Below, piece after piece: positions 1-64,000 of a stretch of 64,000 nt of DNA. Origin of the DNA: Kangiella sp. HZ709 (GTDB lineage Bacteria; Pseudomonadota; Gammaproteobacteria; Enterobacterales; Kangiellaceae). The notes beneath the pieces were generated by a model. That model searched no databases and was not told where the DNA came from. It was given only the letters and a program-made list of their open reading frames with translations. The translations under genes were made by a program, and so were the position numbers. The stretch is from positions 1,247,031 through 1,311,030 of the forward strand of contig NZ_WKJC01000001.1 of the NCBI RefSeq assembly GCF_009674675.1. Reading direction: 5' to 3'. Position 1 is the first letter of the stretch, and every line of letters starts with the position of its first letter.

Positions 1-849
1 TGGATGCAAAAATGTTCGCTTGCCAACTCGCTGATAAGGATCAGGAACTTTTGAGCGTAGCAATACTGCTGGAGAGCCAATTGATCCCGCGCTTAAAATA
101 GTATGTTTAGCGCGTACTTTAATCTTTTGATTCGAACTAGGTTTTGAATTAAGCCCAACCGGTATCACTTCGCAGCCAATAACTTTCTCCTTTTCAATTA
201 AAAGTTTATCCACTTTTGCTTGGTACAAAACCTGAGCGCCTAATTTCTTTGCTGCCGGTATAGTAGTCACCATCATCGACTGCTTCGCATTTAGTGGGCA
301 ACCCATTCCGCAATAGCCTAAGTTAGCGCAATCTTTCACATTCCTGGATATAGTTTCAAAATGCCAGCCTAGTTTTTCAGCGCCACTTTGCAATATTTTA
401 TTATTGGTGTTTGCTGGAATTTTCCATGGCTCTATATTCAGGCGTTGCTCCATTTTGGCAAACCACGGCGCCATTTTTTTATGGCTATGCTTCTTTAAAG
501 AAAACTCATTCCCCCAAAAATCTAAAGTTTTTTCTGGTGTTCTAAAACTGGTAGTCCAATTAACCACCGTTGAACCGCCAACACTTCTACCTTGCAAGAT
601 ATTAATCGCCTTGTCTTTTGTTTTCCGTGCTGCAGACTCCTGATAAAGCATAGGGTAGGCATCGCTTTCCTGCATTTTAAAATCGCGACCAGTTAAGTAA
701 GGCCCCTCTTCAATGATGAGCACCTTAAAGCCTGCTTGCGCCAAAATCTCGGCAGAGACGCCGCCACCTGCACCGCTGCCAATAATAGCCACATCAGCTT
801 CTATAACTTTTTGCTTATAGTCATTGGCGTTTATTGATTGTTTGTCCAT
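1..849 (-). CDS. GMC-family FAD oxidoreductase, 3' end cut by the window edge
   Basis: An open frame of 283 codons runs from the ATG at 849 off the left edge, so only the N-terminal part is visible. Residues 24-30 (GSGAGGG) are the FAD dinucleotide-binding loop, and GRSVGGSTVVNWTTSFR at about 87-103 is the GMC signature region. Cys174, Cys180 and Cys184 form a CX5CX3C motif. As I recall, this is the [3Fe-4S] ligand pattern of membrane-bound FAD glucose dehydrogenases. There is no signal peptide. It starts 3 nt after the stop of a small Tat-exported protein, and an aldehyde dehydrogenase lies further upstream. It probably oxidises an alcohol or sugar in the periplasm, exported together with that partner. 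Substrate unknown. Confidence 0.85.
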   Translation of the reverse strand, partial: MDKQSINANDYKQKVIEADVAIIGSGAGGGVSAEILAQAGFKVLIIEEGPYLTGRDFKMQESDAYPMLYQESAARKTKDKAINILQGRSVGGSTVVNWTTSFRTPEKTLDFWGNEFSLKKHSHKKMAPWFAKMEQRLNIEPWKIPANTNNKILQSGAEKLGWHFETISRNVKDCANLGYCGMGCPLNAKQSMMVTTIPAAKKLGAQVLYQAKVDKLLIEKEKVIGCEVIPVGLNSKPSSNQKIKVRAKHTILSAGSIGSPAVLLRSKVPDPYQRVGKRTFLHP

Positions 850-852
850 AAG

Positions 853-1419
853 TCAGAGTTCGAATTTTTGATAGAAACTATCGGTTAAGTTCATTTGGGG
901 AGGGCCAGGATAACCAATAGCCTTCCAGCTTTGCGGTTGCGCATAAAAAGCACCCATAACTATTTGATGTAAGCCCATATAACCTGAACGTAATAAACTC
1001 ATAAAGCTGGTTCGCCAATCATTCAGAAATTCAGTAACCGCTATTACATTTGCACTAGACCAACTGGACCAAACGCCAGCAAAGTAAGCTCGGCCTAATT
1101 GATTACCCAATAAATCGAACAGCTGGCGCAATTCATCCTGACTAGATTGAGTCACAAAATCTATGGCCTTATCAATCTGTTGCATCAAGTGTAATGCAAA
1201 ATCTTTCTCTTCTAGTTTCTTTAATGCCTGTCCCAACATCGCTGGAATAATCGCAAACAAAACATACCGGTCATTCAATGTTAAGAACTGATAGTCGTAT
1301 GAATCACCTTCTATTAATTCCTGTGACTCGGATAATGACATCTGCCAAATTGAGACCCCAGTAACAGTTACTAAACTAGTAACTGCAGCACCTTTTAATA
1401 TTTGGCGACGAGTTGCCAT
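853..1419 (-). CDS. Small Tat-exported protein, probable partner subunit of the GMC oxidoreductase
   Basis: This 188-aa protein begins with a twin-arginine motif (TRRQILKG, residues 3-10) followed by a hydrophobic stretch, a clear Tat export signal. The rest is mostly helical with no motif I recognise. In three-subunit FAD dehydrogenases (gluconate, fructose and glucose dehydrogenases) a small Tat-bearing subunit of similar size carries the signal-less catalytic subunit across the membrane. The position directly upstream of the GMC gene fits that role, which is inference from context. Its start overlaps the stop of the aldehyde dehydrogenase gene by one base (TAATG), indicating an operon. Confidence 0.7.
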   Translation of the reverse strand: MATRRQILKGAAVTSLVTVTGVSIWQMSLSESQELIEGDSYDYQFLTLNDRYVLFAIIPAMLGQALKKLEEKDFALHLMQQIDKAIDFVTQSSQDELRQLFDLLGNQLGRAYFAGVWSSWSSANVIAVTEFLNDWRTSFMSLLRSGYMGLHQIVMGAFYAQPQSWKAIGYPGPPQMNLTDSFYQKFEL

Positions 1420-2807
1420 TAGCTGCCTCGCATAATTTTATATAGAAATTTTGCAAATTTAGAGTAAGGCGGATACATCAAGCGAGTGCCAGCCAACGCA
1501 CTTTGTTTAAAAACACTTTTCGCTTTTGAAAAAGTTTTAAAGCCATCATAACCGTGATAATGACCCATTCCCGAATTGCCCACACCGCCAAAAGGCAGCG
1601 TTTCTTGACTGACATGAAGAATCACATCATTTAAAGTCACCCCACCTGAAATAGTATGAGTCAAAACTTTATTGATATTAGCTTTATTCTTACTAAAGAA
1701 ATAAAGTGCTAAGGGTCTAGGATTATTATTCACATACTCAATAACTTCATCCAGATTTTGGTAAGTTACTATTGGCAATAAGGGGCCAAAGATTTCTTCT
1801 TTACGAATCAGCATCGATTCAAGGCTTTGAATAATTAACGCGGGTGACATTTTCCGGCCATCAGTTTTCTCTGCAGCATCATTATTTAAATAAACAATCT
1901 CACCGCCTTTATCTATTGCATCTTGCAATAGCGCCTCTTGTCTTTCGAACTGCTTATCAGAGTTTATAGCAGTATAATTTTCGCCGTTCCAATTAGGGTG
2001 ATACTTTTGCGCCGCTTTTTTGCATGCATCTATAAAGTCTTGCTCTTTTCCCTTAGGCAGAAAAACATAGTCAGGGGCTAGACAAGTTTGGCCTGCATTG
2101 AGCAACTTACCAAACATAATTTTTTGAGCAGCATCATCGATAGAATAATTTTCATCAATAATGGTCGGTGACTTACCACCTAATTCCAGTGTTACAGGAG
2201 TTAAGTTTTCACTCGCCGCCTTCATGACCATTTTGCCCACGCGGTTAGAACCAGTAAACAATATATGATCGAATGGTAAGGCCGTAAACTCAGCTCCAAC
2301 TTCAGGGCCGCCATTGATTACGGTAATCACTTCTTTAGAAAAATACTTTTCCACCAAAGTGGCAAATAATTCACTAAAATTTGGAGTGAACTCCGACAAC
2401 TTAAGCATGCTTCGATTACCTGCGGCCAAAGCACATACCAAGGGGGCTACTGACATATAAAGTGGGTAATTCCAAGGTACCACCAAACCCGCCACACCTA
2501 ATGGTTGATAAATAACTTTTGCTTTTGACGGTTGAAACCAAATGCTGACCTTACGTTTTTCCGGCTTCATCCAAGTCGACAAATTATTTTCAGCGTGCTT
2601 AATCGCTTTAACCGAGGGATAAATTTCTGCAATCTGAGTTTCAAAAGTAGCTCTGCCTGTAAAGTCCTTATCAATAGCTTCTATAATCATCTCTTCATTT
2701 TCAATGATTAATTTCTTGAGCTGTTGTAACCAACCTTTACGCTCATTAAAATCTGGAAATGGGGAAGCTTGATAGGCTTGCTTTATTGTTTTATATGAAT
2801 TTTGCAT
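1419..2807 (-). CDS. NAD(P)-dependent aldehyde dehydrogenase, coniferyl-aldehyde-dehydrogenase type
   Basis: The 462-aa protein belongs to the aldehyde dehydrogenase superfamily. It has VTLELGGKSP with the general-base glutamate and NAGQTC with the catalytic cysteine. The C-terminal LPFGGVGNSGMGHYHG segment is typical of class 3 and coniferyl aldehyde dehydrogenases. The family oxidises fatty or aromatic aldehydes to acids. It is the first gene of a three-gene unit with the Tat partner and the GMC oxidoreductase, so it plausibly removes the aldehyde formed by that enzyme. A 7-bp palindrome lies just upstream of its start. The class is clear, the substrate is not. Confidence 0.88.
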   Translation of the reverse strand: MQNSYKTIKQAYQASPFPDFNERKGWLQQLKKLIIENEEMIIEAIDKDFTGRATFETQIAEIYPSVKAIKHAENNLSTWMKPEKRKVSIWFQPSKAKVIYQPLGVAGLVVPWNYPLYMSVAPLVCALAAGNRSMLKLSEFTPNFSELFATLVEKYFSKEVITVINGGPEVGAEFTALPFDHILFTGSNRVGKMVMKAASENLTPVTLELGGKSPTIIDENYSIDDAAQKIMFGKLLNAGQTCLAPDYVFLPKGKEQDFIDACKKAAQKYHPNWNGENYTAINSDKQFERQEALLQDAIDKGGEIVYLNNDAAEKTDGRKMSPALIIQSLESMLIRKEEIFGPLLPIVTYQNLDEVIEYVNNNPRPLALYFFSKNKANINKVLTHTISGGVTLNDVILHVSQETLPFGGVGNSGMGHYHGYDGFKTFSKAKSVFKQSALAGTRLMYPPYSKFAKFLYKIMRGS

Positions 2808-2822
2808 AGCATTATTAGCAGT

Positions 2823-2839
2823 TTCTGGTCGAACCAGAA
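2823..2839. promoter_or_regulatory. Palindrome upstream of the aldehyde dehydrogenase gene, possible operator
   Basis: TTCTGGT and ACCAGAA form a perfect 7-bp inverted repeat with a 3-nt centre, 16 nt upstream of the aldehyde dehydrogenase start. No T-tract follows on either strand, so an operator for a dimeric regulator is more likely than a terminator. No regulator gene is adjacent. Confidence 0.3.
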
Positions 2840-2888
2840 TAGCAAACTTTGGACAAATTTAAAGTGATAAATTGTTAATTCGTAATAG

Positions 2889-3878
2889 CTAAGCTTTCAC
2901 GAAACTAGAGAAAAATTCGAGTACCGAGTTTTCTAAGAAATAACTATAGCCCAATTTATTAGGATCGCTAACAAAACCCACATGACCGCCATTTTTAGAC
3001 ACCCTGACTTCCATATTTGCTGAGAGAGCTTCTTCATTAGGAATGATCTCTGGAGACATAAAAGGGTCATCTTCAGCATGTAATATAACCGTAGGAACTT
3101 GAATATCTCCTAAGAAGTATTTACTGGAACATTGACGATAATAATCATCAGCACTTTCAAAACCGTTTAACTTTGAGCTAATGCGCTCATCAAACTCTCT
3201 CATACCACTGATCAACCAAATATCTTTTGCGGTTAAATTTAAATGTTTCAGCAATTCCTCTGCGCTAAATTTACTCACTATTTTCTTTTTTAAAGTAGCC
3301 AGCAAATAATGTTTATAGATTTTGGAGAAGCCTTTATCGATGGAGTCGGCACAGATAGCCAAATCGAATGGCGTAGAAACAGCGAAAGCGGCTTCAATTA
3401 GAGTATCTTGTTTTATTTTACCTTGTTCACCTAACCACTTAAGTAACACATTAGCGCCTAAGGAATAACCCACTGCGAAAATTGGAGCTTGATTTAAGCT
3501 ACCGCGTAAATAACCTATGACTTCTGCTAAATCTTCACTTCGACCAGCGTGATAAGTCTTTGTTAGGCGATTCATTTCGCCACTACAGCCGCGCCAATAA
3601 ACCAACAGGCCGCGCCAACCCTTTTCTGCCAGTTGACTAAGCATGCGTCTTAAATAAGGAGAATCAAGGTTACCCTCTAAGCCATGCAGCAAAATAACGG
3701 TTGGCATGTCTGAATTTTTATTTAGCCAATCAAGATCAAGAAAATCTCCATCGCTCAGCTCTAGCCTTTCCCGCTCTAGCGCAGGCAAAGGCAACTTTGG
3801 AACCAAAGGGCTCCAAAAAGTCTGCAGATGTCGATTAGTTAACCACCAGGGAGGCTTAAATTCACTTTCTTTACGCAC
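2889..3878 (-). CDS. yheT: YheT-family alpha/beta hydrolase
   Basis: The 329-aa protein matches the YheT family of predicted esterases. It has the N-terminal NRHLQTFW motif, LLHGLEGN for the oxyanion region and GYSLGANVLL around the nucleophilic serine. The acid (HAEDDPF) and the final histidine (NGGHVGF) follow in the expected order. The native substrate is not known; family members hydrolyse short-chain esters in vitro. It lies 11 nt downstream of hemE on the same strand and probably shares its transcript. Length is usual for the family. Confidence 0.88.
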   Translation of the reverse strand: MRKESEFKPPWWLTNRHLQTFWSPLVPKLPLPALERERLELSDGDFLDLDWLNKNSDMPTVILLHGLEGNLDSPYLRRMLSQLAEKGWRGLLVYWRGCSGEMNRLTKTYHAGRSEDLAEVIGYLRGSLNQAPIFAVGYSLGANVLLKWLGEQGKIKQDTLIEAAFAVSTPFDLAICADSIDKGFSKIYKHYLLATLKKKIVSKFSAEELLKHLNLTAKDIWLISGMREFDERISSKLNGFESADDYYRQCSSKYFLGDIQVPTVILHAEDDPFMSPEIIPNEEALSANMEVRVSKNGGHVGFVSDPNKLGYSYFLENSVLEFFSSFVKA

Positions 3879-3889
3879 AATAGTTCTTT

Positions 3890-4963
3890 TTAATTATGAT
3901 ATTCAGGGCTGAGTTCGTGTACAGCTTTAATAAAGGCACCCGCATTTTCTGGATTAACCGTTTGATGGATGCCATGACCTAAGTTAAATACATGTCCGCT
4001 GCCTTGTCCATAACTTGCAAGAATTTTACTTACTTCTTCGCGAATTCTGTGCTCTGTTCCATATAAAATTGAGGGATCCATATTACCTTGAAGCGCTACT
4101 TTTCCTTGCACCTTGTTTTTTGCGTCTGCAAGATTCGTAGTCCAATCTACCCCTAAACAGTCGCAACCAGTTGCAGCCATTAAATCTAACCAGTCTCCAG
4201 CACCTTTAGTAAACAACGTCACAGGGATTTTTTGACCATCATATTCTCGTGTTAAGCCATCGACGATTTTTTGCATATATCGAAGAGAGAACTCTTGATA
4301 ATCGCTAGGAGTTAATACACCTCCCCAAGTGTCAAAAATCATCAATGATTGTGCCCCTGCCGCTACTTGAGCATTCAGATACACAATTATAGAATCAGCT
4401 AATTTATCCAATAAGGCATGCATCGCCATCGGATCTTGATACATCAAACCCTTCACTAAAGAAAAGTTCTTAGTGCTAGCACCTTCTACCATGTAAGTGG
4501 CTAAAGTCCATGGACTGCCTGAAAAGCCGATAAGCGGCACATCACCCTTAAGTGCTTTACGGATCGTGCTCACTGCATCTGTAACATACTTTAGCTCCTG
4601 ATTAGGATCTGGTATCGGCAGTGACTTAATCGCCGCCATATCTCTGACTGGGTTTTTAAATGCAGGACCTTCACCAGGTGTGAAATACAAGCCCATTCCC
4701 ATAGCATCAGGAATAGTCAAAATATCTGAAAAGAGAATTGCCGCATCTAAGGGGAATCGTCTTAACGGTTGCAAGGTGACTTCGCAAGCCAATTCTGGAT
4801 TAGTACACAAATCCATAAAACTCCCAGCTTCGGCTCTTAATTGGCGATACTCTGGTAAATAACGACCAGCTTGACGCATCATCCAAACAGGTGTGCGGTC
4901 AACCTCTTGACGTAAGCAAGCTTTAATATAACGATCATTTCTCAAAGGAATAGACATAGACAA
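3890..4963 (-). CDS. hemE: Uroporphyrinogen decarboxylase
   Basis: HemE removes the four acetate carboxyl groups of uroporphyrinogen III to give coproporphyrinogen III in cytosolic heme synthesis. The 357-aa product has the family signature [16 protein letters not shown] near the N-terminus, the [11 protein letters not shown] segment with the catalytic aspartate, and [13 protein letters not shown]. Length is standard. It follows damX after a gap of 99 nt, an arrangement seen in many gammaproteobacteria (aroKB-damX-hemE). A second start two codons in is possible. Two other heme genes, hemJ and hemL, occur elsewhere in the window. Confidence 0.96.
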
Positions 4964-5062
4964 TAGTAAATTAACGGCTTGCGCGCATTATAGTTGGAAA
5001 CCTTACTAAACGATAGTTGAAGCTTATTAATTAGACTAATATTAATGCTAATGTGGAGCGAT

Positions 5063-6172
5063 TTATAGCTCTTCTTGGATGGATTTAAAGGATCTAAGCC
5101 ATGGCTTTTGCTTTAATATTTCTGCTGGTAGCGATTGGATCGCTAATTGTGCTCTAGCACGATTAGGATATACCCCCCAAACTACTCTATATTGTAACTG
5201 AGCATTAATATTTACTGGATACAGATAAGAATCAGCAAGATCCAGCTTATCTTTAAAACTTTTCGCGTCAAACTCAAGCGGATTAGAATACAGCTGTATA
5301 GTGTAATGCTCAGGATCTTGCTTAGCTACCCATTCATTGAAGCTAAGAGGTTTATCCTTTTTGCCCTGCTCGATTAGCAATTCACCTGCATCAACAGTTC
5401 CTTCTGAGCTCTCAATATTAATAGGTAACTCGTTTGAAATTTGATTAGGTTGATTTTGAACATTGTTTTTATCATCCTTTTTATCACTAGGCCAAAACAG
5501 GTAAGTGGCCAATACCACAAATCCTATTAATAAAACTGCCGTCGAAAAGATACCTTTATTAGCTATATCAAAGCTTTTAACACCTGAGCTGTGCCTTTTA
5601 AACTTATCACTCAAGCGCTCACCAATTTTTATAATCTCGGCAGGAAAACCCTTACTTTCATAATAAACTAACTCACTTTCTAAAAGTGGTATCTCAATAG
5701 TCGGGTCTTTAAATTGGTACATTTTACTTAAAAGCTTATGGCAATCTTGCTTATTAAAAAGCGGTAAGTTAAACCTCGAGTTTTGGAGCCTTGGAACACG
5801 GTTTACCAATTCTGGCTCTGACAAAATGACGTAATAACTGTCGTTATTAGTTGAGATTAACTTTTCAAGAACTGTCGCTTCTACTTCCGCAGCATCGTCG
5901 AGAATAACCACACTTGTTAAAGCTGGATTCACTGCAAATTGAGATAAGATACTGTCGGTAGTTACTAACGGATGCAATTTTTGGTAAAAAACTTCAACTT
6001 CATCATTAATAGTTAATTTCTTTATTAGAATTTCTGCAAAAGTTGATTTTCCAGCCGCAAATGGGGCTTCTAAAAATATGAAGTTACCACTACTTGCCTG
6101 CATTTTGATTAAATTAATTAATCTCATCCAAGAGTCTGGTACATGTATTAACTTCCTATCGACGTGTTCCAT
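5063..6172 (-). CDS. damX: DamX-like cell-division protein: ATPase-like domain, membrane segment, SPOR domain
   Basis: The 369-aa protein starts with an AAA-like domain whose P-loop (APFAAGKST, residues 36-44) lacks the usual first glycine, followed by a Walker-B-like VVILDDA. A single membrane segment lies near residues 209-227, then a low-complexity linker. A C-terminal SPOR domain (about 290-365, beginning YTIQLYSN) should bind denuded septal peptidoglycan. E. coli DamX is a non-essential division protein with the same topology. It begins at the stop of aroB (TAATG overlap), the usual gammaproteobacterial context. Whether the N-terminal domain hydrolyses ATP is uncertain. Confidence 0.85.
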   Translation of the reverse strand: MEHVDRKLIHVPDSWMRLINLIKMQASSGNFIFLEAPFAAGKSTFAEILIKKLTINDEVEVFYQKLHPLVTTDSILSQFAVNPALTSVVILDDAAEVEATVLEKLISTNNDSYYVILSEPELVNRVPRLQNSRFNLPLFNKQDCHKLLSKMYQFKDPTIEIPLLESELVYYESKGFPAEIIKIGERLSDKFKRHSSGVKSFDIANKGIFSTAVLLIGFVVLATYLFWPSDKKDDKNNVQNQPNQISNELPINIESSEGTVDAGELLIEQGKKDKPLSFNEWVAKQDPEHYTIQLYSNPLEFDAKSFKDKLDLADSYLYPVNINAQLQYRVVWGVYPNRARAQLAIQSLPAEILKQKPWLRSFKSIQEEL

Positions 6173-7281
6173 TAGTTCTCGCCTTTAGTCTTATAGTTAA
6201 GAAGGTAGTCTCTTATCGCGTTCTTACTAAATTCTTTAATAATAGCTGTGCCAAGCTTTTCTATTAATACAAGCCTTATTCCCTTGTCTTTATTTTTTTT
6301 ATCCAACAACATTGCATCTAGAATTTGTTCTTGGTTTAAATTAGCTGGTAACTTAGTAGGTAAGTTAAAGTGCTTTAAAAGCTTAACAAGGCGACTAGAA
6401 ATGCTAGGTTCCAATTTGGCTTCACTATTGGAAAAACCAGCTGCTAAAACCATTCCTACAGCAACCGCTTCACCATGTAAAACTTCACCATAGCCTGATA
6501 AATTTTCAATAGCATGCCCAAAGGTATGGCCAAAGTTGAGAATAGCTCTTATACCTTGTTCTAACTCATCCTTCTCAACAACTTTTGCTTTCAGGCTACA
6601 GCTTCTAAAGATCATATATTCTAAGCTGCTAGCATCTTTGTTACAGATTTTGCGGTAATTTAATTCAAGCCATTCAAAAAAAGATTCATCATAGATTGCC
6701 GCAATTTTTATAACTTCTGCCATACCTGCACTAAATTCACTGTCAGGTAAGCTCTTTAAGCAATCTGTATCTATAATTACCTCGGCGGGCTGGTGGAAAG
6801 CTCCAATAAGGTTCTTGCCTTTACTGTGATTAATGGCTGTTTTACCACCAACTGAAGAATCAACCATTGCTAGCAATGTCGTTGGCACCTGTACAAAATC
6901 AACCCCTCTTTGGTAGCAGGCTGCTGTAAACCCTGTTAGATCGCCAACCACACCGCCACCTAAAGCGAGAAGTAAATCGTTTCTCTTAAATTTGTTTCTT
7001 ACCAAGGTATCAAGAATTTCAGAGAAGGTATCAATAGACTTAGTGGATTCGCCTGCTGTCAAAGAAATTAACTGTACTTCTATGCACGGCTTAATTTTTT
7101 CAATCGCTAGCTTAACCTTCTCATAGTAAAGCTTACTAATCTCATGGTTTGAAATTACGGCAATTTGACTGCCTGTGAAACTTTCGAGGAAACTAAAAGA
7201 ATGTGATTGTATTAGGCCTGAACCAATACAAATATCGTAATTAGATTTTTTGCGTTCAAGCGATAACTTTATCTGTTTCAA
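6172..7281 (-). CDS. aroB: 3-dehydroquinate synthase
   Basis: AroB converts DAHP to 3-dehydroquinate, the second step of the shikimate pathway, using NAD and a divalent metal. The 369-aa sequence has the NAD-binding LALGGGVVGDLTGF motif, the QVPTTLLAMVDSSVGGKT stretch and the metal ligands in NFGHTFGHAIE and LHGEAVAVGM. Length is standard. It lies 18 nt downstream of aroK and overlaps damX by one base, forming the aroK-aroB-damX block. Confidence 0.97.
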   Translation of the reverse strand: MKQIKLSLERKKSNYDICIGSGLIQSHSFSFLESFTGSQIAVISNHEISKLYYEKVKLAIEKIKPCIEVQLISLTAGESTKSIDTFSEILDTLVRNKFKRNDLLLALGGGVVGDLTGFTAACYQRGVDFVQVPTTLLAMVDSSVGGKTAINHSKGKNLIGAFHQPAEVIIDTDCLKSLPDSEFSAGMAEVIKIAAIYDESFFEWLELNYRKICNKDASSLEYMIFRSCSLKAKVVEKDELEQGIRAILNFGHTFGHAIENLSGYGEVLHGEAVAVGMVLAAGFSNSEAKLEPSISSRLVKLLKHFNLPTKLPANLNQEQILDAMLLDKKNKDKGIRLVLIEKLGTAIIKEFSKNAIRDYLLNYKTKGEN

Positions 7282-7299
7282 AATTATCGCTCAAATACA

Positions 7300-7821
7300 T
7301 TAGATAGACTGATCCATAAGCTCAACTATCTGCTTAGCTACAGATTTTACTGAACTAATATTGGTAGGAACGGTTAGATCGGCTATTTCGGTATAAAATG
7401 TTTCACGATCTACCATTAGCTGCTCTAGTACTTCCTGCGGGTTTTCATTTTGAATGAGCGGACGGCGCTTGTCACGGCGAGTACGCTCCAATTGCTGCTC
7501 TATTGATGTTTCTAAATAAACGACTACACCGCGTGCAGCTAAAAAGTTACGACTTTTATCGGAAACGATAGCCCCACCACCCGTTGCTAGTACAATTCCT
7601 TGCATTTGAGTGAGCTCTTCAATGACATCTTCTTCACGCTTACGAAAGCCATCTTCACCTTCAATGTCGAAAATCCAGTCTATAGGCGCACCAGTCCTTC
7701 TCTCTAACTCTTGATCACTATCAATAAAGTCTAGCTTCAATACTTCTGCCAGTTGCTTACCAATAGTCGTCTTACCAGCACCCATAGGACCGATTAAAAA
7801 TATATTGCGCTTACCTTTCAT
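7300..7821 (-). CDS. aroK: Shikimate kinase
   Basis: AroK phosphorylates shikimate at the 3-position with ATP. The 173-aa protein has the P-loop [12 protein letters not shown], the shikimate-binding [11 protein letters not shown] and the LATGGGAI motif, then the RRPL lid arginines, all in family order. It opens the aroKB-damX part of the cluster. A terminator-like hairpin separates it from pilQ, so it may have its own promoter or depend on read-through from the pil operon. Confidence 0.97.
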
Positions 7822-7862
7822 TAATTACTAATACTCTTTATTTGTACTTATGTAGAAAACTA

Positions 7863-7889
7863 AAAACCCAGGCATTATACCTAGGTTTT
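7863..7889 (-). terminator. Terminator-like hairpin between pilQ and aroK
   Basis: Read on the minus strand, a 10-bp stem (AAAACCTAGG with CCTGGGTTTT, one G-U pair) encloses a 7-nt loop and runs into a short T-run. It lies 20 nt beyond the pilQ stop. It could end or attenuate pilMNOPQ transcription before aroK. Confidence 0.6.
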
Positions 7890-7908
7890 AGTTTATTGGG
7901 TACGACTC

Positions 7909-10092
7909 TTATAATTTCAAGTCAGGATTTAATATTTTTGGTGTAACAAAGATAAGTAACTCTTCTTTTGTGTTCTCTCTAGAAGTGTTTCTAAACAGCC
8001 AACCCATAAATGGTATATCACCAAGTAAAGGCACTTTGGTTTCATTCACCGTTGTTCTGTGCTGGAATATTCCGCCTAAAACAATAGTTTCACCATTATC
8101 TACCAATACTTGAGTGCCGATTTCTTGAGTATTAATCGCTGGAGCACCTCCAACAGCTTGTCCATTAGCAGTAGTGAACACAACATCTGCGCCTCGTCTA
8201 TCTTGTTTAATGGCTAAATCTAGATTAACACGCCCATCAGGTGTTATTTGTGGTGTTACCCTCAACTCTAGTACAGCCTCTTTAAATTGGATATTTGAAG
8301 AGCCGGATGACCCACCTTCTAAATAAGGAATTTCTTCACCTGCTTTAATAAAAGCTTCTCTTTGATTTGCTGTGACCACTTTAGGACTTGAAATTACTTC
8401 ACCGCGATTTTCTGATTCTAAAGCTGATATTTCTAAGTCTAAAATTAAACCCTCTGCAAGTCTGAAGAAAGATAACCCTAAGGAACCTGCAGGATTAGCC
8501 ACTGGTAAGCTAACATTTAAAGGAGAGGTGGACAAACCATCTATAGGAGCTCCTACTAATTGAGCAGCTCTTCCTAGAGTCCCAGAAATAGCGCCTTCAT
8601 TGCTGCTAAACTGATCTGAAATACCAAAGCGGGCCCCTATATCACGAGCAAAACCGTCATCTGCTGTCACAATTCGAGCTTCAATTAATACTTGCTGTAT
8701 TGGGCGATCTAACAATTCTACTAAATTTCTAGCTTCTTCAATTTTACTAGAAACATCTTTCACGATAAGACTGTTAGTGCGCACGTCAATTGAAACCGCA
8801 CCTCTGTCAGATAAGATACCAACAGATTGGTCTGCAGAAGTTGAACCTGCGTCACTTGCAGTAGATAGCTTAGAAGGCTTTAGTAATGAAGCTATTTCAA
8901 CCGCTTTAGCATAATTAACCTGAATAATTTCTGTTCGTAAAGGAGCTAATTCTTCTACTTGCTTAAGTGCCTCCAATTCCTGCTCTTCACGTTGAGCAAT
9001 AATCTCAACGGGCGCAATCATAATTACATTGCCTTCTTGACGCTTACCTAGGCCCTTAGATTTTAGAATAATATCTAAAGCTTGATCCCATGGTACATTC
9101 ACCAAATTCAAGGCCATTGAACCCTGAACATCATCACTAATCACAATGTTTAAGCCAGCAAAATCACCCAAAGTATGCAAAATGGCTTTTAAATCCATAT
9201 CCTGGAATTGTAAAGTTAAACGATCTCCTGACCACTTAGGTTTATCACGTTCACGTTTCTCAACTTCTTTTTTAGATAACGGCTTTAATTCAAGTGTGTA
9301 TTGGTCATCCGCTTGGTAAGCTAAATACTCAAAATTATCCGTTGCTCGAACCACTAGACGTACAGTATTTCCACGACGACTCGTCTCAACAATTTGTGCT
9401 GGTGTTGCAAAGTCAACAACATCCAATTTTCGAATAAAATTAGGATCGATATCTGTTTGTAAGAAGTCGGCAATTACGTTACGCCCTTCTTGTCGTAAAT
9501 CAACCGACACATTTGGATTACCTAAATTAACCAGTACTCGACCAGAACCATCAGTACCGCGCCTAAAATCAATACTAGAAATATCATAGTTACCTGAAAT
9601 ACCGTTGGACGAAGGTACAGCAGCGGCAACGTTACTTGCAGAAGTGGCTCCCGCATCACCAAGTGTGACTAAAAAAGTATTACCTTGAACTTGGCTATTG
9701 TATGACACCATTCTATCCAAGTTAATAATCACGCGAGTTCTTCCGCCTGCTTCTACCGCAGTCACAGAATTTAAAACACCGACACCAACTTGCTTAGTTT
9801 TATAAGCTAAATTAGAATCAACACCGTTGAAATCCATAGAAATTCTGGCAGGGCTTACCGTCGTAAACTCCGAAGGTGTAGGAGGAGCACTTGAATACTC
9901 AAGCTTTAATTGAACCTTGTCTCCTGGCAATACTTGGTAATCAATTGATTCCAACTGGCTGGCTTGAATACCCCAAGATGCTAGCAAAGTCACCATTGCC
10001 AATGAACATTTCTTTAAAAAACCTTTAGATTTTTTCAACATAATTTTATTACCCAAGTGTAACTGTTGATTCCATAAATTCGTTAGTTTCAT
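7909..10092 (-). CDS. pilQ: Type IV pilus secretin PilQ
   Basis: PilQ forms the outer-membrane ring through which type IV pili extrude. The 727-aa protein has a signal peptide, one or two AMIN domains that bind peptidoglycan (to about residue 270), a secretin N-terminal domain (DLKAILHTLGDFAGLNIVIS), an N1/KH-type domain and the C-terminal secretin barrel ending in VPLLGDIPFMGWLFRN. The first ATG has a good GGGGG ribosome-binding site. A start at 10041 (MLKKSKGF) would give a more typical signal peptide, so both are possible. It is the last gene of pilMNOPQ. Confidence 0.96.
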   Translation of the reverse strand: MKLTNLWNQQLHLGNKIMLKKSKGFLKKCSLAMVTLLASWGIQASQLESIDYQVLPGDKVQLKLEYSSAPPTPSEFTTVSPARISMDFNGVDSNLAYKTKQVGVGVLNSVTAVEAGGRTRVIINLDRMVSYNSQVQGNTFLVTLGDAGATSASNVAAAVPSSNGISGNYDISSIDFRRGTDGSGRVLVNLGNPNVSVDLRQEGRNVIADFLQTDIDPNFIRKLDVVDFATPAQIVETSRRGNTVRLVVRATDNFEYLAYQADDQYTLELKPLSKKEVEKRERDKPKWSGDRLTLQFQDMDLKAILHTLGDFAGLNIVISDDVQGSMALNLVNVPWDQALDIILKSKGLGKRQEGNVIMIAPVEIIAQREEQELEALKQVEELAPLRTEIIQVNYAKAVEIASLLKPSKLSTASDAGSTSADQSVGILSDRGAVSIDVRTNSLIVKDVSSKIEEARNLVELLDRPIQQVLIEARIVTADDGFARDIGARFGISDQFSSNEGAISGTLGRAAQLVGAPIDGLSTSPLNVSLPVANPAGSLGLSFFRLAEGLILDLEISALESENRGEVISSPKVVTANQREAFIKAGEEIPYLEGGSSGSSNIQFKEAVLELRVTPQITPDGRVNLDLAIKQDRRGADVVFTTANGQAVGGAPAINTQEIGTQVLVDNGETIVLGGIFQHRTTVNETKVPLLGDIPFMGWLFRNTSRENTKEELLIFVTPKILNPDLKL

Positions 10093-10101
10093 TATTGCCC
10101 C

Positions 10102-10662
10102 CTACTGTCCTATCACTAGGTACTGTGGACGTTTTTCCCAACATCCCTTTGAATTCGGTACAATTGCTTCAATAGTGATTTGATCACTATCTATTTTAAT
10201 AACCTTACCGTCATTAAGACCAATATATTCACCTTCATACACTGGCTGAATAACACCAGCACTTTCTCCTGATTGAATTTTGATCAGACCGCGATGCTGT
10301 CGTTTATTGGATATCAAACCGACATATTGCAAAGCATCTAAGCCAAATCGCTCCAAATCAAATTTCTGACGATTTGGATCTGGCTGTAGGTCACTTTCAC
10401 AACCTTCTTCAATTTGAAGTAAACGCGTTTCATATTCAGGGTCAAGTTGTGCAAAAGGGCTTCTTAAAGCGAATGCATCGTAAGCGTAAGGCTCATAAGG
10501 AATGACCGTCGGCAATTCTTTAATTCCTGTAGGAGTACTGTCTTTAATCTGCTGAACTTTTTGTTGAAGCTCATTCAGCCCACTTCCTTGACACCCCGAC
10601 AATATAAAGCCAGCTAGGATAGCAACTGATAATGATTTTATTTTAGTCATTGTTAAAGCCAC
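10102..10662 (-). CDS. pilP: Type IV pilus inner-membrane lipoprotein PilP
   Basis: The 186-aa product has a lipoprotein signal (lipobox LSGC near residue 23) and the PilP beta-domain, which contacts the PilQ secretin and ties the inner-membrane PilMNO platform to the outer-membrane channel. Motifs include DPFALRSPFA-like YDAFALRSPF and LDALQYVG. The chosen GTG start abuts the pilO stop and has AAGGA 7 nt upstream. An ATG four codons in (10650) is an alternative. It lies 9 nt before pilQ. Confidence 0.92.
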   Translation of the reverse strand: MALTMTKIKSLSVAILAGFILSGCQGSGLNELQQKVQQIKDSTPTGIKELPTVIPYEPYAYDAFALRSPFAQLDPEYETRLLQIEEGCESDLQPDPNRQKFDLERFGLDALQYVGLISNKRQHRGLIKIQSGESAGVIQPVYEGEYIGLNDGKVIKIDSDQITIEAIVPNSKGCWEKRPQYLVIGQ

Positions 10663-11274
10663 CTATATATCCTTGGGTTCATAACGATAAGTTTTCGCCA
10701 ATACGGTAAAGCTTAAAGCTTCAGCATCACCATCTTCTCCAGCTCTTCTACCAGTGTCTGTTGCAGGTTGAATTTTAAAATCATGCAAAGTAACAATACG
10801 AGGCAAACCCGAAATGCGACTAACAAAGTCTGCAATTTGGTGATAACTACCAATTGCCGATATGCTTATCGGTTTTTCCATATAAAACTCTTTAGGTACT
10901 TCACCTTGATAAGAATGCGAAATCAAATCCACGCCTGCACCAGAAGCTGCATAAGATATCTCATCAAGCAAACCTGGAATCTCTGTACTTTTAGGTAGCC
11001 TTTCCAACAAATCATTAAATATATTTTGCATTTCTTGTTTTTGTTGACGATATAACTCTAAATTTGCAGCTTTTTTGTACTTAGTCGTAAATTCCGAAAT
11101 TTTCTCTTGCTCTATCCTTTCTTTTGATTCCAATTCAAGCAGTTGATCGCTGGTAAAAAAGTAATAACCCAAACCAAAAACCACTAACATAGCAACAATA
11201 ATCACAGCAATTTTCCCTGGCCATGGCCAATTGCCCATGTTGTTAATATCTTGATACTTGCTCATATCAGCCAT
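10663..11274 (-). CDS. pilO: Type IV pilus alignment protein PilO
   Basis: PilO pairs with PilN in the inner membrane, and the dimer binds PilP. The 203-aa protein has a short cytoplasmic N-terminus, one membrane segment (about residues 20-42), a periplasmic coiled coil and a ferredoxin-like C-terminal domain. This is the family architecture, and MGNWPWPGKI near the N-terminus is a common PilO motif. Its start overlaps the pilN stop, so translation is likely coupled. Confidence 0.93.
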   Translation of the reverse strand: MADMSKYQDINNMGNWPWPGKIAVIIVAMLVVFGLGYYFFTSDQLLELESKERIEQEKISEFTTKYKKAANLELYRQQKQEMQNIFNDLLERLPKSTEIPGLLDEISYAASGAGVDLISHSYQGEVPKEFYMEKPISISAIGSYHQIADFVSRISGLPRIVTLHDFKIQPATDTGRRAGEDGDAEALSFTVLAKTYRYEPKDI

Positions 11275-11852
11275 TAGTTAGCACCTCCATCAGCATCCTT
11301 ACCATCTCTACCTGGAATAACTTGTAATCCATCAAGCACAAAGTTTTGTGCCGGTATTCCTTTTTGTTCTTTTTTAATGTCTTTTAAATCCCCAGCTCTT
11401 AATCGCTCTGAACTATCCAGCTTTCTCATAAATTCAGAAATTCTTGGGGTCGTTTCACCGCGACCTACAAAAGTTAAATTCTTATCATTGGTTCTTTCGA
11501 AGCTGTTGAGGTGGATTCCTTCAGGAACTGATGTTACTAGGTCAGAAAACATTTTTACAACTTCAGGACGACTTTGCTGCAAGCCTTGAATAACGTCCAT
11601 CTGATTTTCTAATTCTGCCAACTCTTTTTCAATTTTTACGATTTCAGTGATTTGCCTATTGAGCTGATCGATTTCTTGAGTGAGATAATTGTTCCGCTCT
11701 TGCTGGGCACCTATCCGCCCTTGCATCGCCCAATAAACCAGCGCCATAATTCCAACGGCAAACAACACCATCAAACCTAGAGTAATAAAGAATTCTTTTT
11801 GGCGTTGTTGGCGCGCTTCTTCACGCCAGTCGAGTAAATTAATTAAAGCCAT
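11274..11852 (-). CDS. pilN: Type IV pilus assembly protein PilN
   Basis: PilN is the membrane partner of PilO, and its cytoplasmic N-terminal tail docks onto PilM. The start is set at the ATG giving MALINLLDWREE, because the conserved INLLDWR-like tail is the PilM-binding motif and this ATG overlaps the pilM stop (TAATG). A longer frame to 11882 exists but would add ten atypical residues. One membrane segment, a coiled coil and a periplasmic domain follow. The product is 192 aa. Confidence 0.93.
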   Translation of the reverse strand: MALINLLDWREEARQQRQKEFFITLGLMVLFAVGIMALVYWAMQGRIGAQQERNNYLTQEIDQLNRQITEIVKIEKELAELENQMDVIQGLQQSRPEVVKMFSDLVTSVPEGIHLNSFERTNDKNLTFVGRGETTPRISEFMRKLDSSERLRAGDLKDIKKEQKGIPAQNFVLDGLQVIPGRDGKDADGGAN

Positions 11853-12919
11853 TAATCGAAACTCCTTAGTGCAAGCCCGCAACTAATCATCATTGCAGGA
11901 GCGTCCGAGCTCAACGCCTGTGTATTAACATGCGAAGAAATGGACATTTCTGCAAATGGATTTGCGACACGGGTAGGTGTACCTAAATGCTCTTGAATCA
12001 TCATGTCCAATCCATTGATTGAAGCACAACCGCCAGCCAAGATGATTTCATTTACGCTGTTAAATTCACTGGCAGAGAAGAAGAATTGAAGTGCACGCCC
12101 CACTTGTTGAGTAATAATTTCAGCAAATGGAATTAAAATTTCCGCTTCATAATCATCAGGTAAACTGCCTTGCTTTTTAGCTAAGCCAGCTTCTTGATAA
12201 GAAAGACCGTAACGGCTTTGAATTTCTTCGGTTAATTGATTGCCACCGAACAATTGTTCACGGTTATAAATTACCTGACCATTTTGAAGAACGTTCAAAC
12301 TGGTAATGGTTGCGCCAATATCGATAATCGCAACCACTGAATTTTCGATATGCTCGACCGTTTTCTTCTTTGTTAGTTGATATGCGCGCTCGATGGCATA
12401 GGCCTCAATATCGACAACTTTAGCCACAAGGTCAGCATCTTCTAATGCTTCTACTCGAGAATCTACGTTAGTACTTCGCGAAGCGGCCAATAAAACATCA
12501 ACCATATTATCAGCTGACGCCGAGTCACCTAACACACGGAAGTCCATATTAACTTCTTCTAGCGGGTAAGGGATATATTGATCGGCTTCGATGCGAATTT
12601 GATCTTCCATCGCTTCATCGTCCAAACCTTTTTCCATTTGGATAGATCGCGTTATTACGGCTGAGCCTGAAACAGCTACCGCGGCATATTTTGTATTAGC
12701 TCTAGCTTTTTGAACGGCTTTTTTGATGGCGTTACCAACAGCTTCTGTATCGCGGATGTCTCGCTCTACAACTGCGCCTTGAGGTAAAGGCTCAACCGCA
12801 TAGCGGTCTACACGATAACGATTGCCTACTTTGCCTAGCTGCAACACCTTAACTGCGGTGGAGCTAATGTCGATACCAACTACAGGTACCTGTTTTTTTT
12901 GAAATAACCCCAGAACCAT
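11852..12919 (-). CDS. pilM: Type IV pilus actin-like ATPase PilM
   Basis: PilM is a cytoplasmic actin/FtsA-fold protein that binds PilN and links the pilus platform to the motor. The 355-aa sequence starts with VVGIDISSTAVKVLQL (phosphate-1 loop). It has IIDIGATITSLNV (phosphate-2) and the adenosine motif ILAGGCASINGL. It is the first gene of pilMNOPQ and diverges from mrcA, the normal gammaproteobacterial arrangement. Length is typical. Confidence 0.96.
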   Translation of the reverse strand: MVLGLFQKKQVPVVGIDISSTAVKVLQLGKVGNRYRVDRYAVEPLPQGAVVERDIRDTEAVGNAIKKAVQKARANTKYAAVAVSGSAVITRSIQMEKGLDDEAMEDQIRIEADQYIPYPLEEVNMDFRVLGDSASADNMVDVLLAASRSTNVDSRVEALEDADLVAKVVDIEAYAIERAYQLTKKKTVEHIENSVVAIIDIGATITSLNVLQNGQVIYNREQLFGGNQLTEEIQSRYGLSYQEAGLAKKQGSLPDDYEAEILIPFAEIITQQVGRALQFFFSASEFNSVNEIILAGGCASINGLDMMIQEHLGTPTRVANPFAEMSISSHVNTQALSSDAPAMMISCGLALRSFD

Positions 12920-13158
12920 AAATCCTATGCCTCTTCTTTATGTGGTTCGTTAACTTCCCTTTATAAGCCTAATATTAGCGCTTCAGTGCCAAAAGATAAA
13001 CTTTTTAATTGGTATAAAGTTAAACTTTTTTCTTAACTAACGTCTCTAAGATACTATATTTACTATAATTTACAAAAAAATTCAGCCTTTTTTTTACAAA
13101 AAGGTATACTGGTAATCACTTTGAGATTTCCTGTCGAACGGTCACCTTAATTCTTTTT
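12920..13158. other. Divergent intergenic region between pilM and mrcA
   Basis: These 239 bases are AT-rich with runs of A and T and should hold the divergent promoters for the pil operon and mrcA. I see no RNA gene, strong hairpin or convincing pair of -35/-10 boxes. The only notable points are a T8 run near 13088 and GGTATACT near 13103, which could be an extended -10 element for mrcA. Confidence 0.4.
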
Positions 13159-15690
13159 ATGAAAATTACCATCTACATATTGAAGAAAATCACCTTATTT
13201 GTGAGTTTACTCACAATATTTGGTGTTATGGTAGTTTTAGGCGCTTATCTCTATTCCGCGCCACAACTGCCAACTATTGCTTCGTTAAAAAATATTCAGC
13301 TACAGACCCCCATGCGAATTTTTACCGCCGATAAAAAACTAATTGGTGAGTTTGGTGATGTCAGGCGCATTCCAGTGACATTAGAGCAAGTCCCAGAGAA
13401 TTTTGTAAACGCTTTAATTGCAACTGAAGATAAGCGTTTTAGAGAGCATTCAGGAGTTGATTTACTTGGTATTCTAAGGGTTATCAAAGTTGCACTAACA
13501 ACTCAAGAAGCCACCGAAGGTGCTAGCACCTTGACCATGCAAACCGCTCGCAACATGTTCTTAAATCGTGATAAGCGCTTGAAACGTAAACTTATTGAGA
13601 TGTTCTTAGCGTTGAAAATGGAACAAGAACTGAGTAAAGATGAGATTTTAGAACTTTATACTAATAAAGTTCATTTTAGCCATAGAGCTTATGGTTTAGG
13701 CGCGGCAGCACAAGTTTATTACGGTAAAGATGTAACTGAGCTTGATCTACCTCAAGCCGCTATGATGGCGGGGTTATTAAAAGGCGAATCGGCTTATAAC
13801 CCGATTTCTAATCCAGAGCGCGCGCTCAATCGCCGTAACTTGGTTCTTAGCCGCATGCTCTCTGAAAATTATATTACTGAAGACGATTACCAACTAGCAT
13901 TGGAGACCCCTCTAACCGCCACCAAACATACTGCAGATTTAGACTTAAATGCACCTTACGTGGCCGAGATGGTTCGCCTGGATACTTTAAATCGTTTTGG
14001 ACGCGAGCAAGCCTACACTCAAGGCCTCGAAATCTACACCACGATTGACTCCAAACAGCAAATGGCAGCCACCCAAGCTTTAAGACAAGGTTTACTGGAT
14101 TATGATCGCCGCCATGGCTATAAAGGTCCTGAGCTAGTCGTTGAGAACTTTGATCAAGAGGATAAGCAAGCACTCACCACCCTTCTTAGCTCAACGCCTT
14201 CGATTGGAGGCCTTGAACCAGCCATTGTGACACAAGTTAGCGAACAATCCATTGAGGTGATTAACTCAAAACTAGAAACTATCATTATTGATTGGTCAGG
14301 TCTCGATTGGGCGGCAAAATTTATATCTGATACCAAAATCGGCAATAAGCCCAAAAAAGCCAGTGAGATTGTAGGTGTTGGCAGTTTAATTAGAATCATT
14401 GATGCTGGCCCCAAGCTTGATAAAAAGGGCAATATTATTGCAGAAAATCAATGGCAACTTAGCCAGGTGCCGGAAGCAGTTTCTGGATTTGTCGCCTTGA
14501 AGCCCAAAGATGGAGCAGTAACGGCTTTAGTAGGTGGTTTTGATTACCTTTCTAACAAGTTTAACTTAGTCACCCAAGCTCGTCGCCAACCTGGCTCGAA
14601 TATTAAGCCTTTTATATATGCCGCGGCATTAAACAAAGGCTTTACACCAGCAAGTCTAGTCAATGACGCGCCATTCATTAAGGTGAATGAAGCGATTGAC
14701 GAAGTATGGCGACCTCAAAATGACAACTTAAAATATAACGGCCCTACTCGTTTAAGAGTTGGTTTAAAACGCTCAATCAATACCATATCCACACGCCTTA
14801 TCGACGCTATAGGTGCGGATTATGCGGAACAATATTTAGTCAAAGTTGGCTTGCCCGATGAGCACATGGATCCATACCAATCATTGGCATTAGGTACTGC
14901 GAGCTTTACCCCAATGGAAATGGCCATGGCCTATGCAGTTCTTGCCAATGGTGGCTATCAAGTAGAGCCCTATTTTATTAAAGAGGTACGAACCTCAGAT
15001 GGCGATGTCCTTTTTGAAACTACCCCTAAAATAGTCTGCAAAGAGTGCGAACAGCTAATCATTGAGCGTCAACTAAATGCTGATACACCTTCTCCTGAAA
15101 TTCGTAATTATCCTGAATTACCTGTGGCCGAAGAGCAAATTGCACAGTTAGTAATGGACCCCCGCGATGCTTTTATAATCTACGACATGATGAAAGACGT
15201 TATTAAAAGTGGAACTGCTACTACTACCTTAAAGCGCCGTCAAAGCTCTTTGTTGAAACGCAATGACCTTGCTGGCAAAACAGGCACCGCCAATGATTAT
15301 AAAGATGCTTGGTTTTCAGGTTTTAATAGCGAATTGGTAGGTTCGGCTTGGATGGGTTTTTCTGACCACCGACGTAGTCTTGGTAAGTTCGAATATGGCG
15401 GCAAAGCAGCGCTACCTATTTGGGCTGCATTTATGGAACAAATACTAGCTGGCAGCACTGAAAAGCACATTATACAGCCGCCGGGAGTAGTTTCAGCCAA
15501 AATTGACCCTGCAACAGGCAAGCTGGCAGCAATTGGCCAAAGTGATGGTATTTTCGAGTATTTCCGCGATGATAATGTGCCAAGCGAAATTGCTCAAACC
15601 GATAATAACTTAATACCTGAAGTTTTGATTGATTCGCCTTTTGATGAAGAGGAGAACGATGAGTCAACAAATGAAGGTTCAATATTTTAA
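13159..15690 (+). CDS. mrcA: Penicillin-binding protein 1A (bifunctional transglycosylase/transpeptidase)
   Basis: This class A PBP polymerises and crosslinks peptidoglycan. The 843-aa sequence has one N-terminal membrane anchor. The glycosyltransferase domain carries the catalytic glutamate in ATEDKRFREHSGVD and GASTLTMQTARN. An OB-like insert typical of PBP1A (about 315-440) follows. The transpeptidase domain has the nucleophile in PGSNIKPF, the SxN motif in KRSINTIS and KTGTANDYKDAWF. Its position divergent from pilM is conserved in gammaproteobacteria. The C-terminal tail is acidic. Confidence 0.96.
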   Translation: MKITIYILKKITLFVSLLTIFGVMVVLGAYLYSAPQLPTIASLKNIQLQTPMRIFTADKKLIGEFGDVRRIPVTLEQVPENFVNALIATEDKRFREHSGVDLLGILRVIKVALTTQEATEGASTLTMQTARNMFLNRDKRLKRKLIEMFLALKMEQELSKDEILELYTNKVHFSHRAYGLGAAAQVYYGKDVTELDLPQAAMMAGLLKGESAYNPISNPERALNRRNLVLSRMLSENYITEDDYQLALETPLTATKHTADLDLNAPYVAEMVRLDTLNRFGREQAYTQGLEIYTTIDSKQQMAATQALRQGLLDYDRRHGYKGPELVVENFDQEDKQALTTLLSSTPSIGGLEPAIVTQVSEQSIEVINSKLETIIIDWSGLDWAAKFISDTKIGNKPKKASEIVGVGSLIRIIDAGPKLDKKGNIIAENQWQLSQVPEAVSGFVALKPKDGAVTALVGGFDYLSNKFNLVTQARRQPGSNIKPFIYAAALNKGFTPASLVNDAPFIKVNEAIDEVWRPQNDNLKYNGPTRLRVGLKRSINTISTRLIDAIGADYAEQYLVKVGLPDEHMDPYQSLALGTASFTPMEMAMAYAVLANGGYQVEPYFIKEVRTSDGDVLFETTPKIVCKECEQLIIERQLNADTPSPEIRNYPELPVAEEQIAQLVMDPRDAFIIYDMMKDVIKSGTATTTLKRRQSSLLKRNDLAGKTGTANDYKDAWFSGFNSELVGSAWMGFSDHRRSLGKFEYGGKAALPIWAAFMEQILAGSTEKHIIQPPGVVSAKIDPATGKLAAIGQSDGIFEYFRDDNVPSEIAQTDNNLIPEVLIDSPFDEEENDESTNEGSIF

Positions 15691-15727
15691 AACTATTTAA
15701 TTTGAAGACAGTTATATAACACTTATA

Positions 15728-15755
15728 AAAAGCGACAGTTTGTCGCTTTTTTTTT
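15728..15755 (+). terminator. Rho-independent terminator after mrcA
   Basis: AAAAGCGAC and GTCGCTTTT pair around a 5-nt loop and run into an uninterrupted T-tract. It lies 38 nt beyond the mrcA stop. Confidence 0.9.
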
Positions 15756-15847
15756 ATTTCAAATTTCTGATATAACTAGAAAATACATGGAATAAAACTG
15801 CAACCGTATCGTTAACCCCTTGGTACAAACAAAAATTGGAGCGGTCA

Positions 15848-16378
15848 GTGAGTCAAAATCACTCGCAAGACTTATTGAAATCATCGGAGAAAGCATTGGT
15901 ATTTGCCAAACAGATGTTAGGCAACCAGTCTGATGCGGAAGATCTAGTGCAAACTAGTGTCATTAAAGCACTTACGCACCCTAGTGCGCCCGCTGCTGGA
16001 GCCGACTTGCAAAAATGGTTATATCGAGTAGTTCGCAACGGCGCCATTGATAAGATACGAGAGCAAGCTAGGTTTGTTAGTTACGAATCAGAAGATGATA
16101 TTGGAAGTACTAGCGACTTTGAATCGCCTGAATTACAGCTTGAACAAGAGCAGTTACAAGAAAGATTAAAAAAAGCTCTCATGAAGCTACCTATCACGCA
16201 AAAAGAAATCATCGTATTGCGTGACTATCATCAAAGCTCTTACGACGATATCGCGGAGATATTATCTATTCCAAAAGGCACCGTTATGTCTCGATTGCAT
16301 CGAGCACGACTGGCTTTAAGAACGCTGTTGCTGAAACAGCAATCAATAGAAACCACAAAAGTTACTCAAGAGGTTTAA
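15848..16378 (+). CDS. ECF-type RNA polymerase sigma factor
   Basis: The protein (176 aa from the chosen start) has sigma-70 region 2 (QSDAEDLVQTSVIKAL and KWLYRVVRNGAIDKIR) and region 4 with a helix-turn-helix (SYDDIAEILSIPKGTVMSRLHRAR). It lacks regions 1 and 3, as in ECF sigma factors. The GTG at 15848 is preferred because GGAG lies 6 nt upstream; an upstream TTG at 15836 has none. A zinc-finger anti-sigma gene begins 1 nt after the stop, so the regulon is probably held off until that partner is inactivated. The signal and targets are unknown. Confidence 0.9.
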   Translation: MSQNHSQDLLKSSEKALVFAKQMLGNQSDAEDLVQTSVIKALTHPSAPAAGADLQKWLYRVVRNGAIDKIREQARFVSYESEDDIGSTSDFESPELQLEQEQLQERLKKALMKLPITQKEIIVLRDYHQSSYDDIAEILSIPKGTVMSRLHRARLALRTLLLKQQSIETTKVTQEV

Positions 16379-16379
16379 G

Positions 16380-16817
16380 ATGAAACTTTGTGATAAAACG
16401 CAAGAATTAATTAGTGGTTATCTCGATAACGAATTAACCCAACAAGACAGTCAAATGGTAAGAGTTCATATTGAGTCTTGTGATAACTGCAAGAGCATTT
16501 ATCAAGATTTATACGCAATTAAAAAGGCAACTTCGGAGCTTGACTATCGCACAACTGAGGCTGAAAAAATTCACAAACTCCTACAAGAGCCTACTGCTAA
16601 GAACTTTTCGGTTATAGGTTGGACTTTGTTAATTATTGGTTTAATTGGATTAATGATATTTCAAGCATTTACTTTTTTCTTTTCCGATGAGGTCCCAGTT
16701 ATCATTAAATTATTGGCATTTGCCATCGAAGCTGGCGCATTAGCCTTATTCATTTCTGTATTAAGACAAAGGTTGATAGCTCAAAAAACTGACAAATATA
16801 AGAAGGTACAACTATGA
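16380..16817 (+). CDS. Zinc-finger membrane anti-sigma factor
   Basis: The 145-aa product has an N-terminal zinc anti-sigma (ZAS) motif HX3CX2C at His30, Cys34 and Cys37, with another cysteine at position 4, then two predicted membrane segments (about 75-97 and 104-124). Family members hold an ECF sigma factor at the membrane or respond to thiol oxidation. Its location one base after the sigma gene and its overlap with the next gene (ATGA) indicate one operon. The C-terminal part after the second segment is short, so no periplasmic sensor domain is present. Confidence 0.85.
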   Translation: MKLCDKTQELISGYLDNELTQQDSQMVRVHIESCDNCKSIYQDLYAIKKATSELDYRTTEAEKIHKLLQEPTAKNFSVIGWTLLIIGLIGLMIFQAFTFFFSDEVPVIIKLLAFAIEAGALALFISVLRQRLIAQKTDKYKKVQL

Positions 16818-17149
16818 AATCCGACATTCATGTTTTTACGTTAGAGCAAGTTCCTAATCACAATGTTGTTAAAGTAATTGGCTTAGTAAGAGGTAATGCC
16901 GTTAGAGCACGCCATTTAGGCCGAGATATTTTAGCTGGCCTCAGAAATATAGTTGGCGGTGAAATTATGGAGTACACCAAACTAATGGCTGAAAGCCGAG
17001 AGCAAGCTATCGATAGAATGACTGAAGAAGCTAAAATGCTTGGCGCTAACGCTATCATTGGTGCTCGCTTTACTACCTCTATGGTCTCACAGGGCGCAGC
17101 TGAATTGTTAGCTTTTGGTACCGCGGTAATTATTGAAGAAAGTAAGTAG
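16814..17149 (+). CDS. YbjQ-family (UPF0145) protein
   Basis: This 111-aa protein belongs to the YbjQ family, sometimes called putative heavy-metal-binding. The recognisable segments are VIGLVRGNAV, the RDILAGLRNIVGGE stretch and LGANAIIGARF. Members form pentameric rings; the function is unsettled. It overlaps the anti-sigma gene by 4 bp and is thus the third gene of the sigma operon, an unusual partner that may point to membrane or metal stress. It has no membrane segment. Confidence 0.85.
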   Translation: MKSDIHVFTLEQVPNHNVVKVIGLVRGNAVRARHLGRDILAGLRNIVGGEIMEYTKLMAESREQAIDRMTEEAKMLGANAIIGARFTTSMVSQGAAELLAFGTAVIIEESK

Positions 17150-17297
17150 GCAAATAAAGTAATCATTATCCTAAAGGAATATCAGCTGAGCTGGCTAAAG
17201 ACGCAGTAACTGTTCAGAATCTATATACACACTTTATTTACACTTCTTTAGGTAGCTTCAGTGTAACTTTATTCAAAAGCTTTTATCTAAATTAGTA

Positions 17298-18659
17298 ATG
17301 TTAACAAATTCTATGATTATGAAAATAATAAGCTCACTTCTGGTTTTATCATTGCTGACCTTCGGTATCTATGTTTCACTACAAAATAAAACATCTGCTC
17401 AAGTACCAGTCGACTCAAGCAAAACTGTACTGGCAAAAGTTTCCAGCTCTGAAGAGATGCCCGCCACTAAGCAACTGGACTCAATTATATTAGGTGAAGG
17501 TTGCTTTTGGGGGGCTGAAAAGCGCTTAGAAGCATTGCCTGGAGTGATCGATGCGGTTTCTGGTTATGCCGATGGCCGAGGTTTTGCGCCAGAGTATCAG
17601 CAAATCATACAGCGCAAACACAAAAACAACCCAGATAATTACGCTGAAGTGGTTAGAGTAACATTTAATCCACAGCAGATTTCTTTAGCAGCCATTTTAA
17701 AAGATTACTTTGAAGCTCACGATCCGACACAGGTGAATCGTCAGGGTAATGATGTTGGTACCCAATATCGATCTACCATATTAACCAATAGCCCAGAACA
17801 AATTGCTGTTGCCAATGAGCTCATTAATATTTATCAACCACTGTTATCAAAAGCCGGCTATGGGAAAATTGCCACCATAGTAAAGCCACTTGATGCATTT
17901 CATCCTGCCGAAGAATACCACCAGGATTATTTGCAGAAAAACCCTAATGGTTATTGCCCTGACCATTCAACCGGCATCAAGTTCGATCCTAATGAACAGG
18001 TGGCTAAAGTTGATAACTCAAAGTTATTAAATGGCAAACATATTGTCGTGGTTGATTCCGAAAATTATTGTCCTTATTGTGAAAAATTTAAACAAGATGT
18101 AGCCAACGATTACCAAGGCAGCATCCCTTTAACCTTTCGTTATGCTTCGCAACTCGAACAGCTTTCTATTTCATCACCAACTTGGGCAACTCCAACCATT
18201 TTATTTTTAGAAGATGGTAAAGAAGTATTCGGGCATCAAGGTTACTTAAGCGCTAAAGATTTCTATAAGGTTTTTGGCGCTTTTAAATTAGGCGATAGTG
18301 AAGCTTATAAAGTAGCTTTTCAAAAAGGTACCGATGGCCGATTTTGTAAAGAATACGAAATCTTTAAAAATACCCCAGATGGCATATTTATCGATAAATT
18401 GAGCGGCGCAGCTTTGTTCGATACTCGAGACCGCTTTAACTCAGGTACCGGCTGGCTATCTTTCACCCGTCCAGTAAAAGACTCAGTCACTGAGCACCTC
18501 GACACCAGCTATGGCATGATAAGAACCGAACTTCGCTCTAAATCTACAGGGATTCATTTAGGCCATGTCTTCGATGATGGACCTAATGGCCTACCAAGAT
18601 ACTGCATCAATGCTACTGTCTTAGAGTTTAAGCCAAGAGACCTCAACAGCAAAAACTAA
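17298..18659 (+). CDS. msrAB: Membrane-anchored or exported methionine sulfoxide reductase, MsrA-thioredoxin-like-MsrB fusion
   Basis: The 453-aa protein repairs oxidised methionine of both stereoforms. After an N-terminal hydrophobic segment (signal or anchor) comes MsrA (about 60-220) with catalytic Cys69 in GCFWGAEK and the HPAEEYHQDYL motif. A middle segment (about 245-330) has CPYC at 258-261 and WATPTILFL, a thioredoxin or glutaredoxin-like fold. MsrB (about 345-447) has SGTGWLSF and the catalytic Cys436 in RYCIN, but both CXXC zinc pairs of many MsrB proteins are missing. The order differs from Neisseria PilB, where the thioredoxin domain comes first. An internal start at codon 6 or 8 is possible. 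Confidence 0.9.
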   Translation: MLTNSMIMKIISSLLVLSLLTFGIYVSLQNKTSAQVPVDSSKTVLAKVSSSEEMPATKQLDSIILGEGCFWGAEKRLEALPGVIDAVSGYADGRGFAPEYQQIIQRKHKNNPDNYAEVVRVTFNPQQISLAAILKDYFEAHDPTQVNRQGNDVGTQYRSTILTNSPEQIAVANELINIYQPLLSKAGYGKIATIVKPLDAFHPAEEYHQDYLQKNPNGYCPDHSTGIKFDPNEQVAKVDNSKLLNGKHIVVVDSENYCPYCEKFKQDVANDYQGSIPLTFRYASQLEQLSISSPTWATPTILFLEDGKEVFGHQGYLSAKDFYKVFGAFKLGDSEAYKVAFQKGTDGRFCKEYEIFKNTPDGIFIDKLSGAALFDTRDRFNSGTGWLSFTRPVKDSVTEHLDTSYGMIRTELRSKSTGIHLGHVFDDGPNGLPRYCINATVLEFKPRDLNSKN

Positions 18660-18685
18660 TCAATTTTTGCTGTTGGTAGATTTTT
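18644..18685 (+). terminator. Hairpin spanning the msrAB stop codon, probable terminator
   Basis: CAACAGCAAAAA and TTTTTGCTGTTG form a perfect 12-bp stem with an 8-nt loop that contains the stop codon. A T5 run begins 5 nt after the stem. The tail is weaker than in the other terminators of this window. Confidence 0.5.
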
Positions 18686-18736
18686 CACCTGATATGTTAT
18701 TATTTGCTTTATGAATATTTAGGCGGGTGATAAACC

Positions 18737-19045
18737 GTGCTCCAACTTAAACCATCTTGTGAACACTGTGATAAGTCTTTATCTGCAGATGCTACTGACG
18801 CTATGATTTGCAGTTTCGAATGTACTTATTGCCAAAGCTGTGTTGAAAATATATTAAAAAACGTTTGTCCCAATTGCGGTGGCGGATTTAGCTCCAGACC
18901 CGTTCGGCCCAAAGAAGAATATAAACCTGGTGTTAGCTTAAAGCAATATCCAGCTTCTAGTGAAAAAGTCTTCAAACCCATCGATTCATCAGAGCATTTA
19001 GCTTTCGCAGAATCGATTAAGGATATACCACCTGAAAAGCGGTGA
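18737..19045 (+). CDS. DUF1272 cysteine-rich zinc-ribbon protein
   Basis: The 102-aa product has four CXXC pairs in its first 55 residues: CEHC, CSFEC-TYC, CQSC and CPNCGG. This is the DUF1272 pattern of small predicted metal-binding proteins of unknown function. The start is a GTG preceded by the GGCGGGTGA purine-rich stretch. The C-terminal half is polar and looks unstructured. It is convergent with hemJ and stands alone. Confidence 0.8.
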   Translation: MLQLKPSCEHCDKSLSADATDAMICSFECTYCQSCVENILKNVCPNCGGGFSSRPVRPKEEYKPGVSLKQYPASSEKVFKPIDSSEHLAFAESIKDIPPEKR

Positions 19046-19056
19046 GTCGCTAACTG

Positions 19057-19476
19057 TTAAAAAGGCTTGACTACAACCAAAATAATTATAGCTATTAAGA
19101 TCACTACTGGAAACTCATTAAACCAACGAAAAAAAACATGGCTTTTCGAGCAACGCCCTTCTGCAAACTGTTTTTGAAAGTGACCGCAAATAAAATGATA
19201 AACCACTAGGACTAGCATTAAAGCTATTTTGGTATGAAACCAGCCTGCGGCTTTATAATAGTCCCAGTTGTAGCTGGTTAGCCAAACACCAAATACTATG
19301 GTTAAAATCATAAATGGCGTAATAAAACGATAAAGCTTGCGTGCCATGATGTTGAGCTGATTGAAAGCCCCGTCATTTTCGGTCATGGCTAAATTGACAA
19401 AAATTCTTGGCAAATAAAAAATACCAGCAAACCAGCTGACCATAAAAATAATATGCAAAGATTTAATCCAAAGCAT
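19057..19476 (-). CDS. hemJ: Protoporphyrinogen oxidase HemJ
   Basis: HemJ (UPF0093) oxidises protoporphyrinogen IX to protoporphyrin IX in the inner membrane. The 139-aa protein has four membrane helices. It carries the family residues in KSLHIIFMVSWFAGIFYLPR (conserved His8), WFHTKIALM (His-x-Lys) and the terminal RWFNEFPV motif. Its length matches the family, and it is one of three heme genes in this window. It lies 14 nt downstream of the CLC channel gene on the same strand. Confidence 0.9.
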   Translation of the reverse strand: MLWIKSLHIIFMVSWFAGIFYLPRIFVNLAMTENDGAFNQLNIMARKLYRFITPFMILTIVFGVWLTSYNWDYYKAAGWFHTKIALMLVLVVYHFICGHFQKQFAEGRCSKSHVFFRWFNEFPVVILIAIIILVVVKPF

Positions 19477-19490
19477 CTTTTATCCTGAAA

Positions 19491-21344
19491 TTATGCAGTT
19501 TCTAAACGACCAGTGTCTTTCTTCGCAAAAATATACTGATCGGTAATCATTTCACGTGTGATGACACCATAAATTCTTTCTTGCTCATCCGCTGTTAAAC
19601 GGTAGACATAAGCCGCTGTAATTTTACGCTGCTCCATTTTGTCGAAAGTTTCTTCCAAGGTCGCTTGTAAATTAATAGAGAGTAAATCTTGACGGTTAGC
19701 AGGAATTTGCATCAAATCAATCAAAGCGTCACCTGCTTTTTCTTGCAGACTTGTATCATGTTCTTGAGCATTCGATGGTTCGGACTCTGTTTCAACTTGT
19801 TCGTTTGCGTTTATTTGCTTTTCAATCTCAATTAGGTACCTAGCCAGATCACTTGCGACCATCAAGGAAATGATTTGCTCTTCTTCTTTAATCAATACCC
19901 AACGAGGGTTATCTTTTAACAAAATTTCCAATTCTAAATGAGTATTGAGACGCTTTGAGACAACCATGTTTCGTTCCATCACCCCGGCTACGCCAATGCT
20001 TCTAAGAACCTGTTTGATTGGATTCACCTTTATTTCCAATCCACGATCACCCATTTGCGTTTCCCAGAAAGCTCTTTGTTTAAAAACTTGCGTCACCACC
20101 AAGTTAGCAACAACAATAGAGAACATTCCTGGTAGAATAATGTTCGGGTTATTCGTTAGCTCCAACAAAGCAATCAAAGCCGCTAACGGCGCTTGCAGTA
20201 CCGCGCTCATCAAAGTACACATTCCAATGATCGCGTAAAATCCTTCAAAGCTGGAATGCTCAGGGAAAAAGCTGCCTCCAATGTTCCCCATAACGCCGCC
20301 TAACATGGCGCCCATAAATAACGTCGGACCGATAACGCCACCTGGTAATGACAAGCCTGAACAAATAATGGTGGCTACAAATTTACCAGCCAAAGCCAAG
20401 ATCAAAACTTTCAGCAACAGTTCGTCATGAATAGCTCCATTAACAGTGTCATAACCAATCCCCATCACTTCTGGGATGCCGATAGCAATAATGCCAACAC
20501 TAGCACCGGCCACGGTGGTTTTAACCCAGACATGCCATTTCCTACTGAGTCTCGCGACTCTGCGAGTCAAAAAGATAAAGGCGCTGGCTAAAGTCCCACC
20601 TAAAATACCCACTAATAAAAAGTACGGCATTTCCCACAGTGATTGAATATCTAAATGCGACGGTACATCAAAAGCAGGATCAGGACCAAAAACCCACTGG
20701 GTTAAAATGGCACCCGCCACCGAAGATAGAATAATCGGAATAAAGCTAGCCACCGCATATTCCATAACGATGATTTCCATAGCAAAAATCACCCCGGCCA
20801 AGGGCGTATTAAAGCTAGCAGAAATAGCGGCGGCACAACCACAGCCAACTAAAATACGAGTGCTATTATTGGGTAATTTTAGCTTTCGCCCAAGCCAAGA
20901 ACCGGAAGTCGACCCTAGGTGAATACCAGGCCCTTCGCGGCCAACTGACTGGCCTGAAGCAATTGTCATGCCACCAATAAAAAATTGCGCAATGGCATTC
21001 TTCACCGGCAAATTCCCTTGATGGTAATTCAGGCGCTCTAAAACGTGGGAAACACCGACTTGACGAGTTTGCGGCGCAAGTTTCTGTAAGATTAAGCCAA
21101 CTAACAGACCACCAAACGTAGTCAAAGCCAAACGAAACATCCAAGACATATCTTCAAAGTCACGCTCAGTTTCATCAGTTCTTAAATTATCTGGAGCCCA
21201 TAAAACAATACTGGACTCAGTAAATAAGCGAAATAGAATGTTTGAGCCGCCAGCCAGAATACCGCAAATCAAACCGATAACCGCCATTAATGCTAACGCA
21301 TCAAAGCCTCCCAGTTTCAATCTTAAGCGGTCAATTAAGGTCAT
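19491..21344 (-). CDS. CLC-family chloride channel/antiporter with C-terminal CBS domains
   Basis: The 617-aa protein is a CLC transporter. GREGPGIHLGS carries the gating glutamate, GVIFAMEI is the segment around the second conserved glutamate, and SLPGGVIGPTLFMGAMLGG is the third anion-pathway motif. About eleven hydrophobic segments occupy residues 15-425. Two CBS-type segments (about 445-600) are linked by an acidic, glutamine-rich insertion. CBS pairs usually sense adenine nucleotides. Whether it is a channel or a chloride/proton exchanger cannot be told here. Confidence 0.9.
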   Translation of the reverse strand: MTLIDRLRLKLGGFDALALMAVIGLICGILAGGSNILFRLFTESSIVLWAPDNLRTDETERDFEDMSWMFRLALTTFGGLLVGLILQKLAPQTRQVGVSHVLERLNYHQGNLPVKNAIAQFFIGGMTIASGQSVGREGPGIHLGSTSGSWLGRKLKLPNNSTRILVGCGCAAAISASFNTPLAGVIFAMEIIVMEYAVASFIPIILSSVAGAILTQWVFGPDPAFDVPSHLDIQSLWEMPYFLLVGILGGTLASAFIFLTRRVARLSRKWHVWVKTTVAGASVGIIAIGIPEVMGIGYDTVNGAIHDELLLKVLILALAGKFVATIICSGLSLPGGVIGPTLFMGAMLGGVMGNIGGSFFPEHSSFEGFYAIIGMCTLMSAVLQAPLAALIALLELTNNPNIILPGMFSIVVANLVVTQVFKQRAFWETQMGDRGLEIKVNPIKQVLRSIGVAGVMERNMVVSKRLNTHLELEILLKDNPRWVLIKEEEQIISLMVASDLARYLIEIEKQINANEQVETESEPSNAQEHDTSLQEKAGDALIDLMQIPANRQDLLSINLQATLEETFDKMEQRKITAAYVYRLTADEQERIYGVITREMITDQYIFAKKDTGRLETA

Positions 21345-21520
21345 ATGTCACAGCTTGTTTCGAAGTCAATTCCCTTGAGATAAATTTTTTGTTCTAATAA
21401 GCTCACTCAATAAGCCAATCAAAATCTTGGTTGAACCTGTAAATAAACAATTTAGCCATTAGATTCAATTAGTTACATAATAAGTAAATATGTGCTTGAG
21501 AACAAACACTTTCAACAATT

Positions 21521-22291
21521 ATGACACAAGAAGACCATAAGCCCGATTACGTGATCCGAAAACGTCGTTCCAGCAACTGGTACTGGGCGATCGCGCTGGC
21601 CTCTATTTTTGTGGTAATCGGTGCGGCGGCTTTAGGTTATTGGCTAAACCAAAAGAAATATGACTTTTCGGAAACCGCTGAACAACAATTTTCGCAAGTA
21701 CAGTCAAGTTTATCAGAAGCTAATGCCAATGCAGTTCGTTGGCAGCAACAATTTGAATTGGAAAAAGCTATCAATCAAGAGTTACGCAAGCAAATTTTCG
21801 AACAAGAGCTGCAATTGAATAATCGCAACAAAGAGCTGGCTGCTTTCCAACGTATTTTTGATCCTGATTCAGTTGAATCTGGTTTGCAAATTGCTAGCTT
21901 TAGTTGGGAGCCAATCACCACTAAATACCAATATCGCTTAATTCTGACTCAAGCAAAAAAACAAACAGCGAATATTAGTGGTCAATTTGAAATCAGCTTA
22001 GTCGGCAAAGCTAACGGTGAAACTAAAACAATTGATTTTAATGAACTGGAAGCCTTAACCGCTAAAGATAGAAATTTCAAATTTAAATACATGGAAGTTA
22101 GGACTGGTTTGTTTACCATTCCTGAAAATTTCGAGCCCGAATTAATCAGAGTTACCGTTACCAGCAATGGTCGTAATGGAAAGTCTATTTTAAAAGACTT
22201 TGCTTGGAATGATACTGAGTTGAATAACACCAAGGACAATAATAACAATCTGGATGTATCCGAAAATAATGTTCCTAGTGGAGGAAACTAA
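21521..22291 (+). CDS. Single-pass membrane protein with coiled coil (DUF6776-like), bactofilin neighbour
   Basis: The 256-aa product has a basic cytoplasmic N-terminus (IRKRRSSNWYW), one membrane segment (about 22-44) and a coiled coil at about 55-110. A beta-rich C-terminal domain (about 120-235) beginning IASFSWEP follows. It resembles the DUF6776 family, which I recall as sitting beside bactofilin genes in gammaproteobacteria. It ends 5 nt before the bactofilin start. A role in anchoring the bactofilin polymer to the envelope is inference from this pairing only. Confidence 0.65.
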   Translation: MTQEDHKPDYVIRKRRSSNWYWAIALASIFVVIGAAALGYWLNQKKYDFSETAEQQFSQVQSSLSEANANAVRWQQQFELEKAINQELRKQIFEQELQLNNRNKELAAFQRIFDPDSVESGLQIASFSWEPITTKYQYRLILTQAKKQTANISGQFEISLVGKANGETKTIDFNELEALTAKDRNFKFKYMEVRTGLFTIPENFEPELIRVTVTSNGRNGKSILKDFAWNDTELNNTKDNNNNLDVSENNVPSGGN

Positions 22292-22296
22292 AAGCT

Positions 22297-22719
22297 ATGT
22301 GGGGCAACAAAAACAAAGATAATCAAATCGATACCATCATTGCCAAAGGCACTCAAGTAGAAGGCAACTTCAACATTTCTGGGAATTTATTTATTGATGG
22401 CCAAATTCAAGGCGATGTTCGCAGCGATCATAGCAAAGAAGCCGTAGTTTCTGTCGGTTTAAATGGTCAAGTCAACGGAAATCTATTCGCGCCATTTATC
22501 GTTATTTTTGGCCATGTCAAAGGCGATGTACACGCTGCCGAACGAATTGAGCTTAAACCCGGTGCTAAAGTTGAAGGTGATTTGTACTACAAAGTCATTG
22601 AAATGAATGCCGGCTCAGAAGTGAATGGCAAAATGTTTGCCATGGGCGAGGCAGCTAAACTTGAACATCAATCTGAAACTAGCGATGAGGAAGATTTAAA
22701 AGCCGCTGAGCAACACTAA
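22297..22719 (+). CDS. Bactofilin (polymer-forming cytoskeletal protein)
   Basis: Bactofilins polymerise without nucleotide into filaments that position cell-wall and surface machinery. The 140-aa sequence has the core beta-helix with repeating hydrophobic/glycine ladders (GNFNISGNLFIDGQIQGDV, then GLNGQVNGNLFAP and GDVHAAERIELKPGA) flanked by short disordered ends. The acidic C-terminus is usual. It is co-transcribed with the membrane protein upstream and followed by erpA. Confidence 0.92.
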   Translation: MWGNKNKDNQIDTIIAKGTQVEGNFNISGNLFIDGQIQGDVRSDHSKEAVVSVGLNGQVNGNLFAPFIVIFGHVKGDVHAAERIELKPGAKVEGDLYYKVIEMNAGSEVNGKMFAMGEAAKLEHQSETSDEEDLKAAEQH

Positions 22720-22803
22720 ATTTTTACTTGAAGTCATAGCTCCGAATCCCCATTTAAGGCTATAATGGAAAGCAACTCATTAAAGTAATTACGTTTAAAT
22801 TTT

Positions 22804-23130
22804 ATGTCTATTACCGTAACAGAAGCCGCAACTAATAAAGTTCGCACGCTGATCGAAGAAGAAGAAAACCTTGAGCTAAAACTGCGCGTTTTTGTGACGG
22901 GCGGCGGTTGCTCAGGTTTTCAGTATGGTTTTAGCTTTGATGAGAAGCAAAAAGACAATGATATGCTGATCGAACAAGGTGGCGTTAAAGTATTAATCGA
23001 TCATCTAAGCTTTCAATATTTAATGGGCTCAGAAATTGATTACACTGAAGGACTGCAAGGTTCAAGATTCTTAATCAATAATCCACTGGCCAAATCTACT
23101 TGTGGCTGTGGCAGCTCTTTCACCATTTAA
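22804..23130 (+). CDS. erpA: Iron-sulfur cluster insertion protein ErpA
   Basis: ErpA is an A-type carrier that delivers [Fe-S] clusters to target enzymes, including isoprenoid synthesis enzymes in E. coli. The 108-aa protein has the three conserved cysteines in GGGCSGFQ and the C-terminal TCGCGSSF, and [11 protein letters not shown] is characteristic of ErpA. Length is normal. TATAAT at 22761-22766 may be its -10 element. Confidence 0.96.
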
Positions 23131-23160
23131 ATAAGTTTTATAGGCATAATTACCGATTCT

Positions 23161-23186
23161 AAAGCGCCAATTTGGCGCTTTTTTTG
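23161..23186 (+). terminator. Rho-independent terminator after erpA
   Basis: AAAGCGCCA and TGGCGCTTT form a 9-bp stem around a 3-nt loop and run straight into further Ts. It lies 31 nt after the erpA stop. Confidence 0.9.
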
Positions 23187-23248
23187 TAATGAAATGGTAT
23201 GACTAACGTTTATTAACTATAAAATAGTTATAATTCTTGGAGCACCCG

Positions 23249-24133
23249 ATGTCAGAACATGAAAACCAACCTAAAGGCTATATTCCTCCTGCTGTTTGGA
23301 AATGGGATACAGAAAGTGGCGGCGAATGGGCAAAAATAAACCGGCCTATTGCGGGTGCCACGCACAGCAAGAAACTTAATATTGGCCAGCACCCTCTTCA
23401 ACTCTACTCATTAGCCACTCCCAATGGCGTCAAAGTTACCATTATGCTAGAAGAGCTATTAGCATTAGGTATAAAAGAAGCCGAATATGATGCTCATCTA
23501 ATTAAGATTACTGATGGCGACCAATTCGGAAGTGGTTTTGTCGATGTTAATCCTAATTCCAAAATTCCTGCACTATTGGATAATAGCGGCGAAGAACCGG
23601 TTAGGGTATTTGAATCAGGAGCGATTCTTACTTATTTAGCCGAAAAGTTTGATCAACTTTTACCTAAAGATTTGAGTAAAAAAGCAGAAGCTTTATCCTG
23701 GCTTTTTTGGCAAATGGGTAGCGCACCTTATTTAGGCGGTGGTTTTGGACATTTTTATAATTATGCGCCTTTTAAAATTGAATATTGTATTGACCGTTTT
23801 ACCATGGAAACTAAGCGCCAGTTGGATGTATTAGATAACCAGCTAGCGAATAACGATTATATTTGTGGTAAAAACTATAGCGTCGCGGATATCGCCATTT
23901 GGCCATGGTACGGCAACTTGGTTTTAGGTCGCTTATATAACGCCGCCGAATTTCTAGAAGCGCAAAAATATACCCATGTGATGCGTTGGGCCAAAATGCT
24001 TGACCAAAGACCCGCGGTTAAACGTGGCAGGATGGTTAATCGAACTTGGGGCGAACTGCACGAGCAATTGCACGAGCGACACGACGCATCTGACTTCGTA
24101 AATAAGACTCAAGACAAACTAGCTGGAAATTAA
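23249..24133 (+). CDS. yghU: YghU-type glutathione S-transferase / disulfide-bond oxidoreductase
   Basis: The protein (294 aa from the chosen start) matches E. coli YghU along its length. It has YIPPAVWKWD at the N-terminus, LYSLATPNGVKVTIMLEELLALG in the thioredoxin-like domain and LHERHDASDF at the end. The family reduces disulfides and organic hydroperoxides with glutathione and uses a threonine/asparagine rather than cysteine. The ATG at 23249 is chosen because GGAG lies 6 nt upstream; a TTG at 23237 would overlap that site. Confidence 0.94.
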   Translation: MSEHENQPKGYIPPAVWKWDTESGGEWAKINRPIAGATHSKKLNIGQHPLQLYSLATPNGVKVTIMLEELLALGIKEAEYDAHLIKITDGDQFGSGFVDVNPNSKIPALLDNSGEEPVRVFESGAILTYLAEKFDQLLPKDLSKKAEALSWLFWQMGSAPYLGGGFGHFYNYAPFKIEYCIDRFTMETKRQLDVLDNQLANNDYICGKNYSVADIAIWPWYGNLVLGRLYNAAEFLEAQKYTHVMRWAKMLDQRPAVKRGRMVNRTWGELHEQLHERHDASDFVNKTQDKLAGN

Positions 24134-24152
24134 ACCTGGAAGACGACTTATT

Positions 24153-24179
24153 AAAAAAGCGCCATATGGCGCTTTTTTT
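24153..24179. terminator. Bidirectional terminator between yghU and the rubredoxin gene
   Basis: A perfect palindrome centred on GCCAT/ATGGC has A6 on the left and T7 on the right, giving a T-tract on either strand. It lies between two convergent genes, 19 nt after yghU and 11 nt after the rubredoxin stop. Confidence 0.92.
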
Positions 24180-24190
24180 GCAATCAATAT

Positions 24191-24379
24191 CTATAATGAC
24201 TTTTTGAATTCATCCGTCATTAATTCAAAGTCTTCTTTACCAACACCACAATCTGGACAATACCAGTCATCAGGGATATCTTCCCACTTTGTACCAGGAG
24301 CGATTCCATCTTCTTCCCAACCTGTTTCTTCATCGTAAATAAAATCGCAAACCAAACAACGGTATTTCTTAAATTCCAC
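24191..24379 (-). CDS. Rubredoxin
   Basis: This small electron carrier binds one iron through four cysteines, seen as YRCLVC and YCPDCGVGKEDF. From the GTG at 24379 it is 62 aa. This start is preferred over a TTG four codons earlier because TGAGG sits about 7 nt upstream of the GTG. In gammaproteobacteria, rubredoxins serve alkane hydroxylases or oxygen and peroxide detoxification. No such partner is in the window, so its partner is unknown. Confidence 0.93.
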   Translation of the reverse strand: MEFKKYRCLVCDFIYDEETGWEEDGIAPGTKWEDIPDDWYCPDCGVGKEDFELMTDEFKKSL

Positions 24380-24528
24380 AATAAACCTCAATCAATCTGT
24401 GTGCCAATAAATCTATAACAGGCGCTATTCTAATGATTCTCAACCAAAATACCAATGAGTTAATTCAATTTGAATCAATCACCGATAGCCTTGCAATTTT
24501 CCCACATGTCATAAACTTCATGTTAGAA

Positions 24529-24554
24529 TTAAGCCTATTATTTCACAGGCTTAA
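24529..24554 (+). promoter_or_regulatory. Stem-loop in the pyrB leader
   Basis: TTAAGCCT and AGGCTTAA form an 8-bp stem with a 10-nt loop ending 15 nt before the pyrB ATG. No T-tract follows, so it is not a standard terminator. It could affect pyrB translation or be part of a pyrimidine-responsive leader, but I see no leader peptide that would support attenuation. Confidence 0.3.
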
Positions 24555-24569
24555 GTATTTGGGTTTGTT

Positions 24570-25577
24570 ATGGATTTTCAAGGTCAGCATATTCTTTCTA
24601 TCGAACAATTTGATCGTGAAGCGGTTGAAACAGTTCTCTCTATAGCGGCGCAAATGACGCCTTATGTTGAGCGCAAGAAACGCTGTTCAGTACTAGATGG
24701 AACCATACTAGCGAGTTTGTTTTTTGAACCCAGCACCCGAACTCGCGTAAGTTTTTCCAGCGCCTTCAATTTACTTGGTGGTAAAGTGATGGAAACCGTA
24801 GGCATGGGTAGCTCGTCGCTCACTAAAGGCGAGTCATTGTTTGATACTGCTCAGGTGATTTCGGGTTATGCCGATGTTATTGCTATGCGCCACCCTGAAG
24901 CCTTCTCGGTCAGTGAGTTTGCCAAAGGGGCAACCGTCCCTGTTATCAATGGTGGTGACGGCCCCAATGAACACCCCACTCAAGCGTTGTTGGATACCTA
25001 TACTATTTTTGATGAGTTACTAAGAATCGGGAAGCCGATGGAAACGTTGCGCATTGCATTAGTAGGCGATTTAAAAAATGGCCGAACAGTACATTCACTG
25101 AGTCGAGTTTTAAGCTTATTCCCAAACGTTGAATTTACTTTCGTGGCACCGAATGCTTTGACCATGCCCGAAAAGATCATGGCTGTTTGCGAAGATGCTG
25201 GCCATCGAGTATCTATTACTCAAGATCTATCTACTGGGCTTGCCAATCAAGATGTGGTCTATATGACACGAGTGCAAGAAGAACGTTTTGATACTCAGGA
25301 AGAAGCTAATCTTTATCGAGGTAAATACCGCCTAACTCAAAATATTTATGATAATTATTGTGCAGACAATACCATCATCATGCACCCTCTTCCGCGTGAC
25401 TCACGCCCCGATGCGAACGAGTTAAGCGAAGATATGAACAGGAACCCTAACTTAGCTATTTTCCGTCAATCCAATAACGGTATCAAAATTCGTATGGCAC
25501 TTTTTGCTTTAACCCTTGGTGTTGAACAACAACTTAAAAATCACGAAAGCGAAGTAACTTGGTTTACTCGCAAATAG
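24570..25577 (+). CDS. pyrB: Aspartate carbamoyltransferase catalytic subunit
   Basis: PyrB joins carbamoyl phosphate and aspartate in pyrimidine synthesis. The 335-aa protein has the carbamoyl-phosphate motif FFEPSTRTRVSF, the 80s loop (GSSLTKGESL), HPTQALLDTY, and the aspartate-site segments HPLPRD and RQSNNGIKIRMAL. No regulatory subunit (pyrI) or dihydroorotase-like gene follows. The next gene is hemL, 24 nt downstream, so the enzyme may be unregulated by nucleotides or use a partner encoded elsewhere. Confidence 0.96.
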   Translation: MDFQGQHILSIEQFDREAVETVLSIAAQMTPYVERKKRCSVLDGTILASLFFEPSTRTRVSFSSAFNLLGGKVMETVGMGSSSLTKGESLFDTAQVISGYADVIAMRHPEAFSVSEFAKGATVPVINGGDGPNEHPTQALLDTYTIFDELLRIGKPMETLRIALVGDLKNGRTVHSLSRVLSLFPNVEFTFVAPNALTMPEKIMAVCEDAGHRVSITQDLSTGLANQDVVYMTRVQEERFDTQEEANLYRGKYRLTQNIYDNYCADNTIIMHPLPRDSRPDANELSEDMNRNPNLAIFRQSNNGIKIRMALFALTLGVEQQLKNHESEVTWFTRK

Positions 25578-25601
25578 ACCAAAAAATAAATATTAGGCAT
25601 T

Positions 25602-26876
25602 ATGAATCATTCTGAGCAACTTTTTTCGCGTGCGCAAGAGCGCATCCCCGGCGGCGTTAACTCCCCTGTCAGAGCATTTAATGGCGTAGGCGGTACTCCA
25701 ATTTTTATCCAGTCAGCTACTGGCGCTTATTTTAAATCCGCAGATGGTGAGCAATACCTTGATTATGTCGGCTCTTGGGGCCCTATGATTTTGGGCCACA
25801 ATAACCCTGTAATCAAAGAGGCGGTCATTAAAGCCGCTGAAAACGGCTTGAGCTACGGCGCGCCTACCGAAATCGAAGCTGAAATGGCAGAAAAAATCTG
25901 CTCAATGATCCCATCGATTGATATGGTTCGAATGGTTAACTCTGGTACTGAAGCCACCATGAGCGCTTTGCGGTTAGCACGCGGTTATACTCAGCGTGAT
26001 AAATTTATTAAGTTTGAAGGTTGTTACCATGGCCACGCCGATTGCTTGCTGGTTAAAGCCGGTTCTGGAGCCTTAACACTGGGCGAGCCCACTTCGCCGG
26101 GCGTGCCTGCTGATTTTGCAAAACATACTTTAACCGCTGAATTTAATAATCTGCAATCAGTGAAAGCTTTTTTTGAACAGTATCCTGAAGACATTTCCTC
26201 CATCATTGTTGAGCCTATTGCTGGCAATATGAACTGCATTCCTCCGGTCGAAGGTTTCTTAGAAGGATTACGCGAGCTTTGTGACCAGTATGGCGCTATC
26301 TTGATTTTCGATGAGGTTATGACGGGGTTTAGAATGGGTATTGATGGTGCACAAGGCTTTTACGGCATTAGTCCCGATCTAACCTGTCTTGGTAAAGTCA
26401 TTGGTGGCGGTATGCCAGTAGGTGCTTTCGGCGGTAAAAAAGAAATAATGCAGCATATGGCACCCATTGGTCCAGTGTATCAAGCTGGAACCTTGTCTGG
26501 TAATCCTATAGCTATGGCTGCCGGTCTAGCAGCGATGAACGAAATATCTAAACCAGACTTCTATCCATCGCTATTTGACTTTACTGAGCAGCTAGTCGCT
26601 GGAATGAAATCGATAGCCGCTCAACACGGCATTGCTTTTACCACCAATCACGTTGGTTCAATGTTTGGTTATTTCTTTTCTGAAGAGCCTAAAATCACTC
26701 AATATGCTCAAGTAGCAGCGGGTGATATGGAATATTTCAAACGCTTTTATCACAAGATGCTCGATAATAAGGTTTATATGGCCCCTTCTGCATTTGAAGC
26801 AGGATTTGTGTCAAGCGCCCACCAAAGTAATGAGCTAGATAAAACACTATCCGCTTTTGAAAAATCATTGTATTAA
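25602..26876 (+). CDS. hemL: Glutamate-1-semialdehyde 2,1-aminomutase
   Basis: HemL is a PLP enzyme that makes 5-aminolevulinate, the first committed heme precursor, by the C5 pathway. The 424-aa sequence has [10 protein letters not shown] at the start, [25 protein letters not shown] and the PLP lysine in [17 protein letters not shown]. Length is standard. The 24-nt gap from pyrB suggests shared transcription. A perfect inverted repeat 58 nt after its stop marks the boundary with the next gene. Confidence 0.97.
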
Positions 26877-26934
26877 GTCTGATTCTCACCAAATTTTACA
26901 TTTGTCACTAGTCAGGCCAGTCTGAATTTCATAC

Positions 26935-26960
26935 AATCCAAGTCAATTTTGACTTGGATT
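26935..26960. repeat. Perfect 12-bp inverted repeat at the hemL / diguanylate cyclase boundary
   Basis: AATCCAAGTCAA and TTGACTTGGATT are exact inverted copies separated by two Ts. No T-tract follows on the plus strand. The repeat overlaps the first possible start (TTG 26954) of the next gene, so it could be an operator or an RNA hairpin that hides the translation start. Confidence 0.6.
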
Positions 26961-28735
26961 TAGTGTGCTTGACTAGAGTTAAGGCTAAACGCCTTTCATT
27001 TACATACATCTTAATAGCAGCCATTGTGCTTTTGCTAGGCGTAAGCTTGCATGTTTACCAGCAAAATCTTAAGCAGTTCAATCAAGTACAAATAGACCAG
27101 TATCAAAAATCATTAGAACAGTATCAAGAAAATAACATCTACTACAATCCCCAAGCCACGATAGATTGGCTAGCGATTCGCCAAAACACGAATGGTTATT
27201 TTGTTACCAACCCTGACTTAATTAATGAGCCCTCTCAGCTAAATGCAAATAGCCTTAGAGCAACTCGTTACGCAGTCACTACTTTAGCGCAACTTGATGG
27301 ACTTGATGCAATCAACCTGAATGCAGCTAAAGATTTCATTTTAAGTAGATACCAAGAAGTTGTAGATGATGAAGGTAATATTCTTGCTGGATTTAGAGTG
27401 CAAGCTGGTAAGCCGCTGGGTATTCGGCCTACGATGGATGCATTACTTACGTTAAATGCTCTATCAGCAATGAGTTCAGAGCGAATTAATTTATCTGCTA
27501 TTAATGATTTTATTATTAGCCATCAAAATACTGATGGCGGTTTTTGGGATCCTCATTACCCAAAATATGGTCAACAATCTTGTTTAAAGTGCACCTCTTT
27601 TGCGATGAGGGCTCTGGGCGTGCTTCAGCAAGCTTCAAGCCTTAAGGTTTCAGCCGAAACCAAATCAAGCGTGGTTAATTACGTAAAAGCATCTTGGGAT
27701 TCTGATGTACAAAGTTATAGCGATCAAATCGGCTCAACGGCAAATGACAGTTACGATATTTTTAGAGCTTTCATATCTCTATGGCACTTAAAAGAAGGTG
27801 CTGAAAAAGATAAAAGAACTTTTGTTACAAGCAACCTTAATATTACCGATATAAAAAAGACGATCGATATAAAGTTTAAAGCTCCCGGTAATACTTACTC
27901 TAGAAAAATTAGTCCAAGCTCAGCGTCAATGAAAGCGACTCATTTATTAGTATGGTTGTTCTATAAATTGGATATGCTTGATTTTCTAGATAAAAAAGCC
28001 GTAATTAATTACGTCAAATCAAAACAAAGTAATCCTGGAGAGTATGGCGGGGATATATACAATACCTATTCCGCGACAGGTATCTTTACAAAGTTGAGCG
28101 TAGCAACGACCCCATTAATTGAGCCGACGTTACCGGCTTTAAATAAATCTATAGTTCCACCTTCAGTGCCTTATCTCTTATATATTCTAGCTATCTTTCT
28201 AGTGTTATTCTCAACGATTAGCACCAAAAAACATCTAGAAACTAAAACAACCCTTTTAGAATCGCAAGTTAATAAAGATAAATTGACTGGGCTATTCAAC
28301 AGGGCTTATTTAGAAAGCTCTTTTGTTTATCATGCTGCATCGGATAAAAGCATTTCGTTAATATTATTAGACATAGATAACTTCAAAGCTGTCAACGATA
28401 ACTTTGGACATTTAGCCGGTGACTTTGTTCTACAATCTATCTCTAAACTTATTAACGACAACATCAGAAAAACTGACGTATTAGCAAGGTGGGGCGGAGA
28501 GGAGTTTGCAATCTTATGTCCATCTACACAATCTACTCACGCCAAATTTCTTGCTGAGAAAGTGAGAGGCTTAATTCAAGATCATACATTTGATACTATT
28601 GGTAATCTTACTTGTAGCTTTGGAATAAGTTCGATAGCCGAAGACGATACAATGGACACGCTGTTTGAAAGAGCTGACAAAGCGCTTTATCAGGCAAAAA
28701 ACAGTGGCAAAAACCAAGTCATTTTTTCAAGCTAA
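26954..28735 (+). CDS. Diguanylate cyclase with a periplasmic alpha/alpha-toroid-like sensor domain
   Basis: The 593-aa protein has a membrane segment at about 17-36 and a ~350-residue periplasmic region. A second segment at 405-422 leads to a GGDEF domain with active-site GGEEF at 514-518 and the inhibitory RXXD site (RKTD) at 505-508, so it should make cyclic di-GMP with product feedback. The periplasmic region has repeated helical pairs with QNTNGYF (77-83), HQNTDGGFWDP (190-200) and NPGEYGGD (360-367). These resemble terpenoid-cyclase or prenyltransferase toroid repeats. The ligand is unknown. The start is uncertain: TTG at 26954, or GTG at 26963. Confidence 0.8.
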   Translation: MDLVCLTRVKAKRLSFTYILIAAIVLLLGVSLHVYQQNLKQFNQVQIDQYQKSLEQYQENNIYYNPQATIDWLAIRQNTNGYFVTNPDLINEPSQLNANSLRATRYAVTTLAQLDGLDAINLNAAKDFILSRYQEVVDDEGNILAGFRVQAGKPLGIRPTMDALLTLNALSAMSSERINLSAINDFIISHQNTDGGFWDPHYPKYGQQSCLKCTSFAMRALGVLQQASSLKVSAETKSSVVNYVKASWDSDVQSYSDQIGSTANDSYDIFRAFISLWHLKEGAEKDKRTFVTSNLNITDIKKTIDIKFKAPGNTYSRKISPSSASMKATHLLVWLFYKLDMLDFLDKKAVINYVKSKQSNPGEYGGDIYNTYSATGIFTKLSVATTPLIEPTLPALNKSIVPPSVPYLLYILAIFLVLFSTISTKKHLETKTTLLESQVNKDKLTGLFNRAYLESSFVYHAASDKSISLILLDIDNFKAVNDNFGHLAGDFVLQSISKLINDNIRKTDVLARWGGEEFAILCPSTQSTHAKFLAEKVRGLIQDHTFDTIGNLTCSFGISSIAEDDTMDTLFERADKALYQAKNSGKNQVIFSS

Positions 28736-28781
28736 TCAGAGCTCTTAATATTTCTGTCAATTCTATTTAAGCTCAATATGT

Positions 28782-28799
28782 GATTAAATGCATTTAATC
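28782..28799. promoter_or_regulatory. Perfect 18-bp palindrome upstream of the SDR gene, likely operator
   Basis: GATTAAATGCATTTAATC is a perfect palindrome ending 20 nt before the SDR start. The symmetry without a loop fits a dimeric repressor site rather than an RNA hairpin. No regulator gene lies beside it. Confidence 0.45.
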
Positions 28800-28819
28800 T
28801 AAATTAGCTAATTTTAAAA

Positions 28820-29608
28820 ATGAATTTATCACTAAAAGGTAAAAGAGCTCTGGTTTGTGGCTCAAGCCAAGGAATGGGCAAAGCCATAGCCCAGCAGTTA
28901 GCACAGCAAGGCGCTGATATCGTATTGTTAGCGCGTAACATGGCTAGTCTTGAAGAAGTTAAAGCAACTCTTGATACCAGTCAAAATCAATCTCATGATA
29001 TCCTATTGGCTGATTTTTCCTATCCAGAACAAGTGGTCGCTTCAGTTGCTAATTATTTAAACTCTGGCAAAACGATCCAAGTTTTAATCAATAATACTGG
29101 CGGGCCGGCACCAGGACCCGCGCATACCGCAGAGACTGAAAACTTCTTAGCCGCCTTTAACCAACACCTAGTTTGTAATCATGAATTGATGAAATTATTG
29201 CTACCTGGAATGCAAGCAGCGATTTATGGCCGAATCATTAACGTGATTTCAACTTCGGTCAAACAACCTTTGATTGGTTTAGGCGTTTCTAACACTGTTC
29301 GTGGTGCGGTTGCGAGCTGGGCCAAAACGCTAGCGAATGAGCTGGGACAGTTTAATATTACAGTGAATAATGTGTTACCTGGCGCTACAAATACGGTTCG
29401 GTTAGAAGCCATTATTAAGAACAAAGCTTCCAAAGCAGGCGTTTCTATCGAAGAAATGGAAGTTGAAGAAAAGTCCATTATTCCGATGAAACGTTTTGGT
29501 GAGCCTGAAGAGTTTGCCAATGCAGTTGGTTTCTTAGCTTCGCCTGCGGCTGCTTACATTACGGGTATTAACTTACCGGTGGACGGCGGGCGCACTTCTA
29601 GCTTATAA
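28820..29608 (+). CDS. SDR-family protein with altered catalytic residues
   Basis: The 262-aa Rossmann protein has the cofactor loop GSSQGMG (14-20), NNTGG (91-95) and the C-terminal PVDGG. The usual YXXXK pair is replaced by SNTVR (Ser157, Arg161), although a serine is present at 144/146. It resembles the BKR-like SDR subgroup that departs from the standard catalytic tetrad. It ends 5 nt before the 2-aminomuconate semialdehyde dehydrogenase gene. A role in that pathway is inferred from position only. It may be a non-canonical reductase, a hydrolase-like enzyme or a non-catalytic partner. Confidence 0.8.
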   Translation: MNLSLKGKRALVCGSSQGMGKAIAQQLAQQGADIVLLARNMASLEEVKATLDTSQNQSHDILLADFSYPEQVVASVANYLNSGKTIQVLINNTGGPAPGPAHTAETENFLAAFNQHLVCNHELMKLLLPGMQAAIYGRIINVISTSVKQPLIGLGVSNTVRGAVASWAKTLANELGQFNITVNNVLPGATNTVRLEAIIKNKASKAGVSIEEMEVEEKSIIPMKRFGEPEEFANAVGFLASPAAAYITGINLPVDGGRTSSL

Positions 29609-29613
29609 ATGTT

Positions 29614-31056
29614 ATGCAAAAAATCCAAAACTATATTAATGGTCAATTAGTTTCTTCAGCATCTGGTGAATACCTTGAAAATGTTGAGCCCGCAACGGGT
29701 AAGATATACTCACTGATCCCTGAATCTAACTCCGACGATTTAGACGCGGCGGTTGCTGCGGCAGAAGCGATTCAGAATGATTGGGCGCATACTTCGCTAG
29801 AAAAACGTGCAGACATTTTATGCCGCTTAGCAGATTTAATTGATTCTAACGCCGATGCTCTAGCTAAAGCAGAAGCCATTGATAATGGTAAAGCAATTAG
29901 CTTTGCTAAGGCGGTGGATATTTACCGCTCTTCTGCCAACATCCGTTTCTTTGCCCAAGCCGGCACTCAATTTTCGAGCGAAAGTCATGCTATGGGTAAC
30001 TTGGCAATTAATTATACCCTTAGAGATCCCATTGGCATTGTAGGCTGTATTTCACCTTGGAACTTCCCGCTCTATCTATTCACATGGAAAATTGCGCCGG
30101 CGTTAGCTAGCGGTAATGTTGTCATTGCCAAACCCTCTGAAGTGACCCCGATGACAGCTTATCTATTTTCGAAGCTGTGCATCGAAGCTGGTTTACCTGC
30201 TGGTGTGTTGAATATTTTGCACGGTAGTGGCCAATCTATTGGCGGCCCCCTTACCACCCACCCTAAAATCAAGGCCATCAGCTTTACCGGAGGCTCTGCA
30301 ACGGGCGCGCATATCAGTAAAGTCACTGCGGGAATGTTTAAAAAGCTCTCTTTAGAACTTGGTGGTAAAAATCCAACCCTAGTATTTGCCGATTGTGACT
30401 TTGAGGAGACCGTTAATGAAGTGGTTAAGGCCGCTTTTTCCAATCAAGGGCAAATCTGCTTATGCGGCTCAAGAATCTATATTGAGCGCCCTATTTATGA
30501 ACAATTTAAAACAGCCTTCATTGCAAAGGTGAAATCATTGCGTATCGGCGATCCTTTAGATCCGAATACGCAACATGGAGCCACCGTTTCTGAGGCGCAC
30601 TTGAACAAAGTGCTTTCTTATATTGAGCTAGCACAACAAGAAGGTGGAACTATTTTAACAGGCGGTAAACGTCATATTGAAAGTGGTCGTTGCCAAAATG
30701 GTTACTTTGTAGAACCAACTGTGGTTGAAGGCTTAGATAATCAATGCCGAACTAATCAAGAAGAAATCTTTGGTCCTGTTTGCAGCATAATGCCCTTTGA
30801 TAAAGAGCAGGAAGCCATCCAATTGGCCAATGGCACGGAATACGGTTTGGCTGCCAGTATTTGGACCAATGATCTGAAGCGGGCCCATCGAGTAGCTAAG
30901 TCCATCGAAGCCGGTATTGTCTGGATTAACTGTTGGTTACTAAGAGATCTGCGTACACCTTTTGGCGGCGTTAAATCTTCAGGGGTTGGGCGTGAAGGCG
31001 GCCTCGAAGCCATGCGCTTTTTTACTGAGCCAAAGAACGTTTGCATCAAATACTAA
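29614..31056 (+). CDS. 2-Aminomuconate (or 2-hydroxymuconate) semialdehyde dehydrogenase
   Basis: The 480-aa aldehyde dehydrogenase has SLELGGKNP with the general base, NQGQICLCGSRIYI with the catalytic cysteine, and near the C-terminus NCWLLRDLRTPFGG. This last motif is typical of 2-hydroxymuconate semialdehyde dehydrogenases and of ALDH8A1, the 2-aminomuconate semialdehyde dehydrogenase. The kynurenine operon downstream encodes 3-hydroxyanthranilate dioxygenase, ACMS decarboxylase and a 2-aminomuconate-deaminase-like protein. This enzyme fills the missing step between the last two. It is paired with the SDR gene. Confidence 0.88.
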   Translation: MQKIQNYINGQLVSSASGEYLENVEPATGKIYSLIPESNSDDLDAAVAAAEAIQNDWAHTSLEKRADILCRLADLIDSNADALAKAEAIDNGKAISFAKAVDIYRSSANIRFFAQAGTQFSSESHAMGNLAINYTLRDPIGIVGCISPWNFPLYLFTWKIAPALASGNVVIAKPSEVTPMTAYLFSKLCIEAGLPAGVLNILHGSGQSIGGPLTTHPKIKAISFTGGSATGAHISKVTAGMFKKLSLELGGKNPTLVFADCDFEETVNEVVKAAFSNQGQICLCGSRIYIERPIYEQFKTAFIAKVKSLRIGDPLDPNTQHGATVSEAHLNKVLSYIELAQQEGGTILTGGKRHIESGRCQNGYFVEPTVVEGLDNQCRTNQEEIFGPVCSIMPFDKEQEAIQLANGTEYGLAASIWTNDLKRAHRVAKSIEAGIVWINCWLLRDLRTPFGGVKSSGVGREGGLEAMRFFTEPKNVCIKY

Positions 31057-31163
31057 GTGTGACTGAGTTATCACTCCTACACTGTGACACAAAGATTCAT
31101 TGAGATTTTAGAGGTTGTGTTGTTAGTATCGAGCGACTGTAATTACAATAGCAGGACTTCTTT

Positions 31164-31451
31164 TTGAACATAGAAGCATCCACCTCTCATAGGCGCTCGA
31201 GTAGACAAAGGTTAACTTTGCCCGCAAAGCTGACCAAAGGCGATTTAGTGTTAGACACTAGAACCGTTGATATTTCTGATACAGGGGTTTTATTAGAAAA
31301 GCCTAAGTCGTTTTCTAATATGTTTATCGTTGGTGAGTTCTTACAACTGCACATAGAAGGCCTAATTAAGCAAAGCCAACCTAAAACGTCCACTTTCTCT
31401 GTGATTTACGTTAGAAGTGAGCAAGATACGATTGCTTTAGAGTTTATTTAA
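31164..31451 (+). CDS. PilZ-domain protein
   Basis: The 95-aa protein consists of one PilZ domain, the cyclic-di-GMP receptor fold. The RXXXR-type motif is seen in HRRSSRQR and the second motif in DISDTGVLL. The start is TTG at 31164, supported by AGGA 7 nt upstream. Two diguanylate cyclases lie in the window. It stands alone between the aldehyde dehydrogenase gene and a convergent DUF885 gene, and its target is not evident. Confidence 0.85.
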   Translation: MNIEASTSHRRSSRQRLTLPAKLTKGDLVLDTRTVDISDTGVLLEKPKSFSNMFIVGEFLQLHIEGLIKQSQPKTSTFSVIYVRSEQDTIALEFI

Positions 31452-31476
31452 AAAGCCAGCGAACGCTGGCTTTTTT
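31451..31476. terminator. Terminator between the PilZ gene and DUF885 gene
   Basis: AAAAGCCAGCG and CGCTGGCTTTT form an 11-bp stem with flanking A and T runs on both sides. It serves the PilZ gene on the plus strand and can serve the convergent gene on the minus strand. It directly overlaps the PilZ stop. Confidence 0.9.
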
Positions 31477-31481
31477 ATTGG

Positions 31482-33401
31482 TTATTTTTTAGCTTTCAAC
31501 CAACTAGTGATCTTCTCATTCAAAACAGACATAGGCACAGCCCCGCCCAGTAGAATCAAATCATGGAACTCTTTTGGATCAAATTTGACGCCTAAAGCTT
31601 TACGAGCTTTTTCTCTTTGCGCCACAATATTGATCATTCCAAGCTTGTAACCTAAGGCCTGACCTGGCCAAGTCATATAACGCTCAATCTCAGCAATGAC
31701 ATCAGATTGCGCCGTCCCGGTGGTTTCTGCCATGTATTTAATAGCTTCTTCGCGGCTCCATTTCTTAGCATGCAAGCCTGTGTCAACGACTAACCTTACT
31801 GCTCGGAACAATTCTGCTTTTAATCGCCCTAAATCACCAAAAGGATCATTCTGATACATACCCATTTCCCAGGCCACTAACTCTGAGTATAGTGCCCATC
31901 CTTCAATATAAGCATTATATGAAGCTAGTCGTCTTAACAGCGGCAGATCATCTTGCGCCATATTCAAAGCAATTTGCCAATGATGTCCAGGGTTGGCCTC
32001 GTGATAGGTCAGTGTTTTTAAATCAAACTTTGGATTGGCTTTCATATCACGAAGGTTAATCCAATAAATCCCAGGCTGTGAGCCATCTAAAGACGGAGTA
32101 GTATATTGACCACCTGGCGCACCATCTTGACGCTCAACCGGGATTCTACGAACTTCCACATCGTAAGGCGGTTTGGTAGCAAACTGCTCAGGCATCCGTT
32201 GGTTAATCTCAGCAATTTGGGTATTTAAATCATCCAGCAATTGCTGCCGGCCTGCATCCGAATCTTCATATAAGAAACGCGGCTCATCGTTAAGCTGGGC
32301 CATTCTCTTGCCAACAGATCCTTCTTTATAACCATTGGCAGAAAGAATAGAATCCATTTCCTTAGTAATACGTTCAACCTCAGACAAACCTATCTCATGA
32401 ATCTGATTCGGCGACATATCGGTGTCACCCAACTGACGAACCGCTTCGGCGTAATATGCTTCGCCATTGGGTTGCGCCCAAATTCCCGATTCGGTTCGCC
32501 CTTTATCAGATAATGACTGCATAGTTTTAGCAAGCTCAGTATAGGACGGATAAACCACATCTTTTACTAAACTTGTCGCTTGATTGAGTAGTTGGGTTTG
32601 CTTTTCAGACTCTAACTCTAGCATCTCAATTTTCGCTTTAAAGCCAGTAACCAAGCTATGCTCTTCTGGTTTAGCACTAGTAAAGCCATTTAAAAAGTTT
32701 AAAGCGCCGGCAATCACTACTTTTGGCGGAACCCAATTTTTTTCTGCATCCGCTAAAACTTTTTTATTAACGCTAGCCATAACCTCATCAATTTGCGACA
32801 AGCGATCTAAATAATCTTGAGCATCTTTTAAGTTATTTATCGGATGGTTATTAGCTAAGGTAGTTGGCACATCAATCGCTGGTCCATTAATCTGATTTAC
32901 AACAAAAGCCGACTGACCCATCCACATATCGATATATCCGATATCAAAACTAGGCTCACCCGCATAGTAACGCGCCAGAGAAGCCATCACTTTACGATTC
33001 TCATCCCATTTTGAATCGTTAATTTGGATTGCAGACATCTGTTTTGCATAGTCCGCCAATTGAGAGCGTAAACTGGCTTCATCTTTAGGTGAAAAAAGCG
33101 GCAAGCGGTCATTAAAATAACCACCAGCATCCTCTTCACTTACTCCAAAAGCAGTAGAACTTAAAGGACGAGCCTTTAACAAAGCCTCAGTGGTTTTCGC
33201 AAAAAGCTCATCAAGTTGCTGCTTAGCTACTTTAGTAGCCTGCTTAGCTTGTTCTTTAGCTACCAACTCTGCTTGGTCAATGACTTCTACTCGTTTAGTT
33301 TCAACTACCTTTACAGTAGACCTGTTTTCGTCAGAACCTTGCTCGCAAGCGACTAGAGAGAATACTGATGCTAGGGCTAAAACATATAGTTTTTTATTCA
33401 T
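31482..33401 (-). CDS. DUF885-family lipoprotein, probable metallopeptidase
   Basis: The 639-aa protein has a lipoprotein signal (lipobox LVAC, Cys19) and then the DUF885 domain. The segment TYHEANPGHHWQIAL carries the family's HEXXPGHH-like metal-site motif, and the RLASYNAYIEGWALYSE segment downstream has the third ligand region. Members are thought to be zinc carboxypeptidase-like enzymes, and some degrade small peptides. It should be attached to the periplasmic face of a membrane. It is single, between PilZ and YajQ genes. Confidence 0.85.
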   Translation of the reverse strand: MNKKLYVLALASVFSLVACEQGSDENRSTVKVVETKRVEVIDQAELVAKEQAKQATKVAKQQLDELFAKTTEALLKARPLSSTAFGVSEEDAGGYFNDRLPLFSPKDEASLRSQLADYAKQMSAIQINDSKWDENRKVMASLARYYAGEPSFDIGYIDMWMGQSAFVVNQINGPAIDVPTTLANNHPINNLKDAQDYLDRLSQIDEVMASVNKKVLADAEKNWVPPKVVIAGALNFLNGFTSAKPEEHSLVTGFKAKIEMLELESEKQTQLLNQATSLVKDVVYPSYTELAKTMQSLSDKGRTESGIWAQPNGEAYYAEAVRQLGDTDMSPNQIHEIGLSEVERITKEMDSILSANGYKEGSVGKRMAQLNDEPRFLYEDSDAGRQQLLDDLNTQIAEINQRMPEQFATKPPYDVEVRRIPVERQDGAPGGQYTTPSLDGSQPGIYWINLRDMKANPKFDLKTLTYHEANPGHHWQIALNMAQDDLPLLRRLASYNAYIEGWALYSELVAWEMGMYQNDPFGDLGRLKAELFRAVRLVVDTGLHAKKWSREEAIKYMAETTGTAQSDVIAEIERYMTWPGQALGYKLGMINIVAQREKARKALGVKFDPKEFHDLILLGGAVPMSVLNEKITSWLKAKK

Positions 33402-33541
33402 AAAGTGCTCATTTAATTTAAAGGAGTTCTACTGATTATTGCTAATAACTTGGTCTTTGTCATCTTCGTCAGTTAGCAATTTACCCATTACCCTTTTTTG
33501 ACTTATAATCAAACCAATAAATTTATTATAGAGATTAGACC

Positions 33542-34027
33542 ATGCCTTCTTTTGATATCGTTTCTGAAGTAGAGAAACACGAAATTACCAATGTTGTGGA
33601 TAACGCCAATCGTGAACTCAGCACTCGCTTTGATTTTCGAGGAGTTGACGCTAGCTTTGAGCAAACAGAGGATACAGTTAAAATTACTGCCGAAGCAGAC
33701 TTCCAAGTAGATCAAATGATCGACATGCTCTATAAATCTTGCGTTAAACGTAATATCGATACTTCTGCACTCGATATTACCGAAGAAGCGACTCATTCAG
33801 GCAAAACTTTCTACAAAACCGCTAATTTCAAGCAAGGTATCGATAAAGATATCGCAAAAAAAATAGTCAAAACTATCAAAGAAGCCAAGATGAAAGTGCA
33901 AGTTGCCATTCAAGGTGAAGAAGTGCGCGTTACTGGTAAAAAGCGTGACGACCTTCAAGAAGCCATCGCCTTAATCAAAAGCTCAGAGCTAGGCCAACCA
34001 TTTCAATTTAAAAATTTTAGAGATTAG
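33542..34027 (+). CDS. yajQ: YajQ-family cyclic-di-GMP-binding protein
   Basis: The 161-aa protein matches YajQ. It has [10 protein letters not shown] at the N-terminus, [32 protein letters not shown] and the [12 protein letters not shown] near the end. It has two ferredoxin-like halves. A Xanthomonas homologue binds cyclic di-GMP and acts on transcription; other members bind nucleic acid or nucleotide. It is monocistronic in appearance. With the PilZ protein it adds to the cyclic-di-GMP-related genes here. Confidence 0.95.
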
Positions 34028-34260
34028 CCATGTAGCCTTGATTTGAATAAAAATTAAGGCTATAAACTTATTTATGCGTTATTTTCCACACCAAAAAACC
34101 TCAGGTTCAATATTTGCTAGCACTTCTGGCTGCAAATGGATCCTAAACTAACGTCCTATTTCATCAGTTTGTCATAGGCGAATATTTGCGCACGCCTATA
34201 AATCCTAGTATTTTCTTTTAATTAGCTATTTAGCAGTACAAATTCTATATAGGTGAATCC
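34028..34260. other. Leader region of the kynurenine operon
   Basis: These 233 bases carry the promoter region of the operon starting at 34261. I see one clear element, the inverted repeat at 34174-34199, and AGGTGA as ribosome-binding site just before the ATG. No small gene or RNA is recognisable. Confidence 0.4.
34174..34199. promoter_or_regulatory. Inverted repeat upstream of the kynurenine operon, possible operator
   Basis: ATAGGCG and CGCCTAT are exact inverted copies with a 12-nt spacer, about 60 nt before the first gene of the operon. Half-sites spaced by roughly one helical turn fit a dimeric regulator of the Lrp/AsnC or LysR type. No such regulator gene is adjacent. Confidence 0.35.
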
Positions 34261-34677
34261 ATGTCTGAGAAATTTGTTTCATCCAAAGCTCCAGAACCAG
34301 TAGGTTTATATCCTCATGCTCGTAAAGTGGGTAATTTACTATTTCTTTCCGGCGTTGGCCCTCGTCAAAAAGGCACTAAGGATATTCCTGGCGTGACTTT
34401 AGATGCTAATGGCAATATCACTGATTATTGTATCGAAACCCAGTGCCGTAGTGTTTTTGATAATGTGCGCGCTGTCCTAGAAGATTCAGGCTCAAGTTGG
34501 GAACAGCTGGTTGACGTGCAGGTTTTCTTAACCAACATGAAAGATGACTTTAAGACTTACAATAAAGTTTATGCTGAATATTTCGCTGACAATCAGCCTT
34601 GTCGAACTACGATAGAGATCAACTGTTTGCCAACGCCTATTGCTATAGAGCTAAAATGTATAGCCACCATTGATTAA
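34261..34677 (+). CDS. RidA-family 2-aminomuconate deaminase
   Basis: The 138-aa protein has the RidA/YjgF fold motifs ([32 protein letters not shown]). Within this operon its best assignment is the deaminase that converts 2-aminomuconate to 4-oxalocrotonate, as AmnD/NbaF do in aromatic degraders. The family also includes general enamine hydrolases. The five following genes encode the rest of the kynurenine to 2-aminomuconate route, which supports the specific role. The start has AGGTGA 6-7 nt upstream. Confidence 0.85.
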
Positions 34678-34691
34678 TTGCTGGAGTATTT

Positions 34692-35222
34692 ATGAGTAAA
34701 CCAATCGCACCATTTAATTTCCAACAATGGATTAATGAACACCGCCATTTATTAAAACCACCCGTTTGCAATAAACAAATATTCGAGCAAGACGATTTTA
34801 TTGTGATGGTCGTCGGTGGCCCTAATGGTCGTCGAGATTATCATTACGATGAAGGGCCAGAGTTTTTCTATCAACTTGAAGGAGAGATGCTTTTAAAAAC
34901 GATCCAAGATGGCAAAAAAGTAGATTACCCGATTAAAGCAGGTGAAGTATTTTTATTGCCGCCACGTGTACCTCATTCTCCCGTTCGTTTTGCCGGCTCC
35001 ATTGGTTTAGTCGTTGAGCGAAAAAGAGTTGACGGTGAGCTCGATGGGTTAATGTGGTTTTGTGAAAACTGCGATCATAAACTGTATGAAGAAATGTTCC
35101 CGCTAACTAATGTTGAGAAAGATTTCTTTCCAGTATTCGATCGCTTCTTAGCAAGCGAACAGCACCGTACTTGCGATAACTGCGGTACCGTCATGCCAAA
35201 AGAAAATAGGCTGGAGCTATAA
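34692..35222 (+). CDS. nbaC: 3-Hydroxyanthranilate 3,4-dioxygenase
   Basis: This iron-dependent cupin enzyme opens the ring of 3-hydroxyanthranilate to give 2-amino-3-carboxymuconate semialdehyde (ACMS). The 176-aa sequence has the iron ligands in [17 protein letters not shown] and [13 protein letters not shown]. The bacterial-type C-terminal rubredoxin-like site has two CXXC pairs (CENC and CDNC). Length and order match the Pseudomonas and Ralstonia enzymes. It lies between the deaminase and ACMS decarboxylase genes. Confidence 0.95.
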
Positions 35223-35224
35223 CT

Positions 35225-36256
35225 ATGACAACAGCTATGAGCTCACTAAAAATAGATATTCATACTCATATCTTGCCGGAGAATTGGCCAAACCTTAAAG
35301 AAAAGTATGGCTATGGTGGTTTCGTTTCATTAGATCATCATAAGTGTGGCTGCGCACGTATGATGGTGGACGATAAATTCTTCCGAGAGATTGAAGAGAA
35401 TTGTTGGTCGCCAGAAGTCCGAATGCATGAGTGCGATCAGCATGGCGTGCATGTGCAAGTTCTCTCAACCGTTCCTGTCATGTTTAACTACTGGGCAAAA
35501 CCTGAAGATACTCATGATTTATCACGTTACTTAAATGACCATATCGCAGGCATTGTCGAAAAATACCCTAAGCGGTTTATAGGTCTAGGTACTGTTGCGA
35601 TGCAGGAGCCAAAATTTGCTATTCAAGAAATGGAACGTTGTGTAAAAGAGTTGGGGTTAGCCGGCATTCAAATCGGTTCACATATTAATGATTGGAATCT
35701 CAGCGATCCTAACTTATTTGAAATTTTCCAGGCAGCTGAAGAGCTTGGCGTAGCCGTCTTTGTTCATCCGTGGGATATGGTTGGTAAAGAGAAAATGGAA
35801 AAATACTGGCTCCCTTGGTTAGTGGGAATGCCGGCGGAAACTTCTTTAGCTATTTGCTCGATGATTTTTGGCGGCGTCTTAGAGCGTTTACCCAATCTTA
35901 GAATTGCATTTGCGCATGGCGGCGGTGGCTTCCCTTCTGCTATTGGACGTATCGAGCATGCATTTGATGTGCGACCTGACTTGCTAGCCGTTGATAATCC
36001 GCATCACCCACGAAAATATTTAGAACAAATTTATTTAGATACCTTAGTGCATGACCCTAATATGTTGAATTATTTAGTCGACTTAATGGGGCCTAAAAAA
36101 TTAGCACTAGGAACCGATTACCCTTTCCCTCTTGGTGAATTAGAGCCAGGTAAGCTAATTACCTCCATGAATTACGATCAAGCCACAAATGACCGCTTAA
36201 TGCATGGCACAGCTTTAGAATGGCTTAATTTAGAAAAGGAATTATTTTTGCCATGA
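35225..36256 (+). CDS. nbaD: 2-Amino-3-carboxymuconate-6-semialdehyde decarboxylase (ACMSD)
   Basis: ACMSD is a zinc amidohydrolase-fold decarboxylase that turns ACMS into 2-aminomuconate semialdehyde and so diverts carbon from quinolinate. The 343-aa protein has the HTHILPE metal motif at the N-terminus, [17 protein letters not shown] and the metal aspartate in [11 protein letters not shown]. It starts 2 nt after the dioxygenase stop and its end overlaps the next gene by 4 bp. Confidence 0.95.
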
Positions 36257-37083
36257 AATTGCAGACAGAAATTAACGGCAAGTCATATCGATTAGATATT
36301 GAGAATCCTATTTCATTAGCGATTGCAGTAAAATTTAATGGCGAACAGCCTAATCATTTTGGCGCACCAATCGCTAGTCGTAAACCGCTAGCTGGTGGCG
36401 GTTTTATAGGCGATACTAAGCAAGGTGGTAGCTGTAATGTGGACTTTATATCAATGGTGCCCCATTGCAATGGTACTCACACCGAATCGATCCACCATAT
36501 TGTTGATAGTCCAATTAGCATAGGCAATATCCAAAGCAATAGTATCTCCACAGCGCTAGTTATTAGTGTCACTCCAAAAAACGCACAAGACAGCACTGAC
36601 GCCTATATTCCTGAATTGGATGCAACTGACCGGGTGATCGATTTAGCAGAATTACAATCGCACGTAACAGAAATCGATTTAAATACCGTGGAAGCTTTAG
36701 TGATCAGAACGCTCCCAAATCATGCACATAAAGTTTCCGTTATTTATTCCGAGCAAGCTCAGCCACCTTTTTTTACGCAAAATGCAATGCAATGGCTAGG
36801 CAATAGTTCAATCAAACATTTACTGGTCGACTTTCCTTCTTTAGACAAAATGTATGATGAGGGACACTTAACTAATCATCATTTATTTTGGAACATTAAA
36901 GCCGATAGTCATCAATTGAACGATGATGCATATTTAGATAGAACAGTTACTGAAATGATTTATGTACCTGATCATCTTTCCGATGGACTCTACGCGCTTA
37001 ATTTACAATTCCCTGCTTTTGAACTTGATGCAGCGCCCAGTAGGCCTTTGCTCTATCCGCTAATTTCATTAGATAACGACTAA
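36253..37083 (+). CDS. Cyclase-family protein, probable kynurenine formamidase
   Basis: The 276-aa protein belongs to the metal-dependent cyclase family (KynB relatives). The putative zinc motif reads [12 protein letters not shown]. It is about 65 residues longer than typical KynB, because of an extended N-terminal part. In this operon, between ACMSD and kynureninase, hydrolysis of N-formylkynurenine is the obvious missing step, so that assignment is reasonable. It is inferred from family and position, not from a close match. It overlaps nbaD by 4 bp. Confidence 0.75.
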
Positions 37084-37093
37084 GATTACTAAC

Positions 37094-38407
37094 ATGAATA
37101 ATTTATCAGACAAGATTTTTTCGCAAGACCATGCGCGCCAGTTAGACTCTCAAGATCCTTTAAGTGAGATGCGCCAAGAATTTCATATTCCAAAACAAGC
37201 AAACGGCGATGATGAAATATATTTTTGTGGTAATTCGCTCGGCTTACAACCCAAGCGTACTCAAGAATACCTAAACTATGAGTTAAGCCAATGGAAAAAA
37301 CTAGGTGTTAAAGGCCATTTCTCAGGCGATTTTCCTTGGATGCCCTACCATGAATTTTTAGCCGAAGAATCCGCTAAATTAGTTGGAGCAAAAACATCCG
37401 AAGTAGTTTGCATGAACTCCTTAACAGCCAACTTGCACTTCATGATGGCAAGCTTCTATCAGCCTAATAAACTGCGCCATAAAATTCTTATCGAAGAACA
37501 TGCCTTCCCTTCCGATCATTATGCGGTCGAATCACAAATTCGTTTTCATGGCTTTGCTCCTAAAGAATCTATGTTACTGGCTAAACCTCGCGCAGGCGAA
37601 GAGACCTTAAGAACTGAAGATATACTGGCGTTAATTGAACAACAGGGTGATGAAATTGCTTTAATTATGCTACCAGGTGTTCAATATTACACTGGCCAGG
37701 TTTTAGATATGAAAAGCATCACTGCAGCAGGCCACGCAAAAGGCTGTCGTGTTGGCTTTGATTTAGCGCATGCTGCTGGCAACATCCCTATGGCGTTACA
37801 TGATTGGGATGTCGACTTCGCAGCTTGGTGCTCCTATAAATATTTAAATTCTGGTCCTGGCTCAGTTGCAGGCTGTTTTATTCATGAAAGACATCATAAA
37901 GCTGAACTCTATTTGAATAATGAGCTACCTCGTTTTGCCGGCTGGTGGGGGCATGATAAAGAATCACGCTTTAGAATGGAGAATAACTTTCTACCTATCG
38001 AGACCGCAGAATCTTGGCAACTATCCAATCCTCCGATACTATCTTTAGCCGCAATACGCGCTTCACTTGATACAGTAAAGCAAGCTGGTGGCATTGAGAT
38101 ATTACGCCAAAAATCGATCAAATTGACTCGGTATTTGCGTGAACTTCTCAATCAAGAATTGGGTAATGATATTACAATTCTTACACCTGAAGATATTCAT
38201 GCTTCAGGTGCTCAATTATCCATAGCGGTTGATTTGCATGGACTAGACAGCAAAACAGTTTTTGATCGCATTGAAGCGGCAGGCGTCACGTGTGATTTTC
38301 GTCACCCTAATGTTATTCGAGTGGCTCCCGTACCTCTTTATAATTCATTCGAAGACTGTTTCAAATTTACTTCTATACTTAAAAAAGCATTAGGGGTTAA
38401 TTTATGA
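37094..38407 (+). CDS. kynU: Kynureninase
   Basis: Kynureninase is a PLP enzyme that cleaves kynurenine or 3-hydroxykynurenine to (hydroxy)anthranilate and alanine. The 437-aa product has IYFCGNSLGLQPK, the FDLAHAAGN segment with the PLP-contacting aspartate, and the PLP lysine in AWCSYKYLNSGPGSVAG. The N-terminal DPLSEMRQEFHIP is also family-typical. It overlaps the start of the monooxygenase gene (ATGA), and 3-hydroxykynurenine is the likely main substrate here. Confidence 0.96.
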   Translation: MNNLSDKIFSQDHARQLDSQDPLSEMRQEFHIPKQANGDDEIYFCGNSLGLQPKRTQEYLNYELSQWKKLGVKGHFSGDFPWMPYHEFLAEESAKLVGAKTSEVVCMNSLTANLHFMMASFYQPNKLRHKILIEEHAFPSDHYAVESQIRFHGFAPKESMLLAKPRAGEETLRTEDILALIEQQGDEIALIMLPGVQYYTGQVLDMKSITAAGHAKGCRVGFDLAHAAGNIPMALHDWDVDFAAWCSYKYLNSGPGSVAGCFIHERHHKAELYLNNELPRFAGWWGHDKESRFRMENNFLPIETAESWQLSNPPILSLAAIRASLDTVKQAGGIEILRQKSIKLTRYLRELLNQELGNDITILTPEDIHASGAQLSIAVDLHGLDSKTVFDRIEAAGVTCDFRHPNVIRVAPVPLYNSFEDCFKFTSILKKALGVNL

Positions 38408-39780
38408 TAGAAGCGAAGTTTGAGCAACACATTACGATTATTGGTGCAGGCTTAGTTGGCTCTTTGATGGCAATTTATCTTGGGCAACGCGGTTACAAAG
38501 TCACTGTTTTTGAAAAACTTCCTGATATCCGTCAAGAAGCTATTCCAGCTGGCCGCTCAATTAATCTAGCATTAGCCAATCGCGGCATCCGCCCTTTGCA
38601 ACAAGTTGGTGTGATGGAGCAAGTGGAAAAGCTGCTTATACCAATGAAAGGCCGAATGCTGCATGATATTGAAGGTAATTTGCAGTTTCAATCTTATGGT
38701 CAAAAAGTTGAAGAAGTTATCTATTCTGTATCTAGGGCCGGACTAGTAAGCTTATTACGCGATCAAGCAGAAGCAACTGGAAAAGTCACTTTCAATTTCA
38801 AACATAAATTAGAAGCCATTGATTTTGATGCCAATACTATCGAAATTACTGACCTACCCAACCAGAACCACTTCACTCATAAGTTTGATGTTTTACTTGG
38901 CACCGATGGTGCAGGCTCAAAAGTTAGAAGACTAATGCAAGCCAATGGCATTGAAGGTTTTAGTTCGGAATTACTTGAGCATAACTATAAAGAACTGACT
39001 ATTCCTGCAAGTAAAACTGGTCAATATTTAATTGAGAAAGAAGCCTTGCATATTTGGCCGCGTGGTGGCTACATGTTAATTGCATTGCCAAATCCTGAGG
39101 GTGACTTTACACTGACCCTTTTTATGCCAAAAGATGGCAAAGATAGTTTTGCGCAGCTCGCCGATAAAACTGCGGTCGATGCTTTCTTTCAAAAGCACTT
39201 TAAAGATGCTTATGATCTTATTCCTAATTTAAGTGATGAGTTTTTTAATAATCCAACCGGAATTTTAGGCACAGTCCGTAGTGAAAATTGGCTGCATAAA
39301 AACGTTTTGCTATTTGGTGATGCGTCACATGCTATTGTCCCCTTTCATGGACAAGGTATGAATTGTGGTTTTGAAGATTGCGCTGAACTCAATACAATGC
39401 TTAATCGCTTTCAAGATGACTGGTCTCGTGCCATGCCAGAGTTTACACGTCGTAGAATAGACAATGCTAATGCCATAGCCGATATGGCACTGGATAATTA
39501 TATTGAAATGCGCGACTCGGTTCGTGATCCAAAATTTCATCTTAAAAAAGCCATTGCATTCGAGTTAGAAAATAAATATCCAAATAAATTTATCCCGCGC
39601 TACTCTATGGTCATGTTTCATCATATCCCTTATGCAATGGCGCAATCTCGTGGTGAAATTCAAGCTAACATTTTGCAACAATTAACCACTGACGTTGAAG
39701 ATATAGATGCAGTAAACTGGAAGCATGCCGATGTGTTAATTTCTGAACTAGCCACCATCCCAAGAGAATATTTACCATGA
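38404..39780 (+). CDS. kmo: Kynurenine 3-monooxygenase
   Basis: This FAD hydroxylase makes 3-hydroxykynurenine from kynurenine with NADPH and oxygen. The 458-aa protein has the GAGLVGS dinucleotide motif near residue 14, the GRSINLALANRG segment, the DG motif in LLGTDGAGSKVRR and GDASHAIVPFHGQGMNCGFEDC. Length equals the Pseudomonas enzyme. Overlaps of 4 bp on both sides show tight translational coupling with kynU and the next gene. Confidence 0.96.
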   Translation: MIEAKFEQHITIIGAGLVGSLMAIYLGQRGYKVTVFEKLPDIRQEAIPAGRSINLALANRGIRPLQQVGVMEQVEKLLIPMKGRMLHDIEGNLQFQSYGQKVEEVIYSVSRAGLVSLLRDQAEATGKVTFNFKHKLEAIDFDANTIEITDLPNQNHFTHKFDVLLGTDGAGSKVRRLMQANGIEGFSSELLEHNYKELTIPASKTGQYLIEKEALHIWPRGGYMLIALPNPEGDFTLTLFMPKDGKDSFAQLADKTAVDAFFQKHFKDAYDLIPNLSDEFFNNPTGILGTVRSENWLHKNVLLFGDASHAIVPFHGQGMNCGFEDCAELNTMLNRFQDDWSRAMPEFTRRRIDNANAIADMALDNYIEMRDSVRDPKFHLKKAIAFELENKYPNKFIPRYSMVMFHHIPYAMAQSRGEIQANILQQLTTDVEDIDAVNWKHADVLISELATIPREYLP

Positions 39781-40802
39781 AATATAAATCGTTAAACTTA
39801 ATATTATTATCCGTTTTTAGTCTTACGGCTTGCGCGCAAAGTAAATCCGTTAAGCCACAAGAGCTATCTACTGAAGACATGATGGCTTATCTTGTTGATG
39901 ATAATAAATTAGGACGCGAAACAGGCAGTAAGCCGATGATTGAAATCCAGCAATGGCTGATTGAACAGTATCAAGCCATCGGTCTAAAACCTCTGCCGAA
40001 CGCAAAATCTTTTCGTCAAGAATTTGTAGCAAAGACGAAAAAAGCTGAACTTGATGCGGTGAATATTATCGGAGCTATCGACTGCAACTGCGATAATGAT
40101 AAATACCTGATCATTGGCGCTCATTATGATCATGTTGGTATAAACAATAAACTGAAAGGCGACCAAATTTTTAATGGCGCCGATGATGATGCCAGCGGCG
40201 TAGTTGCTTCGTTAATTATTGCTAGGGAGTTAGCAAAAGCGCCAAAGCTTCCTTTCAATATCATTATCGCAGCCTGGGATGCGGAAGAAAAAGGCTTGTT
40301 AGGCTCAAAGCACTTTGTTGATAACCCATTAGTACCATTGAATAAAATCGAGTCTGGTTTTATGTTTGAGTTAGTTGGCTCAAAAAGTGAACCTAACAAC
40401 GCTTGGATGACCGGTTTCGCCTACTCATCACTTTACCCTGAGATGAAATCTCAACTTAAGAAACAAGGTTGGACTCTTGGAGAAGATCCTTTTGCCGAGC
40501 AATTCTTATTTATGCGCTCAGATAATGCCCCTTTCGCCATGATGGATATGACCAAAGAAAAAAGCAATCAAGTTTTTATGGAAGGGAAAAAAGCTGATAT
40601 TACCGGTATTCCCATGCATGCGATGTCTATTTGGAAAGGGCAACCTCATTATCATCAAGTCGGTGATGACCTATCAGTCATTGATTTTGAAAACTTAACC
40701 AACTTTTCTATCGCCGTTGCCAATGCGATTAAATCATTGCCTGAAGATACCAAGATTGAATGGTTGGAAAATCCGCATTTTAACTTTAAGCGCCCTCAAT
40801 AA
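39777..40802 (+). CDS. M28-family zinc aminopeptidase lipoprotein
   Basis: The 341-aa protein has a lipoprotein signal (lipobox LTAC). The M28 dinuclear zinc motifs are GAHYDHVG, NGADDDASGV and the catalytic WDAEEKGLLGS, with the last ligand probably in GMPMHAMSIW-like GIPMHAMSIW. It should sit at the cell envelope and release amino acids from peptides. It is the last gene of the kynurenine operon and overlaps kmo by 4 bp. Co-expression with tryptophan breakdown suggests peptide scavenging feeds the pathway, which is inference. Confidence 0.88.
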   Translation: MKYKSLNLILLSVFSLTACAQSKSVKPQELSTEDMMAYLVDDNKLGRETGSKPMIEIQQWLIEQYQAIGLKPLPNAKSFRQEFVAKTKKAELDAVNIIGAIDCNCDNDKYLIIGAHYDHVGINNKLKGDQIFNGADDDASGVVASLIIARELAKAPKLPFNIIIAAWDAEEKGLLGSKHFVDNPLVPLNKIESGFMFELVGSKSEPNNAWMTGFAYSSLYPEMKSQLKKQGWTLGEDPFAEQFLFMRSDNAPFAMMDMTKEKSNQVFMEGKKADITGIPMHAMSIWKGQPHYHQVGDDLSVIDFENLTNFSIAVANAIKSLPEDTKIEWLENPHFNFKRPQ

Positions 40803-40821
40803 AGCAAGTTTCCTAATAAAA

Positions 40822-40853
40822 AAGAGCTTCATCTGAAGCTCTTTATTTTTTTA
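40822..40853 (+). terminator. Terminator of the kynurenine operon
   Basis: AAAGAGCTTCA and TGAAGCTCTTT form an 11-bp stem with a 2-nt centre followed by a T-rich run. It overlaps the last codons of the convergent HIT-family gene, which also uses part of this structure. Confidence 0.88.
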
Positions 40854-41248
40854 AATAAATTTCTAAAGCGAAACAGTATTTCTTCTAAGGAATCCTTGCT
40901 GTATTGCTTAGCAACACTATGCCCCCAAACAGGAGCTGGCCAAGCGATATCTGTCTTGAACCGCGCGACGTGATGAATATGTAATTGAGAAACCAGATTG
41001 CCAAGCGCAGCCACATTCATCTTATCTGCGTTAAACCCTTGCGCCATTAACTCTAGGACTTTATTAGATTCCTGCATCAGAATATTTTGCTGCTGATTGC
41101 TCAACTGAAATATCTCAGTGACTTCTTTAATTTTAGGTACGAGGATAATCCAAGGAAATTGTGAGTCATTCATCAGCAAAAATTTACATAAATCCGATTC
41201 ACCGACTTCATGCGTATCCTTGGCCAAGATCGGATCTAACTCAAACAT
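40829..41248 (-). CDS. HIT-family hydrolase
   Basis: The 139-aa protein is a histidine-triad protein. The segment SQLHIHHVARF carries the triad region, and NLVSQLHIH is characteristic of bacterial HIT proteins. Members hydrolyse nucleotide phosphoramidates or dinucleoside phosphates. The C-terminal part is longer than in HinT. It overlaps the stop of mrcB, so it is co-transcribed with it. The substrate is unknown. Confidence 0.85.
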   Translation of the reverse strand: MFELDPILAKDTHEVGESDLCKFLLMNDSQFPWIILVPKIKEVTEIFQLSNQQQNILMQESNKVLELMAQGFNADKMNVAALGNLVSQLHIHHVARFKTDIAWPAPVWGHSVAKQYSKDSLEEILFRFRNLFKKIKSFR

Positions 41249-43515
41249 TAATATTCCTCACAATCTTGCTTTTGAGTTGGTGCTTTACCATAAGCAAAAG
41301 GAATACTTTCAGTTCTCTTGCAATAATCACCCGCCAAGTTGCCTGTATCTAGGTCAATACGTTGCCACTCAATATCCTGGTGATAACCAAGTTTTAAAGA
41401 TTGAGTATTAATCCCTTCAAAAATATCAATAAACACTGGAAGGGCAGCAGAAGAGCCTGTTATGTTGGACGCTTTATTATCATCTCGCCCAATCCAAACA
41501 ACGCCTAAGTGTTCTTGGGAAAAACCTGCAAACCAAGAATCTTTTAAATCATTAGTGGTGCCTGTTTTACCTGCAAAATTGGTCCATGGGATTTTATTTT
41601 TCAAACGTTTGCTCGTTCCACTTTTAGTGGCATTTAAAAGGTTGGACGTAATTAAGTAGTTATGAATTTCACTCATCACTCTTTTCGACTCTATTGGATA
41701 ACGCTCTAATAAGCCGCCATCACTATCGGTTACAGCTTCAATTGCTGACGGTTTAATTTGTAAACCGCCACTAGCTAGAACTTGATATAACTGGGTTAAC
41801 TCTAATGGAGATAACTCTAATACGCCCAATGGTAAAGCATCCAAAGCCCTAACTTTGTCTACTCCAAGCGACTCTATGTAATCGGCAACATCCGACACGC
41901 CGATTTGCTGAGTCAGTTTAACCATCGGGATATTGTATGATTTGCTAAGCGCTTCAAACAGAGTCACCTTCCCATGAAATTTTTCATCATAATTTTGAGG
42001 TTCCCAATTAGTACCATCCCTTTGCGGTAAGCTAATTTTATTATCAATAATCATTTGATTAAGCTGGATGGAATCATTCTCTGCTAATGCTGCTGCCACT
42101 ACAAAAGGTTTTATCACTGAACCAATTTGCCTTTTTGCATCTAACGCTCGATTAAAACCCGAATAACCTTCTTTTCTGTCACCTACAAATGCAACAATTT
42201 TGCCAGAAGTTGCTTCTGTAATAATGACCGCTGATTGTAAGGTGCCTTCTTCAATCCCCCGCGTGCTTTCAACATCTTGCATCGCTTTACTTAAGCGAGT
42301 TTCTAAATAACGTTGAGTGACGGGATCTAAGGTTGTGAAGATCCTTAGACCTTCTGAGTTTAACTCCTCATCAGAATAACCTTGTTTTAATTCTCGCTTG
42401 ACCAAATCCATAAATGCTGGAACTTTTGATAAGTTTAACTGAGGTTTTTTAACGATTGCCAAACTGGTTTGCAGTTGTTCTTCATACTCAACTTCAGTTA
42501 ACACCCCCTTATCAAGCATCAATTTCAACACAAGGTTACGTCTTTTTAAGGCATTTTGGGGATTACGATAAGGATCGAAACTTGTAGGCCCTTTCAACAC
42601 GGCTACTAATAAAGCAGATTGAGCGACAGTCAATTTATCGATAGGTTTATCAAAATAGTATTGACTGGCTAAGCCCACGCCATGGATAGCCCTATTTTTA
42701 TCTTGACCAAAAAAGACTTCATTAAAATACGCCTGTAGAATTTCATCTTTTTCATAACGAACTTCAAGAATCATTGCCATTATGGCTTCTCTAAATTTTC
42801 GCCATAAACTTCTTTCTCGCGTTAAAAAATAATTTTTAACCAATTGCTGAGTAATAGTGCTACCGCCATGTGAACGACCATCATTATTGATGTTATACCA
42901 AACAGCTCTTGCAATACCTTTTAAAGAAATTCCATAGTGATCATAAAAGCCTTGATCCTCAGTGACTATCAAAGCCTGCTTTAATGAGTCAGGAATCTCA
43001 TTAAGTTTTACTAACAATCGATCTTCTTGATGATTTGGATAAATCTGTCCGATCAACAAAGGATCTAAGCGGGCATATTGTAATGGTTCACCATTTACAT
43101 GATCTTTTAGGTCTTCTACTTTGCTATTACCTAGGTTAAAGGCAATTTCGCGCGCGGGGGCATGCTCATCCCAGAATTTAAAATCACGTGCATAGATATA
43201 AAAATAATCACCATAGTTCTCATAATCACCAGCCCTTACTGCTTTAACGGTTTTACGATAGCCTAATAATTGTAGCTCCTGCTTTAATCGCTCAGGTGTC
43301 AAAGATTTGCCTTCAGCTAAAATTAATGGCTGTCCGTAAACTCTTGCCGGCAATTGCCACTTCTTCCCTTCAAATTGTTTTTTAATTTGCGCATCTGAAT
43401 AGATGACCAAGACAAACAAAAAGGCTAAGCCTAATAGGGAAATCCTGAAGAAAAACTTTTTAAGACGCTGCCATTTTGTTTTAACAGCTTTTGAAGGTTT
43501 CTTTGCTTTGGGCAT
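41248..43515 (-). CDS. mrcB: Penicillin-binding protein 1B
   Basis: This second class A PBP has a short basic cytoplasmic tail, a membrane segment (about 25-43) and a UB2H-like region that in E. coli binds LpoB (WQLPARVYGQPLIL and LLGYRKT). The glycosyltransferase domain follows (VTEDQGFYDHYGIS; GGSTITQQLVKNYFL). The transpeptidase domain has the nucleophile in QIGSVIKPFVVA, SKSYN and KTGTTNDLKDSWF. The 755-aa length fits. Together with mrcA it gives the usual pair of bifunctional synthases. Confidence 0.96.
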   Translation of the reverse strand: MPKAKKPSKAVKTKWQRLKKFFFRISLLGLAFLFVLVIYSDAQIKKQFEGKKWQLPARVYGQPLILAEGKSLTPERLKQELQLLGYRKTVKAVRAGDYENYGDYFYIYARDFKFWDEHAPAREIAFNLGNSKVEDLKDHVNGEPLQYARLDPLLIGQIYPNHQEDRLLVKLNEIPDSLKQALIVTEDQGFYDHYGISLKGIARAVWYNINNDGRSHGGSTITQQLVKNYFLTRERSLWRKFREAIMAMILEVRYEKDEILQAYFNEVFFGQDKNRAIHGVGLASQYYFDKPIDKLTVAQSALLVAVLKGPTSFDPYRNPQNALKRRNLVLKLMLDKGVLTEVEYEEQLQTSLAIVKKPQLNLSKVPAFMDLVKRELKQGYSDEELNSEGLRIFTTLDPVTQRYLETRLSKAMQDVESTRGIEEGTLQSAVIITEATSGKIVAFVGDRKEGYSGFNRALDAKRQIGSVIKPFVVAAALAENDSIQLNQMIIDNKISLPQRDGTNWEPQNYDEKFHGKVTLFEALSKSYNIPMVKLTQQIGVSDVADYIESLGVDKVRALDALPLGVLELSPLELTQLYQVLASGGLQIKPSAIEAVTDSDGGLLERYPIESKRVMSEIHNYLITSNLLNATKSGTSKRLKNKIPWTNFAGKTGTTNDLKDSWFAGFSQEHLGVVWIGRDDNKASNITGSSAALPVFIDIFEGINTQSLKLGYHQDIEWQRIDLDTGNLAGDYCKRTESIPFAYGKAPTQKQDCEEY

Positions 43516-43605
43516 ATAACTAACGATATTGCTATAAAATTAACTTATGATAGCAAAATCCCTAGCCTAAAAAATAGGAATATAATGATGAATTATGGCA
43601 ATTGA

Positions 43606-45330
43606 TTAGTCGCTCGAGATTTCAACACAACAAACTTGATTCTTACCAGCAGCTTTTGCTTGATACATGGTTTTATCAGCATCGCCAATAACTTTGCTTA
43701 ACTCATAACCAGAGAGCCTAGTGGTGGTAATGCCAAAGCTAGCAGACAAAGGAAATTTATGACCAGAGTCTGAGGTATCGACAGCTTCGATAGCTTTACG
43801 ACACTTCTCTGCAATCTCTTTAGCTTTTTCCATATTGCAAGTCGGTAGCATCAAAGCAAACTCCTCACCACCTAAACGACCAGCAATATCATTTTGTCGC
43901 CAGCATGGTATACAAACGCTTACAGCCTTCTTTAAAACCCAGTCGCCAACTAAGTGCCCATAATTATCGTTGACCGATTTAAAGCCATCCATATCAAATA
44001 ACACAAAGGTGACTTCTTGATTGGTTTTTTTAGCATGCTCAAGGGTCTTACGGCACATGAAATAAAAATGTTGCCTTGAACTAACACCGGTTAATAAATC
44101 AGTTTCTGATTGGCGTTTTAATTTAATTTGATTACGTTTTACGCGATAAGTCCAGAAAGCTAATGACGTTAAAATGAAGATTAGCAAGATAACCATTAAA
44201 CGATTATTAGAAGCCTCTTCTTTGGATAAATCTTGTTCTAATTTTAAGACTTCATTTTGTTTATTAAGTAATTCGATCTCTCTTTGCTTCTCATTTGTCT
44301 GCTGCTTTACGAGTTCATGTGCCATTCGCTTTGATTGCTCGGTATCAGCTAAACTAGCAGACAATTTATAAAACTTTTCATGATAAAATAACGATTGGTC
44401 ATAAAGTTTTTTTTCACGAAATATTTTGTACAAAACATTATAAGAAGAAACCGCCCATTCAGACTGCTCAACTTGTAAGTTTATCGCCTTTTTGGCAAAT
44501 TTTTCTGCATTTTCTAACTCTTCGAGCTCCCAATAGCCTTCGGCCAGCCTCGAATAATAAGTTCCAATTAAATATTGGTATTCAGTACTCTCTACTTCTT
44601 GTAAGTTTTCTAACAACAGGTTTACAGCTTTTTTGGATTCGCCAAAATTAACATATTGAGTCGCTATAAAAGATAGCATCACATTTTTCGGAATCACTTC
44701 ATTGATGGAGCTGCACACTTTAATAGAATTCTTAACTCTTTCATCGGCAACATTTAAATTGCCTATTTTGAATTCTGCTTCGACTAAAATATTCTCAGCA
44801 AAGCAATAGGTCCGAGGATCAGTGGTATTATTTTGTATTTTCAGGCCATACTCTTTTGCTGATTGATTATCGCCAATTAGATTATAAATAATACCAGCAA
44901 TAACATAGCCTCTATTTCTTTCTTCTTGATTTTCTAGCATAGATTCAAGCTCTAAGCTTAAATTCAGCTGAGTGATAGCATCCAGGTGACTCCCTTTTGC
45001 TGCATACATGTTAGCTAAAGACATGCCTGCTTTATATTTAACTTCAGGATAATTAGATTCCTGTATTACAACCTTAAATGTTTCAATAGCATTTTCTGAA
45101 TGCCCTTTTAAAATTAGAGACCACACCAATAAATAATTGAAGTAGTCTCTTTCTTTTTCACTAAAATCTTGTTTATTTTTTTCCAGCGAATCCATTTGAT
45201 CAAGAAACTCACTAGGCTGAGATGTTTTTATCTTATCTGCAGCCTTGAGCACCTCTAGGAAGTCTTTTTCTGCAGCAACTACAGAAAAAGAACACCAGAT
45301 TAATAAAATAAGTAAGATTTTAATTTTCAA
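43606..45330 (-). CDS. Diguanylate cyclase with periplasmic TPR domain
   Basis: The 574-aa protein has a signal peptide (1-20) and a periplasmic tetratricopeptide-like solenoid (about 25-330). A coiled coil (335-375), a membrane segment (377-394) and a GGDEF domain follow. GGEEF at 487-491 and the RXXD inhibitory site (RQND, 478-481) are intact, so it should synthesise cyclic di-GMP. It begins 9 nt after the stop of the putative borosin precursor gene and probably shares its transcript. This links signalling to that peptide. The link could be regulatory or only incidental. Confidence 0.88.
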   Translation of the reverse strand: MKIKILLILLIWCSFSVVAAEKDFLEVLKAADKIKTSQPSEFLDQMDSLEKNKQDFSEKERDYFNYLLVWSLILKGHSENAIETFKVVIQESNYPEVKYKAGMSLANMYAAKGSHLDAITQLNLSLELESMLENQEERNRGYVIAGIIYNLIGDNQSAKEYGLKIQNNTTDPRTYCFAENILVEAEFKIGNLNVADERVKNSIKVCSSINEVIPKNVMLSFIATQYVNFGESKKAVNLLLENLQEVESTEYQYLIGTYYSRLAEGYWELEELENAEKFAKKAINLQVEQSEWAVSSYNVLYKIFREKKLYDQSLFYHEKFYKLSASLADTEQSKRMAHELVKQQTNEKQREIELLNKQNEVLKLEQDLSKEEASNNRLMVILLIFILTSLAFWTYRVKRNQIKLKRQSETDLLTGVSSRQHFYFMCRKTLEHAKKTNQEVTFVLFDMDGFKSVNDNYGHLVGDWVLKKAVSVCIPCWRQNDIAGRLGGEEFALMLPTCNMEKAKEIAEKCRKAIEAVDTSDSGHKFPLSASFGITTTRLSGYELSKVIGDADKTMYQAKAAGKNQVCCVEISSD

Positions 45331-45339
45331 GCTAATGAC

Positions 45340-45606
45340 CTAAGCTGCAATCTTACTTTCAGCTTCATCTCCGTCACTTTCATTACCTTCCTCGCTTTCT
45401 TCATCTTCAGCAGGGAACAGTAATGCCATTACATTTTCCGAAGATGCCAGCTTATCAAGATCTTGATAGCTATTTTCTAAAACCATTTGAATGGCTTCAG
45501 ATTGAAATCCTTTATCTTCTAATGCTTTTTGTAAATCTAGCTTTGGTAAATCTAAAAGCCTTGATTCAATACTCAACAATTCTAATAACTTAACTACATC
45601 TTTCAT
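45340..45606 (-). CDS. Putative split-borosin precursor peptide
   Basis: The 88-aa protein has a helical N-terminal region. The stretch from Leu25 to Leu53 (ALEDKGF, SEAIQMVL, QDLDKLASS) resembles the borosin-binding domain of the Shewanella precursor SonA as I recall it. A short hydrophobic segment follows (NVMALLFP, 58-65), the likely methylated core. After it comes a tail of about 20 residues made mainly of Glu, Asp, Ser and Gly, ending SKIAA. The start has a strong GAGGAG site 7 nt upstream, better than its neighbours, as expected for an abundant precursor. The methyltransferase gene lies 29 nt upstream. Function is inferred. Confidence 0.7.
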   Translation of the reverse strand: MKDVVKLLELLSIESRLLDLPKLDLQKALEDKGFQSEAIQMVLENSYQDLDKLASSENVMALLFPAEDEESEEGNESDGDEAESKIAA

Positions 45607-45635
45607 AACATCTCTCCTCTGTGTGTAAAATATAA

Positions 45636-46394
45636 TTATTTTCGTCTCTGCACAGCTTCTGCTGGCGGAACAACCAATGTATCTTCCATCGTTAAATCGA
45701 TCCGCATCATTTCTATTAAAGATACTTTTAAGGCTCTATAACTATCGGTTGGTCCTACGGCTGCTCGGTATATTGTGACTTCTTGTGTTGGCTCATAATA
45801 AGCACTAAGCACTTCAACAAAGTGCTTAAGGTTATTCTCATCCGTAGAAAATCTTTTTAGAGACAAGTCTCCCACTACACCTATCTGCCATACAATTAAA
45901 TAAGACGTTACATCTATAACTTTATTATAGAGTATCAGTTGTGTTGCTTCGTAATGCTGGCAACCATAAGTTCCGGGGTCAATACCTAGGTCAGCATAGA
46001 GGCAATCTTCAGCGGATATTCCTGGTTCCATATGAGCTGGATATCCTTCTTTTCTAGCTTGCTCTATCGCTTTATGAGGAGCCCATGCAAATACGCCTGG
46101 ATGGCCGTAAAAAGCACCGCATACACTTTTGCCTTTCCTAACCTCAGACAACATAGCTTCAACCATCTCTTTATAGGTGGTCAACCTAGATTTACCCTCT
46201 TTATAAAAAGGCTGCAAACTACGAACATCTTTATTCATTTCTTGAATCCAAAGTTCTACCAGCCCGGAAGAAACCCCCATAAATACTACGTCTGCATTTT
46301 CAACATAACTTCTTGATATTGGACTTATATGAGCACCTAACTTCATTCCTATGCCCACACACACTAAACTGCCACTTACCTTATCTGTTGTCAT
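45636..46394 (-). CDS. Borosin-type peptide backbone alpha-N-methyltransferase (SonM-like)
   Basis: The 252-aa protein has the tetrapyrrole methylase fold: GSLVCVGIGMKLG at the N-terminus, FYGHPGVFAWAPH (95-107) and MEPGISAEDCLYADLGIDPG (122-141). These match the SonM family of split borosin methyltransferases rather than the cobalamin or siroheme enzymes, which differ in the substrate loops. Arg70 and Tyr74 (RLTTY) keep the Arg-x3-Tyr pair known to be catalytic in borosin enzymes. It would transfer methyl groups from SAM to main-chain amides of the 88-aa protein encoded 29 nt downstream. No strong ribosome-binding site is visible. Confidence 0.85.
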   Translation of the reverse strand: MTTDKVSGSLVCVGIGMKLGAHISPISRSYVENADVVFMGVSSGLVELWIQEMNKDVRSLQPFYKEGKSRLTTYKEMVEAMLSEVRKGKSVCGAFYGHPGVFAWAPHKAIEQARKEGYPAHMEPGISAEDCLYADLGIDPGTYGCQHYEATQLILYNKVIDVTSYLIVWQIGVVGDLSLKRFSTDENNLKHFVEVLSAYYEPTQEVTIYRAAVGPTDSYRALKVSLIEMMRIDLTMEDTLVVPPAEAVQRRK

Positions 46395-46481
46395 CTATTT
46401 GTTTTTATTACAGAATAACATCAAAATTTACCATGGTTCCTTAGCTATTAAAAGAAATCATGCCTAAAACATTGATTACTC

Positions 46482-47027
46482 ATGTCATTTTTTTTTAAAA
46501 GTGCTTCTTTAAGTTTTCGGCAGCTTAAAAATTCCGATAAAGAACTGTATATATCCTTATATACGGATCCTATTGTTATGCAATACATTGCAGAACCCTT
46601 ATCAAAAACTACGGCTGCAAGGATGTTTGAAGCGCAACTAAAACCATGGGGCGTAAAATCAACCCATATGCTTAATTTAGTGATCACTGAAATATCCTCG
46701 GATTTGGATATTGGTGTTTGTGGAGTGGTAACAAGGAGCCTCCTGAGTAAACAGGCGGAAGTGGGAATGGTTTTTTTACCTGAATTTCATAGTAAGGGTT
46801 ACGGCACCGAAACATTAACTCGATTGAGTAAATACGCCTTTAAAGAGCTTGGTTATAACAAACTTTCAGGGCCGCCCTTTCCGAGCAATAAAGCTTCTAT
46901 CAAAATTATGCAAAAGTCGGGTTATAAGTTTGAAGCAACCCTGAGACAGAATCAGTTTTTAAATGGCAAATACCACGACACCCCTTTTTATACACTACTG
47001 AAAGACGAGTGTACTTATTTAGATTAA
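46482..47027 (+). CDS. GNAT-family (RimJ/RimL-like) acetyltransferase
   Basis: The 181-aa protein has the GNAT core, with acetyl-CoA motif A in VGMVFLPEFHSKGYGTETL and the SNKASIKIMQKSGYKFEA segment. It is close to acetyltransferases that act on ribosomal proteins or small molecules. It diverges from the borosin gene pair across an 87-nt gap and is convergent with pepB, overlapping its end by 4 bp. A role in the peptide pathway is possible but not shown. The first codons include a T9 run. Confidence 0.85.
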   Translation: MSFFFKSASLSFRQLKNSDKELYISLYTDPIVMQYIAEPLSKTTAARMFEAQLKPWGVKSTHMLNLVITEISSDLDIGVCGVVTRSLLSKQAEVGMVFLPEFHSKGYGTETLTRLSKYAFKELGYNKLSGPPFPSNKASIKIMQKSGYKFEATLRQNQFLNGKYHDTPFYTLLKDECTYLD

Positions 47028-48292
47028 TTCGCTAGCAGATTGGCAATACTTCTAAACCCAACCCCGGTACCGCCAGCTGACCATTTACTCGTTGCGTTAT
47101 CATGATAAGCAGCCGCTAAGTCTATATGCACCCAACCTTTACCATCGTCACGGACGAAGCGGGATAAGAAGCCTGCTGCATTTGAGGCGCCACCTGGTCC
47201 GCCACCTTTTACCGGGCGGCTATTGGCTGTATCGGCAAAATTTGAGGAACATTTATTAGCATGGAATGGTTCAAGTGGTAATGGCCAGTGGCGTTCGTTT
47301 TCGCTTTTAGCTGCCTTGAGATAAGCATCACGAGCGTCATCATCCAATGAAAAGACCGCATTATAGTCTTCACCCAAAGCTACCACTGCAGCGCCAGTTA
47401 AGGTTGCAGCGTCAATAATCACTGGAGCGCCAGATTCAGAAGCTAGCAATAAACCATCAGCTAAGACCAAGCGACCTTCGGCATCAGTATTTTGGATTTC
47501 AACAGTTACTCCATTCGGATAAGTGATAATATCGCCTAACTTATAGGCATGACCACTGATCAAGTTTTCTGAACAACACAAGTATAAGTTCACCGGCTTA
47601 TCTAAACCGCGCAAAATAGCCAAAGCCAAAGCACCAGTGACGGTCGCCGCACCGCCCATGTCACATTTCATATGCATCATGCCAGCGCTTGGTTTAATGC
47701 TGTAGCCGCCGCTATCAAAAGTAATGCCTTTGCCAACTAAGGCCGCTGCTGGAGTAGGGTTTGCCTCATTCGTAGGATTGTAAGTCAGTTTCAATAGTGC
47801 AGGTGGACGTTCGCTGCCACGACCAACTTCCCATGTGCCAACATAACCTGCTTTTTCAAGATCTTCTCCGGCGATAATTTCATAGGTCACTTGCTCAGGT
47901 GATAGGCTTTGTACAAAATCCGCAGCTTCTTGCGCTAATACCATTGGGGCTTGAACTTCTGGAGTTTCATTGACCATTGAGCGAACCCAGCGACTAACCT
48001 GAATGCGAGCATCAAGTTCTTTAGATTCCTCGTCGCTCAGTTCTGCATATTCAATCTGTACATCCACTTTTGGATCATAAGCGCCCTGAAAAAAAGCCCA
48101 TTGATTTTCTAAGCCCCAGTTACCCACCAAAACAAAATCTGAGATACCATTACTCATTAATTTACGCGCTGCAATTTGCACTGCTTCGGGTTCAAGGCTA
48201 TGAATGGTTGCAGAGTTATCGGCATAACTAATTAAGTTACCTTGCCAAACATTTTGTGCTTCTTGCTCCGATAAAAAAACTTGTAAGCTCAT
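47024..48292 (-). CDS. pepB: Peptidase B / M17 leucyl aminopeptidase
   Basis: This dinuclear-metal cytosolic aminopeptidase closely follows E. coli PepB. It has VGKGITFDSGGYSIKPS, KCDMGGAATVTGAL, NTDAEGRLVLADGL and the C-terminal WSAGGTGVGFRSIANLL. The start at 48292 is preferred over an ATG four codons upstream because GGGA lies 6 nt before it. The product is 422 aa. It probably helps recover amino acids from intracellular peptides. Confidence 0.94.
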   Translation of the reverse strand: MSLQVFLSEQEAQNVWQGNLISYADNSATIHSLEPEAVQIAARKLMSNGISDFVLVGNWGLENQWAFFQGAYDPKVDVQIEYAELSDEESKELDARIQVSRWVRSMVNETPEVQAPMVLAQEAADFVQSLSPEQVTYEIIAGEDLEKAGYVGTWEVGRGSERPPALLKLTYNPTNEANPTPAAALVGKGITFDSGGYSIKPSAGMMHMKCDMGGAATVTGALALAILRGLDKPVNLYLCCSENLISGHAYKLGDIITYPNGVTVEIQNTDAEGRLVLADGLLLASESGAPVIIDAATLTGAAVVALGEDYNAVFSLDDDARDAYLKAAKSENERHWPLPLEPFHANKCSSNFADTANSRPVKGGGPGGASNAAGFLSRFVRDDGKGWVHIDLAAAYHDNATSKWSAGGTGVGFRSIANLLAN

Positions 48293-48340
48293 CGCTAGTC
48301 CCATTAAATTTTGAGGTTAAAGATTGTTTTATAAAAACAA

Positions 48341-48928
48341 TTACTTGTTAAATAGATGTCCAAGTTTAGATTGCTTGGTTGATAAGTAAGATTCATTGTG
48401 CGGATTCTCGCCAAATTGTAGCGCTACACGTTCAGTAACATCGATCCCAGCTTCGCGCATTGAGCTGACTTTTCTTGGGTTATTGGTCATCAAGCGAATT
48501 TTTTCGATGGCTAATTGATCTAACGCCTTAGCAGCCACTTTGAAATCTCGCTCATCTGCGCCAAAGCCCAAATGCTCATTCGCTTCAACCGTATCCATTC
48601 CTTGATCTTGCAATGAATAAGCACGAATTTTATTGGTTAAGCCAATGCCACGACCTTCTTGGCGTAAATACAATAAAACCCCAGAACCAGCTTCAGCAAT
48701 TTTCTGCAATGCAGCATTGAGTTGGAATCCACAATCACAACGCAAACTAAATAGCGCATCGCCGGTTAAACACTCCGAATGTATGCGCGCCAATACTGCG
48801 TCTTGCTCTTGCCACTGGCCTAAAGTCAGTGCCACATGCTCTTTACCATCGCCCAAATCTAAGGCATGAATAGTAAAGTCTCCGTACGGAGTAGGAAGCT
48901 TTGCTTGTAAACGGCTGTTATCAGTCAT
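48341..48928 (-). CDS. ribA: GTP cyclohydrolase II
   Basis: RibA opens the imidazole ring of GTP, the first step of riboflavin synthesis. The 195-aa protein has the zinc cysteines in [21 protein letters not shown], the EGRGIGL motif and MTNNPRKV. It is the stand-alone form with no RibB domain. ATG at 48928 ([14 protein letters not shown]) is chosen over an upstream TTG at 48940. It is the gene before pepB on this strand. Confidence 0.95.
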
Positions 48929-49025
48929 TGCAATATTCAATCAAAAACTCTTACTTTTAATGAAGTCATTTTACACTAGGTGGGGGCAACTATCAGCTTA
49001 ATCAATTGATTTATCATAGAAAATT

Positions 49026-49841
49026 CTACTCGATAAATTCAGCCACATCTTGCCAAAAAGCCAACCAATTATCCGGTATATCGTCATGCCCGCCAGAATA
49101 AACTTTATGTCGAGCATCTTTCGCTACTGCTAATAGCTTCTGCAAAGAATCAAATGGCACCACCTTATCTTGGTCTCCATGGATCAAATAGCTTTTACCA
49201 GAGTATTTTGCCAGTTGAGTAACATTATCAAAAGGATCTTTAACAAAAGTACTCGGTAACCACTTCTTGGCCGCAACATCAGCAATGCTCGAATAAGTCG
49301 ACATTAGCACTACTCTATAGGGCTCATTATCTCGATCTATAGCACCATCAAATAGAGAAAGAACAGCGCCACCACCCATTGAGCGGCCTATCAAGCTAAT
49401 CTTTGATTGATCTAATTCAGCGTTATTACGGGTCCAATTATAAACGATGGCCATCGTTTCTCTGATAGATTGGTAGGTAGGCTGTCCTTGCGAACGACCA
49501 TAGCCTGGATATTCCACCAAAACCACCGCAAAGCCTCTATTGCGCATCACATCCATATTGGGCGCCCAGGAGTCCATAATATTGCCATTACCATGCGCCA
49601 AGATAATAACCGGCGCAGTTTTGTTTAAAGCTTTTAAACTGGGTAAATAAGCAATTTCAAATTCACCTTGCGAGAATGGTAAACGAACTATTTCACCATC
49701 GGCACTATAGATCAAATCAGCATTGGGCTCTGGTAATCGCTCCAGCGGAAACAATATCTTGCGCTGTAATAAATAAAAAGCGCTGCTATAGACTAGATAA
49801 CCGAGTACAAGAATCGCCATAATTAACAGTAAAGACTTCAT
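49026..49841 (-). CDS. Membrane-anchored alpha/beta hydrolase (serine aminopeptidase S33-like)
   Basis: The 271-aa protein has an N-terminal hydrophobic segment (about 3-22) and the hydrolase fold. The oxyanion region is ILAHGNGN, the nucleophile is in IGRSMGGGAVL, and the acid (HGDQDKVVP) and histidine (SGGHDDIPDNW) are in order. It resembles the YfhR/BEM46 type of hydrolases with unknown substrates. It is transcribed toward ribA after an 85-nt gap and may be separate. Confidence 0.85.
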   Translation of the reverse strand: MKSLLLIMAILVLGYLVYSSAFYLLQRKILFPLERLPEPNADLIYSADGEIVRLPFSQGEFEIAYLPSLKALNKTAPVIILAHGNGNIMDSWAPNMDVMRNRGFAVVLVEYPGYGRSQGQPTYQSIRETMAIVYNWTRNNAELDQSKISLIGRSMGGGAVLSLFDGAIDRDNEPYRVVLMSTYSSIADVAAKKWLPSTFVKDPFDNVTQLAKYSGKSYLIHGDQDKVVPFDSLQKLLAVAKDARHKVYSGGHDDIPDNWLAFWQDVAEFIE

Positions 49842-49962
49842 CTTGTGCGGTTGCGTCCTATAGGTTTATTGGTAGAATTTGTGCAGATATTTAACATTGC
49901 TACGACTATCGCACATTTAATTGATAAATTAAAAGGTTAGCAAAAACAAAATGAGGAATCTT

Positions 49963-50292
49963 ATGTCTCACATTTGCATGGTCACTGATATCCAAGATGG
50001 GCAAGCCAAAGCCTATCCTCATCCTAATCCCAATCAAGACCGCACTGTCATTGTGGTTCGCCGTGGTTTAAATGTTTACGGCTATATCAATCGTTGTCCT
50101 CATGCTGGTACCGATCTTAATTGGCAGGAAGATCAATTTATGACCGACGATCAGGCTTATTTAATGTGTTTTACTCATGGTGCTTTATTCGAGCCCGAAA
50201 CAGGCACTTGTGTCGCTGGCCCCTGTGCTGGCGCGAAATTATCTGACGTAACACTGGAAGTGGAAAACGGCAAAGTTTTTGTAGCCGAATAA
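49963..50292 (+). CDS. Rieske [2Fe-2S] ferredoxin-like protein
   Basis: The 109-aa protein is a single Rieske domain with the two ligand pairs in RCPHAGTDL and CFTHGALFEPETG. Such small proteins usually act as ferredoxins for oxygenases. No oxygenase lies beside it. The start at 49963 is chosen because GAGGA is 5 nt upstream and an earlier ATG (49951) overlaps that site. It is 7 nt before sfsA on the same strand. Confidence 0.88.
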   Translation: MSHICMVTDIQDGQAKAYPHPNPNQDRTVIVVRRGLNVYGYINRCPHAGTDLNWQEDQFMTDDQAYLMCFTHGALFEPETGTCVAGPCAGAKLSDVTLEVENGKVFVAE

Positions 50293-50299
50293 GCTCCTT

Positions 50300-51034
50300 T
50301 TGAAATTCTCGCCGCCTTTATTACAAGCAACTTTAATCAAGCGCTATAAGCGTTTCTTAGCCGACGTTGTGCATGACCAACTAGGAGGCTTTACCGTTCA
50401 TTGCCCCAATACTGGCTCTATGAAAAATTGTTGGGCCGAAGGCGATACGGTTTATCTGCTTGATTCTCAAAATCCCAATCGCAAATATCAATATACTTGG
50501 ATCTCAAGCCAAACCCGCAATGGCTATTGGCTTTGCTTAAATACTCATCTTGCGAATCAAATTGTTATTGAAGGTATCGAGAATCAAATGGTCTCAGAGC
50601 TGCAAGGTTACTCTGCTATTAAACCCGAAGTTAAATATGGCGAAGAAAATAGTCGTATTGATTTGCTTTTAACCAGTGAAAATAAAGCCGATTGTTATGT
50701 AGAAATCAAAACCGTTACTTTGCTTGAAGAGCAAATAAGCGATGAAACACTTGAAACCGGTCGAGGCTTTTTTCCCGATGCCGTGAGTACCCGAGGGCAA
50801 AAACATTTACGCGAATTAATGACCATAGCCGATTCAGGTTCTAGAGCAGTATTATTTTTCCTAGTCCAACACTCTGGCATCAAATCTGTCAGCGCCGCAG
50901 CGCATATCGACCCTAAATATGCTCAGTTATTAAGCGAAGCGATTAATGCAGGGGTTGAAATCCTTTGCTATCGCACCCATATCAGCCCCGCAGAAATTAG
51001 ACTGCAGGAATCATTGCCATTTATTTACAAATAA
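50300..51034 (+). CDS. sfsA: SfsA DNA-binding protein
   Basis: The 244-aa sequence matches SfsA, named for sugar-fermentation stimulation in E. coli. It has the conserved KRFLADV, HCPNTGSM, a nuclease-like PD-(D/E)XK region (EVKYGEENSRIDLLL, YVEIKTVTL) and the FPDAVSTRGQKHLREL segment. The start is a TTG. sfsA upstream of dksA is also the E. coli order. The true function of the family is not settled. Confidence 0.93.
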   Translation: MKFSPPLLQATLIKRYKRFLADVVHDQLGGFTVHCPNTGSMKNCWAEGDTVYLLDSQNPNRKYQYTWISSQTRNGYWLCLNTHLANQIVIEGIENQMVSELQGYSAIKPEVKYGEENSRIDLLLTSENKADCYVEIKTVTLLEEQISDETLETGRGFFPDAVSTRGQKHLRELMTIADSGSRAVLFFLVQHSGIKSVSAAAHIDPKYAQLLSEAINAGVEILCYRTHISPAEIRLQESLPFIYK

Positions 51035-51212
51035 AACAATGAGTTAGGAAGAAAAGTGCATTATTTATGCAAATTTTGTCAATTAGCACTTTTCAATTGT
51101 CATTCATAGGGATACTATCCCTGATTGCTGATTTAAGACTTACCCAAATAATTGGTTATTTTTTCAGCAGTTTAGAGTGATTGTTTGACCATTTTTATGG
51201 AGCATTATCTAA

Positions 51213-51656
51213 ATGCCAAGAAAAAAAGCTGCGACTAACGCAACCCTAGAAAAACTAGGAATTACGCCTTACGCTGAGAAAAAAGGCGAAGACTACATGA
51301 ATGATGCTCAATACGAGCATTTCCGTAATATCTTAGAAACCTGGAAGAAGCAATTAATGGAAGAAGTTGATCGTACTGTGCATCACATGCAAGACGAAGC
51401 AGCAAACTTCCCTGATCCAGTGGATCGCGCTTCTCAAGAAGAAGAGTTTTCTTTAGAGCTTCGCACACGAGATCGTGAGCGCAAACTTTTAAAGAAAATT
51501 TCTCAATCAATCGTCAAGATTGATGAAGAAGAATACGGTTTCTGTGAATCTTGCAGTATCGAGATAGGTATCCGCCGTCTTGAAGCTCGCCCAACCGCAG
51601 AAATGTGTATCGATTGTAAAACCCTTGACGAGATCAAAGAACGTCAATACGGTTAA
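51213..51656 (+). CDS. dksA: RNA polymerase-binding transcription factor DksA
   Basis: DksA inserts a coiled coil into the RNA polymerase secondary channel and acts with ppGpp. The 147-aa protein has the coiled coil with [14 protein letters not shown] at its tip (the DXXDXA motif), and the C4 zinc finger [24 protein letters not shown]. Length is typical. The order sfsA-dksA-gluQ is conserved with enterobacteria. A GGAG site precedes the ATG. Confidence 0.97.
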   Translation: [147 protein letters not shown]

Positions 51657-51707
51657 CTTCAAAGCGTTTTACTCTTTTAAAGACATAAGTAAAGCTACGA
51701 GTGACCA

Positions 51708-52562
51708 ATGACTCAAACTAAACAAGTTATTGGTCGCTTCGCACCCTCTCCTTCCGGCCCTCTACATTTCGGCTCCTTAGTTGCCGCTATTGGCTCATAC
51801 CTAATTGCAAAATCTACGGGTGGCAAATGGTTAGTTCGTATCGAAGATATCGATCCACCGAGAGAAGTTGCTGGCGCTGCCGATGTGATTTTACGCCAAC
51901 TCGAAGCCTTTGGCTTTGAATGGGATGGCGAAGTGCTGTATCAGAGCACTCGGTTAGAGCGTTATGCAGAAGTTCTTAATGACCTTAAACAACAAGATCT
52001 AGTCTACGCTTGCGATTGCACTCGCAAACAAATCTTTGCCCAACGTGAAGATCGAATTTACACCAATGTTTGCGCCGATAAAAATTTAGCAGCTAACGAG
52101 AACAGTGATGTTGCTTGGCGTATGCGTCATGGATCTGGTAAATATTCTTTTAACGATCATATTCAAGGTCATTGCCAATTTGACCAATCGATTTATGACG
52201 AAGACTTTATTATTAAGCGCAAAGACGGACTGATAGCTTATCAATTAGCCGTGGTGGTTGATGATATTGACCAGGGGATCAATCAAGTGGTTCGCGGTTT
52301 AGATATTCTTGATTCTACACCACGCCAATTAAGGCTGTACGAAGCTTTAGGCGCTACACCACCTGAGTACTACCATTTGCCATTGGCGCTAGATAAAAAC
52401 GGCGACAAGCTTTGCAAACAACATGGAGCCAAAGCGATTGAGTCAGAAAATGCTAGTGAGTTGCTGGTTAGGGCATTGGAGTTTTTGAGTTATCCAACAA
52501 CTCCTGATTTAAAATATTTGTCCCCACAGGATATTCTTAGCAATTCAAAGTTAAGAATATAG
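51708..52562 (+). CDS. gluQ: Glutamyl-Q tRNA(Asp) synthetase
   Basis: GluQ charges glutamate onto the queuosine base of tRNA(Asp). The 284-aa protein is a truncated class I synthetase with GRFAPSPSGPLHFGSL (HIGH-type motif), the zinc-binding region with YACDCTRKQIF, and DKNGDKLCKQ in place of KMSKS. The anticodon-binding domain of glutamyl-tRNA synthetase is absent, as expected. It follows dksA by 51 nt. Confidence 0.95.
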   Translation: MTQTKQVIGRFAPSPSGPLHFGSLVAAIGSYLIAKSTGGKWLVRIEDIDPPREVAGAADVILRQLEAFGFEWDGEVLYQSTRLERYAEVLNDLKQQDLVYACDCTRKQIFAQREDRIYTNVCADKNLAANENSDVAWRMRHGSGKYSFNDHIQGHCQFDQSIYDEDFIIKRKDGLIAYQLAVVVDDIDQGINQVVRGLDILDSTPRQLRLYEALGATPPEYYHLPLALDKNGDKLCKQHGAKAIESENASELLVRALEFLSYPTTPDLKYLSPQDILSNSKLRI

Positions 52563-52578
52563 AATAAAAGGAATAAGT

Positions 52579-53034
52579 TTGTCATTTTTTAAAACTCTAT
52601 TTAAAAAAGAAACCGTCAAAAAGGAAATAGAAGGATTAGGGCTTTTCGAGTTCTACCAAGACCAAAATGATTCTTACTGGAAAATTGAACATTCAGTACT
52701 ATCTCTTCCAAATAACTTTTCGTTTGGTGCAATAAATGGCTCTCAAACAGAACTTAATAAACAAGCTTTACAAGCTTTCAAGTATTACGCCACTCAACCA
52801 AACTTATTAATTGAGTTATTAGATAAAAACTTTGAAAGATTAGCGCAGAAATGCATCTCTGACTTTAATCTATTACAAGTCGAGCAACATTTCTTTATTA
52901 AAACTCTGACTACAACAGACGATGAGAACTTTGAGTTTGGATTACACTCAAAAACTATAGACGTTTTTATTGAAGTTTTTATAAGAGCAAATAGGTTAGA
53001 CTCATTACATCTAGATGAAGGTTGCTGCGAATAA
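52579..53034 (+). CDS. Uncharacterised 151-aa soluble protein
   Basis: I do not recognise this family. The product starts from a TTG (MSFFKTLFKKETVKK) with AAAGGAA just upstream. It has no signal peptide or membrane segment, and it looks like a small alpha/beta protein with an acidic end (DEGCCE). It lies 16 nt after gluQ and 36 nt before pcnB, inside a conserved block, so it is a local insertion. Its AT content looks higher than that of its neighbours by eye. Confidence 0.6.
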   Translation: MSFFKTLFKKETVKKEIEGLGLFEFYQDQNDSYWKIEHSVLSLPNNFSFGAINGSQTELNKQALQAFKYYATQPNLLIELLDKNFERLAQKCISDFNLLQVEQHFFIKTLTTTDDENFEFGLHSKTIDVFIEVFIRANRLDSLHLDEGCCE

Positions 53035-53070
53035 TATGCTATTATTCGCTTATCAAAAAAAATTTAAATT

Positions 53071-54351
53071 ATGACCAACCCTAACCAACACATTATCCCA
53101 CGCGATCAGCATAGCGTCTCTCGCGAATTTATTAGTGAGAATGCGCTTAAGGTTTTATATCGCCTACACAAAAGTGGTTACCAAGCCTATTTAGTAGGCG
53201 GTGGCGTGCGTGATATTTTGTTAGGGTTACGTCCAAAAGATTTCGATATTGCCACTGATGCGACGCCAGAAGAAATCAAAAAGCTATTCCGTAACTGCCG
53301 TATTATTGGTCGCCGCTTTCGTTTAGCGCATATTCTTTATGGCCGAGATATTATCGAGGTAGCAACTTTCCGCGCCCATTGTGACGACAATATTGAGCAG
53401 CGTGGTGATGGCATGATAGTGCGCGATAATGTGTATGGTACGGTTGAAGAAGATGCCATTCGTCGTGATTTTACGGTTAATGCGCTCTATTACAATATTG
53501 CTGACTTCAGTATTCATGATTATTGCGGCGGGTTAGCAGATCTAGAAAAGCGTCAATTGAAAATGATTGGCGATCCCATAGAGCGCTATAAAGAAGATCC
53601 GGTTCGAATGCTGCGCGCAGTTAGACTAGGTTGTAAACTGGGTTTAACCATCGAAGACAATACTGCCAAGCCTATTAATGAGATGGCGCATTTACTCGAA
53701 GGGATACCAGCGGCGCGTTTATGGGAAGAATATAAAAAAATGTTCTTATCAGGGCGTGGGCAGCGAACCTTTAACCAATTAAAGTCATTCGGTTTATTGC
53801 AATATTTATTCCCGCAAACCAGTAAAGAAATTAATGAAGATGATGACTTTGCTGAGTTTGTCACCCTAGCGTTGGAAAATACTGATCGCCGCATTAGTGA
53901 AGATAAGTCCATTAATCCTGCGTTTTTGTTAGCGGTTATGTTATGGAAGCCATTAATGGATCGTACTGAACGCTTGGTCAGTAAAGGCATGCATTTCAAT
54001 GATGCTTTTTATAAAAACTTTAACCCTACGATTAACCAGCAAAGCCAAACGGTTTCTATTATGAAACGCCATGGCGCCGTGATGCAGGATATTTGGGCGC
54101 TGCAAATTCGTCTGAAATTTAATTACGGTAAGCGCGTTTGGAGCGTTTTAGATCATCCAAGATTTAGAGCTGGCTACGATTTCTTAGTCTTACGCTCAGA
54201 AATCGATCCGAGCTTAAAACCGCTAGCTGATTGGTGGACCGAATTCCAAGAGGCTGGCCGTGAGCAACGGATAAAGATGATCGCCAAAGGTAAGTCTCTT
54301 GGTCAAAAGCGCAATCCAAGAAAACGAAAAAGTCGTACTAGCAACAGTTAA
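53071..54351 (+). CDS. pcnB: Poly(A) polymerase I
   Basis: PcnB adds poly(A) tails that promote RNA decay. The 426-aa sequence has the nucleotidyltransferase G[GS] motif in AYLVGGGVRDILLGLRPKDFDIATDATP with its two metal aspartates, RRRF-like GRRFRLAHI, and the RRDFTVNALYYN motif shared with CCA enzymes. The C-terminus is basic (KRNPRKRKSRTSNS), typical of PcnB rather than CCA-adding enzymes. It precedes folK by 22 nt. Confidence 0.95.
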   Translation: MTNPNQHIIPRDQHSVSREFISENALKVLYRLHKSGYQAYLVGGGVRDILLGLRPKDFDIATDATPEEIKKLFRNCRIIGRRFRLAHILYGRDIIEVATFRAHCDDNIEQRGDGMIVRDNVYGTVEEDAIRRDFTVNALYYNIADFSIHDYCGGLADLEKRQLKMIGDPIERYKEDPVRMLRAVRLGCKLGLTIEDNTAKPINEMAHLLEGIPAARLWEEYKKMFLSGRGQRTFNQLKSFGLLQYLFPQTSKEINEDDDFAEFVTLALENTDRRISEDKSINPAFLLAVMLWKPLMDRTERLVSKGMHFNDAFYKNFNPTINQQSQTVSIMKRHGAVMQDIWALQIRLKFNYGKRVWSVLDHPRFRAGYDFLVLRSEIDPSLKPLADWWTEFQEAGREQRIKMIAKGKSLGQKRNPRKRKSRTSNS

Positions 54352-54373
54352 GGATTAACCAAGACAACTGACC

Positions 54374-54892
54374 ATGGCTTCTATGCATATCGCTTATATC
54401 GGTTTAGGCTCAAATCTACAAAATCCTATCCAGCAGGTAACTCAGGCATTACTGGAGCTAGACCAAATGGATAATTCCTATTTGTTAGCCTATTCGAGCT
54501 TATATCAATCTTCAGCAATGACCTTAGATGATAATTCCGAGCCACAAGAGGATTATATTAACGCTGCTGCTAAAGTAGCCACTCGGCTAGAACCCCTGCA
54601 ATTACTGGATAAACTGCAAGCTATTGAAAATTCTCATGAAAGAGTTCGTGAAAAACGTTGGGGAGCACGCACTTTAGATTTGGATATCTTGCTCTACGAT
54701 CATACAATCATGGAAACAGAGCGGCTAACGATTCCACACTATGGTATTGGGCAACGTGATTTTGTGCTTAAACCACTTTTAGAGTTGAAGCCAAATCTTA
54801 AGATGCCAGATGGCAGTATGATTGCCTCGCTATTAGAGGGCTCTGGACAATACAATTTAAAAAAACTCGAATGGAGAAGCCTTGGTGAGTGA
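54374..54892 (+). CDS. folK: 2-Amino-4-hydroxy-6-hydroxymethyldihydropteridine pyrophosphokinase
   Basis: HPPK transfers pyrophosphate from ATP to the pterin in folate synthesis. The 172-aa protein has YIGLGSNLQNP at the start, the RVREKRWGARTLDLDILLYD motif with the catalytic arginines and metal aspartates, and IPHYGIGQRDFVLKPLLEL. pcnB-folK-panBC is a common gammaproteobacterial order. The start may be ATG 54374 or ATG 54383. Confidence 0.95.
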   Translation: MASMHIAYIGLGSNLQNPIQQVTQALLELDQMDNSYLLAYSSLYQSSAMTLDDNSEPQEDYINAAAKVATRLEPLQLLDKLQAIENSHERVREKRWGARTLDLDILLYDHTIMETERLTIPHYGIGQRDFVLKPLLELKPNLKMPDGSMIASLLEGSGQYNLKKLEWRSLGE

Positions 54893-55547
54893 TCATCAAA
54901 ATAATCATAATATTAACCATAATTTCATAGCGGTTGAAGGCCCCATTGGCGTTGGTAAAACCACTTTGGCACGCAAAATTTCTGAAGTTTTAGGTTCGGA
55001 GCTTATTTTAGAACAAGCCGAAGATAACCCTTTTCTGGAACGTTTTTATCAGGACCCTAAAACCGGTGCACTGCCGACTCAATTATACTTCCTATTTCAA
55101 CGCGTTCGCCAATTGCAAGAAGTTCGCCAGTCGGATATGTTCGCACCTGTAAGAGTGGCCGATTATTTAATTGAAAAAGATAGGTTATTTGCCCGTTCAA
55201 CTTTAGATTCAGATGAGCTGCGTTTGTATGAGCAAGTCTATGATAACTTAACCATCGATTCGCCAAAGCCAGATTTAACGATTTATTTGCAAGCGCCCGT
55301 GGATGTTTTATTAAGCCGCATCCGTAAACGTGGTCGTAATATTGAATCACCGATTACTAAGGAATATCTACAAAAAATTTGTGATTCCTACACAGATTTT
55401 TTCTACTATTATGATGAAGCCCCGTTACTAATCGTTAACGCTTCTGGATTAGATTTAGTCGAGAACGAAGCTGATTTTAATATGCTGCTAGAACAAATCT
55501 CACGTACCACTCGCGGCAAGAACTATTTTAATCCGCATCCTGCGTAG
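54882..55547 (+). CDS. Deoxynucleoside kinase
   Basis: The 221-aa protein belongs to the deoxyadenosine/deoxycytidine/deoxyguanosine kinase family. It has the P-loop EGPIGVGKTTLA, the LIEKDRLFA (ERS-like) region and the lid segment RIRKRGRNIE. It phosphorylates deoxynucleosides for salvage. It starts inside the folK end (TTG 54882, or GTG 54885, both after GGAG). This gene between folK and panB is commonly seen in gammaproteobacteria outside the enterics. Substrate preference cannot be read. Confidence 0.9.
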   Translation: MVSDHQNNHNINHNFIAVEGPIGVGKTTLARKISEVLGSELILEQAEDNPFLERFYQDPKTGALPTQLYFLFQRVRQLQEVRQSDMFAPVRVADYLIEKDRLFARSTLDSDELRLYEQVYDNLTIDSPKPDLTIYLQAPVDVLLSRIRKRGRNIESPITKEYLQKICDSYTDFFYYYDEAPLLIVNASGLDLVENEADFNMLLEQISRTTRGKNYFNPHPA

Positions 55548-55600
55548 CGCAATTTAAGTTTTAGCGAACTAATAGCAAAACAGAGTCCGAGAAAAGCACC

Positions 55601-56395
55601 ATGAAAAAAATTACCATTAGCCATATTGAAAAACTCAAAGCTCAAGGCGAAAAGTTCTCATGCCTTACTGCTTACGACGCCACTTTTACCGAAGTGATAT
55701 CTGATGCAGGTGTAGACATGATCCTGGTGGGTGATTCACTAGGTAATGTTATCCAAGGCCAAGAAACGACGGTGCCCGTGACTCTTGAAGATATGGAGTA
55801 CCATATCGCTTGCGTTGCTAATGCTAGTCCAAATTGCCTAATACTTGGCGACCTACCCTATATGTCTTATTCAACTCCAGAGCAAGCCTATGAGACCGCA
55901 GCGGCGGTCATGCAAGCTGGCGCTAACATGGTGAAATTTGAAGGTGGTCAATGGTTATACGACACCATCACCGGCTTAACGGAACGCGGCATTCCGGTCT
56001 GTGCACACTTAGGATTAACCCCGCAATCTGTGGACGCACTTGGTGGCTTTAAAGTACAAGGACGCGATGATAAAACCGCTTCTAAAATATTAACTGATGC
56101 GAAGGCTTTGGAAAAAGCCGGAGCACGTATGTTAGTACTTGAATGCGTACCAAGTGATTTAGCAAAATTAGTGACTGAATCATTACAAATTCCGGTTATG
56201 GGGATTGGTGCCGGGGTTGATGTGGATGGGCAAGTTTTAGTCCTACACGATATGCTAGGAATTTCTCCTTTCCAAGCAAAGTTTACCCGCAACTTTATGG
56301 CTGATGCCAAAGGCTCCATTCAAGATGCGATTACTCTTTATCATAATGAAGTTAAAGAGCAAAATTTCCCAGCTGATGAACATAGGTTTGAGTAA
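55601..56395 (+). CDS. panB: 3-Methyl-2-oxobutanoate hydroxymethyltransferase
   Basis: PanB makes ketopantoate from ketoisovalerate with methylene-THF, the first step of pantothenate synthesis. The 264-aa product has the metal-site motif VGDSLGNV, GDLPYMSY, MVKFEGG, HLGLTPQSV and the GIGAGVDVDGQVLVLHDMLG stretch. Length is standard and panC follows 32 nt downstream. Confidence 0.97.
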   Translation: MKKITISHIEKLKAQGEKFSCLTAYDATFTEVISDAGVDMILVGDSLGNVIQGQETTVPVTLEDMEYHIACVANASPNCLILGDLPYMSYSTPEQAYETAAAVMQAGANMVKFEGGQWLYDTITGLTERGIPVCAHLGLTPQSVDALGGFKVQGRDDKTASKILTDAKALEKAGARMLVLECVPSDLAKLVTESLQIPVMGIGAGVDVDGQVLVLHDMLGISPFQAKFTRNFMADAKGSIQDAITLYHNEVKEQNFPADEHRFE

Positions 56396-56427
56396 CATTT
56401 CATCTTTAATCATTTTTGAGAAGCTCC

Positions 56428-57267
56428 ATGATCGTTATAAACACCATCGAAGAATTACAAATCGAACTAAATGCACATCGTCGTGATGGCAAGCGCATTG
56501 GCTTTGTGCCAACAATGGGAAACTTACATCAAGGGCACTTAAGCCTAGTCGATGTGGCAAAAAAGCATGCCGATATTGTAGTAGTCAGCTTATTTGTAAA
56601 CCCCACTCAGTTTGGTCCTAATGAAGACTTCGATTCTTACCCAAGAACCTTAAATGAAGACTGCAAAAAACTAGAAGGCCAGGGCACCAACATTGTGTTT
56701 GCGCCAGCTAAAGAAGAGGTCTATCCCAAGTGGCCAAATATCACTTCAGTTACCGTTGCGGAGCTGGATAAAAATCATTGCGGGGCGTCGAGACCGGTTT
56801 TCTTTGGCGGCATCACTACAGTAGTAACTAAATTATTCAATATGGTTCGTCCTGATTGTGCCATATTTGGGGAAAAAGACTTCCAGCAAATAACTATTAT
56901 CCGCCGCATGGTCACCGATTTAAACTTTGATATTGATATTATCGGCGCGCCCATCGTGCGTGAAGCAAATGGACTCGCCATGAGCTCGCGCAATGGTTAT
57001 TTGTCGCAACAAGAAAAAGATCATGCCAGCAACTTATATCAAACTTTGCTATGGGCAAAATCTGAAATAGAACACGGTCGCCAAGATTTTCGTCAGCTTG
57101 AAAAAGAAGCCAACCAAAAACTAGACGACTTAGACTTTACTCCTGATTACTTTAATATCACTAATCAAGACACTTTAGAGTTAGCGCAAGCCGATGATAA
57201 AAAGTTAGTCATTTTGCTCGGTTGTTATATGGGTAAAGTAAGACTGATTGATAATATTCAACTATGA
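56428..57267 (+). CDS. panC: Pantothenate synthetase
   Basis: PanC joins pantoate and beta-alanine with ATP. The protein (279 aa from the chosen start) has VPTMGNLHQGHLSLV (HIGH motif), FVNPTQFGPNEDF, FGEKDFQQ and the MSSRNGYLS (KMSKS-like) segment. ATG 56428 (MIVINTIEEL) is preferred, since the upstream TTG frame at 56416 adds four atypical residues and overlaps the likely ribosome-binding site. panD is not in the window. Confidence 0.96.
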   Translation: MIVINTIEELQIELNAHRRDGKRIGFVPTMGNLHQGHLSLVDVAKKHADIVVVSLFVNPTQFGPNEDFDSYPRTLNEDCKKLEGQGTNIVFAPAKEEVYPKWPNITSVTVAELDKNHCGASRPVFFGGITTVVTKLFNMVRPDCAIFGEKDFQQITIIRRMVTDLNFDIDIIGAPIVREANGLAMSSRNGYLSQQEKDHASNLYQTLLWAKSEIEHGRQDFRQLEKEANQKLDDLDFTPDYFNITNQDTLELAQADDKKLVILLGCYMGKVRLIDNIQL

Positions 57268-57467
57268 AATATGTCTTTCTAATATTAGCCATTTTTTCCT
57301 TTGCCTTAGGCTTCCTAAAGATTTCAGGAATTATGGTTTATTTTGCTGAAGCCAATGGAGAGTTAGACCTATTGTGGTTATTCAAACAAGTTGCTTATAT
57401 CGCCATTCTTTTTATCGGCGCCTTCGTCTTTTTACATCGCTTTAAATCCTTTAAAGATAAAAAGTAA
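57264..57467 (+). CDS. Small two-helix membrane protein of unknown function
   Basis: The 67-aa product overlaps the panC stop by 4 bp (ATGA), so translation is probably coupled. It has two hydrophobic segments (about 3-26 and 40-60) joined by an acidic loop, and a lysine-rich C-terminus, suggesting both ends are cytoplasmic. I recognise no family. The tight overlap and clean membrane pattern make it a real gene. It may not be related to pantothenate. Confidence 0.6.
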   Translation: MKYVFLILAIFSFALGFLKISGIMVYFAEANGELDLLWLFKQVAYIAILFIGAFVFLHRFKSFKDKK

Positions 57468-57531
57468 AGACTTTAACAAAAGTACAATTTCTTTTATCCT
57501 AACTCTATAAATATAAAGTATGGAGTTAACC

Positions 57532-59463
57532 ATGTCTGAAGTGAAAACCTACCCTATTCGCTCTATTCCAACGCATACACCGCATATTGATGAAGATACA
57601 TACCGACGCATGTATCAGCAGTCGATCGAGAATCCTGAGCGCTTCTGGACCCGAATGGCGAATGAGTTTGTGGACTGGTTTGAACCATGGCAAACCTTAA
57701 ATGATATTGACTATAAGCAAGCTTCGATAAAATGGTTCGAGGGCGCCAAAGTTAATGTGAGCTATAACTGTATTGACCGTCATTTAGCGGATAAAGCTGA
57801 GCAAACCGCAATTATTTGGGAAGGTGATGAGCCAGATCAACAGAAGCACATTTCTTATCAAGAACTGCATGATGAAGTCTGCCGTTTTGCCAATGCTTTA
57901 AAATCGCGCGGGGTTAAAAAAGGCGATCGGGTATGTATCTATATGCCCATGATCCCTGAGGTTGGTTATGCCATGCTAGCTTGTGCTCGAATAGGCGCTG
58001 TGCACTCAGTGGTCTTTGGTGGCTTTTCTCCTGAAGCACTCAAAACACGAATTTTAGACAGCGATTGTCAGGTAGTTATTACCGCCGATGAAGGCGTTCG
58101 TGGTGGCAAAGGAATTCCGTTAAAAGCGAATACCGATACAGCGCTTGCAGGCTGTCCTAATGTGCACTCAGTATTTGTCATCAAGCATCGTAATGCAGAT
58201 ATTAGCTGGAACCCAGAGCTAGACATTGATTACAACCAAATAAAACTGGATATGGAGCCAGAATGCACTCCAGAAATCATGGATGCCGAAGACCCATTAT
58301 TTATTCTGTATACTTCCGGTTCTACCGGTAAACCCAAAGGGGTTTTACACACTTCAGGTGGTTATATTCTTTATGCCGCCATGACCCATAAATATGTGTT
58401 TGATTATCAAGAAGGTGAGACCTATTGGTGCACCGCCGATGCTGGTTGGATCACCGGCCATTCCTATATTTTTTATGGCCCGTTAGCTAATGGTGCTACA
58501 ACGTTAGTTTTCGAAGGTGTCCCTAATTATCCTACCGCTTCAAGATTCTGGGATGTGGTTGATAAACATAAAGTTAATATTTTTTATACTGCGCCGACTG
58601 CAATTCGCGCTTTAATGGCATTGGGCGATGAGCCAGTGAAATCCAGATCGCGCCAATCGTTACGAATTTTAGGAACCGTTGGCGAACCTATTAATCCTGA
58701 AGCCTGGGAATGGTACGACAAAGTGGTTGGCGATGAACGCTGCCCTATAGTAGATACTTGGTGGCAAACAGAAACTGGCGGGATTTTAATTACACCGTTA
58801 CCTGCAGCAACGCCGTTAAAACCTGGTTCTGCTACTCGGCCATTTTTTGGAATAAGACCTGTTATCCTAGACAAAAATGGTCAAGAAGTTGCTGGAAAAG
58901 CCAGCGGCAGTTTAGCCATGAAAGTATCTTGGCCAGGACAAATGCGTGGTGTTTATGGAGATCAGCAACGTTTCTTTGATACCTATTTTTCACAATTCCC
59001 CGGCTATTACTTTACCGGTGATGGCGCGCGCCGAGATGAAGATGGTTATTACTGGATAACTGGGCGTATGGATGACGTATTGAATATATCTGGCCATCGC
59101 TTAGGCACAGCAGAAATAGAAAGTGCCTTGGTATTACACCCTGCCGTTGCCGAAGCTGCGGTGGTCGGCTATCCGCATGCTATCAAAGGACAAGGTATCT
59201 ATGCTTACGTGACGCCAATGACTGGTACTCAAATCTCCGATGCCTTAATTGCGGAGTTAATTCAATACGTAGCAAAAGAAATAGGCGCCATCGCCAAGCC
59301 GGACAAGGTGCAATGGGCTCCGGGCTTACCTAAAACACGCTCTGGAAAAATCATGCGTCGAATTTTGCGAAATATTGCTGAGAATGAACTTGAAAATTTA
59401 GGTGATACGTCAACCCTAGCCGATCCATCGGTAGTAGAAGACTTAATTAAAAATCGATTATAA
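57532..59463 (+). CDS. acs: Acetyl-CoA synthetase
   Basis: Acs activates acetate to acetyl-CoA through acetyl-AMP. The protein (643 aa from ATG 57532) has the AMP-binding loop [20 protein letters not shown], the hinge region [20 protein letters not shown] and the [11 protein letters not shown] motif. Its lysine is the usual site of regulatory acetylation. The ATG at 57532 has GGAG 6 nt upstream, and an ATG at 57520 lies within that site. Length is normal. Confidence 0.96.
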
Positions 59464-59464
59464 G

Positions 59465-60292
59465 TTAATTCAAAATTCTCTGCTCGGCTTTGTGTAACCA
59501 CTCATCGGTTACAACAAAGCCCCGCATCACTTCCTTACCATTTTCAAGAGCAACAATTTTTTGTAGGTTAAAGTTTTTATAATTTCTATCGATTGGTAAT
59601 AACTCAGAGTCCAACGATTCAATTTCCGATAACCAATATAAACGTGGCAATTGATACCATTGATATTTGGTTTCTATTAAAACCTCCGATAGTTGAGAGT
59701 AAGTGAGCCAAAAACCTTTACCATGTTCAGGGTTAACTTGATTTGGGAAATTAAATTGACTAGCTAAGTAATCTTGATAAGGATAAAACAATCTCCCTTT
59801 AGTCAGTAATTTCTTGGCATCGATAACAATTTTATTGTCGTAGAGCCAATCTTTGATCCGTGGATTATCTGAGAGTTGTAATTGGTGCTTGAATAACCGA
59901 TTTAACTTAACGTCAAAACGATCTTTTAAATTAGGGCCAACCCAATCGGTTAAAGCATCACCTTCACCAACTTTTAAATACAATTTAATCGTCAGCTCAC
60001 AATGACTGGTTTTCTTCGCCATAACATCATAAATAATAGAGTCAAACTCGCCAAAAGTATGTTTATCGATAATCACTTGGCGATTTTTATGAAGCAATTG
60101 AAATTGATGATTACTGTCAATAAGATGATGCCAAAGTTGTTCAAAGTAGACACCAAGTCGATGAGTTGGGATAAACTCAAACGCTTGACTTGCCTGTGCC
60201 TTGTTTAACATATATTGAGCACTTAATCTTGCATCAAGTTTTAAAAGTTCAGGGCTTTGAATAAGCCATTGTTGATCAAGTAGTTGGCGCAA
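59465..60292 (-). CDS. DUF1853-family protein
   Basis: The 275-aa protein matches DUF1853, conserved in gammaproteobacteria. It has LGVYFEQLW near residue 46, the FGEFDSIIYD segment, HCELTIKLYL, WVGPNLKDRFDVKLNRLFKHQL and a C-terminal alpha/beta part. The pattern E-F-D then E-x-K suggests a degenerate PD-(D/E)XK nuclease fold, which is inference. Its stop lies one base from the acs stop on the other strand. Confidence 0.85.
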   Translation of the reverse strand: MRQLLDQQWLIQSPELLKLDARLSAQYMLNKAQASQAFEFIPTHRLGVYFEQLWHHLIDSNHQFQLLHKNRQVIIDKHTFGEFDSIIYDVMAKKTSHCELTIKLYLKVGEGDALTDWVGPNLKDRFDVKLNRLFKHQLQLSDNPRIKDWLYDNKIVIDAKKLLTKGRLFYPYQDYLASQFNFPNQVNPEHGKGFWLTYSQLSEVLIETKYQWYQLPRLYWLSEIESLDSELLPIDRNYKNFNLQKIVALENGKEVMRGFVVTDEWLHKAEQRILN

Positions 60293-60330
60293 ATTATAAA
60301 TTCATAGATACTTATTACTCCTATGGTAAC

Positions 60331-60355
60331 AAAAAAATGGCCACAACAGTGGCCA
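60331..60355 (-). terminator. Rho-independent terminator of the Spy/CpxP-like gene
   Basis: On the minus strand, TGGCCAC and GTGGCCA pair around a 4-nt loop and run into a T7 tract. It lies about 35 nt beyond the stop of the gene at 60390. Confidence 0.85.
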
Positions 60356-60389
60356 ATAATTTCTAAGGAGAAATTTTAGGGGTAATGAT

Positions 60390-60911
60390 TTATTCAGTTC
60401 GATTATTCAACCTTTCTTGCAAAGCTTCTTTGCGTGCTTTTCTTGCATCTTTTCTATCTTGACGTTGCTCTTTTATGAGCTGTCTTTTAGCTTGCCTCTG
60501 CTCTTTTATTACTGCATGCCTCGCTGCCTGTTCATCAGTTAACATGGCTTTGAATCTCTTCGAAGATTCATGCTGTTGAGCCATGCGCGCTGCTTTAACT
60601 GCAGCTTCTTGCTGCAACAAAGTATCTAAACGGCTTTTATCAAGCACTTCCGCCTGCATTAATTCGCGCACTTCTTTTTTAATGTTGCGTAACTTTTCTT
60701 GGCTCTGTTTTTTAAGTGCTAATTTTTGTTCGCGTTCAACTTTAACCTGTGCTCGCTGCTCTTCTGTTAGCTCAAGTTTTTTAAATAACATTTTCTGTTG
60801 ATGATTTTTACTGTCATGCTTATGCCCAGGGCCAGCAATTACTACAGAAGACATAAGGCCGCTTGTGGCCAATAATGCAGCTGCTATTGACGCTTTACTG
60901 AAACTATTCAT
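60390..60911 (-). CDS. Spy/CpxP-like periplasmic chaperone or stress adaptor
   Basis: The 173-aa product has a signal peptide (hydrophobic to about residue 25, VVIAGPGH) and then a highly charged helical protein. It carries LTEEQRAQV (an LTXXQ motif) and a second FKAMLTDEQAARHAV. This is the Spy/CpxP pattern, although the C-terminal third is an unusually basic run of Arg, Lys and Gln. The ATG at 60911 has GGAG 6 nt upstream. Divergent placement from a CpxR-like regulator, with GTAAA boxes between, supports control by that system. Confidence 0.85.
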   Translation of the reverse strand: MNSFSKASIAAALLATSGLMSSVVIAGPGHKHDSKNHQQKMLFKKLELTEEQRAQVKVEREQKLALKKQSQEKLRNIKKEVRELMQAEVLDKSRLDTLLQQEAAVKAARMAQQHESSKRFKAMLTDEQAARHAVIKEQRQAKRQLIKEQRQDRKDARKARKEALQERLNNRTE

Positions 60912-61024
60912 ATTAATCTCCAAAATAATGAGTTAATGATCTATGCCAAATAAAACTGCTGTTTCATTTAGCTGTGCTATGAAATTAATATACTCTTATT
61001 CGAAAATTTATGTATCTGCAAGCA

Positions 61025-61051
61025 GTAAAGATTAAGTAAAAGTCCTGTAAA
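61025..61051. promoter_or_regulatory. Three GTAAA repeats spaced 11 bp, probable CpxR-binding site
   Basis: GTAAA occurs at 61025, 61036 and 61047, each separated by 6 nt. The E. coli CpxR box is GTAAA, a short spacer of about 5 nt, then GTAAA. The repeats sit midway between the divergent CpxP-like and CpxR-like genes, and an inverted TTTAC follows at 61067. Autoregulation of both directions is the natural reading. Confidence 0.7.
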
Positions 61052-61125
61052 GCATCCTGACTAAACTTTACATAATCTTTGTAGAATCGTGATATTATTC
61101 TCACATACACATATTACTAAGAATA

Positions 61126-61830
61126 ATGAAGATGACTCGGTTACTTTTAGCTGATGACGATATAGAGCTTTGTCAACTACTCAACGAATACCTTTCGAAT
61201 GAAGGCTTTGATATTAGCTTGGCTCATGACGGTAGCACAGCTGCAAAATCTATCTTAGCTCAAGATTTTGATTTAATGATACTTGACGTCATGCTGCCTA
61301 ATTTAAATGGTTTCGAGGTTTTAAAAGAAGTTCGCAAAGAATCTCAGGTACCTATTCTGATGCTCACAGCCCGCGGCGATGAAATTGACCGCATTGTTGG
61401 CTTAGAACTTGGCGCAGATGACTATATCGGTAAGCCATGCAATCCTAGAGAGCTTACAGCTAGAATTCGCTCAATATTGCGTCGTACCGAAAATATTTAT
61501 AAAAACAAAAATCAAAAGTTAGAATCGATTCAACTTTCAGATGTTAAAATTAACCCTTCAGCCCGAGAAGTGTTACAAAACGATTCTCCAGTTAAGCTAA
61601 CTGCTACAGAATTCGACATTCTTTATTTATTGATTTCACACGCTGGTCACCTTGTTGATCGCGATCAATTATCTGAGCAATGCTTAGGTAGAAAGTTAGA
61701 ACCCTATGATCGTAGTATTGATATGCATATTAGCAACCTGCGTAAAAAATTAGGCCCTAATGAAAAAGATGATGATCGTATAAAAACAGTTCGCGGAGTT
61801 GGTTATCAGTATGTTTCACTCGATTCGTAA
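61126..61830 (+). CDS. cpxR: CpxR-like OmpR-family response regulator
   Basis: The 234-aa protein has a receiver domain with the acidic pair in LLADDD, the phospho-acceptor aspartate in LMILDVMLPN, the threonine in MLTARG and the lysine in IGKPCNPREL. A C-terminal winged helix (FDILYLLISHAGHLVDRDQL and the final VRGVGYQYVSL) follows. It is most like CpxR by eye. It shares 20 nt with the kinase gene and diverges from the CpxP-like gene. The start could also be the ATG at 61132. Confidence 0.88.
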   Translation: MKMTRLLLADDDIELCQLLNEYLSNEGFDISLAHDGSTAAKSILAQDFDLMILDVMLPNLNGFEVLKEVRKESQVPILMLTARGDEIDRIVGLELGADDYIGKPCNPRELTARIRSILRRTENIYKNKNQKLESIQLSDVKINPSAREVLQNDSPVKLTATEFDILYLLISHAGHLVDRDQLSEQCLGRKLEPYDRSIDMHISNLRKKLGPNEKDDDRIKTVRGVGYQYVSLDS

Positions 61831-63220
61831 ATTTGTACGACCCAATTTATTTTGGAAAATTTTTCTATGGTTTTGGTTGGCAACCCTAATCGTACTATTT
61901 ACTACGGTATTTCTTTATAGTCTTTCTGATCAAAAAAGCCGCTTATTACCAATAGAGCGCTCTGAGTTAATTCAATTACGCAAAACCGCAATTTTAATCC
62001 AGCAGAAGCGCTTAATTGATAAGTATCAAGAATTAAAAATTTTACAACCAAAAAAGATTGAAAACATCTTAGCTAATACCTACATTCTCGATCAGTTTGG
62101 TAAAGACTTATTCGAACGTGATGTTCCTGAAGCTGTTTATAAACTTCGTGCATTTAACAAACGCAATCAACAGCTAGCTAAGGTAATCGATAACTCTACT
62201 GGCTATTTTGGACCTGAAATTGTTTTCAATCGTGGTAAACATTATCAGCTATATCTCTCTAACAAAACTAACCAACACTTCTATACGCTAATCTCTTACG
62301 TTTATCACTCTACCCCCTTTTGGACTATTTTGGCAGCATTTGGTATTAGTGGTTTTGTATGTTTTGGTTTGGCTTGGTATCTCACTCGACCGATAAACCA
62401 ACTGCAAAAAGCAACTCAAGCTTTTGCTGCAGGTGATTTAGCTGCTCGCGCAAAAGACTTCATGAATAATCGCCACGATGAATTTATAGATTTGGCTGAA
62501 GACTTTGACCAAATGGCAGATAAAATTAATAAAATGATTCATTCGCAAAAGCGCCTACTAAGTGATGTATCACATGAACTTCGCTCACCTCTTACTCGAA
62601 TGCAAATTGCCTCAAGCTTAGCGTTTAACAATGCCAACGAAGATACTCATAAACACCTAGCAAGAATTGAATTAGAGATAGAACGACTTGACGATATGAT
62701 CGGTGAGCTATTGCAAGTAGCCGCATTAGAGCGGGGACATTTCTATGAAGGTAAGTCCAGTTTTTTATTAAACGATTTAATATCTGTTTTAATCAAAGAT
62801 GCTCAGTTTGAAGCAAAAGCGGCTAATAAAAGTGTGAGTTTTGCACAAGAAAAAGATATCGAATTCTATGGTTACTATGGACTTGTTGCCCGTGCGGTAG
62901 AAAATATTTTACGTAACGCAATCCGTCATACAGATCCAGAAACTTCGGTCAATTTAAAACTCTTCAGTGTGGATCAAATGATTCATATACAAATTCTTGA
63001 TCAAGGTCCAGGAGTTAATCCTGAGCACATCCAAAAGATTTTTGAGCCTTTCTATCGTCCCACTGAGGCAAGAGAGAGAGCATCTGGTGGCGCTGGACTC
63101 GGCTTAGCGATCGCTAAAAGAGGTGTTGAGGCTAATGGCGGAAGCATTACTGCTGAGAATGCTAAGGATTCTGGTTTACAGCAAGGATTGAAAGTCACTA
63201 TTTCCTTGCCGATCATCTAA
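61811..63220 (+). CDS. cpxA: CpxA-like sensor histidine kinase
   Basis: The 469-aa product has two membrane segments (about 16-38 and 165-190 in the chosen frame) around a periplasmic sensor of about 125 residues. A HAMP linker (LARPINQLQ-like YLTRPINQLQ), a HisKA domain with the phospho-histidine in DVSHELRSPLTRM, and a HATPase domain with N, G1 and G2 boxes (NAIRHT, DQGPGV, GAGLGLAI) follow. The start is set at the ATG giving MFHSIRKFV; the frame extends to 61799. It is the kinase for the overlapping response regulator. Confidence 0.87.
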   Translation: MFHSIRKFVRPNLFWKIFLWFWLATLIVLFTTVFLYSLSDQKSRLLPIERSELIQLRKTAILIQQKRLIDKYQELKILQPKKIENILANTYILDQFGKDLFERDVPEAVYKLRAFNKRNQQLAKVIDNSTGYFGPEIVFNRGKHYQLYLSNKTNQHFYTLISYVYHSTPFWTILAAFGISGFVCFGLAWYLTRPINQLQKATQAFAAGDLAARAKDFMNNRHDEFIDLAEDFDQMADKINKMIHSQKRLLSDVSHELRSPLTRMQIASSLAFNNANEDTHKHLARIELEIERLDDMIGELLQVAALERGHFYEGKSSFLLNDLISVLIKDAQFEAKAANKSVSFAQEKDIEFYGYYGLVARAVENILRNAIRHTDPETSVNLKLFSVDQMIHIQILDQGPGVNPEHIQKIFEPFYRPTEARERASGGAGLGLAIAKRGVEANGGSITAENAKDSGLQQGLKVTISLPII

Positions 63221-63228
63221 TACATCCA

Positions 63229-63285
63229 CTCTAATCTTACTGTTTCTGGTATCTCAATCGAGATTTGCAAATAGTAAGATTAGAG
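63229..63285. repeat. Long stem-loop at the end of the cpxA-like and LysE-type genes
   Basis: CTCTAATCTTACT (63229-63241) and AGTAAGATTAGAG (63273-63285) are exact 13-bp inverted copies, with a 5-bp inner stem at 63251-63264 between them. The right arm is inside the last codons of the exporter gene. No T-tract follows. It may protect 3' ends of convergent transcripts or act as a weak bidirectional terminator. Confidence 0.45.
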
Positions 63286-63904
63286 CTAAACCAATTAAGA
63301 ACACTCCTAAGATACGATCAATCCAGTAACCATAATTCCCAAAGAATCCTCTTACTTTCTGCTGACTCAATAAAAAAGACAAACTGACGAACCAAGCGCC
63401 TGTGACTATCGCCATCCAGGTACCATAAAAACCTTGAATAGCTAATGGTGTTTCACTGCTGATCAGGCTGGTGAATAATGAAAAGAAAAATACCGTAGCT
63501 TTAGGGTTTAATACATTAGTGAAAAAACCTTGGCGGAACGCTTTTACCAGTGTCATTAATTCATTGGTCGATTTAAATTGCTCGGATGTTTGTTCTGTTT
63601 TTTTTGCACCTATAGCTTGAATACCGATATAACCTAAATAAATAGCACCTGCTATTTTTATACTAGTGAAAAGCCATGGCGTGCTCTTAATTAAAGCAGC
63701 AACACCAATAAGCGCAATGGCAACATGCACAAATATAGCTAAGCCAATTCCAATGCTGGTCACTATCGCAGGTTTGCGCCCAAAGATTAGGCTCTGGCGC
63801 ATAACTATCGCAAAATCTGGACCAGGGCTTGCAACAGCTAGTATATGAGCAGTCGCAATAACTAAAAATTCTTGCCAATAATTATCAAAGATTTCATTAA
63901 TCAT
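63254..63904 (-). CDS. LysE/RhtB-family amino-acid exporter
   Basis: The 216-aa membrane protein has six hydrophobic segments and the family motif AVASPGPDFAIVMRQSL near residue 24. LysE/RhtB proteins export amino acids such as threonine, homoserine or lysine; the substrate here is not predictable. Its start overlaps the stop of a preceding gene by one base (TGATG), so it is second in an operon that enters from the right edge. Confidence 0.9.
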   Translation of the reverse strand: MINEIFDNYWQEFLVIATAHILAVASPGPDFAIVMRQSLIFGRKPAIVTSIGIGLAIFVHVAIALIGVAALIKSTPWLFTSIKIAGAIYLGYIGIQAIGAKKTEQTSEQFKSTNELMTLVKAFRQGFFTNVLNPKATVFFFSLFTSLISSETPLAIQGFYGTWMAIVTGAWFVSLSFLLSQQKVRGFFGNYGYWIDRILGVFLIGLALILLFANLD

Positions 63905-64000
63905 CAGCTAACAAGACCCCAAATTTTCGTCATTAAATCGAGCATCAAGGTGCCGTAATCTGAAACCACTAGAAATATTACCGTGGTCGAAAAAACAATC
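63904..64000 (-). CDS. C-terminal fragment of an unidentified gene, cut by the window edge
   Basis: A minus-strand frame stays open from 64000 to a TGA at 63904-63906 that overlaps the exporter start. The visible 31 residues include the hydrophobic STTVIFLVVSDYG and end in KIWGLVS, suggesting a membrane protein tail. The coupling with the next gene is the main reason to call it. The family cannot be named from so little. Confidence 0.45.
   Translation of the reverse strand, partial: IVFSTTVIFLVVSDYGTLMLDLMTKIWGLVS

Follow-up and report, generated by a model that had tools for sequence, protein, structure and literature searches.

The window analyzed here, a stretch of 64,000 nucleotides from the 2.41-Mb genome of the marine bacterium Kangiella sp. 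HZ709, very probably carries a split-borosin cassette in which a methyltransferase (MT), a separate precursor, a GNAT acetyltransferase and a TPR-GGDEF sensor form one unit. This assignment is based on homology, the retention of catalytic residues in the MT, a precursor leader that resembles a borosin binding domain (BBD), and a conserved neighbourhood. The initial annotation had placed a split-borosin pair at 45340-46394; the pair itself stands, but that interval omits the GNAT and TPR-GGDEF genes, and the unit extends from 43606 to 47027. The MT-precursor pair is a new representative of the split borosins, an already known class.

The window encodes a borosin-type methyltransferase

The MT (252 aa) is encoded at 45636-46394 and the precursor (88 aa) at 45340-45606, both on the minus strand and both at positions that the ORF listing bears out. 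The motifs YGHPG, PGISAE and RLTTY, which had been claimed for the methylase, are all present, RLTTY including R70 and Y74, which correspond to R67 and Y71 of SonM. In a phmmer search of the PDB, the top matches were SonM entries (E 9.4e-65 and, for 7ltc, 9.5e-65), with the alignment reaching residue 248 of 252, and the fungal OphMA group followed (E 1.4e-46 to 3.7e-43). The likeness to SonM that the initial annotation had proposed is thereby upheld (47% identity over 242 columns of the pairwise alignment).

Residues Y58/R67/Y71/Y93/F99/W166 of SonM, of which the roles of Y58, R67 and Y71 are taken from the available text of PMC8429565, correspond to Y64/R70/Y74/Y96/F102/W169 in the window MT, and the equivalents of all six are invariant across 21 sequences, the window MT included. 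In the pairwise alignment, the window MT shares SonM Q55, Y58, R67, Y71, Y93, F99, E146, W166, L176 and F179, whereas L34, R68 and Q178 are replaced; the last of these, a core contact in SonM, is R181 in the window protein, which counts against the borosin reading. As judged by these matches and residues, the 252-aa protein is predicted to be a borosin-type backbone alpha-N-methyltransferase.

The Pfam family of the window MT is TP_methylase (59.1 bits), and the protein also gives weak matches to the YabN (36.6 bits) and NCBIfam cobJ (22.3 bits) models, all of which would suit an ordinary tetrapyrrole/corrin or RsmI-type enzyme lying beside an unrelated small protein. We consider this explanation exceedingly improbable: the YabN and cobJ scores are far under their cut-offs of 525 and 246, the matches to SonM and OphMA are far better, and the borosin catalytic residues are kept. 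The PRK06136 model likewise scored 12.3 bits, against a cut-off of 198.

The initial annotation had allowed for a grouping of the methylase with CobA/CbiF; we found that corrin models fell far below their cut-offs, that SonM and OphMA matched at E 1e-43 or better, and that in the tree the window MT grouped with other split-borosin methyltransferases. In this tree of 91 rows, it lies within a 37-row clade (support 92/93), and those rows of the clade that were looked at are mostly accompanied by precursors with an acidic tail. SonM pairs with the MT of locus L048 (100/99) in a different clade. The genome's own RsmI-like protein, the sole non-borosin row of the tree, sits on a very long branch, very far from the window MT. 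One acid-tail member, L017, was placed outside the window clade, its position in the tree not being settled. A CobA, CobJ or RsmI identity for the window MT was dropped on the basis of the curated model scores and the tree.

The 88-aa protein is a predicted separate precursor with a SonA-like leader

The 88-aa protein comprises a leader, a hydrophobic segment that is the putative core, and an acidic tail. Its leader (residues 1-54; 45445-45606, minus strand) is a predicted five-helix BBD, and the precursor ATG is preceded, at a distance of 5 nt, by the ribosome-binding site AGGAGAG (45612-45618, minus strand), as read from the sequence. Together with the gap of 29 bp that separates the two genes, this agrees with the close pair spacing and strong ribosome-binding site of the small gene on which the initial annotation had relied.

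The same annotation had described the leader as SonA-like, a claim that is supported by a family profile and by five predicted helices, although pairwise likeness is undetectable. Searched alone against the PDB, the 88-aa protein did not match SonA at E up to 10, and the matches obtained were S100-A9 and calgranulin entries with E 0.6 or worse. It had no match in Pfam, and its single NCBIfam match, RecX, was below threshold. When a profile of 46 precursor sequences, the window protein among them, was compared with the whole PDB, seven SonA sequences came first (E 1.7e-5 to 4.1e-5), the next match having an E-value of 0.31. None of the 46 family members matched an NCBIfam model, and their Pfam matches were three singletons.

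We also used a precursor HMM built from 85 sequences of loci L101-L179, none of them titled Kangiella; the 85 had been selected by means of an earlier HMM, for which members of the window family may have been among the training sequences. With the 85-sequence HMM, the 88-aa protein scored 30.0 bits (6.5 bits for the highest-scoring of 200 shuffles), the leader alone 16.8 bits (highest-scoring shuffle, 10.3), and residues 7-53 of SonA 20.9 bits.

The AlphaFold2 model of the 88-aa protein, built with the 46-sequence family alignment (mean pLDDT 76.3), has helices at residues 2-13, 15-19, 22-31, 36-43 and 47-54, followed by a loose or disordered tail. According to the available text of PMC8429565, the BBD of SonA is likewise a five-helix bundle (residues 1-53). 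When this model was compared by Foldseek with a library of 350,542 structures, two SonA chains ranked first and second with weak E-values (1.0 and 2.2), and there were no matches below E 0.001. The window precursor has Ser12 where a leader glycine is near-invariant among relatives. On profile and model evidence, we take the 88-aa protein to be the putative separate precursor of the window MT, whose docking onto the leader (residues 1-54) would follow that of SonM on SonA.

Just before PAED lies a hydrophobic stretch, V59-F64 (45415-45432, minus strand), delimited from the pattern in relatives and SonA residue numbers; the window sequence reads V59-MALL-F64, then PAEDEE. In many relatives, though not in all, a hydrophobic segment precedes P-A/G-E/K-D/E, after which comes an acidic tail. 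The methylated residues of SonA are L63 and I65 (PMC8429565, available text). Since V59-F64 sits at the same residue numbers, methylation is expected there, and by analogy this stretch is most likely the N-methylation region of the window precursor. The MT would carry out SAM-dependent methylation of backbone amide nitrogens around V59-F64, and the acidic tail (PAEDEESEE...) would lie after the modified stretch. The precursors of L103, L110 and L118 appear to bear repeated core-like segments, which suggests multi-core precursors at these loci.

Organization of the cassette

The order of genes on the minus strand is MT, a 29-bp gap, precursor, a 9-bp gap, and a gene for a 574-aa protein, and this tight spacing suggests that the three form one operon. 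The 574-aa protein (43606-45330, minus strand; TTG start as called) is a putative membrane sensor with a signal-peptide-like N-terminus, TPR, a TM-like segment and GGDEF. Pfam detected GGDEF at residues 409-565 (136.7 bits) and TPR_12 at 27.5 bits, under the cut-off of 30.1; hydrophobic segments begin at residues 1 and 375, GGEEF is at 487, and an I-site is present. AlphaFold2 (mean pLDDT 90.5) predicted paired helices over residues 24-306. The Foldseek matches shown for the TPR-GGDEF model were GGDEF structures, uninformative on the TPR part. In its signal-peptide-like N-terminus, TPR, TM-like segment and GGDEF with I-site, the window sensor resembles TPR-containing membrane diguanylate cyclases. 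Two cysteines of the TPR part, C176 and C206, are invariant across 40 sensors and may form a disulfide or contact a ligand.

Divergent from the MT, and separated from it by 87 bp, is a gene for a 181-aa GNAT acetyltransferase (46482-47027, plus strand; Pfam Acetyltransf_3, 85.1 bits). The GNAT most likely acetylates the peptide, for tailoring or self-protection, and this step would be optional. No transporter or protease gene was seen inside the window cassette. Scans for promoters and terminators found 8 and 3, versus 12.9 and 2.1 expected, respectively. Elsewhere in the window, at 37094-39780, are genes that we take to be kynureninase-like and kynurenine 3-monooxygenase-like.

Between the same two flanking genes, for a peptidase and a penicillin-binding protein, the cassette is absent in seven of seven same-genus genomes: the two genes are spaced by roughly 0.8 kb, and no match to the MT, GNAT or sensor lies in that interval. 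This set leaves out the drafts G002 and G003, in which no acid-tail cassette was seen.

A second split-borosin system of the window genome, L095 (G000:C4:365000-379000), has its MT at G000:C4:371882-372601 and differs from the window in gene order: a SonA-like 76-aa precursor, a GGDEF sensor, then the MT. Its sensor aligns with the window sensor over residues 5-567, with a marginal Pfam TPR match. The window sensor has 14 matches in its own genome, itself included, and in three of these the alignment takes in the TPR part: the window sensor itself, the L095 sensor and one unlinked protein. The last of these (G000:C3:1509627-1511108; L190) is a third TPR-GGDEF-like protein with no borosin MT beside it, and no BBD match was found in its 4.5-kb locus.

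Neighbourhood of the methyltransferase among relatives

A scan of named genomes yielded at least 517 MT relatives, of which we took the best 80, a choice biased to the best matches. Two of these lacked an intact MT ORF, and in 75 of the other 78 the sequence continued for 2.2 kb or more beyond the MT. Among these 75 named loci with room, drawn from the best 80 of at least 517, a same-strand TPR-GGDEF gene was present within 3 kb after the MT in 74, a BBD precursor in 73, and both together in 72. The presence of a BBD precursor at 73 of the 75 further argues against an ordinary methylase with an unrelated small neighbour. A GNAT gene was found within 300 bp in 26 of the 78 named loci (best 80 of at least 517).

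Of the 25 MTs encoded by the window and loci L074-L094, a BBD precursor lies downstream of 22. Each of these 22 cassettes includes an adjacent GNAT and a downstream TPR-GGDEF gene, a count that is not independent, since the loci had been picked for acid-tail precursors and their GNATs themselves served to build the GNAT model. The GNAT gene is on the same strand in 19 of the 22, and on the opposite strand in the window and two others. At L034 (G048:C166), which has an acid-tail precursor and falls outside the 22 cassettes, its contig stopping 514 bp before the MT, a HisKA/HATPase histidine kinase with marginal TPR matches stands in place of GGDEF. Judging from its domains, L034 appears to be an output swap within the window's own branch.

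MT matches were present in 41 of 61 relative genomes, from which 74 distinct MTs were taken. Ten of these had no same-strand neighbour of at least 300 aa within 1.2 kb downstream or 0.3 kb upstream, some of them being at contig ends. The other MTs had 75 such neighbour proteins, 67 of which were scanned; those left out were four upstream products and four repeats of a downstream protein type. At E up to 0.01, although often under curated cut-offs, the 67 neighbours matched TPR_12 (53), GGDEF (33), HATPase_c (11) and HisKA (10). Each of the 33 GGEEF neighbours has a TM-like segment as well as an I-site, and an N-terminal segment above threshold is present in 30 of them. The remaining neighbours are TPR with a kinase, or TPR alone. 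L096 and L098, which have SonA-like precursors, encode a tandem array of two to four TPR proteins, each about 355 aa long and lacking an output domain.

A search of the order with SonM gave matches in 72 of 295 genomes, from which 35 loci were selected by choice; one of them, L220, lies on a contig equal in length to that of the named locus L131. A match to the TPR-sensor HMM was found near the MT in 30 of these 35, with GGDEF in 23 of the 30; BBD matches were found in 26 of the 35, and GNAT within 300 bp in 11 of the 35. TPR-sensor matches were absent at L223, L229, L231, L235 and L240, of which L235 and L240 have just 1.8 and 2.1 kb after the MT. At L210, an MT 93% identical to SonM is accompanied by a SonA-like 71-aa precursor and by a TPR-GGDEF gene 255 bp after the MT. 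Tandem TPR-GGDEF genes lie near the MT at L104, L108, L131, L136, L222 and L227, as if the receptor had been duplicated. L229 (G300:C82), in the same order, encodes a 638-aa ORF with a borosin-type MT match, possibly a fused borosin.

These data bear on whether the pair is a working borosin system to which the TPR-GGDEF and GNAT genes are mere neighbours, kept close by shared regulation or by synteny and taking no part in producing or sensing the peptide. It is in keeping with such an explanation that the link of both genes to the peptide rests on gene context, that the window genome also encodes a TPR-GGDEF-like protein apart from borosin genes, that the GNAT is adjacent at just about a third of the named loci, and that five order-level loci, including the two with little sequence after the MT, have no TPR-sensor match. 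Against it, the TPR sensor stays by the MT across families and gene orders, whether downstream or upstream; it also accompanies distant borosin lineages with a differing output domain, and is present at the locus most similar to the son genes of Shewanella. Moreover, the genome's best match to the window sensor, besides itself, adjoins the second borosin MT. We regard mere neighbourhood as unlikely.

Sequence divergence of the cassette proteins

Over 94 loci, the median pairwise identity was 0.589 for the MT, 0.481 for GGDEF, 0.265 for TPR and 0.264 for the precursor, and 0.225 for the GNAT in the subset of these loci that have one. The 11 Kangiella loci gave medians of 0.510 (MT), 0.619 (GGDEF), 0.262 (TPR) and 0.284 (precursor). 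The sensor and precursor thus appear to be the more variable parts, as expected of a ligand and its receptor. However, precursor distances correlated with TPR distances at 0.54, no better than with those of GGDEF (0.56) or the MT (0.59), so that the divergence of sensor and precursor is no evidence of co-evolution; this lack of excess correlation also suits the explanation that the sensor is a mere neighbour.

The low identities of TPR and precursor relative to the MT would also suit varied outside ligands. The TPR-GGDEF protein, which from its sequence has an apparently periplasmic TPR part and an active-looking GGDEF with I-site, could sense an outside cue and control borosin production through c-di-GMP, the peptide being a natural product that acts on other cells and not a ligand of the sensor. 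We hold this to be somewhat unlikely, although it deserves more weight than mere neighbourhood; the position of the precursor directly before the sensor, and the existence of TPR-only sensors, fit contact between peptide and TPR at least as well.

Discussion

The closest characterized relative of the window system is found in SonM-SonA, the type IV split borosin of Shewanella oneidensis MR-1, which, as described in the available text of PMC8429565, has a separate MT with the same catalytic residues and a separate, small precursor with a five-helix leader and a C-terminal hydrophobic core. The window architecture fits type IV as described there. Unlike SonA, the precursor of the window carries PAED followed by a long acidic tail, and its leader is too diverged for pairwise detection; unlike SonM-SonA, the window system has a GNAT gene alongside and an MT in a separate clade. 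The fused fungal borosins OphMA, dbOphMA and MroMA belong to the same MT family as the window protein, which differs from them in lacking a fused C-terminal clasp or core, its chain ending at 252 aa and the precursor being a separate gene.

Split borosin types V-X (Cho et al. and Imani et al., as cited in the available text of PMC11285071 and PMC11395268) share with the window a bacterial MT and precursor that are separately encoded, and the window system may already belong to one of them. Our literature search, with later split-borosin mining papers outside its scope, found no paper joining borosins with c-di-GMP and none joining borosins with Kangiella.

The gene-neighbourhood association hints that split borosins may be ligands or partners of periplasmic TPR receptors. 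For the window, we infer that the product or a related cue is most likely perceived by the TPR domain in the periplasm, and that c-di-GMP is set via GGDEF; a peptide made in the cytoplasm would have to lose its leader and gain access to the periplasm. More broadly, we put forward as a tentative proposal, favoured over the two explanations weighed above and still short of probable, that bacterial split borosins could be a signalling module: a backbone-N-methylated ribosomal peptide would be read by a dedicated periplasmic TPR receptor whose output domain (c-di-GMP synthase, histidine kinase, or none in the case of TPR alone) is swapped by lineage, the peptide and the sensor part being among the fastest-changing components. 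Within this family of receptor-coupled peptides, the window cassette, with its acid-tail precursor and linked GNAT, would represent one branch.

According to the available text of the 2021 SonM paper (PMC8429565), no bacterial split borosin had yet been tied to a final natural product. Most of the loci that we examined, among them the one nearest to SonM, have a secreted or membrane TPR sensor, and the role of bacterial split borosins is therefore directly testable. Backbone N-methylation alters peptide stability and membrane permeability, and for this reason a natural receptor for N-methylated peptides would be useful. If true, the reading of these peptides by a TPR receptor would give backbone-methylated peptides a role in signalling.
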